This document shows, piece after piece, positions 1-35,012 of a stretch of 35,012 bases of DNA. Position numbers and translations under genes: made by a program. The number at the start of each line of letters is the position of its first letter. Position 1 is the first letter of the stretch. The stretch lies in IMG/VR virus record IMGVR_UViG_3300046683_000130, positions 1 through 35,012 of that record; one strand, written 5' to 3'. Origin of the DNA: a virus. The notes under the pieces were generated by a model that saw nothing but the letters and a program-made list of their open reading frames with translations, was not told where the DNA came from and ran no database searches.

Positions 1-129
1 CAGGTTGCGCGGCAAGGGTCAGCTACCGGACGGACCGGTAAAGCATTATGTGGTAAAGCCAAATTTCAACCGCACGCCGCCGAAAGCGAAGACGCTTAAG
101 GTTTAAGTAATGAAAAACGGTTATAGTTC
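1..129. repeat. Terminal direct repeat, left copy (circular closure)
   Basis: Bases 1-129 match 34871-34999 with a single difference (A at 105, C at 34975). The sequences diverge at base 130, where this copy enters a run of 15 C and the right copy shows a run of G. Both copies lie in the same gcrA reading frame, so the simplest reading is assembler overlap of a circular molecule of about 34,870 bp. A real terminal redundancy is less likely because a packaging-site-like region lies elsewhere, at 21400-21612. Confidence 0.9.
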
Positions 130-322
130 ACCCCCCCCCCCCCCCGAAGAGCCGCCTAACCCGCTGCCGCTGATCGAGCTCGAAGAGCACCATTGCCGCT
201 GGCCGCTCGGGGATCCCAGGGAACCGGATTTCGGTTTCTGCGCCCGCGCCAGGATCGCAGGCATGCCGTACTGTCCCGGCCATTGCGCCATCGCCTTCAA
301 CCACCAGGGGAAAGCCGCATGA
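110..322 (+). CDS. gcrA: GcrA family cell-cycle regulator, C-terminal part
   Basis: This is the continuation of the gene that starts at 34740. The product from ATG 110 is 70 residues: a proline linker encoded by a run of 15 C (131-145), then the conserved GcrA C-terminal domain with CRWPLGDPREPDFGFC and PYCPGHCAIAFN. In this copy the frame entering from base 2 meets TAA at 104-106; the right-hand copy has TCA there, so the stop is either a sequence error or a real variant. In canonical GcrA the C-terminal domain contacts RNA polymerase sigma70, and a proline-rich linker at this point is typical of the family. The stop codon overlaps the next gene's start (ATGA at 319-322), indicating translational coupling. 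Confidence 0.85.
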   Translation: MKNGYSSPPPPPEEPPNPLPLIELEEHHCRWPLGDPREPDFGFCARARIAGMPYCPGHCAIAFNHQGKAA

Positions 323-567
323 TCAACGAAAGGATTTTGCCGAACCCGTTCAAGTGCGAAGGCGGCGCCGAACTCGCCAATGTGCTCGATGGGATCGAGC
401 GCGAGCTTGACAACTATCAGCACGAAGCCATGCCGACCTTCCTCAATGACGCCTTCCTGCACAAGCTGGAACGTGAGGTCCTGGCCGCCGCCAGTAAAAG
501 CGATCGGCTCAGGCCGCAAGCGCTACAGATTGTCGGCAAGCTTCGCCGGTACTGGCCGCAGCCATGA
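319..567 (+). CDS. Hypothetical protein, partner of gcrA
   Basis: An 82-residue product starts MINERILPNPFKCEGG at ATG 319, overlapping the gcrA stop by ATGA. This coupling is the reason for choosing that start over the longer frame beginning at 193. The sequence is mostly helical and acidic to amphipathic (ELANVLDGIERELDNY, FLHKLEREVLAAASK). It has no signal peptide, membrane segment or recognised motif. It is the last gene of the short plus-strand gcrA operon and converges on the lysis cassette, with 96 bp between (568-663). Function unknown; an accessory to GcrA is only a guess from position. Confidence 0.7.
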   Translation: MINERILPNPFKCEGGAELANVLDGIERELDNYQHEAMPTFLNDAFLHKLEREVLAAASKSDRLRPQALQIVGKLRRYWPQP

Positions 568-663
568 GATCGAAAGGCCTTGCGCAAGGTGGTCAAGCCG
601 CGCTAGCACCCCTTGCAGATCCTCGGTTGCGTGGTGTCGAGCGGCGGCATCGGATCGATGTTG
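568..663. other. Convergent intergenic region
   Basis: These 96 bp lie between the ends of the plus-strand gcrA operon and the minus-strand holin. They contain a perfect palindrome CCTTGCGCAAGG (578-589). There is no convincing stem plus T-run terminator for either strand. A second perfect palindrome, CTACCGGTAG (664-673), spans the last codons and stop of the holin gene. Confidence 0.5.
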
Positions 664-897
664 CTACCGGTAGACCCAAAAGTGAGGCAGGCCCGGACCT
701 CCGCCGAGCACGCCAGAGAGCCAGACCACGATGGCGATCAGACAGAGCAGCGCGACAATGATCTGGCCGAACTTGTAGACGTTCGCCGGGATCGCCCAGC
801 CGAACATGCCGGTGATCACCCAGACGATGACGTAGGCGATCAGGCAGATGATCGCGATGTAGAGCATCAAATTGAGAAAACTGATCAGTATGCCCAT
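664..897 (-). CDS. Putative holin (two transmembrane segments)
   Basis: A 77-residue, very hydrophobic protein. Two membrane spans are visible, at about residues 3-30 (LISFLNLMLYIAIICLIAYV and on) and 42-63 (FGQIIVALLCLIAIVVWL), joined by a short FGWAIPANVYK loop. A short C-terminal tail ends HFWVYR. It follows the endolysin gene by 3 bp, and a strong Shine-Dalgarno (GGAGG) lies in the end of that gene. Size, two-TM topology and adjacency to a lysozyme gene fit a class II holin, which would form the inner-membrane lesion that releases the endolysin. There is no sequence-family recognition beyond topology. Confidence 0.65.
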   Translation of the reverse strand: MGILISFLNLMLYIAIICLIAYVIVWVITGMFGWAIPANVYKFGQIIVALLCLIAIVVWLSGVLGGGPGLPHFWVYR

Positions 898-900
898 GGC

Positions 901-1452
901 TCATTCCTCCGGTTGGTCGACCGCTTGCGGCATCGGCTCGACCGGCGGCTTCGGATCGGCCTTGCCGTCGTAATTTTCGTCCGGGATATTCTGGAACAGC
1001 AGGCTTTCGCTGGCGCGGCGCCGCGTCAGCCCCGGCAGCACCTTGCCGCCGCCCTTGTTCCACTTCTTGAACTCTTGCGCCGCGCCGGCAAAGTCTCCGG
1101 CGTTGACTTTCTTCAAGAGGGTGGACTTGGCGAGGTTTCCTTCTCCGCAATTGTAGGTGAAGGAGACGAGCGCATCGAATTGCCAAGGCATGAGCGGCAC
1201 TGTAACAAGGCGTCGTACAGCCTGCTCAAATCCCCCCATATCTTCCAGAAACGCTGCATGGCATTCCTCAGCCGTCCATCGAGAAGCTGCATCGAATTTC
1301 CTCCCGTGGTGGTTGGTGTGTCCCCATCCGATTGTCAGCACATCGGCCGGGCAATGATAGGGTTTATACTTGCCTTCGTGCGGCTGCAGGCAGCCCTCGA
1401 AATGCTTGATCAGATTGGCGCCGGCCGCCGTCAGCTTGCGATCCTCGTTCAT
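901..1452 (-). CDS. Endolysin, GH24 lysozyme (muramidase)
   Basis: The 183-residue protein hydrolyses the N-acetylmuramic acid to N-acetylglucosamine bond of peptidoglycan at lysis. The GH24 signature is clear: catalytic Glu19 in LIKHFEG, then VLTIGWGHT with Thr40, and later MPWQFDALVSFTYNCGEG. The residue six before Thr40, where T4 lysozyme has its catalytic Asp, is Cys34; the family is known to tolerate Asp or Cys there. About six extra residues lie between Glu19 and Cys34 compared with the usual spacing. The C-terminus is a proline-rich tail. There is no N-terminal signal or SAR segment, so export should depend on the neighbouring holin. A good Shine-Dalgarno (GGAGGG) precedes ATG 1452. 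Confidence 0.93.
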   Translation of the reverse strand: MNEDRKLTAAGANLIKHFEGCLQPHEGKYKPYHCPADVLTIGWGHTNHHGRKFDAASRWTAEECHAAFLEDMGGFEQAVRRLVTVPLMPWQFDALVSFTYNCGEGNLAKSTLLKKVNAGDFAGAAQEFKKWNKGGGKVLPGLTRRRASESLLFQNIPDENYDGKADPKPPVEPMPQAVDQPEE

Positions 1453-1464
1453 CGTACCCTCCCT

Positions 1465-1740
1465 TCAAGGATTGATGTTCAGCTTCTTGGTCATGATGTC
1501 GACGATGCGCTCGATCCGCGCCTTGTTGGCATCGGTTTCCTTTTCCGTCACCGTCAGCCGGTTGTTGATTTCGGCCAGGTGCGGCGAGCCGCGGATCTCG
1601 AGTGTGTCGACCCGGCTTTCCAGTTTGACCATGTAGGCGGTCATCGACAGCACTGCGGCGCCGATTGCGATCAGTTGCGCGATCAGGAAATAGACCAGCG
1701 TGGAATTTTCCTTGATCCAGGACTTGACGGGCGCGATCAC
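1465..1740 (-). CDS. One-TM coiled-coil protein of the lysis cassette (spanin- or holin-like)
   Basis: The 91-residue product uses GTG 1740, which overlaps the upstream fibre stop as GTGA; no ATG is available nearby. The N-terminus is short and basic (IAPVKSWIKENS). One membrane span follows (residues about 14-37, LVYFLIAQLIAIGAAVLSMT), then a long heptad-like helix (VKLESRVDTLEI, EINNRLTVTEKETDANKARI). This N-terminal TM plus coiled coil resembles Rz-type inner-membrane spanins, and also the small helical proteins next to holins in other phages. Its place directly before the endolysin supports a lysis role. No Rz1-like lipoprotein was seen overlapping it, so the spanin reading is uncertain. 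Confidence 0.6.
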   Translation of the reverse strand: MIAPVKSWIKENSTLVYFLIAQLIAIGAAVLSMTAYMVKLESRVDTLEIRGSPHLAEINNRLTVTEKETDANKARIERIVDIMTKKLNINP

Positions 1741-2792
1741 GGCACGCCGACCGCGGTCATGTAAGTGCGCAGGCGGTTGTAGAGCGCCGTGGGGATGGTC
1801 TGGGACACCGACGTTCCTAACGATGCCCCGATGGTTATCGCGGCTAACTGATAGGGCACACCCAACGCCGCGCCGTTGTTGTTCTCCCCGAGAGAGTAGA
1901 TGTTGAGATTGGCCAGGCCACTGGACGCCAGTGTGTTGTAGGCGCCGACAAAACTCCCGTTCTTGTAACCCGAAACTTCGTGGTTCGCGATGCGACTGAC
2001 AATATAATGCCCTCTGGCATCGGCGTTCGTGACGTTGCCGGCGGAGGCGGTTTGATTGAGCCGATAATAAGAGTTGCCATCTGTAAATTTTGGGATCGGA
2101 TAGGAAACGATGACGGTTCCTGTCGTGACACTGCCGACCGGCCCGACGCCTGATCCGGTCGTGGCGTTCGTCAAATTCCATACTGATAGATGCGCGTCAT
2201 CCCTGGTGTAGTGTGGCGAACTCGCGGTTGACGGATTGAACCCCGTATCGATGTACACGGTGGAAGAACCGCTCACGCCCAGATAGCCACGATCGGCGGT
2301 AAACGCAGGCGCCCCGTGCAGCGTCGCCCCGAAACTCGACGAAACCAGGTTGAGTTGCGCCGTTGCGGTGTCCTGCGTGGCGTAAATATGGAGCACATCC
2401 AGCTTGGCCCAAATGCCATCTGCCACCAGCCCGTTAATCAAGGCCGTATAGGCGTTGACATGGGTGGTATCGAGCCCGGACGTTCGGGCCAGGAATGCCG
2501 CCGCCTCTGCTCCCGATTTCGTAACGGCCGCCGTGGTCCCGGTGAGACTGTAAGATCCGGTTGCCGCGGAAAACGTCCTGGTGCCGGCCTTGGTGACATT
2601 CGCCGCCGTGCCCGCCAGACTGTAGGAGCCGGCGCCGGCGGCGAGCGTCTTGTTTCCCGCGCCGGATTTGGTGACGCCGGCCGCGGTCCCGGTGAGGCCG
2701 TAGGCGGCGGCACTGCCGCTCAGTATCTTATTTCCGGAAACCGCCGCGCCGGTTCGGTTGCCAAACCCGCTTAACTGTGTGACCCGCAGCAT
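1737..2792 (-). CDS. Tail fibre/spike protein with GSYSLTGTAA repeats
   Basis: The 351-residue start is ATG 2792, which overlaps the preceding stop as TGATG; the apparent earlier codon is TTG. After a short N-terminus come three degenerate repeats of about 23 residues (residues about 27-95) with cores AAYGLTGTAAGVTK, GSYSLAGTAANVTK and GSYSLTGTTAAVTK. The same repeat is amplified 21-fold in the large fibre at 22327-25662. The rest is a lectin-like beta domain: a helical start (NAYTALINGLVADGIWAKLD), then strands with GYLGVSGSSTVYIDTGFN and a C-terminal helix ALYNRLRTYM. This architecture is common in rhizobial phage tail proteins. It is the last structural gene before lysis, fitting a receptor-binding fibre. 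Confidence 0.75.
   Translation of the reverse strand: MLRVTQLSGFGNRTGAAVSGNKILSGSAAAYGLTGTAAGVTKSGAGNKTLAAGAGSYSLAGTAANVTKAGTRTFSAATGSYSLTGTTAAVTKSGAEAAAFLARTSGLDTTHVNAYTALINGLVADGIWAKLDVLHIYATQDTATAQLNLVSSSFGATLHGAPAFTADRGYLGVSGSSTVYIDTGFNPSTASSPHYTRDDAHLSVWNLTNATTGSGVGPVGSVTTGTVIVSYPIPKFTDGNSYYRLNQTASAGNVTNADARGHYIVSRIANHEVSGYKNGSFVGAYNTLASSGLANLNIYSLGENNNGAALGVPYQLAAITIGASLGTSVSQTIPTALYNRLRTYMTAVGVP
2500..2715 (-). repeat. Three GSYSLTG-type repeats in the small fibre
   Basis: Three in-frame repeats of about 72 bp encode the [AG]-x-Y-[GS]-L-[AT]-G-T-[AT]-A core followed by VTK. They are related to the large array at about 22570-24040. Boundaries are approximate. Confidence 0.75.
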
Positions 2793-3913
2793 CAATCGTC
2801 TGTCGCGGCTGATGTGGTGTAGAACAATTGGACACCGTGCAGCCGCGCGTCGATCGCCAGCGTGTCACCGGCATCGGACGGATTGCGACTGATTCGGAAC
2901 ATGACCTGGTCGCCGGCCGCCGGTGAGCCGGCCAACGTCAGCGCCGCGGACTCGCCGGTCACATACAGCGTATTGGTCACGCCGCCGATATCGTTGACCG
3001 AGACAGTGCTGCCAAAGGCGACATCGAGAGCGTCAGCATTCGACACCGTTACGGCATCCATGCCAACCGCGATCCCGAAATTGACCGTCGTGGCGGCGTG
3101 CGACCAGAACGCCTTGAAAGAAAGACTGCCCAGGTTCCACGACTTGGGCATCGCAATGTCGAACTGCGCATATTCGGCCGTGGTCGCATCGAAGTCGAGC
3201 GTCCGCACCATGTTTTTGTTGGTGGCCATCTCGATGGTGCCCGCAGCCGGTCCGTTGCTGGTGCGCGGCGTCATTGCGACCGCCGGGATCCAGATGGTTT
3301 GCCGGCCGATCATGCCACTAACCACCTCGGCGGCGAGCTCTTCCAGCGCGTCGGCGACATTGAACGAGGTCAGGGTCGATCCGGTTGCCGGCACAAAATC
3401 GACGACGTCAGCGCTGGTATGGCCCCAGCCGACCGCATAGTCGGTGGTCGTGGTCTTTTTCAGGAGTTGCCCGACCGCGCCGCCCGCCGGCAATGACGAG
3501 CCCGGCGTCTGGATCATCAACTGGTAATAGTCATGGCCCAGGCCGTCATTGGCGCCGGGATCGAAGCTCGAGCCCGAGGTGTGGTCGAAGATGACGACAT
3601 AGAGCCCGCCGTTAATCGAGAATGTATCCATCTTCGCGTAGACGGTAGACGGCGCCCAGACGCCGCGATCCCGAAAGGTGGCGACCGGCAATTCATATGG
3701 CCCCATCACCGTGGTGTCGGTCATGTGGACGTACATGTTGATGCCGACGATCTCGAAATGATCGATGCCGGCGGATGGATCCGGCCGCGCCTCCTGCGCG
3801 ATCATGCGCTGCACCAGATCCCAGAAATTGATGTCGACCTGCGCCGGCGACAGGTTGAAGCCCTGGCCGGTGCCCCAGCGCGCGAGGTCGTCGGTGCGAT
3901 AGGTTTGCGTCAC
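2792..3913 (-). CDS. Putative tail fibre/tail-associated structural protein
   Basis: A 373-residue protein starting at GTG 3913, with AGGA a few bases upstream. The N-terminus (TDDLARWGTGQGFNLSPAQV, then NFWDLVQRMI) resembles short N-terminal attachment regions of fibre proteins. The middle has beta-rich, G/T/S-rich segments and a VADALEELAAEVV helix. The C-terminal half (IWIPAVAMTPRTSNGPAAG, then strands ending GVQLFYTTS) looks like a jelly-roll domain seen at the C-termini of many phage fibre genes. It lies between two other fibre genes and overlaps the next one by one base. No enzymatic motif was seen. The role as fibre or spike is inferred from composition and position. Confidence 0.65.
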   Translation of the reverse strand: MTQTYRTDDLARWGTGQGFNLSPAQVDINFWDLVQRMIAQEARPDPSAGIDHFEIVGINMYVHMTDTTVMGPYELPVATFRDRGVWAPSTVYAKMDTFSINGGLYVVIFDHTSGSSFDPGANDGLGHDYYQLMIQTPGSSLPAGGAVGQLLKKTTTTDYAVGWGHTSADVVDFVPATGSTLTSFNVADALEELAAEVVSGMIGRQTIWIPAVAMTPRTSNGPAAGTIEMATNKNMVRTLDFDATTAEYAQFDIAMPKSWNLGSLSFKAFWSHAATTVNFGIAVGMDAVTVSNADALDVAFGSTVSVNDIGGVTNTLYVTGESAALTLAGSPAAGDQVMFRISRNPSDAGDTLAIDARLHGVQLFYTTSAATDD

Positions 3914-3929
3914 GTGCGTTTCCTAACTT

Positions 3930-5939
3930 TCAGTCACGGTAGATGATCGTGCCGCGGCTCTTGTAGATGGTGCTCAGGATCCAGCCAGTCTTGCCGGCAT
4001 CAGTCCGGACCAGGGTCCAACTGCTGCCGTCCTTGGACTGCCACAGCTTGTTTTGCGGCAGCGTTGACAGGCCCGGCGGATTTTCGAGCGCGGTGGTGAC
4101 GAAGAACCCAGCCACGCCGCTGTCGTCTTTTTTTCTGGCCTTGTAGAACCCGGCGCAAGATCCGGTGCCGCCGCTCTCGACATGCGCGCCATAAACCCAG
4201 CCGCTTGAGATCGATCCCGGCAGTCTGTGGTTGGTCCAGTTCACGCCGTCGGTCGAAGTCGCCACCGCGGCAGCGAGAGCCGTCAGCTTGTAGACAACGA
4301 CGGAAGGCGCGGAGAAAAAGTCGTAGTTCAGCTTATACGAAGACGCCGCGACGAAGACACCGTTGCCGAAGGTCACGCTCGACGTCGTGATGTTGGCGGC
4401 ACCGATGCCGCCGGCGGCGGCCGGCGATAAACCGGAGCATTCCGAGGTGTCGAATTTTGGCCTCCATCTGATGCCATCGGTCGAGACCGCCGACATGAAA
4501 TTCGTATCGATGAAACTGGCCGGAACGGTTTCATCCGGACCGGTGGCCTCCAGGTTCCAGTATCCGCGGTTGTACATGCCGGTGGTGACATAGACCTCGT
4601 TTTTCTTGTCCCATGCGACATTGCCGCCGACCGGAACCGGGTCGGTTTCACCTGGGTCCATGCCGCTGCCGTTCGCCGCCTCAATCACGCCATCGAACGG
4701 ATTGACGCCCTGCGCAAACGTCTCGCCATCGAAGGATACCGCCAGATAGGCTGCAACGCTGCTATCGGCGTCCTTCAGATACGACACGAAGAACGCGCCG
4801 CCGGCGAAGCTGCACGACTTTGCGCCGACGAAAAGCGGATCGCCGCCGATCGGCAAGCTGGCAACCGTGGCCCATTGCAGTTCACCGTGCTCGTCGAGGA
4901 CGCCGCGTTCGATGGTAAAACCCTTGGCGGCGATGAAGCAGGCCGGATATTGTGTCACGGGGTCGGTGGAACGATCGACCGGCTTGCCAAACGCGATGTA
5001 TTTGTTGCCGGAACAAACCACGGTCTTGCCGAGGCCGCTGGCGGCGTTCGAGGTCTTGCCGTCAAATTCGGTTTGCCATTCCAGTCCGTCTTGCGAGGTC
5101 TCGGTGATGCTGTCCACATAGTCCGAATTGATGATCGGTGTCGGCGCAATTCCGAGCACGGCCACGTCCGTCGGGGTCCACTGCACGTTGACGATGGCCT
5201 GGAACGGATCGAGCGCCCAGGGCGGATCGAAACCATGATCCGGATTGACCGGCCCCTCGGCCGGATCGCTGAAATCAAGATAGTGCGAATTCTTTAACGA
5301 GAACTGCAGGCCCTGGTGCTTGTCTTCGTCTTCCTTGCGGCTGGATTGATCCAGCGTGAACGAGACGTATTGCACCTCGACATAATCAGTCTTGTCCTGT
5401 TTGGTCTCGTCGTTCACATCCGTAAAATCATATCGATCCGATGCGACGACGTAGGCCTTCAGGTCCGGATTGGCATCGGTGGCCGCCTCGACATCATCGT
5501 CGATGATGGTGTCGCGGTGAAAGCAGCGCCGCGCTTCCACCGTCCGCGCCATGTTCTCGGCGTCGGTGCGGTTGCCGCGCCGCGCCTTCCATTGATTGGC
5601 ATCGCCACTTTCGTTCCAGGCCATTTCGATGATGGTCCTGACCGGCACCCATTCTTTTGGATCTTCCTGGTCCTCCTCGTCCGGCGCGCAGATTTTCAAC
5701 GTGCCTTCGCTGCGCGCCGGGTTGCCGTCCTCGCGATAGGCCGGATCATCGGGATCGTCGAGCCAGTACAGCCGCCGCACCACGCCCTGGAACTGGCCGG
5801 ACGGCGATTGGGTGGTGATGCGAAATACGTCGATGCGCTCGATGTCGAGCCAGATGTCTTGCAGCACCTCCTTGTCCTTGTTGGTGCCGAAGATCCGGAT
5901 GGTGTGCGAAGCCCGGATATCGGCATCGCTAAATCCCAT
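3930..5939 (-). CDS. Large tail fibre/baseplate protein with Asp-box beta-propeller
   Basis: A 669-residue protein from ATG 5939, overlapping the upstream stop as TGATG. The N-terminal about 240 residues are charged (LYWLDDPDDPAYRED, EDQEDPKEW) and may attach the protein to the tail tip. From about residue 280 five S-x-D-G-x-x-[WF] motifs appear at about 80-120 residue spacing: SQDGLEW, SFDGETF, STDGIRW, STDGVNW and SKDGSSW. These are Asp-box (BNR/sialidase-type) motifs, diagnostic of beta-propeller blades. Sialidase catalytic residues were not identified, so glycan binding rather than cleavage is the safer reading. It follows the hub gene and a 94-residue ORF, the usual place for host-recognition proteins. 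Confidence 0.75.
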   Translation of the reverse strand: MGFSDADIRASHTIRIFGTNKDKEVLQDIWLDIERIDVFRITTQSPSGQFQGVVRRLYWLDDPDDPAYREDGNPARSEGTLKICAPDEEDQEDPKEWVPVRTIIEMAWNESGDANQWKARRGNRTDAENMARTVEARRCFHRDTIIDDDVEAATDANPDLKAYVVASDRYDFTDVNDETKQDKTDYVEVQYVSFTLDQSSRKEDEDKHQGLQFSLKNSHYLDFSDPAEGPVNPDHGFDPPWALDPFQAIVNVQWTPTDVAVLGIAPTPIINSDYVDSITETSQDGLEWQTEFDGKTSNAASGLGKTVVCSGNKYIAFGKPVDRSTDPVTQYPACFIAAKGFTIERGVLDEHGELQWATVASLPIGGDPLFVGAKSCSFAGGAFFVSYLKDADSSVAAYLAVSFDGETFAQGVNPFDGVIEAANGSGMDPGETDPVPVGGNVAWDKKNEVYVTTGMYNRGYWNLEATGPDETVPASFIDTNFMSAVSTDGIRWRPKFDTSECSGLSPAAAGGIGAANITTSSVTFGNGVFVAASSYKLNYDFFSAPSVVVYKLTALAAAVATSTDGVNWTNHRLPGSISSGWVYGAHVESGGTGSCAGFYKARKKDDSGVAGFFVTTALENPPGLSTLPQNKLWQSKDGSSWTLVRTDAGKTGWILSTIYKSRGTIIYRD

Positions 5940-6223
5940 CAACCGCCGCCCATCGGCTGACCGATCACGCCCTGGCCGAACTTGCCGACGAACTGACTGT
6001 GATGCGCGCTCTTGAACGGCGTCTTGCGCTCGGTTTCATATTTGGTCATGTAGTACGTCTCGCTGACGCTGTAGGATCCGGTCATGGCGTTGCCGGAACC
6101 GCTTCGGCCCAGTTGCATCTTGACGTTGGGCACGCCGATCTGCCCCGGCGTATAGACGGTTGGCGCCGGCGTGATATTGGCGCTCTGGAACGGGCGAACC
6201 AGCGATTCGAATTCCGTGCTCAT
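5939..6223 (-). CDS. Small tail-module protein, unknown
   Basis: A 94-residue ORF with ATG 6223 overlapping the hub stop (ATGA) and its own stop overlapping the next gene. The sequence is polar and glycine/serine-rich (MQLGRSGSGNAMTGSYSVSE, ending FGQGVIGQPMGGG), with no membrane segment or known motif. Tight coupling on both sides and position between hub and propeller fibre suggest a tail-tip or fibre-assembly component. Function not recognised. Confidence 0.7.
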   Translation of the reverse strand: MSTEFESLVRPFQSANITPAPTVYTPGQIGVPNVKMQLGRSGSGNAMTGSYSVSETYYMTKYETERKTPFKSAHHSQFVGKFGQGVIGQPMGGG

Positions 6224-8832
6224 GTCATCGAACTCGCTTGAAGGTTGATGCCCATCGGGATCTTGAGGTGGCTGACCCGCACATTATAGACGTTATGGAA
6301 CACCCCGCCGTTGACCGGCTTGAGTTGGATTTCATGCCAGATCGGATTTTGCCGCAACAGCATCGGCAGCGTGTTGGCCTTGATCATTTCGTCTTCGCGT
6401 TTCTTCAAATATTCCTGGTTCAGGGAATTCGGCGAGCTTGCGCCTTGTGCCGCCGCCTGCATCGCGTCCAATGCCTGCCGCGCGACCTCGATTTGATCGC
6501 CGTTGACCTGGTTGATCACCGTGATCATGTCGCGGGTCAGCGGAAACGTCAGGCCGTCGTCCGCAACCGCATAGGAGGGTGGTTCATAACCGAGATCGCC
6601 TCCCGGCAACACGACCACGACATTGTCCCTTTTCTGATAATCGTCGACATAGCCGGCATCCACATAGAGCGGGTCGCCCTCGTTTTCCTCGACTGCGCCG
6701 CCGAGGCCGGCGCAGCACATGATTGTCACGCGACAACCGGCAACGCCGGTATCGCTGACGGACAATTCCGCGGCTTTCAGTTTGCCCAATGCCGTGCCGC
6801 CGGGAATTCGCGGGTCGTGCAGGGTGACTGTCTTGCGCGTTGTCAGGCTGACGCCCCGCGCATAATCGCAATCGAACTGGATCTCGACGCAGCGCGCTCT
6901 ATAGAGCAGCCTGGCACGCACCAGCAGAGCCAGGTATCCGAGGCTGCCCAGCCCGCCATCGGCTGCAAAGTAGGTTGGCGCAGGCACGTTTCCCGGTATT
7001 CCTCCCGCCGGAATGTAGCCGTTGCCGATGCAGGTCCATGCCACCGTATTATCCACCGTGGTGGAATCCAGCACCGTGTCAAACGCGGGTATCAGGTGTT
7101 CCGGTCCGGTGACACCGGCCTGGGTGGCAATGAAATAGGCGTTGCCGTAGGGCAGCGACACGCCGAGCGAGGTCCATTGTGACGAACCGACAGCCGTGAC
7201 GTCGCCCCAGACGGCGGAGAATGCCGGAGTGACATTCGGCGGAACGTCGCCGGCCAGCGTGCAAACCTGATAGGAACCATTGGCGGCCTGCACGATCTGG
7301 CCCTCTGTCACGGCGACATCGACTTGCGGATAGCGATTTTTACCCGGCAACTGCAACTGGCCGAAAGCCACAAAGGCCGGTCGCCTGGGCTGGATGATCT
7401 GGCCGAGATTGACACTGGAGATCGGCGTCCAGTCCACCGCATTGACCAATGGCGCCGCCCGGCCGAGGCTCGACCAGGTCACGGTCCCGTCCACCGTGGC
7501 GACGCCGACGATATCGCTGAATGCCGGCGGCGTCGGCCCGACGATGCCGCCACTGATGCAAATCTGCGCCGACTTTCCACCGGGAATATTGGGGTTATCC
7601 GGAAAAATAATCTGGCCAGGCTCGAATTCCGCGACAGCTCTCCAATTCACCAGATTTGCGATCGGCACGCCGGCGTCGGCGCCGTTGCGTGTCATCACCT
7701 CGGTCTCTTCGGACATGTCCGGGTCGGTCAGTATTGGCTGCGTATCCGCCACCATCACAAAGACGATCCGCTCGGTCCGCGGCCGCTCTGCCTCATATTG
7801 CAGCGCCAATTTCGCGCTTAGATCGTACTGAAGGACGTAACCGGTCGTTGAATTGTAGCGCATCGGTCTGTTGATCGGCGCCGGATCGCCGTTGCCATCG
7901 ACGGCGAACGGATCCAGAAATCCCGGCTGTCTCTCCTCGGTCAGCAGTCTCTGCGCCGCTATTCTGCCGCCTACCGGAGTCGATGCATTGAGGCTCTTGC
8001 TCATCGAGTCGCCGTCCGAATGCTCCTTTTCCTTGTTGGTCCATTGCCACGAAAAATTCGACATCGTTGCCGCATTGGTCCCCGAGTCGTCGGTTATTTC
8101 ACTCGTCGCAACCGAATAGCCGCCTCCGAGTTGCTGCCCTGGTTTCGGCCAGTCCCCCAGCATGCCGTCCCCGGACAAGGTGGTGTAGCGATAACTGCCC
8201 ATGTCCACCACGCCGCTGGCTGCCTGGGTCCAGTTGATCGAGGCATCCATCATGATCGCGATGGTCGGCGGCTGGCCGATGGACATTTGCATGCCATCAT
8301 AGAAATGATCGTCGGCGGTGAAATCCTCGTTGCCGTCGGTGCCGGTGATGATGTCGTTGGCCGTCACAGCGAGGGTGATGGGATCGACGTCCCAGACCTT
8401 GGCGTGCGCTTCCAGTATCGTATTCGGATCGTCTCGCAGGCTGATATCGATAAAGAGCGGATCATAGAACGGCTGGTATTTCAGCGTCTCCGCCAGCATT
8501 TGAACGCGCAGCTTGTAGTCGAGCGGGTCGGCCACCAGTTGCAGCGTGATGATTTCCTCGAATATCCGCACCGGCGTTCCGACGACGCGGCCGAAGAATA
8601 TCGGCTCGACGGTGGTCCCGTTGAACCAGGCAAACCAGGCCCAATATTTGCGCGTCGGCGACAGGATGCCGACATGCGGATTCTGGATCTCGATTTCCAA
8701 AAGCGGCTTCTCGCCCTCGGCGATGCTCCGCCTGGCCGAGAAGATGTATTCGTCCATCCGGTGATGGATGTCGTCAAACGAGGTTTCGTAGGGCTCGACC
8801 CAGGCAAAATAGAACGGCCCGGCCAGCGGCAT
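6220..8832 (-). CDS. Large tail tip/central hub protein
   Basis: This 870-residue protein is the largest of the tail module after the tape measure. The N-terminal third (FYFAWVEPYETSF, LLEIEIQNPHVGILSPTRKY, then GTTVEPIFFGRVVGTPVRIF and IITLQLVADPLDYK) has the pattern of baseplate-hub domains that form rings at the tail tip. The middle has repeated W-x-S-L-G strands (DGTVTWSSLGRAAP, VGSSQWTSLGVSL, NTVAWTCIGNGY) preceded by PAFS segments, three related beta modules. The C-terminal part (FDCDYARGVSLTTRKTVTLH) resembles hub proteins with a DPRIPGG loop. By position after the tape measure and a small distal-tail-like gene it should be the J-like hub, which carries fibres and contacts the cell. 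Confidence 0.75.
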   Translation of the reverse strand: MPLAGPFYFAWVEPYETSFDDIHHRMDEYIFSARRSIAEGEKPLLEIEIQNPHVGILSPTRKYWAWFAWFNGTTVEPIFFGRVVGTPVRIFEEIITLQLVADPLDYKLRVQMLAETLKYQPFYDPLFIDISLRDDPNTILEAHAKVWDVDPITLAVTANDIITGTDGNEDFTADDHFYDGMQMSIGQPPTIAIMMDASINWTQAASGVVDMGSYRYTTLSGDGMLGDWPKPGQQLGGGYSVATSEITDDSGTNAATMSNFSWQWTNKEKEHSDGDSMSKSLNASTPVGGRIAAQRLLTEERQPGFLDPFAVDGNGDPAPINRPMRYNSTTGYVLQYDLSAKLALQYEAERPRTERIVFVMVADTQPILTDPDMSEETEVMTRNGADAGVPIANLVNWRAVAEFEPGQIIFPDNPNIPGGKSAQICISGGIVGPTPPAFSDIVGVATVDGTVTWSSLGRAAPLVNAVDWTPISSVNLGQIIQPRRPAFVAFGQLQLPGKNRYPQVDVAVTEGQIVQAANGSYQVCTLAGDVPPNVTPAFSAVWGDVTAVGSSQWTSLGVSLPYGNAYFIATQAGVTGPEHLIPAFDTVLDSTTVDNTVAWTCIGNGYIPAGGIPGNVPAPTYFAADGGLGSLGYLALLVRARLLYRARCVEIQFDCDYARGVSLTTRKTVTLHDPRIPGGTALGKLKAAELSVSDTGVAGCRVTIMCCAGLGGAVEENEGDPLYVDAGYVDDYQKRDNVVVVLPGGDLGYEPPSYAVADDGLTFPLTRDMITVINQVNGDQIEVARQALDAMQAAAQGASSPNSLNQEYLKKREDEMIKANTLPMLLRQNPIWHEIQLKPVNGGVFHNVYNVRVSHLKIPMGINLQASSMT

Positions 8833-9288
8833 TCAGATCTCCCGCAAGTTCAGCTGCCACTGGTAATCGTGCGCGTATTCGTCCATCGCCTGGTTGTAGT
8901 CGGTCACCATGAAGGCGATCTGCGGATAGTAATACGTATAGCCGTCCGATGTGGCGCGCGGCGTGGTGCCGGGCACCACGGTTCGACCGGGCGAGCCGCC
9001 GCTCGTCACATAGGCCAGCTCGCAGACGCAATTCACCAGCACCGCCAGCCCCGGCCAGATGCCGTCGAGCCGCGGCGCCTGCTGGTCGGTACAGGAGATC
9101 ACGCTTTCGTATTTCTGCATCTGTGAAAGACCGAGCCAGCGCAGCTCGCCGTTGACGGTGCGCCGTGGTGTCGGCTTGGCTTCCGACACCGGCACCAGGG
9201 TCTGCGTCAATCCGCGCGCGCTGTAGAGCGGCACGCCGATGGTCGACATCACCAGCAGCGTGTAATTGTTATCCGCCCCGATCGTCAC
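8833..9288 (-). CDS. Putative distal tail protein
   Basis: A 151-residue protein chosen to start at GTG 9288 because that codon overlaps the tape-measure stop as GTGA. An in-frame ATG 13 codons later (MSTIGVPLYSARGL) is the alternative. It is beta-rich (LTQTLVPVSEAKPTPRRTVN, ATSDGYTYYYPQIAFMVTDY, ending YQWQLNLREI) and contains a few cysteines. It sits between tape measure and hub and abuts the hub start, the place of distal tail or tail-tip adaptor genes in siphoviruses. No domain was recognised by sequence alone. Confidence 0.65.
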   Translation of the reverse strand: MTIGADNNYTLLVMSTIGVPLYSARGLTQTLVPVSEAKPTPRRTVNGELRWLGLSQMQKYESVISCTDQQAPRLDGIWPGLAVLVNCVCELAYVTSGGSPGRTVVPGTTPRATSDGYTYYYPQIAFMVTDYNQAMDEYAHDYQWQLNLREI

Positions 9289-10898
9289 CCGATGAACCCC
9301 GGCTTGCGCCCGGTCGAGGTCATCCGCCGGGTCACCGCCAGCCGCGACAATTGCTCGACCGCGCTCGCCGAGGCCATCACGGTTGCCGAACCGTAATTGG
9401 TGCGCAGATCCACGGTGCCGAGATGGCCGACCAGGCCGCCGTCGGCGAACCGCGGCAGGCCAGGGACCACGCCGCCGAGCGCGAAATGTCCCATCCCGTG
9501 CCGCAGCTGTTCGAGCAGCGCCAGCACGCCCGGCTGCCGCACCACGGCTGCCGGCATGATGTGCTCGCCGCGCGAAACCCAGGCCAGGTTCGAGTCGCTG
9601 GTCCCGCTGCCGGCACCGCCGATGATGCCGCCGCCAGCCATGCCCGGCGCCGGCGTGACCGAGCCTGGCTCGCCACCGCCGCCGAGCACCTTGCCGAGCC
9701 AGGACGGGATGCTCGCAAGCTTGTCGAGAAGTTCGCCGATCTTGGCGATGATGTCGAGGATGGCCGCTGAGGCGGCGGCTCCCCAATTGGTCCAGCTCTC
9801 CGGCTTCAACAAATCGTTGATGACGTTCAGGATGGCAGCCAGATCCTTGACATCCTGGGTCAGCAGTGTCCCGCCGAAAGTGGTTTTCAGATTTTCAAAG
9901 GCGATGCCCAGCTTGTTCCATTCCGACGTGACGAGATTGGCCGCGTTGGCCTGCTCCTGCGTCAGATTGGTCAGCCGTTCCCTGAACTGGTCGGCAGTGA
10001 TGGCACCAATGCGGAACGCCTGCACCAGTTCGACGCCGGCGTCGCCGAGGCCGGCGATCGCCCGCTCGGTGCGGTTGGCCGAGTCCGGCATGGTGCGCAA
10101 CTGCTCGACGAACGCCGCCACGGCTTTGGGCACGTCGCCGCCGAACTTGTTGATGAAGTCCGGCAGTGAATGGGTGAGGTTCAGCTGGGTGATGCCGAAA
10201 TCTGCCAGCGCCTTCTGCGCCGCCTCGGCCGCCTTGCCGACACCCTGCGCCATCTCGATCAGTTTTGAGAACTGGCTAAGACCGACGCCGCCCAGGCCAA
10301 CCTTGAGCTGGTTCTGCAGGTCCGTGACCTCCTTGGTGACCTGGGCGAGTTTGGCCTGCTCGATCGCCTTGCCGATCGCGCTCATGCCGCTTTCGACCGC
10401 CTTCGCCGACAGACCGGCCGCCTCGAAGCCCTGCTTGAGTTGAGAAAATTTCTCGATCGACAAACCGAGCTTGATCGCCTCGGCATCGGCCTTGCTGATG
10501 GCGGTGGCGGCGTCGGCCATCACCTTGACCAGCCCGATGCCGACAGCGGTCGCCGCGATCCCGATCGGTCCCAATGCCCGGCCGAACGAGGCTGCCGCCG
10601 CGCCGACATTGGCGAACCCGGCCTCGACCTTCGCCACCACGCCGACCAGGGTCTCCAGCCGGGTCGCGGTCTGCACGGCGCCCGAAATCTTGTCGAGCGC
10701 GTCCTTGCCGGTGATGCCCATCTGCTGCAGCTTCGCCGTCACCTCTTCCGGCTTGAGGTTCTTGAAGCCGCCGGCCGCTTGCGCCGCCTTCGAGATGTCG
10801 GTGAACGCCTGCTGGCCGGCCTTGCCGATCGAGGCGAGTTGCTGCTCGATCTGCTTGCCGCCTTCCAGCGCGATGGTGATGGAGAGTTTTTCGGCCAT
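9285..10898 (-). CDS. Tail tape measure protein
   Basis: A 537-residue protein; ATG 10898 (MAEKLSITIALEGGKQIEQQ) lies 2 bp after the upstream stop, so the much longer open frame is not used. Features are typical: alpha-helical Ala/Lys/Gln-rich first half, hydrophobic stretches (LGPIGIAATAVGIGLVKVMA; EAAASAAILDIIAKIGELL-like near 390), then a glycine-rich C-terminus (MAGGGIIGGAGSGTSD, HFALGGVVPGLPRFADGG) with the RGEHIMPA segment frequent in alphaproteobacterial phage tape measures. In general about 0.15 nm of tail per residue would predict a tail near 80 nm, short for a siphovirus (inference). It sets tail length and is ejected with the DNA. Confidence 0.9.
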   Translation of the reverse strand: MAEKLSITIALEGGKQIEQQLASIGKAGQQAFTDISKAAQAAGGFKNLKPEEVTAKLQQMGITGKDALDKISGAVQTATRLETLVGVVAKVEAGFANVGAAAASFGRALGPIGIAATAVGIGLVKVMADAATAISKADAEAIKLGLSIEKFSQLKQGFEAAGLSAKAVESGMSAIGKAIEQAKLAQVTKEVTDLQNQLKVGLGGVGLSQFSKLIEMAQGVGKAAEAAQKALADFGITQLNLTHSLPDFINKFGGDVPKAVAAFVEQLRTMPDSANRTERAIAGLGDAGVELVQAFRIGAITADQFRERLTNLTQEQANAANLVTSEWNKLGIAFENLKTTFGGTLLTQDVKDLAAILNVINDLLKPESWTNWGAAASAAILDIIAKIGELLDKLASIPSWLGKVLGGGGEPGSVTPAPGMAGGGIIGGAGSGTSDSNLAWVSRGEHIMPAAVVRQPGVLALLEQLRHGMGHFALGGVVPGLPRFADGGLVGHLGTVDLRTNYGSATVMASASAVEQLSRLAVTRRMTSTGRKPGFIG

Positions 10899-10900
10899 GG

Positions 10901-11449
10901 TTATCCCTTGAAATTCTTGATGAACAATTCGGCCATGTGCTTGACGTTGTCCTTGACGATTTCGGTGATGTGGAAGCGCTTCTTGATACGGACAGACGGC
11001 ACGCCGACATAGAGCGGCTTGCGGTGGCGGTCGTGGTCGGCGGCATCGAACAGCACCGGATGGCCGTTGATGGTCGCCGATACCAGTTTCTTGCCGCTCT
11101 TCTTCGGCGCCGGCCCGCCGCGCGTGGTCGGGATCCACAACAGCGGCTTGCCGGCAATGGTCGCACCATGCTCGAACACCGCCGCGATACCGTAGCGGTG
11201 GAAGATGGTGGCCTCGGCATTCAGAGACGGCGACGCGCCTTGCCGCGCGCCCTTGGTGCGGTACTGCAGGCCGCTCACCCAGGTGCCGACGAACGCGCCG
11301 GCGGTGGCGATGTCCTTGCGGCCTTCCTGCACCGAATTGGCGGCGGTCTCGCGCAGCGCGGCGACCGCAGCCTCGGCCACCGGCTTCTGCTTGTCGCGGA
11401 TCGCGGCCAGCCAATCCGGCGTGTTGCTGGTTACCTTGAATTCAGCCAT
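10901..11449 (-). CDS. Tail/neck protein (DUF6441-like, gp10-like)
   Basis: A 182-residue protein starting MAEFKVTSNTPDWLAAIRDK. It has the helical start with AAVAALRETAANSVQEGRKDIATAG, a GTWVSGLQYR segment and an HGATIAGKPLLWIPTTRGG motif, resembling HK97 gp10-like virion proteins and the DUF6441 family of rhizobial phages. The C-terminus is basic (VPSVRIKKRFHI, HMAELFIKNFKG). It is placed directly before the tape measure and after the tail chaperone genes. A minor tail or neck structural role is inferred; family assignment is from memory of the pattern, not a search. Confidence 0.6.
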   Translation of the reverse strand: MAEFKVTSNTPDWLAAIRDKQKPVAEAAVAALRETAANSVQEGRKDIATAGAFVGTWVSGLQYRTKGARQGASPSLNAEATIFHRYGIAAVFEHGATIAGKPLLWIPTTRGGPAPKKSGKKLVSATINGHPVLFDAADHDRHRKPLYVGVPSVRIKKRFHITEIVKDNVKHMAELFIKNFKG

Positions 11450-11460
11450 TCCTTGACCTT

Positions 11461-11502
11461 TTGGCGTGGATTAGCAAGAGATTGGCCTGGATGAGCAAGA
11501 CA
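11461..11502 (+). repeat. Tandem 21-bp repeat upstream of the plus-strand moron
   Basis: Two adjacent 21-bp units (11461-11481 and 11482-11502) differ at three positions; both have the pattern TTGGCnTGGATnAGCAAGA. They end 45 bp before ATG 11548, two helical turns apart. This placement suggests a protein-binding or promoter element controlling the moron. TTGACC (11453-11458) and TTGGCC (11482-11487) are possible -35 boxes, but no convincing -10 was found. Confidence 0.6.
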
Positions 11503-11547
11503 GATAGGCCGCCGATCGTTTAGGATCGACCGGACAAGGGGGCTTAC

Positions 11548-11877
11548 ATGACGAAGCTATTAATGATCCTGGTGATCGTGGTCATCGGTTTCCTCGGCTT
11601 GATCGCATCCAATATGAAGGCGCCCATCATGGCGCAGTCCGACATCGATCGGTTGGCCGAACAGTTGCAGAGCAGACTAAACCTCTCGGTGAAGGATGTG
11701 CGGGCTCAATGCACATCCGATCGTCCGGAGCCTTACTGTAAAGAATTCGTTGAAGCATACGCCAACATGACCTTGATGATCTACCGAGCCAAGTTTGATA
11801 ATAGTGGCGCTAGCATCAAGGATTTAAAGCGAGAATTTGACAAGTATCCGCACATCATCACCCGCCCAATTCCTTGA
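11548..11877 (+). CDS. Moron: small membrane-anchored protein
   Basis: A 109-residue protein on the opposite strand to the whole tail operon. An N-terminal membrane span (residues about 3-21, LLMILVIVVIGFLGLIA) is followed by a helical domain (SDIDRLAEQLQSRLNL) and two cysteines at 55 and 64 that could form a disulphide if exported. A good ribosome-binding site (AAGGGGG) precedes ATG 11548. Its codons include TTA, CTA, AGA, CGA and AGT and its GC is visibly lower than its neighbours, a sign of separate origin. It interrupts the tail operon and overlaps the end of the small ORF at 11858 tail to tail. A moron expressed in the lysogen, perhaps for superinfection exclusion, is an inference; no family recognised. 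Confidence 0.75.
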   Translation: MTKLLMILVIVVIGFLGLIASNMKAPIMAQSDIDRLAEQLQSRLNLSVKDVRAQCTSDRPEPYCKEFVEAYANMTLMIYRAKFDNSGASIKDLKREFDKYPHIITRPIP

Positions 11878-12010
11878 GCACCTTCTCGATCGCCTTCTGG
11901 TCGCCCTGGCTACCGATCGCCGCCACCAGCAGCGCGTCGGCGCGCTCGATGCGATCCAGATGATCGGAAAATTCCAGGTAGGCCGCGACCTGCCGCGGCG
12001 TCAGGCTCAT
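11858..12010 (-). CDS. Short tail-assembly ORF after the chaperone
   Basis: A 50-residue product beginning MSLTPRQVAAYLEFSDHLDR at ATG 12010, overlapping the chaperone stop as ATGA. It is helical (IERADALLVAAIGSQGDQKA) and ends KELGG. Position matches the short second tail-chaperone ORF of siphoviruses; it lies in the -1 frame relative to the first, so a GT-style fusion would be possible. I did not find a convincing slippery heptamer, so coupled re-initiation is the simpler reading. Its last 20 bp overlap the plus-strand moron. Confidence 0.6.
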   Translation of the reverse strand: MSLTPRQVAAYLEFSDHLDRIERADALLVAAIGSQGDQKAIEKVLKELGG

Positions 12011-12477
12011 TGCATGATCGGGCGGGAAACCTCGTCGGATGATGGCGGTGATGCCGATGGCGATTTGCTCAAGCGCACCCTGACGACCTTTGGCTTTTCG
12101 TCGGCCCCTGCCATCAGGCTCGTCATCGCCTCGACGAAGGGGCTTAGCCCGTTTGGGAATGTCAGCCGGTAAATCGCCAGTACCAGTTTCAACTGGTCTT
12201 CCGGCAGCAACGCATCGGCAATTTCCTCGGCCGCCTCGTCGCCGGGATGGCCGCAGCCCGCCGCGATGATCGGCCCGATCGCGCTGCCGAATTGCGAGAC
12301 CAGCCGCGCCACCACATCGGCGCCACCGCCGCCGAGCAGCATCACCAGCGCCGGAAACCGTGCCGCGATCGATGCGATCGCATTGCCGTTCAAGCCGCGC
12401 ACCACCAGCCGCTCGCCGCCCGAGATCCTGACCGCCTCGACCGCGGTGGAAGGTGCGATGTCCAGAAGGTCTGCCAT
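12007..12477 (-). CDS. Tail assembly chaperone (gpG-like)
   Basis: A 156-residue protein starting MADLLDIAPSTAVEAVRISG at ATG 12477, which overlaps the tail-tube stop as TAATG; this chooses it over the longer upstream frame. The helical core includes IASIAARFPALVMLLGGGGA and the QLKLVLAIYRLTFPNGLSPF segment. A long polar C-terminus (LSKSPSASPPSSDE) follows. Helical size, position between tube and tape measure, and a short overlapping ORF after it match tail assembly chaperones, which coat the tape measure during tail polymerisation. Confidence 0.75.
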   Translation of the reverse strand: MADLLDIAPSTAVEAVRISGGERLVVRGLNGNAIASIAARFPALVMLLGGGGADVVARLVSQFGSAIGPIIAAGCGHPGDEAAEEIADALLPEDQLKLVLAIYRLTFPNGLSPFVEAMTSLMAGADEKPKVVRVRLSKSPSASPPSSDEVSRPIMQ

Positions 12478-13247
12478 TAGAAGCCCGCCGCCCATGTCAG
12501 GGTAAAGGTCGCGCCGGTGCCGGCGCCGTTGCTCGATACCTGCGCCACCGGGTTGGTCGGCGGCGTCGCGGTCGACGGAATGCTGCCCGGATTGGTGATG
12601 GTCGCGGTGGCCACCGCCGTCGATGTCAGCGTAGCAACGGTGAGCACAACGCCGTTGCCGAGCGAGATCGTATTGCCGACCGCATAAGCGGTGCCGCCCG
12701 ATGCGACCACCGCAACGGTGACTTTTTTGTAGGGAATGTCGTGGACGGTCCACAGCCCGAACTCGCCGCTGGAGCCGGCTTGCACCTCGGCCTCGATCTC
12801 GATGGTGGAAAAGTCATCGCCATCGGTAATGAAGGAAAAATCGCCCGACGGGACGAACGAAACCGTGGCCACGAAGTCGACGGTCTGGCCGATCGCGTTG
12901 GTGCCGACGATTTTGAGATCGCCGGTATACACGGTTTTTTTCAAGCCGCTCAGGATGATCTGGCCCGGCGTGGTGGCGTCGATCGTGGCCAGTGCGAACA
13001 TGGCGAGATTGTTGCCGGTGATCTCGTCGAGGGTAAACTTGACGGAGGCGCCCGCGGTGGTGACGGCGGTGAAATCCTTGGTCTTGACGCCGGTCCGGGA
13101 CGAAAAGTGCTCCTTCCTTTCGGTTTTCGGCGTGTAGAGAAACGACGGTGCGTTGCCGAGATCGACAAAGCTCGAGGCCCCGGTTTCCTTGAAACTGACT
13201 ATCCCTTTGCCGATGTGATAGTTCGCAACGTTGGGCGGTGCCGGCAT
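12477..13247 (-). CDS. Major tail (tube) protein
   Basis: A 256-residue protein with a strong ribosome-binding site (AGGAGA) before ATG 13247. It starts MPAPPNVANYHIGKGIVSFK and has the tube-fold pattern: SFVDLGNAPSFLYTPKTERK near the N-terminus, alternating beta strands and GASVKFTLDEITGNNLAMF. The last about 75 residues (VAVVASGGTAYAVGNTISLG, ending FTLTWAAGF) look like an appended Ig-like or beta-helix-type surface domain, since the tube fold normally ends near residue 180. It is located between the tail terminator and tail chaperone as usual in HK97-like phages. Confidence 0.85.
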   Translation of the reverse strand: MPAPPNVANYHIGKGIVSFKETGASSFVDLGNAPSFLYTPKTERKEHFSSRTGVKTKDFTAVTTAGASVKFTLDEITGNNLAMFALATIDATTPGQIILSGLKKTVYTGDLKIVGTNAIGQTVDFVATVSFVPSGDFSFITDGDDFSTIEIEAEVQAGSSGEFGLWTVHDIPYKKVTVAVVASGGTAYAVGNTISLGNGVVLTVATLTSTAVATATITNPGSIPSTATPPTNPVAQVSSNGAGTGATFTLTWAAGF

Positions 13248-13262
13248 GGTGGTGGTCTCCTC

Positions 13263-13700
13263 TCAGAGCTCGTCGGGTTTCAGCGGATATTTGAACATGA
13301 ACTTCATCTGCAGCGCGCCGTACTGTTTCTCGGCCCAGCCCAGCGAGGTTTCGCAGCCGAGATAATTGACGTCGCCGTTACTGCTGGTCAGCGTATTCAG
13401 CGTGGCGTCGGTCAGGACCAGTTTCATCAACGCGGCCCGGAACGCCGTCAGGTCACTGCCGATCGTGGCGGACTGCTCGACGATCTGGATTTCCGGCGTC
13501 ATCTCCACCATCAGCGGCCGGTTGTTCGGCCGGTTTGAGATGTTGCCCGCCACCACGTCCTCGTCGCCGTCGAGCAGCAATGCCGCCGGCATCTGGTCGT
13601 CGGTGATGTCGGTATTGTTGCGGTGAACCGAGCGCATGTTCGGCACGGTGGCGATCACCGCAGCCAGCCGCGCCAGGATGTCCTCGCGAATATCACTCAT
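13263..13700 (-). CDS. Tail terminator-like protein
   Basis: A 145-residue protein from ATG 13700 (MSDIREDILARLAAVIATVP), which overlaps the upstream stop as ATGA. The visible pattern is an N-terminal helix, PAALLLDGDEDVV, then strands EMTPEIQIVEQ, helix LTAFRAALMKLVLTD and a C-terminal strand KQYGALQMKFMFKYPL. This alpha/beta order is that of gpU-like tail terminators, which cap the tail and join it to the head. Position between the stopper-like gene and the tube gene supports this. Confidence 0.7.
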   Translation of the reverse strand: MSDIREDILARLAAVIATVPNMRSVHRNNTDITDDQMPAALLLDGDEDVVAGNISNRPNNRPLMVEMTPEIQIVEQSATIGSDLTAFRAALMKLVLTDATLNTLTSSNGDVNYLGCETSLGWAEKQYGALQMKFMFKYPLKPDEL

Positions 13701-14041
13701 TCCGCCGCCTTCAGCAGAAACCGCACCTCGCCAAAATCCTCGCCGTTCGGCGATCCCCGCACCTCGAACGAGCGCACGATCCAACTGCGGCCGTTGAAGG
13801 ACAGCACCGCGTCGAGCCAGTCATCACGCGCGATCCCGCTCGCCGCCAACTCGGGGATCCGCGCGAACGCGCCCGGCCCGATGCCGCGGACGTCCGCCGA
13901 CACCCCGGCCGGCAATTGTTTCGGCCTTGTGTCGTCGACCACGGTCAGCGAGATCGCAACGGCCCCTCGGGTGAGCGTCGCCGGCACGCCGATCGCGGCA
14001 TAGACGGGATCGTAGAGCGCGATGGAGTAATCAAGCGACAT
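13697..14041 (-). CDS. Head-tail joining (stopper-like) protein
   Basis: A 114-residue beta-rich protein (MSLDYSIALYDPVYAAIGVP ... AVLSFNGRSWIVRSFEVRGS ... FGEVRFLLKAAE). It overlaps the connector by 11 bp and the terminator by 4 bp. Small beta-barrel proteins in this slot are head-closure or stopper proteins. No specific family was recognised; the assignment is positional. Confidence 0.6.
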   Translation of the reverse strand: MSLDYSIALYDPVYAAIGVPATLTRGAVAISLTVVDDTRPKQLPAGVSADVRGIGPGAFARIPELAASGIARDDWLDAVLSFNGRSWIVRSFEVRGSPNGEDFGEVRFLLKAAE

Positions 14042-14684
14042 GCAGCCGCCGGTAGGGTTTGATCAGGCTCATGATCGGCTCCGACAGGAAGCCCGGCAGC
14101 ACCGAGGCAGTGGCCATCGAGAAATAGCCGATCCTTGTATCGCCATGCTGCACCTCGCGGATCAGCGGATCGCGGTTGCCGCTCATCCGCCGCTCGCTGA
14201 CCGCCTGGATCACCGCGTTGGACAATCGGGCCGGCGCTTGTTCCGGCAGATCGTAACCGCCGGAATAGACCACGCTGATGGTGGCCTGCTGCCACCAGGT
14301 TTCCGACCAGGTGTGGCCGCTCACCCACACCCGCCCGCTGGCCGGGTCGAACTCGTAGTCGGCCGTGATCGCGCCCGAGCTCGTCACTTCCGAGATCTCG
14401 GCCACCGGATACAGCGACAGCGTCAGCGCCTGGCGCGCCTGCGCCTGCCAGGTGTTGAGCACTTCGCCGCGGTTGAAGGTGAAGGTTTCCTGCGCGTCGG
14501 CGCGCCCGAACCGGCGATTGCAATATTCCGCAATGATGCGTGACTGGAAGGCGATGGCGGCTTCCAGCGCCGCGTCCTCGGAAACCCCGGTAATGCCGAG
14601 CGCCAGCTTGAGGTCATCGAGCGTGACCAGATCGGGCCCAGCGCTTTCCGGCGCCTCGTCGAGGATTTCGAGGATCTGGTGCAT
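14031..14684 (-). CDS. Head-tail connector (adaptor, gp6-like)
   Basis: A 217-residue protein with the adaptor pattern: VTLDDLKLALGITGVSEDAA, then EAAIAFQSRIIAEYCNRRFG, a beta region (ALTLSLYPVAEISEVTSSG, VVYSGGYDLPEQAPARLSNA) and helix VIQAVSERR. This order is characteristic of gp6/gp15-type adaptors that bind below the portal. ATG 14684 overlaps the upstream stop as TAATG. Location after portal and before the stopper is as expected. Confidence 0.85.
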   Translation of the reverse strand: MHQILEILDEAPESAGPDLVTLDDLKLALGITGVSEDAALEAAIAFQSRIIAEYCNRRFGRADAQETFTFNRGEVLNTWQAQARQALTLSLYPVAEISEVTSSGAITADYEFDPASGRVWVSGHTWSETWWQQATISVVYSGGYDLPEQAPARLSNAVIQAVSERRMSGNRDPLIREVQHGDTRIGYFSMATASVLPGFLSEPIMSLIKPYRRLHVA

Positions 14685-15229
14685 TATTTGAACCTCACCG
14701 GTTCACCGTTGCGCTTGTCGTCGGCCCGCCAGTCGCGGCCGTCATTGCCGCGCTTGACCGCCAGCCGCCAGTCAGAGCTCTTGCCCGGCTTCGCCGCGGT
14801 TTCGGTCTGCGCGATGAACAGCGAACCGCCATGGCTGACGGCATCGCCCGGAGCAAACGCCCGCTCGGACCACACTCCGGCGTCGAGCGGAATGGCGGTC
14901 TTGATCTCGTGAACCACCTCGCCGACCGTGGCCTGCAAGGTGCGCCCGCCGTCGTCAGAGGTGATGGTCATCGCCTTGAACATCTGGCCGACCTGCTCGG
15001 CAATGTAGGAACGCAGCAGCGAAAGGTCGGCGGTGTCGCGGCCGTCGCGGCCGGGCTCGCCCTTGCCGCCGGCATCGCCCGGCTCACCCTTCTCGCCGGC
15101 CGGCCCCGATGGTCCGGCCTCGCCCGCCGGCCCTGGGATCGGCTCAATCGCTTTCAGGGCATTGATCTCGGCGTCGATGTAGCTCTTGACCGCCTCGAAC
15201 CCGCGGTCGAACGCTTCCTGCAGATCCAT
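14684..15229 (-). CDS. Collagen-like virion protein
   Basis: A 181-residue protein; ATG 15229 overlaps the portal stop as TGATG (the longer frame begins with GTG 15232). After a helical N-terminus (LQEAFDRGFEAVKSYIDAEI) there are 11 uninterrupted G-X-Y triplets (residues about 33-65, starting GPAGEAGPSG). A helix and a C-terminal module (VWSERAFAPGDAVSHGGSLF then IAQTETAAKPGKSSDWRLAV) follow; the latter resembles the W..G..Y..GD.V...G..[WY].A pattern of small carbohydrate-binding (chitin-binding-like) domains. Collagen stretches usually trimerise fibres. Its place in the head module, between portal and connector, suggests a capsid- or neck-bound appendage able to touch glycans (inference). 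Confidence 0.75.
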   Translation of the reverse strand: MDLQEAFDRGFEAVKSYIDAEINALKAIEPIPGPAGEAGPSGPAGEKGEPGDAGGKGEPGRDGRDTADLSLLRSYIAEQVGQMFKAMTITSDDGGRTLQATVGEVVHEIKTAIPLDAGVWSERAFAPGDAVSHGGSLFIAQTETAAKPGKSSDWRLAVKRGNDGRDWRADDKRNGEPVRFK

Positions 15230-16605
15230 CACGCTGCCCTCGCGAACAGGTCGGTAACGCGGTCGAGGTTGATTGACTTGGCGGTGGCGGCAGCCGGATC
15301 CGGCTTCACTGCCTGATCGACCGGCTTCGGCTGTGGCGCCGCCGGCGTCTTCGACGCGAACGGATCGGCCTGCGCGTCACGCTTGGCGAGCGCGGCCAGC
15401 GAATAATTCTGCTGCTGCAGATAAGGCGACTCGCCGCCGTCGACCGGCTTCAGATTGAGCTTGTTGCGGCCCTCGTTCGGTGCCATCACGCCGGCGCCGA
15501 CCGCATCCTTGATGGCGATGATCTGGGTGACCGAGTCCATCCGCAACAGATTGTCGGTATCGAACTCGGTGCCGAGCGAACTTCCCCAGCCGATGCCGAG
15601 CGCGTAGTCGAGCAATTCCTCGATCTCCTCGATGTGCGACTGCAGCGCCTGCGAATAATATTCGACGTTGAGCGCCTGCACGTTGTTGTAGGACGGCAGC
15701 GCGCCGACGCCGACCTTGTAGGGCGGCACATGATAGACCGAGCAGACCACCTCGGCCGACCATTTCAGCGACTCGACCATCTGGCCCTCGACGTTGGTCA
15801 TCGCCATCTTTTCGTACTTGGCGCCGCCAGTCATGATGGCGACGCGGCCGAGGTTGACGCGCGAAAACCTGGTTTCCCATTGCTCCTTGAAGCGCTGCTC
15901 TTCCTCCTGGCTCACCTCGCCCGGCAGCGTCAGGATGCCGCCCGGCGTCGAGGCATTCTCGAACAGCAGCGCGCTCGCCTTCTGCGCATTCAGGCCCAGC
16001 ATCGAGGCCAGGCCGCTCGCAAACACCGGCGGCGTGCCGACCAGGGGATGAAACAGGCAGTTCATGCGGTCGTGGATGATTTCGCGGGACGGCACCGTCA
16101 TCTCGCCGACGTCGACCAGGTTGTCCGATGACAGCCGGTAGAACACCGCGCCGCCGTCGCCGACCAAAGGCTGCACCCGGTTGGGATCGAGCACATGCAG
16201 CGCGGTGACCACGTTGCGGTTGTCGCGCTGTTTCAAGACGTAGGTATTGCCGCGCGACAGTTTCGACAGCACCCAGCATTCCCAGAACTGGTTGTGGGTC
16301 TGGTAGTCGTTCGGCCGCCGCAGCACCGGCGAAAACGCCGGGTTGGTGACTTCGGTCCAGATATCGTCACTATCCTTCTCGACCAGCTTCAATCGCAGTT
16401 TGGCGATGTCGCGCGCGATCAGGGTCTTGCAGGCAAAGTCGGCATGAAAGCTCGCCGCGTTGTCGGTATTGATGATCGTGTTCTGCTGCCAGGCACCCGG
16501 ATAGCTCTCGCGGATGATCGGCCAGGTATAGCTCGAAGAGTTCACCGGCAAGGAGGACAACGCCTTCTCGCCGGTGAACGGGATCGGTAGGCCGAGGATA
16601 CGCAT
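15229..16605 (-). CDS. Portal protein, HK97 family
   Basis: A 458-residue protein with the Phage_portal pattern: YPGAWQQNTIINTDNAASFH, CKTLIARDIAKLRLKLVEKD, LRRPNDYQTHNQFWECWVLS, GNTYVLKQRDNRNVVTALHV, then DRMNCLFHPLVGTPPVFASG, LPGEVSQEEEQRFKEQWETR, and VPPYKVGVGALPSYNNVQAL near the C-terminal clip/wing. It forms the dodecameric ring through which DNA is packaged and ejected. The C-terminal about 60 residues are Ala/Pro/Lys-rich and probably disordered. ATG 16605 directly abuts the preceding stop. Confidence 0.95.
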   Translation of the reverse strand: MRILGLPIPFTGEKALSSLPVNSSSYTWPIIRESYPGAWQQNTIINTDNAASFHADFACKTLIARDIAKLRLKLVEKDSDDIWTEVTNPAFSPVLRRPNDYQTHNQFWECWVLSKLSRGNTYVLKQRDNRNVVTALHVLDPNRVQPLVGDGGAVFYRLSSDNLVDVGEMTVPSREIIHDRMNCLFHPLVGTPPVFASGLASMLGLNAQKASALLFENASTPGGILTLPGEVSQEEEQRFKEQWETRFSRVNLGRVAIMTGGAKYEKMAMTNVEGQMVESLKWSAEVVCSVYHVPPYKVGVGALPSYNNVQALNVEYYSQALQSHIEEIEELLDYALGIGWGSSLGTEFDTDNLLRMDSVTQIIAIKDAVGAGVMAPNEGRNKLNLKPVDGGESPYLQQQNYSLAALAKRDAQADPFASKTPAAPQPKPVDQAVKPDPAAATAKSINLDRVTDLFARAA

Positions 16606-16902
16606 TTATTCGCGCTTGGCCTTGGCCTGCGGCGTCGGCTCGGGATGATCCGGAAGCGGCGCCCCGAGCGGCACGTTGGCCACCGTGGTGGTCCGGATGA
16701 TGGTCGGGCCGGCGCCGGTGTCCTGCTTTTCTTCGACATGGATGCCGATCGCCGCCAGGTCGTTTTCCTCCTGGGTCGGCGTCGGTTGCGTCGACTCCAT
16801 CCGCTTCATGGCCTCCGCGTTGCTCTTGGCCTGTGCCTCGCGCTGGGTCGCGAGCGCCTTGGCGTCGGGATGGTCCTTGGTCTTGGCGGGTGTCTGTGCC
16901 AT
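16606..16902 (-). CDS. Small hydrophilic head-module protein, unknown
   Basis: A 98-residue, strongly polar protein (MAQTPAKTKDHPDAKALATQ; QAKSNAEAMKRMESTQPTPT). It has no hydrophobic core in the first half and a short beta-like segment (GPTIIRTTTVANVPLGAPLP) followed by a Pro/Lys tail. AAAGGAAAG precedes ATG 16902. It lies between capsid and portal genes. Function not recognised; a disordered assembly accessory is possible. Confidence 0.65.
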   Translation of the reverse strand: MAQTPAKTKDHPDAKALATQREAQAKSNAEAMKRMESTQPTPTQEENDLAAIGIHVEEKQDTGAGPTIIRTTTVANVPLGAPLPDHPEPTPQAKAKRE

Positions 16903-16916
16903 CTAACTTTCCTTTC

Positions 16917-18902
16917 CTAGTTCCAGGTCATGGTTTGGGTCCAGGCGATGACGCCGGTTCGCCTTAGGCCCCAATTGATGTCAAGCATCATCCGGATGCC
17001 GATGGTGTCCGTCTGCCACAGCGACCGGGTCGGCGTTGCCAACACGCCCGAACCCTGCGCGCCGGTGGCGATCTGCAATGGCGTGGTATCTTCCATGTGC
17101 AGCGTGGCCTGGTCCGAGACGTCGAACCGAGGCGTGTCGCCGGTCACCGAGATGAAATCCGCCGCATCGACCAAGAGCATCAGGTCGCTTGCGACGTTGG
17201 AGGACTGGATCACCGGATAGCCCTGCAGCATCCCGCGCGACAATTCGTCCTTGAACGGGAATTCGCCGCCGCCGGCGGTGGCCTGCAGCAGTGACGCCGC
17301 CAGCACGTCGCCAGGGTTCATGATCCACACCGGCGAGCGCAGATTGCCCTTGGTGCCGGTGATCAGTGCCGAGGTCAGCCCGCGGATATCGCCGATCAGC
17401 GCCGCAATGGCGCCGCCGGCGGTGGCCGTGGTGGCCGCCACGCCGTTGCGCAGCCCGGCCGGCCGGGTGGTGTCGGCCGCGGTGGCGTCGAGCAGGATCG
17501 AGTCGATCGCGACGTTGGTGTCCTCGATGATGGCCTGGCGGATCAAGGCATCGATCGCCGGCGTCGAATGCTCGGCGATGTCGCGGGTCATGGTCGAGAT
17601 CACGCCCATCTTCTTCGGCGTGAAGGAGATCGAGGCGAACGCGCCCTGGCGGACCGGAATCGGCGCGCCCTGGGCCACGAACGAGCCGGCGATGGTCGGC
17701 GTCGACGATCGCGTCGGCATCGTGACAATGCCGGCACGGCCGAACGAGAACTTGCCGCCCTTCGCCGCCAATGGCGGGTAGACCGAGTTCGGCATCAGCG
17801 CGTCGAAGAAATCCTGGATCGAGGTCACCACCAGCTTGTCGGCCCAGCCCGAGGTCACCGTATCGGCCGGGATCGCCGCCGCCTTGGTGATGACGGAGAG
17901 CACCGCGCGGGTCGGCTCGTCGTCGCCATACTCCTGCTTGAGCACCTGCAGCGGCGACTGCTTGGTGAAATGCCCTTTCACCGCGCAGACCAGCGAGCGC
18001 CAGACATAATCCTGCGGCGCGATCTTCTCGGCCGGCACCGCATAGATCGGCGAGAAGCCGCCGCGGGCAAACGAGCCTTCGGCCGCGGTCTCGGCCTTGA
18101 GCACCGGCTTGGCCGTGACCGTCTTGGTCTGTTCAAGCCGGCGCAGCCGCACCAGTTGCTTGTCGACCGCCTCGAGCTCGGTGTTCAGCGTGTCGAATTC
18201 GGTCTGCTCGGCTTCGTCCGCGGTGCGATCCTCATCGAGGCTCTTCTGCATGACGGCTTCCATGCGCGCGGCGTCAGCCGCACGCTTGGCCTCAAGCGCA
18301 GTGATCTGCTCGGCAATGGTTTTCATCTTCGTGCCCTCCGGGGCAATGGGTTGCTTTGCTCCGGAGGCGCCCGGTGGGTTCTGGGAAATGACGCCGGCAA
18401 CTTGCTGGCCTGACGCGGCCCGCTGCGCGGTGTCGATGGTATCGCAAGCGCGAACCAGAGATCGTATCGTGGTGATGGTGGCGGTCTCGTTGGCGGGGAT
18501 GGTGACGGCCGACAATTCCAGCCAGGACCATTTCTTGAAGCGAATGCCCTTGGTCTCCTTGATGAACTCATGCTCGATCGACTTGAACCCGATCGACAGC
18601 CCGGTCACCAGGCCGGCCTTGATCAGCGACCAGGCGCGGTCGATCTCGCTTGTCACGTCCTTGGCGATCTTCGCCGTGATCTCGATGCCGGCCTTGGAGA
18701 CCACCGCCGCGGTGACATGGCCGATCGGATCGCCGGCATTGTGCTGCCACAACAGCGGCAGCGGCAATTTGTACTGGGCGCCTTCCGGCTCGACCACGTC
18801 GTTCAAGCGATCCGCCGCCGGCGTCGTCGCCCAGCCGGTGATCTCGCGCGCGTCTTCGTCGACCCGCTTGATTTCAAGCAGGCTGTAGGCCCGGTTGAGC
18901 AT
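16917..18902 (-). CDS. Prohead protease-scaffold-major capsid fusion (HK97 type)
   Basis: A single 661-residue frame. Residues about 1-150 are an HK97-family (S78) prohead protease with likely triad His54 (PLLWQHNAGDPIGHV), Ser103 (VTGLSIGFKS) and Glu129 (WSWLELSAVTIP). Residues about 193-262 are a charged coiled coil acting as the scaffolding (delta) domain (KTIAEQITALEAKRAAD). From about 280 on is the HK97-fold capsid protein, with SFGRAGIVTMPTRSS, GVISTMTRDIAEHSTPAIDA, WIMNPGD and FPFKDEL. In most HK97-like phages protease and capsid are separate genes; here they are fused. A strong internal ribosome-binding site and ATG at 18326 could also produce a separate scaffold-capsid product. Confidence 0.93.
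   Translation of the reverse strand: MLNRAYSLLEIKRVDEDAREITGWATTPAADRLNDVVEPEGAQYKLPLPLLWQHNAGDPIGHVTAAVVSKAGIEITAKIAKDVTSEIDRAWSLIKAGLVTGLSIGFKSIEHEFIKETKGIRFKKWSWLELSAVTIPANETATITTIRSLVRACDTIDTAQRAASGQQVAGVISQNPPGASGAKQPIAPEGTKMKTIAEQITALEAKRAADAARMEAVMQKSLDEDRTADEAEQTEFDTLNTELEAVDKQLVRLRRLEQTKTVTAKPVLKAETAAEGSFARGGFSPIYAVPAEKIAPQDYVWRSLVCAVKGHFTKQSPLQVLKQEYGDDEPTRAVLSVITKAAAIPADTVTSGWADKLVVTSIQDFFDALMPNSVYPPLAAKGGKFSFGRAGIVTMPTRSSTPTIAGSFVAQGAPIPVRQGAFASISFTPKKMGVISTMTRDIAEHSTPAIDALIRQAIIEDTNVAIDSILLDATAADTTRPAGLRNGVAATTATAGGAIAALIGDIRGLTSALITGTKGNLRSPVWIMNPGDVLAASLLQATAGGGEFPFKDELSRGMLQGYPVIQSSNVASDLMLLVDAADFISVTGDTPRFDVSDQATLHMEDTTPLQIATGAQGSGVLATPTRSLWQTDTIGIRMMLDINWGLRRTGVIAWTQTMTWN
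18324..18339 (-). promoter_or_regulatory. Internal ribosome-binding site and start inside the protease-capsid fusion
   Basis: On the minus strand GGAGGG (18334-18339) is followed after 7 bases by ATG (18324-18326), in frame with the fusion at Met193, exactly where the scaffold coiled coil begins. Translation from it would give a 469-residue scaffold plus capsid protein. The resemblance to the nested lambda C/Nu3 arrangement is an inference. Confidence 0.7.
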
Positions 18903-18904
18903 GG

Positions 18905-19279
18905 TCAGTGTTCCTCGGCCTGCAGCGCCTGCGCGCTGGTATTGATCAGGATCGTGAAGACGCGGCTACTTTCCTGCGCCACGATCGGCCCGTCGCAGGA
19001 GCCGGACCGGATCTTGATCCAGCAACCGAGCGCCGAGTCGGTCCATTCCGGGTTGAACCGCACCACGGTGCCGGCGCGGACGTTGACCGCGATCTCCCGC
19101 GAGGTGCGGTCGAACAGGTCCCAGAAATTGGTGCCGTCGTTCGACAGCTGGTAGCTTATCCGCGCCGAGGTCCAGGCCATCGGCATGAACAGCAGCACCG
19201 GCGCGCCGTTGCGGCAGTCGACCGACGTCGAGAGCGACTGGCCGGCGGCGATGGTGGCGTTGGTAAAGACGCGCGGCAT
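18905..19279 (-). CDS. Beta-rich head-module protein, unknown
   Basis: A 124-residue protein beginning MPRVFTNATIAAGQSLSTSV. The pattern is a beta sandwich: VDCRNGAPVLLFMPMAWTSA, ISYQLSNDGTNFWDLFDRTS, EIAVNVRAGTVVRF, then SSRVFTILINT. The SNDGTNFWDLF segment recurs in small proteins near the capsid genes of rhizobial and other alphaproteobacterial phages. It is 2 bp from the fusion gene start. A decoration or head structural role is plausible but not shown. Confidence 0.65.
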   Translation of the reverse strand: MPRVFTNATIAAGQSLSTSVDCRNGAPVLLFMPMAWTSARISYQLSNDGTNFWDLFDRTSREIAVNVRAGTVVRFNPEWTDSALGCWIKIRSGSCDGPIVAQESSRVFTILINTSAQALQAEEH

Positions 19280-19283
19280 GGGG

Positions 19284-19478
19284 TTAATCCTTAATCAGGG
19301 CATCGCAGAATTCGCAGCGCTTACGCCTGGGTTCCGGTGGCCTTGGCATCCAGAGTGTTTCGCCTCGACCGTCGCAAGCGGGACATTCGACCGTCGTGCC
19401 TATCGAGGAGGTCAGATATTTTTTGCCCTCGCAAAACCGACACTCGACGATCGGCGCGTAAATCGTGAAGTCGGTCAC
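19284..19478 (-). CDS. Small zinc-ribbon protein (DnaJ-type cysteine repeats)
   Basis: A 64-residue protein starting at GTG 19478, which overlaps the terminase stop as GTGA. Three C-x-x-C knuckles are visible: CRFCEGKKY, CPACDGRGE and CEFC. The first two resemble the CxxCxGxG zinc-binding repeats of DnaJ, so binding of one or two zinc ions is likely. Position between large terminase and the capsid module suggests a packaging or head-assembly accessory. Function not established. Confidence 0.75.
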   Translation of the reverse strand: MTDFTIYAPIVECRFCEGKKYLTSSIGTTVECPACDGRGETLWMPRPPEPRRKRCEFCDALIKD

Positions 19479-21151
19479 GCGAAGAACATCCTTACTTCCG
19501 GCCGCTTTTCCGGCACCGGGTTGAGCGCCAGTAGCGCGGTGGCGTTGAACAGCGCCATCAAGGGATCGATCTTGCCGAAGCCACTATCATCCCTGGCGAT
19601 CCGCATCCCCGTCGGCGTCGGCACGATCCGCGCGTTGCCGGCGCACCAGGCCATCAGCGCACTCCCGGCGTGCTTGAACGAGCCGTCGACCAGCTTGCGC
19701 TCCACCGTCTTGATCGCGCCCATCAGCGAGATACCCTGGCGGACACCGGCCAGCAGGTTGTTTTCCTGCGTCACCCCGATCCGCGCCAGCGCATCGACGA
19801 TGCCGCCGATCCCGATCGCATCGACGCCGACCCCGGCGAGCTTTTTCGTGGCCTTGACCTTCTCGACGATGTCGATCACGAACGAGATGTCGTCCGGCAA
19901 CTCGTCGACCACCGTGAGATCGCCGTCGCCGGTGAACCGGTCGTAGAAGCCGGCATTGGCCTTGCGCCGCTCGAGCCCTTCCGGCGAGATCAGGGCATGG
20001 GTCCAGCACAAATGCCGCTTGCTGTCCTTCTCCCGTCCGAGCACCGCGATGCCGAGCAGGTCGTCGAGCCCGCCGCCGTCGATCCCGACCACCACCGCTT
20101 CCGAGCGCTCGATCACGTCGTCCAATGTCAGCGGCGCTTCCACGCCCCGGTTCCAGTAGTTGGCGCCGGCCCAGCCATCGGCCCTTAGCGAGATGCCGAT
20201 CTGGACGTTGAAATGCTGGCTGGCGATCAGCGCCACCGCGGCCGGCCCATCCGCCTCCGCCCGCAGCACCTCGCGCGCCAGGAAGTCGGCGTTGGTCGAT
20301 CGTCCCAGGTTCGGATTGACCAGCGGCCAGTAACGGCGGTCCTTCCAGCCGTCGTCACGGTTGAGCCGTTCCGGCAACTCGTACAGCACCGGCAGCAGCG
20401 GCATTTTGGTCTTGCCGTCGCGCACGGCCCTGGCCATGGCGAGCTCGGAGGCGAACACCCCGCTCGGCTGCTGCTTCGACTGCGTCGTGGTCTGGAACAG
20501 GAACCCGTCCGGCCGTTTGGTCAGCGCACCGCGCAGTTCGATGAAGACCTCCGCGGCGTTGCCCTTCCTGGCGAATTGATGCGTCTCGTCGATCATGGTC
20601 CCGGTGGCCTTGCTGCCGGTGATGACGTCGGTGTCGGCCGCCTTGATCTGCAGCGTGGCGCGGGTTCGCAAATGCGTGATCTTCTTGAGATTGTCCTGGA
20701 CGTGAAAGATCTTCGACAGTTCCGGGTCGAGCCGGATGGTGCCCTTGGCCTGCTTGTAGGCAATCGAGGCGATTTCCATGGTCGGCGCGATGAACAGATA
20801 TTCGGCTTCCGGTCTGCGGTTAACGATCAGCGCGGTGAGCATCACCGCGCCGCCGTTGGAGCTCTTGCTGTTGCCTTTCGGGATCAACTGGAACACTTCC
20901 GAAATATGTCGGACGTTGCTGTCGGGATCGTAGGAACCGAACAGCGCCTCGACGATCGGAAAGAACCACGGACCGCAGGCAGCCTCCAGCGTCGGCGTTC
21001 CGATCACATCCGGCAACCGCAGCCGCTTGAAGCACCGCAGCGCCCGCGCCGCCTCGTTCGGAAATAGCGGTAATTGCGGGATTAACGACTTGCCGGTGAG
21101 AAGGCGTTCTTCCCAGTCCAGACAACTGGTGTCCCAGGACTTTGTCAGCAT
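19475..21151 (-). CDS. terL: Terminase large subunit (HK97-like, Terminase_1)
   Basis: A 558-residue packaging motor. The N-terminal ATPase shows a degenerate Walker A (QLIPKGNSKSS, residues about 89-98), Walker B GTMIDETH (about 184-191) and the coupling motif TTTQSKQQPSGVF. The C-terminal RNase H-like nuclease shows VVVGIDGGGLDDLLG (about 353-367), GVDAIGIGG and a final acidic motif KIDPLMALFNA. Family members cut at cos or pac sites; the Terminase_1/HK97 affinity and an upstream HNH gene favour cos. ATG 21151 overlaps the small-subunit stop (TAATG). Confidence 0.95.
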   Translation of the reverse strand: MLTKSWDTSCLDWEERLLTGKSLIPQLPLFPNEAARALRCFKRLRLPDVIGTPTLEAACGPWFFPIVEALFGSYDPDSNVRHISEVFQLIPKGNSKSSNGGAVMLTALIVNRRPEAEYLFIAPTMEIASIAYKQAKGTIRLDPELSKIFHVQDNLKKITHLRTRATLQIKAADTDVITGSKATGTMIDETHQFARKGNAAEVFIELRGALTKRPDGFLFQTTTQSKQQPSGVFASELAMARAVRDGKTKMPLLPVLYELPERLNRDDGWKDRRYWPLVNPNLGRSTNADFLAREVLRAEADGPAAVALIASQHFNVQIGISLRADGWAGANYWNRGVEAPLTLDDVIERSEAVVVGIDGGGLDDLLGIAVLGREKDSKRHLCWTHALISPEGLERRKANAGFYDRFTGDGDLTVVDELPDDISFVIDIVEKVKATKKLAGVGVDAIGIGGIVDALARIGVTQENNLLAGVRQGISLMGAIKTVERKLVDGSFKHAGSALMAWCAGNARIVPTPTGMRIARDDSGFGKIDPLMALFNATALLALNPVPEKRPEVRMFFA

Positions 21152-21399
21152 TAGTTGGCGCGGATCTCGTCGAGATCATTGGCCCAGGCGGTGCCCTCGC
21201 CAGCCGTTTCCGCGGCTTGCATCCGTTGATCGTTCTTGCCGGTTCGCAGGTAAGACAGCCTGGCATGGCAATAGGGCGCTGCCGAGATCGCCATGGCGTC
21301 CCGCCGTTCTTTGGTGGCGGTCTCGTCGCGGATAACTTTCAGCATGTAGTCGAGCGGCATCATCGGTTTCTTGGATCTTGGCATAGTTGGTTCCTTCAT
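21151..21399 (-). CDS. terS: Terminase small subunit
   Basis: An 82-residue protein with MMPLDYMLKVIRDETATKER and RRDAMAISAAPYCHARLSYL. This PLDYML..MRD....RRDAMA..AAPY.H pattern is characteristic of short small-terminase subunits in proteobacterial HK97-like phages. It would recognise the packaging site, probably the palindrome-rich stretch immediately upstream. Start ATG 21399 is chosen; Met6 (MPRSKKP) is an alternative. Confidence 0.85.
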   Translation of the reverse strand: MKEPTMPRSKKPMMPLDYMLKVIRDETATKERRDAMAISAAPYCHARLSYLRTGKNDQRMQAAETAGEGTAWANDLDEIRAN

Positions 21400-21612
21400 T
21401 GCTCACCAATGGGCTCGCCCCGTTCCAGCGCGAGTCACCGGTGCGTTATTTCAGACGGAACGTTCCTTGACCCCCGAAGACCGCAAAAAACGTCTGCGTG
21501 AGGACTGTGGCGGGTATAGCGGGTTCCGACCCCCGGATTTGTTCCCACCCCCCCTCGGAACGTTCCATCGCGGTTCCCAAAGCAAACGGAACCCATCGGA
21601 ACGTTCCCTTGA
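21400..21612. other. Putative cos/packaging region with three GGAACGTTCC palindromes
   Basis: This 213-bp non-coding gap lies between HNH and small terminase. It holds three perfect copies of GGAACGTTCC at 21457-21466, 21557-21566 and 21598-21607 (start spacing 100 and 41 bp), each preceded by C. There are two copies of GACCCCCG (21469-21476 and 21528-21535) and C-runs. HNH-cos-terS is the known order in HK97-like phages, so terminase-binding (cosB-like) sites are the likeliest role. The nick site itself was not identified. Confidence 0.65.
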
Positions 21613-21948
21613 TCAATTGCGATGGCGTCGCATCCTCATGTCCAATGTCTTGAGCGTATGATGCGAGGCACAGAGGCATTGACCATTGGCAAGGTCGGTC
21701 AGTGATCCGCCTTCCCTTAGTTCCCTGATGTGGTCAGCATAGAGACGATGCTCAGGCGATGCCTTGCTGCACCGTAAGCCATGCTCATCGATGGCTTCGC
21801 ATCTCATGCCTGCCCTTGCCACCACCATGGTTCGCCATGCGATGAACTCAGGTGAATTATAGATCGGGTCCTTGACCTTGGGAGCTAACGGCGTGGTGCT
21901 GGTGTTCACGGTACGCACGTGAGGACGCAAGCTTCGTAGCTTCGACAT
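21613..21948 (-). CDS. HNH endonuclease
   Basis: A 111-residue protein. After a basic N-terminus, YNSPEFIAWRTMVVARAGMR leads into a zinc-binding HNH core: CEAIDEHGLRC, then YADHIRELREGGSLTDLANG and QCLCASHHTLKT. The conserved DHI, N and HH positions are all present. HNH nucleases encoded next to terminase are known to assist cos cleavage with the large terminase in several phages, so a packaging role is favoured over homing. A perfect 12-bp palindrome lies 8 bp upstream of ATG 21948. Confidence 0.9.
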   Translation of the reverse strand: MSKLRSLRPHVRTVNTSTTPLAPKVKDPIYNSPEFIAWRTMVVARAGMRCEAIDEHGLRCSKASPEHRLYADHIRELREGGSLTDLANGQCLCASHHTLKTLDMRMRRHRN

Positions 21949-22133
21949 CTGAGGGTTTCACGTGAAAGGGTCGGACCGATAGAGCCAAGGCCTCAGCGAA
22001 AGGCGAAAGAGCTGATCCCGTACAAGGGGGCTTGCGGCAGGACAGTCACACCCTATCGGTCACAAGGGCTAAAATGGTTCCGTTTGTCCCACCATGTCAA
22101 GGGGGTCAGATGAAGCCACGGCCATAGATGTAG
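21949..22133. promoter_or_regulatory. Intergenic region with palindrome and long-range inverted repeat
   Basis: A 185-bp gap. TTTCACGTGAAA (21956-21967) is a perfect palindrome just upstream of the HNH gene and looks like an operator. GACCGATAG (21974-21982) and CTATCGGTC (22053-22061) form a 9-bp inverted repeat with a 70-nt loop. CAAGGGGG occurs twice and GGTTCCG once (22076-22082), echoing the cos-region palindromes. No ORF or convincing sigma70 promoter was recognised. Confidence 0.5.
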
Positions 22134-22412
22134 TTATTTGGTCTTGATCTTGAGCGTGACGGTCTGGTCCATGGTCCTTCCTTCGACGGTGTCGATCCGG
22201 TTCAGGACGTCGTAGACCGTGCCGAGCGTGCCGCTCGACAGCCAGACCGTGGTCGAGTTGTCGGTCATTTCCTCGTTATCCGCGATCAGTCCTGTCGGCA
22301 CGAACCATTGCGAGGCCGAGATGACGTCAGGGCTTGTCAGCCGTGGCGACCAGTCGATGTTGTAGTCCAGCACTTCGTCGGGATCCTTGTCGCTCCATTT
22401 GGGAAACGCCAT
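22134..22412 (-). CDS. Fibre-tail adaptor-like protein
   Basis: A 92-residue protein beginning MAFPKWSDKDPDEVLDYNID. The DPDEVLDY..DW.....D.I..S.W.VP.GL start, the TTVWLSSGTLGTVYDVLNRI segment and the GRTMDQTVTLKIK end match a common small phage beta-sandwich family placed beside tail-fibre genes and often called fibre-tail adaptor. A strong ribosome-binding site (AGAGGAGAAAG) precedes ATG 22412. The upstream fibre frame overlaps its first 86 bp. It likely helps fix the 1111-residue fibre to the tail (inference). Confidence 0.7.
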   Translation of the reverse strand: MAFPKWSDKDPDEVLDYNIDWSPRLTSPDVISASQWFVPTGLIADNEEMTDNSTTVWLSSGTLGTVYDVLNRIDTVEGRTMDQTVTLKIKTK

Positions 22413-25400
22413 GGCTTTCTCCTCTTGCCTGGATGGTTCTGAATTCCTCGATCGCCAATACGTGACGGCTTTCCGTCGCCACCTTCACCATACGGGTTTC
22501 TGCAATAGCCTTCACGCTGCGGATCTCGGCTGTTGCCGCAGCACTGCGGACCTCGGCCAATGCTTGCACGGTGCGATCGGAAATAGTCCATTCGCCGGTG
22601 AAGATCCGCGCCACATTGCCGGTGATGGCATAGCTGCCGGGTTCGGCCAGCACGGAATGCAGGCCGATCAGGTTGATGATGGCGCTCGAGCCGGTCAGTG
22701 CGTAGGCGCCAGGCGCCGCCGTGATAGTCCTGACACGTCGTACGACGGCCGGCGTGCCGCTGTAGGCATAGGCACCGCCGGTCGCGCGCACCGTCCAGCG
22801 ATACAGCACCAGCGCCGGCTTGCCGGTGAGCGTATAGCGGCCGATCAAGGGATCGGCAGTCAGCACGCGCTTTCGCGGGAAGGCAACCGCAGCGCCGGTC
22901 AATGCGTAGCTCGATGCGCCTGCCGGAACCTTGTAGCCGTAGCGGACGAGCGCCGCTGTTCCAATGAGCGCGTAACTGCCGCCGGTTGCCGTCAGCCGAT
23001 CGCGATGCAGCACCGACGCCGCGGTGCCGGCCAGCGCATAAGAGCCGGCGATCGCGGCTATGTTCCAGACATGTTGCAGCGTCGCTGGCGCGCCGGTGAG
23101 TGCATAGGATCCACTGAGCGCGGCAGGCTTCCACCCATGCAATACCGAAGCCGTCGAGCCGGTGAGCGAATAGGAGCCGACAGTCGCGGCGACTTGCCTT
23201 CCGTATCTTGGGCTCGCGGCCGTTCCGGTGACGGCATAGCTTCCAGCCAGTGCTGCCGACTTGTAGGTCCGCCGCATCGTCGCTGCGGTGCCGATGAGAA
23301 TATAATTGCCGGTGGCGGCCGAGACGAACTTGTCGGAGCGGATCGAGAACGCAACCGCGGTGCCGGTCAGTGCATAGGTGCCCGGCGCGGCGCTCAGCAG
23401 ATCCCTGTGAATGACGAACGTGGCAGCGCTGCCGGCCAGCGAATAACTCGCCGGCGTTGTCGCGACAACTTTCCAGCCGTGCCGCAGATTGGTGGTGGCC
23501 GCGCCGGTGAGACTGTAACTGCTCGAGCCGGCAATCAGCGACTTGTTGGCAAACTTCGTCACCGTCGCCGCGGTGCCGGTCAGCGCATACGAACCACTGC
23601 CGGCCACTGGTCGCCAGGCATGAAGCACGCCGGTTGCCGTGCCGGCCAGCGCATAGGATCCACCAACCGCCGCCAGCGTCTTGAAGGTGCGCTTGATGAT
23701 TGCGGCATCGGTGCCTGATAGCGCGTAACTGCTGCCGGCTGCCGGCAGTGTCTTGTTGACCAGTCCGGCGGCCTTGGTGATCGCCGCATCGGTGCCGGTC
23801 AGGGCATATGAACCGCCGAGCGCGTTCTGCCTCACCTTGTGCAGCAGGCTGGTGGTGGCAGCACCGGTCAGTGCATAGGTGCCGCCGACGGTGGCATCGA
23901 TCCGCGCCTGTTGCAGGAGATTGGTGGTCGATGCGCCGGTCAGCGCGTAAGCAGCGCCGGTGGTGGCATCGATCCTGCGCTTGAGTAGAACAGAAGTCGT
24001 GCTGGCGCCGGTCAGTGCGTAACTGCCACCGGCAGCTGTCAGCGGATGATCGACCGGCCCGGTGGTGCGAACCGTATACTCGTTGTATTTCAGCGTGCCG
24101 TTGTCGTTGACGATGTAGGGGATGACGACGGCTGTGCCGCGCGTGTAGATGTCGCCGTAGATCGACAACACCGGGTCGGTTGCACCAACTGTGCCAGTAA
24201 ACACATTGGTGGCTGTTCCCCATGTTCCGCCGTCATCCGTGGACTTCTTGACATAGAGGTCGCTATCGGTAGCGTTGCGGTATAGTGCCCATACGTCGGT
24301 GCCATCGTTGGAGAGGCGCAGAGCACCGAGGTTGGCTAGTATCGTAGCCCTCGCAAGTGTTGGTGTATTGCCGCTGTCAAACCGTATCGCAATATCGCCG
24401 TTTGAATACTCGCCCGCAACGATCTTCGTTGTCGCGGATCGCAGATAAGAAAGTCCATAGGGAGAAGCTACCAGCGAGCTTCCTATGGTGGTGACACTTT
24501 CAGTCTGCAAAACATTCGCTGAAGACAGGGTTCTTTGATACAGACTTGTCGATGCGGGCAAGGCAGACAGGAAATGAACCGCGTCCGAAGCACCAAGTAT
24601 GGCACTGGGAAAAGTTCTGTCTGCCGCAGCAGCCGCATCGACCTCGACCGCCGCAGACCATGTATTGACCGCCGTGCGCCGCGAATAATAGACGCGGGCG
24701 TAGTTGGTGCCGCTGGTCTTGGTTTGCGTGCCGTTGAAGAAAGCGACGACTTCTCCGGTAGAGCGAACAACAAGTGAAACTCCGTATTGATTTGCTCCTG
24801 TCTGACCGACCGAGTTCTGATTGATGATAATATTCTCTTTAAGAACAAATGTATCTGTAGCGGCATCGAAGGTCGCATAGAAATATGCTGGTGACGGCGG
24901 TGCATTGCCATTACTCGCACCAATAGCGATATGAATTACGTTCCCAACCTGAAATGCAGACAATTGATTGATGGCAGTCGTCAAAGCTGTAGTGAAGGCT
25001 GTTCCTGCCAGGTTAGCGATGCTCGACCATGAGGTGTCCGGCGCGGTCGCCTTGTACGCCTGCAATGTGGTGGCGGTGGTGCCGTCGCGACCGAAGAAGT
25101 AGTAGGCGTCGGGTGACGCCCCTGTAACAAGAAAATTGTAGTCGCCGGTGGCGCTGCTCCAAGTGCTGCCGTTGAAGAGGTTTCCCTTCTCTGTCGCGTT
25201 AACGTCGGTGCCCGCACCGTAAACAAGGTAGAAATTGGAGCCGTCCTGGCTGCCGGTTCTGGTCAGAATGGCCGCGTATTGCGTGCTCGGCGTCAGCGCA
25301 AACGAGGCGGCAAAGGCAAACTCTGTTCTTGTGGCGGTCGTGTTAATAGCTGAAGCCGCGACAGTCACTGATGTCGCCAGCACCGATCCTGTTACGGTCC

Positions 25401-25662
25401 CAGCCCCATCCGTGGCATAAAGGTTGACTTGCAATCCATCGGTCAGCGTGCCGCTTTTCGCCACATAGAACACGACAGAAGCAACGGAGCCGCCAGAACC
25501 TGATGTAGTGAACGACTGTCCTCTCGCATATTGAACATTGTTGCCAAAGCTCGCTCCGGTGCCGAGTCCGGTCACGATCTGGAATAGCGTGGCTGGCACC
25601 TTGAACGGCCCGACAGGTGCGACCGCCGTCGAGATGCCCGTGATGGTTACCGGGAGCGCCAT
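22327..25662 (-). CDS. Giant tail fibre with 21 GSYALTG repeats
   Basis: A 1111-residue protein; ATG 25662 has a GGCAGGGAG site and overlaps the YkgJ gene by 16 bp. Residues about 1-180 form a beta-rich domain (GASFGNNVQYARGQSFTTSG) resembling choice-of-anchor-type sandwiches. About 180-540 looks like a beta-propeller, with STDDGGTWG as an Asp-box. About 541-1030 carry 21 repeats of 22-24 residues with core GSYALTGTAA. About 1030-1085 carry six 9-residue repeats of the A.AE.R.V type. The last 28 residues overlap the next gene out of frame and may be an accident of a missed stop or frameshift. Host recognition is the likely role, with the repeats acting as a stalk. Confidence 0.8.
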   Translation of the reverse strand: MALPVTITGISTAVAPVGPFKVPATLFQIVTGLGTGASFGNNVQYARGQSFTTSGSGGSVASVVFYVAKSGTLTDGLQVNLYATDGAGTVTGSVLATSVTVAASAINTTATRTEFAFAASFALTPSTQYAAILTRTGSQDGSNFYLVYGAGTDVNATEKGNLFNGSTWSSATGDYNFLVTGASPDAYYFFGRDGTTATTLQAYKATAPDTSWSSIANLAGTAFTTALTTAINQLSAFQVGNVIHIAIGASNGNAPPSPAYFYATFDAATDTFVLKENIIINQNSVGQTGANQYGVSLVVRSTGEVVAFFNGTQTKTSGTNYARVYYSRRTAVNTWSAAVEVDAAAAADRTFPSAILGASDAVHFLSALPASTSLYQRTLSSANVLQTESVTTIGSSLVASPYGLSYLRSATTKIVAGEYSNGDIAIRFDSGNTPTLARATILANLGALRLSNDGTDVWALYRNATDSDLYVKKSTDDGGTWGTATNVFTGTVGATDPVLSIYGDIYTRGTAVVIPYIVNDNGTLKYNEYTVRTTGPVDHPLTAAGGSYALTGASTTSVLLKRRIDATTGAAYALTGASTTNLLQQARIDATVGGTYALTGAATTSLLHKVRQNALGGSYALTGTDAAITKAAGLVNKTLPAAGSSYALSGTDAAIIKRTFKTLAAVGGSYALAGTATGVLHAWRPVAGSGSYALTGTAATVTKFANKSLIAGSSSYSLTGAATTNLRHGWKVVATTPASYSLAGSAATFVIHRDLLSAAPGTYALTGTAVAFSIRSDKFVSAATGNYILIGTAATMRRTYKSAALAGSYAVTGTAASPRYGRQVAATVGSYSLTGSTASVLHGWKPAALSGSYALTGAPATLQHVWNIAAIAGSYALAGTAASVLHRDRLTATGGSYALIGTAALVRYGYKVPAGASSYALTGAAVAFPRKRVLTADPLIGRYTLTGKPALVLYRWTVRATGGAYAYSGTPAVVRRVRTITAAPGAYALTGSSAIINLIGLHSVLAEPGSYAITGNVARIFTGEWTISDRTVQALAEVRSAAATAEIRSVKAIAETRMVKVATESRHVLAIEEFRTIQARGESHGVSQMERQGSRRSAGLQHRLVATADKP
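22570..24040 (-). repeat. Array of 21 coding repeats (about 69 bp each)
   Basis: In-frame degenerate repeats of 22-24 codons, each with [GA]-[GS]-x-Y-[AS]-[LIV]-[TAS]-G and a variable, often basic, second half (for example LHAWRPV, LHGWKPA). Boundaries are approximate. Regular spacing superficially resembles a CRISPR array, but the repeats are coding and diverged. Three related repeats occur at about 2500-2715. Confidence 0.85.
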
Positions 25663-26006
25663 AGCAACTCCCTGCCGCGGTCGAAGATCGCCTTCGGCAC
25701 CACGCCGTTTTTCACCGCCAGCTTGCGGCCCGCGCGGTCACTGTTCTTGAACATCTCGCGGCAGTCGTACATCCGGCACTCATACGGTGCGCGGTCGTGG
25801 ATCGTGCAGCCGTTCGGCCCAAGATAGACGCAGTCACCGTTGGGAAGCCGATCCAGTATCGCGACGGGCGGCTTGTCCATCCCGTCGCGATACCACGAGG
25901 CGGTGACGTAACTCGCGGCGTCATCGCCCCGGTCCGGACGCAGCAGGGTCATCATCCGGCAGCACAGGGAGCAACCATTGCATGGCACTTCCGCGCGGTG
26001 GCGCAT
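25647..26006 (-). CDS. YkgJ family cysteine-cluster protein
   Basis: A 119-residue protein with the CxxCxxCC signature (CNGCSLCC, residues 9-16) and the second half DRLPNGDCVYLGPNGCTIHD then RAPYECRMYDCREMFKN. These are the conserved cysteines of the YkgJ family, which binds zinc or an iron-sulphur cluster; the biochemical role of the family is poorly known. ATG 26006 directly abuts the stop of another Cys/His-rich gene. Why it is in a late phage operon next to a fibre gene is unclear. Confidence 0.85.
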   Translation of the reverse strand: MRHRAEVPCNGCSLCCRMMTLLRPDRGDDAASYVTASWYRDGMDKPPVAILDRLPNGDCVYLGPNGCTIHDRAPYECRMYDCREMFKNSDRAGRKLAVKNGVVPKAIFDRGRELLWRSR

Positions 26007-26306
26007 TCATCCGATCTCCCAGGCCGGCCGCTCGTCGCCGCCGCCGAGGCAAAAGCGGCGATGTTGCCTCCCGCACGGACAATGGAAGATATAAATATCC
26101 GGTGCGGTTTCCGAAGCGCGCGACTTGAACGCCTCGATGTCGTGGTTTTCCGGATGCCGGCAGCAGGAGTCGATCTGCTGGTTGTGCTCGAGCGCTTCCA
26201 GGAAGCGGTCAGGGATCAGGCCGCGCAGCTTCGCCACCGGATGGCGCTTGCAGGCCAGCACCATCGTCAGTGGCCGCTCAGGCTTTCGCGCTACGTCATG
26301 GTCCAT
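26007..26306 (-). CDS. Cys/His-rich small protein (zinc-ribbon-like)
   Basis: ATG 26306 (MDHDVARKPERPLTMVLACK) gives 99 residues overlapping the upstream gene end by 16 bp; Met15 at 26264 is the alternative. Potential metal ligands are ACKRH, DSCCRHPENHD and FHCPCGRQHRRFCLGGGDE. The HCPCG..HR.FC.GGGDERP.WE ending is a recurrent pattern in proteins of rhizobial phages. It pairs with the YkgJ gene 1 bp away. Function unknown. The open frame extends upstream to 26471 but that part overlaps another gene and reads as shadow. Confidence 0.65.
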   Translation of the reverse strand: MDHDVARKPERPLTMVLACKRHPVAKLRGLIPDRFLEALEHNQQIDSCCRHPENHDIEAFKSRASETAPDIYIFHCPCGRQHRRFCLGGGDERPAWEIG

Positions 26307-26719
26307 ATGTTGGCCCCGAAGTCGAGCGTCAGCGTCTCGCCGGTCGCGACCGTGAACGTCGCGCCGTAGTCCCACGAGGCCCACAGATCTTTCGCGGTCG
26401 CGGTCGAGTCGTAGATCGTGACGTAGCGTCCGGTGGTGGAAGCACCGAGGTTGCCGCCGCTCGCCGTCCACACCACGTCGGTGCCGGTGGCGGTCACCGT
26501 GCCGCCGGTCCGCGTCGAGTTGAAGGTGATGTCAGATCCGTCAGTGGTGTAGCCATTCGAGCCGGCGATCTGGGTCAGGTCGCCGAGAATACTATCGGTC
26601 GCCGTGGTCGGCGCGTCGGTGTGGATCACCGCTTTCCACACATCGGTGGTGCCGAATGCGTCGATCAGTTTGTTGCAGAGCTTTTCGATTGCGGTGTCAT
26701 ATTTGGTGTATGTCGCCAT
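26291..26719 (-). CDS. Putative virion surface/tail-associated beta protein
   Basis: A 142-residue protein with a helical N-terminus (TKYDTAIEKLCNKLIDAFGT, TDVWKAVIHTDAP) and T/G/S-rich beta strands (DITFNSTRTGGTVTATG, TTGRYVTIYDST, ATGETLTLDFGANIWTMT). ATG 26719 is preceded by GGAGACTGCA. Composition resembles small structural proteins encoded before tail fibres in alphaproteobacterial phages. No enzymatic motif. A virion role is inferred from composition and neighbours. Confidence 0.6.
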   Translation of the reverse strand: MATYTKYDTAIEKLCNKLIDAFGTTDVWKAVIHTDAPTTATDSILGDLTQIAGSNGYTTDGSDITFNSTRTGGTVTATGTDVVWTASGGNLGASTTGRYVTIYDSTATAKDLWASWDYGATFTVATGETLTLDFGANIWTMT

Positions 26720-26787
26720 TGCAGTCTCCTGTCGGGTTGTGAGGGCCTTTCACCCTCTCGCCGGATTGCTTCGACCGGAAATGAAAA

Positions 26788-27252
26788 TCACCTCACCTGC
26801 ACGCCCTCCCTGTCGAGTCTACACGCGATCCGCTGGCTGGCATCGTCCCGTTTGCGATAGAACGTGGTTTTCTTGAACCCGATCCGGCGCATCGCCTTGG
26901 CCACCGGAATGCCGAACGCCTCGCACTTGGCCCAGGCGTCGAGGCATTGCAGTTCGTCCCTGGGCAGCCAGGACAACCAGGCTTGCGCCTCTTCCATCCG
27001 CGTCACCTCGATCGCGTCGGCGCCCTTGGCATGCTCCCAGCTTTGCCAGACCCGCTCGCGCTCGTCGGTCCAGTACACCCGATCGGCGAATTCATGCAGC
27101 GGCGTCACCGGCCAGGACGACGGCATCACCTTGGTGAAGCGCTGCCCCGGCATTTTCTTTTCGGTCAGGAACGCCTCGACCAGCCGATCCCGCACCCGAT
27201 CGGCGGTCCATGATGGTGGTGATGGTGCGGTGTGGTGGTCGAGGGAAGTCAT
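26788..27252 (-). CDS. DUF6362-like DNA-binding protein
   Basis: A 154-residue protein. ATG 27252 is preferred because AGGTGG lies 5 bases before it; GTG 27261 would add three residues. The family pattern is visible: WTADRVRDRLVEAFLTEKKM, then WPVTPLHEFADRVYW, RMEEAQAWLSWLPRDELQC and a C-terminal helix-turn-helix GIPVAKAMRRIGFKKTTFYR. DUF6362-like proteins are frequent in alphaproteobacterial prophages and have been viewed as regulators or terminase-small-like DNA binders. The HTH is clear; the target is unknown. A 68-bp gap follows with only a weak GAGGG/CCCTC stem. Confidence 0.75.
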   Translation of the reverse strand: MTSLDHHTAPSPPSWTADRVRDRLVEAFLTEKKMPGQRFTKVMPSSWPVTPLHEFADRVYWTDERERVWQSWEHAKGADAIEVTRMEEAQAWLSWLPRDELQCLDAWAKCEAFGIPVAKAMRRIGFKKTTFYRKRDDASQRIACRLDREGVQVR

Positions 27253-27261
27253 CAGCCCCAC

Positions 27262-27537
27262 CTAGTGAGCAAGAGCACAATCTGTCTGCGCCAATTTACC
27301 CGCGGCATCGACCGTGAGGCATGAATTGACAACCGCTCCGGTCACAGTCTGCCCGATCGAAAGCGCCTGTCCTGGCGGACCACCGTCGGCGGCGTCGTTG
27401 GCGGTGGTGCCGACGATCAGCATGTGGCCCGGCACGAGTGTGCCTTGCGGCATCAAGCCTAGCTTATTGGCGGTCTGTGCCGAGGCGATGGTGACCAGGA
27501 TCAGCAGCGTCGCCAGTGTCAGCCGGTTGGTCATCAC
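27262..27537 (-). CDS. Small exported protein
   Basis: A 91-residue protein with an apparent signal peptide (MTNRLTLATLLILVTIASA, cleavage after ASA). The mature part is about 70 residues (QTANKLGLMPQGTLVPGHML then IVGTTANDAADGGPPGQALS) with two cysteines, possibly one disulphide. It is the last of three consecutive envelope-directed genes. No family recognised. Confidence 0.65.
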   Translation of the reverse strand: MMTNRLTLATLLILVTIASAQTANKLGLMPQGTLVPGHMLIVGTTANDAADGGPPGQALSIGQTVTGAVVNSCLTVDAAGKLAQTDCALAH

Positions 27538-27547
27538 TGCGCCTCCT

Positions 27548-27781
27548 TCAGAAAAACCAGACCGCGGCCATCATGGCGAGCACGAACATCAGAACGCCCT
27601 GCAGCGCGCCCCACCAGCCACCAGCCGCATAACACCAGATCACGTTGGTGATCCCGATAGAGCCGACCATCACGTCGACGATCCGGATCACCAAACGCTT
27701 GCGCCGGTACAGGACCACGTTGAGGAAATCGGCAAAGTCATCCGCGGCTTTGGCTATCCTCAACGGGATCTTGATTTGCAT
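27548..27781 (-). CDS. Small two-TM membrane protein
   Basis: A 77-residue protein with a basic amphipathic N-terminus (MQIKIPLRIAKAADDFADFL, then YRRKRLVIRI) and two closely spaced membrane spans (about 36-52 and 57-77, GALQGVLMFVLAMMAAVWFF). ATG 27781 abuts the stop of the exported-protein gene upstream. Topology could suit a second holin, but it is far from the lysis cassette and lies among envelope proteins. Function unknown. Confidence 0.65.
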   Translation of the reverse strand: MQIKIPLRIAKAADDFADFLNVVLYRRKRLVIRIVDVMVGSIGITNVIWCYAAGGWWGALQGVLMFVLAMMAAVWFF

Positions 27782-28564
27782 TTACGCAACCATCCCATCG
27801 CGTCGCTTGCGCCAGCGGTTCATGGCCCACAGCCCAAAGGCCCCGAGCAGACCGGGGAGACCAGCACCGGCCACCGGACCAGGAACGGCAGCAGGACCGG
27901 GTTCAAGAAAAAAACTGTCAGGTCCGTCGTTGAGGCCCGACATGCGCGCGACGAACAGGATCTGATCGCCGGAATTAACGCCGTTGAGCGTGAAGCCGCT
28001 CAATGTGTAGTCGGGGAAGCCGGTGCCGTTGTTGGCGTTGGTCAGATTGCCGGTGGTGCCGCCGGTATAGGACGCCAGCACGGTGTGCGTAGTCAGGTCG
28101 AGGAAGTAGAAACTGTTCAAGGTCTGCGCGGTATTGTTGTCGTTGACGTCGAGGCCGATCGAGAAGCCAAGACTGCCCGGTGTTGCGCCGTTCGCCAGCA
28201 GGAACGACAGGAACGGCGAACCGGCGTTGATGGTGTAACCGGCGTTGACCAGACCAATGGTGTCGTCCGCCAGCGTATTGCGGCCGCCATTGCCCTGATC
28301 GGAGAACGCCGAAACAGTGACGGTATTCCCGGCATTGGAGTAGTCGTTGTAGCCGAAGCCGGCAGGCTGCTGCGGCTGGTTGGCGCCGCAGATGATGCAC
28401 GGCGCGTTCTGTGGCTGGTTGCCGCCGGGGACGGTCGGGTCGAGCGAGACATTGCCGGAATTGGTGGTGTTCCAACTGACGCCGCCGAGCGTGACGAAGG
28501 TGTCGGCATGGGCCGCGGTGATCAGGGCCGTTGAAGCGATCAGACTTAGAAATAATTTGCGCAT
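27782..28564 (-). CDS. Secreted protein with PEP-CTERM-like C-terminal sorting signal
   Basis: A 260-residue protein. It has a signal peptide (MRKLFLSLIASTALITAAHA, cleaved before DT) and a mature domain rich in Asn/Gly/Thr with beta character (GNTVTVSAFSDQGNGG, SLGFSIGLDVNDNNTAQTLN) and two cysteines (APCIICGA). The C-terminus is VPGPVAGAGLPGLLGAFGLW then AMNRWRKRRDG: a proline motif, hydrophobic span and Arg cluster, the tripartite form of PEP-CTERM/exosortase-type signals. Similar C-termini occur in exported proteins of Bradyrhizobium relatives. AAAGGAAG precedes ATG 28564. In a phage this is probably cargo altering the lysogen's surface (inference). Confidence 0.7.
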   Translation of the reverse strand: MRKLFLSLIASTALITAAHADTFVTLGGVSWNTTNSGNVSLDPTVPGGNQPQNAPCIICGANQPQQPAGFGYNDYSNAGNTVTVSAFSDQGNGGRNTLADDTIGLVNAGYTINAGSPFLSFLLANGATPGSLGFSIGLDVNDNNTAQTLNSFYFLDLTTHTVLASYTGGTTGNLTNANNGTGFPDYTLSGFTLNGVNSGDQILFVARMSGLNDGPDSFFLEPGPAAVPGPVAGAGLPGLLGAFGLWAMNRWRKRRDGMVA

Positions 28565-28591
28565 AGCGAACTTCCTTTCGTGGTTAAAAAC

Positions 28592-28798
28592 TCAGATCAA
28601 ACGCTCCCGCTCCGCCATCTCCGCCAGCATCAGTGCGATCGCTTCCATCTTGTCGATCTCGATGTCGGCCTGGTGCTGCGACATGCGGCCGGTCAGCACG
28701 CGGTTGGCGTAGACGCGGCGGCGCAACTTGGTTTCCCGCTCGGCGCACGCGGTGAGCTCGCGCATCGAATAGCCAGGGTTGCGGTCAGGCGTCAGCAT
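28592..28798 (-). CDS. Conserved small phage protein, unknown
   Basis: A 68-residue helical protein (MLTPDRNPGYSMRELTACAE). The pattern E.....LRRRVY..RV..GRMS..QAD.EI..MEAI is one I recognise from many small uncharacterised ORFs of alphaproteobacterial and other phages. It overlaps the previous gene by 14 bp. Charged amphipathic helices suggest a small interaction protein; no function known. Confidence 0.7.
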   Translation of the reverse strand: MLTPDRNPGYSMRELTACAERETKLRRRVYANRVLTGRMSQHQADIEIDKMEAIALMLAEMAERERLI

Positions 28799-29102
28799 TT
28801 GTGCGTCGGGTCTCTCTGATCGTCACAACACCATCTCCCCGCTCGACGATCTGGAAGAAGGCTTCAGGATTAATCTTGAAACCCAGCCCTCGGAATAGAT
28901 CGAAGGCGTAGTTAATCCCGCAGATCGTGATGATCTGTTTCTGGCGATCGATCGTTACCGCGAAATCGCTGTCGTGATCGCTCTCGTCAAGTTTGAGCAC
29001 ACCAAAGGCCACCAGGCAGCCGATAAGCCAAGCCTCGGATGAGCTGCCGTCCCAATGAGCTTTCGCATCCAGTGCAGCTTTGTGCGCTTCTTCTCGGGTC
29101 AT
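28785..29102 (-). CDS. Hypothetical early protein
   Basis: A 105-residue protein, MTREEAHKAALDAKAHWDGS, followed by WLIGCLVAFGVLKLDESDHD and alternating strands (FAVTIDRQKQIITICGINYA, ending DGVVTIRETRRTN). ATG 29102 overlaps the upstream stop (ATGA). A mixed alpha/beta soluble protein with no recognised motif. It belongs to the run of small coupled ORFs downstream of the replication gene. Confidence 0.65.
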   Translation of the reverse strand: MTREEAHKAALDAKAHWDGSSSEAWLIGCLVAFGVLKLDESDHDSDFAVTIDRQKQIITICGINYAFDLFRGLGFKINPEAFFQIVERGDGVVTIRETRRTNADA

Positions 29103-29287
29103 TTTGCCTCGCTGTTTTGGCTAGGGTGCGACACTAGTGGGGACGCAACTGAGCGAAACTCTATTTCTGCCTCGATCTCGCGGATTGCTCCTTCGATGTC
29201 GTACCTGGAAACAGGATAGCCCTCTGCAAAACAGGACAGGGCCGAACGCAGGAAAAGAATGGCATCTGCAAGATGGTCATTTTGCAT
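29099..29287 (-). CDS. Hypothetical small early protein
   Basis: A 62-residue ORF (MQNDHLADAILFLRSALSCF then AEGYPVSRYDIEGAIREIEA). It consists of two amphipathic helices and a polar tail. It is coupled to the next gene by ATGA and starts 2 bp after the preceding stop. Function unknown. Confidence 0.6.
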   Translation of the reverse strand: MQNDHLADAILFLRSALSCFAEGYPVSRYDIEGAIREIEAEIEFRSVASPLVSHPSQNSEAK

Positions 29288-29289
29288 TT

Positions 29290-29742
29290 CTATTCTCCGG
29301 TTTGAAGGGCTTGTCGTGCGATCAGCGCCATCGCTCCTGCGGCAGTGCGCCCTCCTATCGGGAAATCACGAATGCGCTCCAGAGCTTCGCGCATACCCGG
29401 ATTGAGCGCAGCCTGGGCAGCACGGCGCAACTCGTCTATGTCGCTGTTCCGCATAGCAAGGATCGCCTCTAGTCTGGCGATATATTCGATTGGGGTTTCG
29501 GTGTCCGGGTTAAACGGCTCTTGTGGTGCTTGGGCAGCACCAGCCCGTAGCACTCTCGCTATCTCTTGAAACCTTTCACCATGAACCGGGAAAAGTTCAA
29601 CTGCCGCATCCGCCCATTGGGCCAAGTCTTCCAGGTAAGCCTGCGCCACATATTGAGGGCAAATCGGGTCGTGCGCCGTCTCTTTGCTACCGAAAAAACG
29701 CCGGGATTTGAAGTCGCAATAGCACTCATCGTTTATTTCCAT
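29290..29742 (-). CDS. Hypothetical early protein carrying the AYLEDLAQWA segment
   Basis: A 150-residue protein, start ATG 29742 with GAGGCGAGG upstream. The N-terminus has three cysteines (CYCDFKSRRF, DPICPQYV), then AYLEDLAQWADAAVELFPVH. The remainder is helical (EYIARLEAILAMRNSDIDEL, MREALERIRDF). The AYLEDLAQWA stretch is encoded by 32 bp identical to part of the gene at 29959-30171. Function not recognised. Confidence 0.65.
   Translation of the reverse strand: MEINDECYCDFKSRRFFGSKETAHDPICPQYVAQAYLEDLAQWADAAVELFPVHGERFQEIARVLRAGAAQAPQEPFNPDTETPIEYIARLEAILAMRNSDIDELRRAAQAALNPGMREALERIRDFPIGGRTAAGAMALIARQALQTGE
29610..29641. repeat. 32-bp direct repeat, copy 1
   Basis: Identical to 30066-30097. 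Read on the minus strand it encodes AYLEDLAQWA in the 150-residue ORF. Spacing between copies is 456 bp, and both copies are in the same reading frame of their genes. Confidence 0.95.
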
Positions 29743-29957
29743 CCTCGCCTCCGTTTAGTGCCGCGCTCAGTGTCGATTAGAACGCCTTGGGGTTTGGGTC
29801 CAAGCCCTTCGGCCCATAGTGCCGCTTCGATCTCGACCTGCTTCATACGGTCGTATACGGCCCGCCGCGCTGGCGTCAGTCTTGGGATGACAATGGCTGC
29901 TTCGGCTGGTGTCAGGTGCAGGTATTCCGTCAATTCAGCGTCGGTAAGCGGTTGCAT
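29733..29957 (-). CDS. Hypothetical early protein, possible small DNA-binding protein
   Basis: A 74-residue protein: MQPLTDAELTEYLHLTPAEA then AIVIPRLTPARRAVYDRMKQ and a basic C-terminus ending GTKRRRGWK. The LTDAELTEYLHLTPAEA start faintly resembles excisionase/MerR-type helix-turn-helix openings, but not enough to claim. It starts 1 bp after the preceding stop. Function unknown. Confidence 0.6.
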   Translation of the reverse strand: MQPLTDAELTEYLHLTPAEAAIVIPRLTPARRAVYDRMKQVEIEAALWAEGLGPKPQGVLIDTERGTKRRRGWK

Positions 29958-29958
29958 T

Positions 29959-30171
29959 TTAAAACGCCTCCGCTTCGCCGCGCGCTACGAGAACGTCGTT
30001 GACCTCACCTTCAACTCCCGTTGCGCCTCGCCTAACCGAAGTGTCGATCCTTAAGACCATGTAAGCCGCCCATTGGGCCAAGTCTTCCAGGTAAGCCGGT
30101 GTTTCCGAAAGGCGGCGAGTGAGCGCGCCATCCAGGTGCGCCGAAGCGAGCGAGCCGCCGCTGCTGCTCAT
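29959..30171 (-). CDS. Hypothetical small early protein
   Basis: ATG 30171 overlaps the replication gene stop as ATGA, giving 70 residues (MSSSGGSLASAHLDGALTRR); an earlier TTG exists but is less likely. It contains AYLEDLAQWA in common with the 150-residue ORF downstream. The rest is polar (SVRRGATGVEGEVNDVLVAR). Function unknown. Confidence 0.6.
   Translation of the reverse strand: MSSSGGSLASAHLDGALTRRLSETPAYLEDLAQWAAYMVLRIDTSVRRGATGVEGEVNDVLVARGEAEAF
30066..30097. repeat. 32-bp direct repeat, copy 2
   Basis: Identical to 29610-29641. It encodes AYLEDLAQWA in the 70-residue ORF. Flanking codons differ, so this looks like a recombined or conserved short module rather than a whole-gene duplication. 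Confidence 0.95.
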
Positions 30172-30716
30172 GATTGCACCCAACCCTTGGCTTTGATGAC
30201 CTCGTCGAGACTACCCGTTGTTGAAATTGCTGGGTTTTCTCTCGCGCGCGCGGCTTCTGAGAAGGTAGTAGTTATATTTCTTTCTTGTGTAGAGTGCTGC
30301 ACGTTTGCTTGAGCACCACTTGGATTTTGCTGCCCTGTTTGCTTGGGTGTTTGCTGCACGTTTGCTTGACGTTTGCTACTAGCATTGCTTCGCATGATCG
30401 AGCTCACGGTGCCGCCCTTGGAACCGGCCGCCCGGCGCCGTTCGGTGGTCCCGATCATCTTCAGGATCTCGGCATCGATCCGCTTGTGGATCCAGCCGGG
30501 CAGAAAGAACGCCTCGATCGTCGGCCGCATCGCCATCCAGGATTTCAGCGGCTGCCTGGAGATCGCCGCCAGCTTGCGGTCGTCGTCCGGCAGGCCGTCG
30601 TGCAGCCAATAATCAAAGATCAGGCAGAGATAGGCGCCGGTTTCCGCGATCGACAAATGCATGGTGTCGGCGAGGAAGTCCGGAATGTAGAGCGGCATCC
30701 AGTTGCGTCGCATCAT
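30168..30716 (-). CDS. DUF1376 family phage replication protein
   Basis: A 182-residue protein. The N-terminal domain (RRNWMPLYIPDFLADTMHLS, AETGAYLCLIFDYWLHDGLP, DDDRKLAAISRQP, FFLPGWIHKRIDAEI) is the YdaU/DUF1376 winged-helix-like domain found in phage replication initiators. The C-terminal tail is a Gln/Thr/Asn-rich linker with QANVQ twice, then a short end. AGGAGGGC precedes ATG 30716, and the gene overlaps the methyltransferase stop (ATGA). Iteron-like repeats and an AT-rich block lie within its linker-coding region, as in lambda O, suggesting that it binds its own gene to start replication (inference). Confidence 0.85.
   Translation of the reverse strand: MMRRNWMPLYIPDFLADTMHLSIAETGAYLCLIFDYWLHDGLPDDDRKLAAISRQPLKSWMAMRPTIEAFFLPGWIHKRIDAEILKMIGTTERRRAAGSKGGTVSSIMRSNASSKRQANVQQTPKQTGQQNPSGAQANVQHSTQERNITTTFSEAARARENPAISTTGSLDEVIKAKGWVQS
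30261..30377. other. Candidate replication origin inside the DUF1376 gene
   Basis: Core GTTTGCTTG occurs at 30303-30311, 30337-30345 and 30360-30368, with a partial fourth (GTTTGCT) at 30371-30377. Start spacings are 34, 23 and 11 bp. Two copies extend to an identical 18-mer, TGCTGCACGTTTGCTTGA (30295-30312 and 30352-30369). Beside them 30261-30294 is only about 32% GC by count, a possible unwinding element in a GC-rich genome. The layout mirrors lambda ori in gene O. Repetition of the peptide QANVQ is the alternative explanation. Confidence 0.5.
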
Positions 30717-31351
30717 GCCCTCCTTTTTTCAGATTTGAGGTGCGGCGCATTGGCCAGAAAGACCGCCCTTGCAAAACCGGCCGGCGTGGCGCTGCGTAGG
30801 TTGGATCGCTCCGGTCCCGGCGCCGCCTTGTGGATCCTGTCATCCGGCGCGTCGGTGGCGCGCATGAACGGATCCGGCATTACAAAACCGTTGCCGGTCC
30901 AGAGACAGGTCTTCTTGCTGTAGTTGTCGCCGAGCTCAAAGCCGGTGAAATCACATGGATGGAATGTGTAATCCGGTGGCCGCCAGTATTTGGAGATTGT
31001 GGAAACCGGGTTCTCCAGCATCCATGGCACGCCTGATCCCTCGGCCAGCTTCTGGCAGGCCGACACAACGCGCAGCGCCTCGATCAGCGCGTCGAGCCCC
31101 TTGCTTCTGAACCAGCGCGCACCGCTGACGCTCAGGTCGGTGCATGGCGGAAAACAGAAGCACGCGGCGGCATCGAATGCCTTGTCGAAAGGCAGGGTCC
31201 GCAGGGTCGTGACGTCGGCGACCACATGCCAGCGCCGCGGATGGTGGTTGATGGCTTCCTGCAGATCAACGGTGACCGCATAATAGCCGGCTTCCAGCCA
31301 GGGCTGCACCATGTTGCCGGTTCGGTCGCAGAGGGAAATCACCGTCAGCAT
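30713..31351 (-). CDS. DNA (cytosine-5)-methyltransferase-like protein
   Basis: A 212-residue protein from ATG 31351; the longer frame adds 34 Arg-rich residues that run through a hairpin and are unlikely. Visible motifs are a Rossmann start with motif I-like LTVISLCDRTGNMVQPWLEA, motif IV FPPCTDLS with the candidate nucleophile Cys70, and motif VI MLENPVST (ENP at 113-115). KYWRPPDYTFHPCDF follows. The target-recognition region is short. This compact PPCTDLSVSGARWF type is widespread in phages and may modify phage DNA against restriction. The ribosome-binding site is inside a hairpin (31356-31373). Confidence 0.85.
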   Translation of the reverse strand: MLTVISLCDRTGNMVQPWLEAGYYAVTVDLQEAINHHPRRWHVVADVTTLRTLPFDKAFDAAACFCFPPCTDLSVSGARWFRSKGLDALIEALRVVSACQKLAEGSGVPWMLENPVSTISKYWRPPDYTFHPCDFTGFELGDNYSKKTCLWTGNGFVMPDPFMRATDAPDDRIHKAAPGPERSNLRSATPAGFARAVFLANAPHLKSEKRRA

Positions 31352-31567
31352 TTTGGCCCTCGTTTTCGAGGGCAGTTGGCGCGGGTTTCTTAGACACTCG
31401 CTTGAAAACCTTTGACGCCTCAATGGTCCGTTGCGACCGTTTAGACAGGCCAAGTCATTGATTTCTCAAGTAAGTGTGACTTCCTCCGCGCTCACCACCC
31501 TTGGTTTTTGCCTTTGATATTGTTCACTTATTTCGCCGATTGTCTAAGCGGCCCGGCGATTTAGACA
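31352..31567. promoter_or_regulatory. Candidate attP/regulatory region with four TTAGACA sites
   Basis: The heptamer TTAGACA occurs directly at 31390-31396, 31442-31448 and 31561-31567 and inverted at 31541-31547 (TGTCTAA); two copies are part of a longer TTTAGACAG. AAGTCA (31453-31458) and TGACTT (31478-31483) form an inverted pair around TTGATTTCTCAA. On the minus strand TTGAGA (31465-31470) and TCTAAA (31441-31446), spacer 18, form a possible promoter overlapping one repeat. Both integrase arm-sites near attP and operators fit. 31352-31523 contains no gene. Confidence 0.55.
31356..31373 (-). promoter_or_regulatory. Hairpin sequestering the methyltransferase ribosome-binding site
   Basis: On the minus strand GCCCTCGAAAACGAGGGC forms a perfect 7-bp stem with a 4-base AAAA loop. 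The 3' arm contains the likely Shine-Dalgarno GAGGG, five bases before ATG 31351. In the transcript this stem would hide the ribosome-binding site. A translational switch, or a binding site for a regulator, is inferred. Confidence 0.6.
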
Positions 31568-32657
31568 GTGCCGCGTTTGCGTTTCGTACCGCCTCGAACC
31601 TGGTCGAGGTCTCGATCCCGACCTTCTGGCGATCATATTCCTCGATGTAGCGCTGGATCTCGCGCAGGTCCTTGTGGCCGCTCAAAGCCCCGATCTGCGG
31701 CGCGGTGTAGCCGGCGTGCACCAGCCGGACCATGAACAGTTTTCGCAGGCCGTGGCTGGTGCAATCCGGTAAGCCCGCCTCGTCGCACCATTGCCGCATC
31801 TTGTTGCCGAACCCGTTGGCCGACCAAGGCTGGCCATTCGAGGTCACCAGATAGGTTTCGGTCGAGGTCACCGGGGTCGCTGCGATCGCCGCCTTGGTCT
31901 GCTCGAACAGCTTGACCGAAATCCGCTTGCCGCCAGTGGTCGAGGTTTTCTTCGGCAGGAAATTGTGCAGTACGCCGTCGCGGACATAGGGCGGCCCGAT
32001 CCGCACCACGTCGCTCTTGCGGACGCCTAAATTCAGGTAGAGCTCGAACGCCAGCCGCGCCATCGAGCCGACCTTGTGCCGTGCCTCGAAGGCGGCGGCA
32101 TCCTCCTCGGTCCAGGTATGGAACCCGCCGGTGTCCTTCATCTTGGCCCGCGTCACGCCTTCGGTCGGATCCTGCTCGAGCAGGCCGGCCGCCGCGGCGA
32201 ACCTGCAAAGGTGGCGCAGCGCGCGCAGCATGTTGCGTTGAACGGATGGCGACTTGAGGCTCGCGATGTAGGCCTGCACCTCGCGCCGGCCGAGCCCGCG
32301 CAATTTGAGCGAACCGACCTCGGCGCGAAACCGCTCGATCAGCGCGCGCGCCGGTCCGCGGGTTGCGACCGCGAGCTCGGCGAACAGCGGCGACTTGTAA
32401 TAGGCCACGATCGCGGCATCGACCGTACCCGTCATGGTGCGCGATGCGCCGATCGCCGGCGCCTGGCCGCGCCAGGCTTTCAGCGCCGCTTCGTGCGCCG
32501 CCATGAATTCCGGCGACCAGGGCAGGCCGGGCAGACGCACGGCTTCACCGAGCCGGAAATAGAAATACGGCCGATCACCGATGGTGTAGGCTTTGACGTG
32601 TTTGGGAAGTCTTCCTATTCGGCCTTCTCTTCCCACTCTTTGCGCTTGGCTTGCCAT
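31524..32657 (-). CDS. int: Tyrosine recombinase/integrase
   Basis: A 377-residue protein. The N-terminal part is an arm/core-binding region (VDAAIVAYYKSPLFAELA, SVQRNMLRALRHLCRFAAAA). The catalytic domain shows Arg213 (LNLGVRKSDVVRI), lysine in FLPKKTSTTGGKR, His302/Arg305 (SHGLRKLFM), His328 (LSGHKD) and nucleophile Tyr337 (IQRYIEEYD). It catalyses integration and excision, marking the phage as temperate. The start at 32657 overlaps the upstream ORF by 43 bp; GTG 32636 is an alternative. The C-terminal codons contain two TTAGACA sites. No excisionase was recognised. Confidence 0.93.
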   Translation of the reverse strand: MASQAQRVGREGRIGRLPKHVKAYTIGDRPYFYFRLGEAVRLPGLPWSPEFMAAHEAALKAWRGQAPAIGASRTMTGTVDAAIVAYYKSPLFAELAVATRGPARALIERFRAEVGSLKLRGLGRREVQAYIASLKSPSVQRNMLRALRHLCRFAAAAGLLEQDPTEGVTRAKMKDTGGFHTWTEEDAAAFEARHKVGSMARLAFELYLNLGVRKSDVVRIGPPYVRDGVLHNFLPKKTSTTGGKRISVKLFEQTKAAIAATPVTSTETYLVTSNGQPWSANGFGNKMRQWCDEAGLPDCTSHGLRKLFMVRLVHAGYTAPQIGALSGHKDLREIQRYIEEYDRQKVGIETSTRFEAVRNANAALSKSPGRLDNRRNK

Positions 32658-32830
32658 TCTTCGTCATCCCCCTTGTCGAAATCCGGATCGCATCCCGGCG
32701 CCCCCATCTGAACCGTGATTTTCCCTTCTTTGTCAATTTCCAGGGTCTTGATCGACAAGCCCGCCTCCCTGGCCCCGCGCAGCGCCTGAACCAGGTCTCT
32801 CGTTCGATATGTCAAAGGCTTAGGTGCCAT
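32615..32830 (-). CDS. Small protein between RecT and integrase
   Basis: A 71-residue protein (MAPKPLTYRTRDLVQALRGA, then REAGLSIKTLEIDKEGKITV, ending in an acidic/basic helix DDEEWQAKRKEWEEKAE). ATG 32830 overlaps the RecT end by 11 bp. The helix-strand-strand start followed by a charged helix resembles small accessory ORFs beside recombination genes in alphaproteobacterial phages. Function unknown. Confidence 0.7.
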   Translation of the reverse strand: MAPKPLTYRTRDLVQALRGAREAGLSIKTLEIDKEGKITVQMGAPGCDPDFDKGDDEEWQAKRKEWEEKAE

Positions 32831-33656
32831 GGCTGGCTGTCTCCTTCTCCCCGATATGCTCGATCAGGTCGCCCTGATTTTCGTCGATGTCGGATTCCGA
32901 TACCGCCTTGCCTTCCGGTAGCGACGCAATCATGTTGAGCGCGTCGGTGAGACTTCGCGAAGGTGGTGGCTGGATCGCAGATCCAGTGCCGCCTTCGTTT
33001 TCTTCGTCGTCCCGGCGCAACAGATCGTCCAGGTCCGAGCTCATCGGCAAAACTTTCGCGTGCCGTTTCGCCACGGTCTTTTTCGCCATCTCGCCATAGA
33101 AGGTTTTCCAGGGTCCACCATCGCCGGCCTTGCTCTGCATGCGGATCGCCTCGATCTCGTCGATCGACATCACCTCGCGGCTTTTCTCGCCGGTCTTGAG
33201 CGTCGCGATCGAATAGGCGGCGATGATCTTGCCGCGGTCGCCGCGCAGCATCGGCCGGTGGTCGATGTGCGGATCGTCGCCCAACTGGTAGTCGAAGAAG
33301 TCCTTTTCATGCACGGTGTTGACTTCCCAGGTCGCGACCTCGCCGGAGTTGCGCACCTTCTGCCGGATGCCGGCGATCATCGGCAGCCATTGCGCGATCG
33401 ATCCGCGCCGCTTGTCGCGGTAGACCACCAGCGCCCCGAGCCGGCCATCGGGCAGCAGCCCGTCCTGAGCCGCCTTCATCGCCGCGTTCCATAAGGACCG
33501 CCGCTCGACGTTGAGCAGTTCCGGGTTGGTCTGCACCGCCGTGAGCACGACGCGGCCGAACCGCTCCACCGGGATATGCTTGGGCAGCACGGCGGCGAAC
33601 TGCCCGACCATCGTGTCGAGCTGCAGACGGATTTCAGCGACAGCGTTCTTGTTCAT
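32820..33656 (-). CDS. recT: RecT-family single-strand annealing protein
   Basis: A 278-residue protein from ATG 33656, coupled to the exonuclease stop (ATGA). RecT motifs are present: MVGQFAAVLPKHIPVERFGR, LLNVERRSLWNAAMKAAQDG, LLPDGRLGALVVYRDKRRGS, AQWLPMIAGIRQKVRNSGEV, then DFFDYQLGDDPHIDH and WKTFYGEMAKKTVAKRHAKV. The tail is acidic and disordered. It anneals ssDNA left by the partner exonuclease during phage recombination and replication. Confidence 0.93.
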   Translation of the reverse strand: MNKNAVAEIRLQLDTMVGQFAAVLPKHIPVERFGRVVLTAVQTNPELLNVERRSLWNAAMKAAQDGLLPDGRLGALVVYRDKRRGSIAQWLPMIAGIRQKVRNSGEVATWEVNTVHEKDFFDYQLGDDPHIDHRPMLRGDRGKIIAAYSIATLKTGEKSREVMSIDEIEAIRMQSKAGDGGPWKTFYGEMAKKTVAKRHAKVLPMSSDLDDLLRRDDEENEGGTGSAIQPPPSRSLTDALNMIASLPEGKAVSESDIDENQGDLIEHIGEKETASHGT

Positions 33657-34582
33657 GCGGCCCGCTCCCTCTCCTGTTTGATCCGCAACGGCCGCCGCGT
33701 GCTCTCGGCCACCTGGTAGGCCTTGCGATGTTCGGTCTTCGCGGTGATCACGCCGCCGGCGTACCGCGCTTTGGCGGCGTTGCCGAGCCGGTGCAGGATT
33801 TTTGCCTGCGCTTCCTCGATGCCGTCCTCGGCGGTCGATCGCGCGTGTTTCAGCGCCTGCAATTGGTCGACGATTTCCGGCAATTCGTTGTCCGACGTCA
33901 GGTCGATCTCGCCACCGTCGTCCTCGGCGAATACCTTGGTGATGGTCCGGTAATCCTGGCCATAGTCCGGCGCCGGCAGATGGCCCATGTCGATCATCTG
34001 CCAGAACATGAAGACCTTTTCCCGCGCTTCCGCGATCACCTTGGGCAAATAGGGCACCTCGACCACCTCGAGCGACAGTCCCCAATCGTCGACCACCAAT
34101 GCCGCAATGACGGCGAATTCCGAACCGGTCAGGTGCATCTCGCTCATCGCCTGCAGCGCGATCCACAGCGGCGGCACGACGGTGCCGGCATCGCCGTGCC
34201 ATTTCCGCGCGAACACCGATGGCGCCACCGTCTTGATCTGGCAGATGCCGACCCGGCCGAGCTCGTCCTTGACGAACAGGTCCGGCGTGGCGCCGAACCG
34301 GATTTCCTCGTCGGCGTAATAGGATCCGGCCGCGATCTGTACCAGGTCCTGGCGTTCCTCGGCCAACAGTTGCCGCGCCACCGGTTCGAGCAACCGGCCG
34401 CGCTGTAATATTTTGTTGTCGATCACATCAGGCAATTTGCCGAGCTTGCGCGCGGCCAGCGCAAACCCGGTCAGATAGTCGTGGATCCCGAACAGCGCGG
34501 CGACCTCCGAGCAGCCGACATTCTTGCGACGCATCGCTTGCCACTGTTCCGCCGATGTGATCGGTGTCACTTTGATCGCCAC
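33653..34582 (-). CDS. YqaJ-type viral exonuclease (lambda exonuclease family)
   Basis: A 309-residue protein if started at GTG 34582; TTG 34594 would add four residues and no ATG is near. The YqaJ fold motifs are visible: AMRRKNVGCSEVAALFGIHD, then LQRGRLLEPVARQLLAEERQ with the catalytic Glu, FGATPDLFVKDELGRVGICQ, IKTVAPS (the D...Q-I-K nuclease core) and PPLWIALQAMSEMHLTGSEF. It degrades one strand of dsDNA ends, feeding RecT. First gene of the early minus operon, divergent from gcrA. Confidence 0.92.
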   Translation of the reverse strand: MAIKVTPITSAEQWQAMRRKNVGCSEVAALFGIHDYLTGFALAARKLGKLPDVIDNKILQRGRLLEPVARQLLAEERQDLVQIAAGSYYADEEIRFGATPDLFVKDELGRVGICQIKTVAPSVFARKWHGDAGTVVPPLWIALQAMSEMHLTGSEFAVIAALVVDDWGLSLEVVEVPYLPKVIAEAREKVFMFWQMIDMGHLPAPDYGQDYRTITKVFAEDDGGEIDLTSDNELPEIVDQLQALKHARSTAEDGIEEAQAKILHRLGNAAKARYAGGVITAKTEHRKAYQVAESTRRPLRIKQERERAA

Positions 34583-34739
34583 GATATCACCCAAATTATT
34601 TTTGCTTTTTTGTTTGACGTTTTCGCAAAAGAGCGAAAACTGAGTAGAACTGCGTTACCGAATTTTTGCAAGCGTCCTTTTTAAAAAATGGTGATTCGAA
34701 AAACATTTTCGGTTCGTCAAGGGAAAAGGGATCACAAAA
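34583..34739. promoter_or_regulatory. Divergent early control region (exonuclease operon/gcrA)
   Basis: AT-rich 157 bp. Inverted repeat 1: GTTTTCGC (34619-34626), 6-base spacer, GCGAAAAC (34633-34640). Inverted repeat 2: CGAAAAACATTTTCG (34697-34711). Both are built from CGAAAA/TTTTCG half-sites. Minus-strand promoter candidates: TTGACG (34715-34720) to GAATCA (34692-34697), spacer 17, with repeat 2 in the spacer; and TTGCAA (34666-34671) to TCTACT (34643-34648), spacer 17, with repeat 1 at the start point. A GANTC site (GATTC) lies at 34693-34697. GGGAAAAGGGA precedes gcrA. Confidence 0.6.
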
Positions 34740-35012
34740 ATGAAACCAGAGGACCGAAATTGGAACCCGACCGAAATCGAAACCCTCAAAAACAATTGGC
34801 AATTCAAATCGGCGACGCAGATCGGCGATATGATGGAACGGACGCGCAATTCGATCTGCGGCATGGCCCACAGGTTGCGCGGCAAGGGTCAGCTACCGGA
34901 CGGACCGGTAAAGCATTATGTGGTAAAGCCAAATTTCAACCGCACGCCGCCGAAAGCGAAGACGCTTAAGGTTTCAGTAATGAAAAACGGTTATAGTTCG
35001 GGGGGGCCGCGC
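34740..35012 (+). CDS. gcrA: GcrA family cell-cycle regulator, N-terminal part (runs off the contig end)
   Basis: GcrA is an alphaproteobacterial transcription factor that works with RNA polymerase at promoters carrying methylated GANTC. The open frame begins at ATG 34740 (MKPEDRNWNPTEIETLKNNW) and shows the family's N-terminal helix-turn-helix: a W..EIETLK start, then QIGDMMERTRNSICGMAHRLR, close to the canonical TRNAVIGKVHRL pattern. The frame is open to the contig end and continues at base 2 of the window after circularisation. The joined gene would encode about 150 residues, a normal length for a phage GcrA. It is divergent from the early recombination operon, with a 157-bp control region between them. 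The last 13 bases are probably an assembly artefact. The function of a phage-borne GcrA is inferred: it could redirect host cell-cycle transcription or control phage promoters. Confidence 0.85.
   Translation, partial: MKPEDRNWNPTEIETLKNNWQFKSATQIGDMMERTRNSICGMAHRLRGKGQLPDGPVKHYVVKPNFNRTPPKAKTLKVSVMKNGYSSGGPR
34871..34999. repeat. Terminal direct repeat, right copy
   Basis: This is the partner of bases 1-129. It keeps the gcrA frame open: it has TCA where the left copy has TAA. It breaks down into G-rich sequence (35000-35012) exactly where the left copy enters the C tract, which looks like read failure at a homopolymer. Confidence 0.9.

Follow-up and report, generated by a model that had tools for sequence, protein, structure and literature searches.

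The window, by which we mean the whole 35,012-nt stretch of viral DNA analysed (IMG/VR record IMGVR_UViG_3300046683_000130, positions 1 to 35,012), carries on its minus strand one gene that very probably gives rise to two in-frame products. The longer would comprise a prohead protease, a delta domain and a major capsid protein; the shorter would comprise the delta domain and capsid only, starting at Met193, and the two would co-assemble. Comparative sequence evidence strongly favours initiation at Met193, and the strength of the internal Shine-Dalgarno (SD) sequence suggests that few protease-tagged subunits would be made alongside many plain ones.

Domain organization of the fused gene

The fused open reading frame (ORF) encodes 661 residues (positions 16917..18902, minus strand). 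Its translation matches PHROG_617, a family of major head proteins that includes protease-capsid fusions, over almost its entire length (residues 2–660 on profile positions 9–626 of 626, E = 2.6e-110). A sequence-only reading of this DNA had proposed that a single frame holds an S78-type protease with catalytic residues His54, Ser103 and Glu129, a coiled-coil scaffold and an HK97 capsid. The protease is confirmed: Peptidase_S78 (Pfam PF04586) matches residues 43–147 with 48.4 bits against a gathering cut-off of 21, and all three residues are invariant across 46 aligned sequences of relatives. The narrower protease equivalog TIGR01543 scores 49.9, under its cut-off of 59. In the AlphaFold model, the protease domain spans about residues 8–138 (18489..18881, minus strand), with pLDDT mostly about 80–92. 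The capsid assignment likewise holds, with TIGR01554 (HK97 capsid) matching residues 204–583 from profile position 2 with 43.8 bits against a cut-off of 27.5. The HK97-fold domain, about residues 292–661 (16920..18029, minus strand), matches the R4C, Bxb1 and HK97 capsids in Foldseek searches, with E-values down to 5.8e-14. NCBIfam NF045541, the family of prohead protease and major capsid protein fusions, reaches only 62.9 bits over residues 48–257 against a cut-off of 525; the window gene is of the same kind as those fusions and belongs to another branch.

Between the two folded domains, the model shows two stretches with pLDDT below 50, at residues 139–193 and about 263–291. The first corresponds to a disordered, fast-evolving linker (residues 139–192; 18327..18488, minus strand), which differs between relatives by indels and substitutions and contains the internal SD. 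The second lies between the delta helices and the capsid, and residues 264–291 (18030..18113, minus strand) are a probable maturation cleavage region. The part that had been called a coiled-coil scaffold is indeed helical and scaffold-like, consisting of two long helices (residues 196–223 and 230–263). It is, however, the delta domain (residues 193–263; 18114..18326, minus strand) that opens ordinary HK97-type capsid precursors, so that the nested product would be a normal capsid precursor. The limits of the low-pLDDT stretch and of the helices place Met193 at the end of the linker, directly before the delta domain. From Met193 onwards, the nested frame encodes a putative capsid precursor of 469 residues (16917..18326, minus strand), delimited by the start of the TIGR01554 match and by alignment to the solved 385-residue capsid protein 9gyi_B, whose residue 3 falls at family-profile position 194, equivalent to about Gln199.

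The fused gene has a TerL gene upstream (19475–21151) and a portal gene downstream (15229–16605). Between TerL and the capsid gene is a 64-residue, Cys-rich, zinc-ribbon-like ORF (19284–19478, minus strand; DUF5351 match below cut-off). A 1111-residue ORF at 22327–25662 (minus strand) contains many imperfect 'GSYALTGTAA'-like repeats with no Pfam match, and may be a tail protein or a structural repeat protein. The window probably comes from a temperate phage, since it carries phage integrase and RecT genes (31524–32657 and 32820–34202, minus strand).

The internal start signal and its conservation

The internal SD, GGAGGG (18334..18339, minus strand), is followed by a 7-nt spacer (18333–18327) and an in-frame ATG at codon 193 (18324..18326, minus strand), exactly as the sequence-only reading described, and the signal sits at the linker/delta boundary, where the protease/scaffold junction had been drawn. 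Its predicted strength is also borne out. Specifically, the SD energy at codon 193 is −10.0 kcal/mol, the strongest among all in-frame ATG, GTG and TTG codons of the gene, compared with −5.9 kcal/mol at the full-length start at 18902, and an equally strong upstream sequence is found at just 0.5% of the other codon positions. Local RNA structure at the internal start of the window is unremarkable (z = 0.19).

Relatives were gathered from IMG/VR, GTDB genomes, phages and plasmids, giving 213 sequences including the window; 174 of these, the window among them, are fused, and 27 are in two ORFs. In a contig scan, the single window protein as query retrieved no relative, while the alignment as query retrieved 80 loci. 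A related fusion is present in 1245 of 5426 complete E. coli genomes. Four loci (L034, L037, L038 and L041) combine a window-like protease and linker with a PAJU2-like capsid domain, as checked by alignment in L034, and a further group (L148–L167, L170, L174, L178, L180 and L207) probably does likewise. By their sequences, we read genes of the L034 type as domain swaps within the fused gene that retain the internal start.

The junction codon is a start codon in all 174 fused genes, being ATG in 168 and GTG in six, which fall in about four lineages. At two other conserved Met columns, by comparison, Met has mostly given way to codons for Thr, Ala, Leu and Glu, and GTG occurs once. GGAGG is kept in 33/33 of the closest relatives despite changes in peptide and spacing, so the loss of the internal SD from close relatives that keep the fusion, named by the sequence-only reading as evidence against internal initiation, is not observed. 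Among all 174 fused genes, 79 have GGAGG and most others have AAGGA, AAGGG or AGGAG; about 17 have just GAAAG or none of these SD cores before the conserved ATG (for example L062, L157 and L185). Across 114 lineages below 80% identity, treated as independent, junction SD strength lies at the median 7th percentile of positions in the same gene (KS p about 1e-43). Together with the start codon in 174/174 genes, this leads us to reject a chance origin of the junction SD. Of the 160 genes compared, 97 have a stronger SD at the internal than at the full-length start and 52 a weaker one, so that the low number of protease copies cannot be called universal; in E. coli JLK-2012-type genes, for instance, the full-length start carries the stronger SD.

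Two further features accompany the start. Where codon +2 encodes Lys, 28 of 41 lineages use AAA, the figure elsewhere in those genes being 22%. Across genes, the window itself excepted, folding around the start is weaker than the average over the gene. An SD-like sequence at a domain boundary could instead act as a pause, slowing ribosomes so that the protease folds before the delta domain is synthesized, and intragenic SD-like sequences have been proposed to slow ribosomes. A pause, however, requires neither an A-rich second codon nor a start codon with constant spacing, and it leaves unexplained why GTG alone substitutes for the junction Met and why separate capsid genes begin at this point; we consider this account extremely unlikely. 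A conserved ATGA overlap, through which frameshifting would make a free protease, was judged unsupported: the +2 residue varies among A, V, Q, D, G, K, N, T and S, and the out-of-frame TGA is therefore not conserved.

Nucleotide constraint and split relatives

In a tree built from 63 close relatives, ordinary codons show a median of 15 third-base changes. The junction Glu codon, Glu189, shows none, whereas other conserved Glu columns have 10–16, and it is alone in having no third-base change among 603 columns other than Met and Trp. The codon before it has undergone 18 amino-acid changes (among Gln, Leu, Pro, Lys and Glu) and no third-base change. The sequence-only reading had suggested comparing the conservation of GGAGGG and ATG with that of third codon positions, and the outcome is clearly positive, the SD codons being without third-base change.

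Such a pattern could in principle follow from the protein, if the peptide [P/Q/L/K/E]-E-[G/D]...M were a recognition or cleavage site of the protease and the nucleotides merely followed it; the E[GD] dipeptide is frequent in the close family. The spelling of the motif points elsewhere. An xE[G/D] motif is written xxG-GAG-G in 74 of 75 cases at the junction, compared with 86 of 923 (9%) elsewhere in the same ORFs, and the third bases stay fixed through 18 changes of the preceding amino acid. Other lineages form an SD through other peptides (KGG, KG, KE, KD and RG). Enterobacterial fusions encode KG, KE or KD here, always through AAGGA or AAGGGA, and one copy with QG has AAGGA too. The E. coli copies differ at nine positions clustered in the linker, with CATAAGGAAAAG and the ATG unaltered among them. 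The junction Met, moreover, is replaced by GTG only. Synonymous and start-codon constraint of this sort is predicted by an internal initiation site and not by protein constraint, which we regard as a next to negligible explanation. Judged from sequence, the third-base, start-codon, codon +2 and folding features are together the marks of an initiation region.

In two-ORF relatives, the separate capsid ORF begins at the very motif found at the fused junction, with its start on the equivalent residue (MKTIAEQIKDMEAT, MNIAEQIRAFEEKR, MATYAEQIAAYEAT and others), and the Met193 product would thus equal a complete, ordinary capsid precursor. Fused and split genes are intermingled on the capsid tree, which shows at least 14 switches between the two states, some of which may be sequencing errors. 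In Stenotrophomonas phage SOVA965 (L049 1201–3286), a separate protease is followed by a capsid gene whose annotation consists of two overlapping coding sequences, possibly reflecting a frameshift or a sequencing error.

The existence of separate protease and capsid genes in split relatives makes it conceivable that the internal SD and ATG are a relic of a once separate capsid gene, with all subunits made full length and the protease excising itself. Fusions of the PAJU2 type have in fact been proposed to be autocatalytically cleaved polyproteins, in a passage of PMC8306868 that cites Uchiyama 2009. A relic would be expected to decay, and no decay is seen: the SD codons have no third-base change, compared with the median of 15 for ordinary codons, and the start codon has never been lost in 174 fused genes. 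We therefore reject the relic, and hold the polyprotein-only account to be highly unlikely.

We favour the model in which one gene supplies both subunits. Ribosomes initiating at 18902 would make the full-length protease-delta-capsid protein, while those initiating at the internal SD and the ATG at 18326 would yield a delta-capsid precursor of the standard kind. The two products would co-assemble through their common delta and capsid domains, and the minority full-length subunit would thereby bring the protease into the procapsid covalently. The protease would then remove the delta domains and itself by cleavage at putative sites.

Comparison with known systems

That proteases and capsid proteins can be fused is already known, from PAJU2, MD8, NF045541 and the actinophages, for which the annotation 'major capsid and protease fusion protein' exists. 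The open-access literature searched contains no report of an internal or conserved nested capsid start in such fusions, and the passages of PMC8306868 and PMC8508860 that deal with them do not mention one. Fusions are common, and the copies examined carry one annotation, 'phage major capsid protein'. Should the nested start be in use, this annotation would miss the main structural product, the 'autocleaving polyprotein' model would be wrong or incomplete, and protease dosing in the procapsid would become a one-gene question.

Comparable junctions occur in some other fused families. At the junction, a purine-rich, SD-like stretch (for example AAAGGAG, GAGGA, GAGAGGA, GAAAGGA or AGGAGGA) comes before an ATG in the lactococcal c2, 50102, Q54, GE1, ACM616_1 and Nocturne116 fusions, and also in the fusions of Microbacterium cluster EE phages. 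The c2-, Q54- and GE1-type lactococcal genes (L229, L233, L228, L230, L231 and L214) form a separate fused family, in which c2 has AAAGGAG at M131. Less clear-cut is Gordonia EricDab, where the ATG immediately past the protease has an SD of low strength (−3.5). In MD8 gp5, protease, scaffold and capsid lie within one gene, according to PMC8508860. The MD8 and F10 gp5 proteins are modelled on ClpP- and lambda-type proteases, unlike the S78 protease of the window, and the F10 junction start is unlike the clear one in the window. Specifically, no SD was found at the F10 junction, Met214; the strongest internal SD of this gene (L215 4387–6468), a very strong AAGGAGGAG, precedes Met185, inside the protease domain. 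Fusions of the F10/MD8 type were for this reason set aside as support for a nested start.

Whether S78-protease/capsid fusions in general are dual-product genes with a nested capsid start is, in our view, evenly poised. Under such a rule, the translation ratio would set the protease dose of the procapsid through protease-bearing lattice subunits, and genes could move freely between fusion and fission, both states being functional thanks to the nested start.

A close known parallel is ORF003 of Pseudomonas phage PAJU2, which is fused, is homologous to the window gene over its whole length (35% identity), and carries the same internal AGGAGGG and ATG, at codon 197. Its record bears the note 'prohead protease fused capsid protein', and, as with RefSeq 'phage major capsid protein' fusions, it is annotated as a single polyprotein or one coding sequence with no second start. 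HK97 gp4 (protease) and gp5 (delta-capsid) have the same order of parts as the window gene, with an S78 protease, a delta domain and the HK97 fold; they are separate genes, whereas the window has one frame with no stop between the parts and with the capsid start kept inside.

In phage lambda, the C/Nu3 pair provides a nested, in-frame scaffold start within a protease-scaffold gene. The sequence pattern that marks such an arrangement, a conserved in-frame internal SD and start codon at a domain boundary, is present in the window gene. Like lambda C/Nu3, the window gene would give a long protease form and a short protease-less form in one frame by internal initiation, here predicted from sequence, and the shared C-terminal part would bring the protease into the procapsid. 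The two systems differ in that lambda C is an S49-type protease whereas that of the window is S78, and in that the short lambda product is a separate scaffold, with capsid gene E encoded apart, whereas the short product of the window gene would be the capsid precursor itself.
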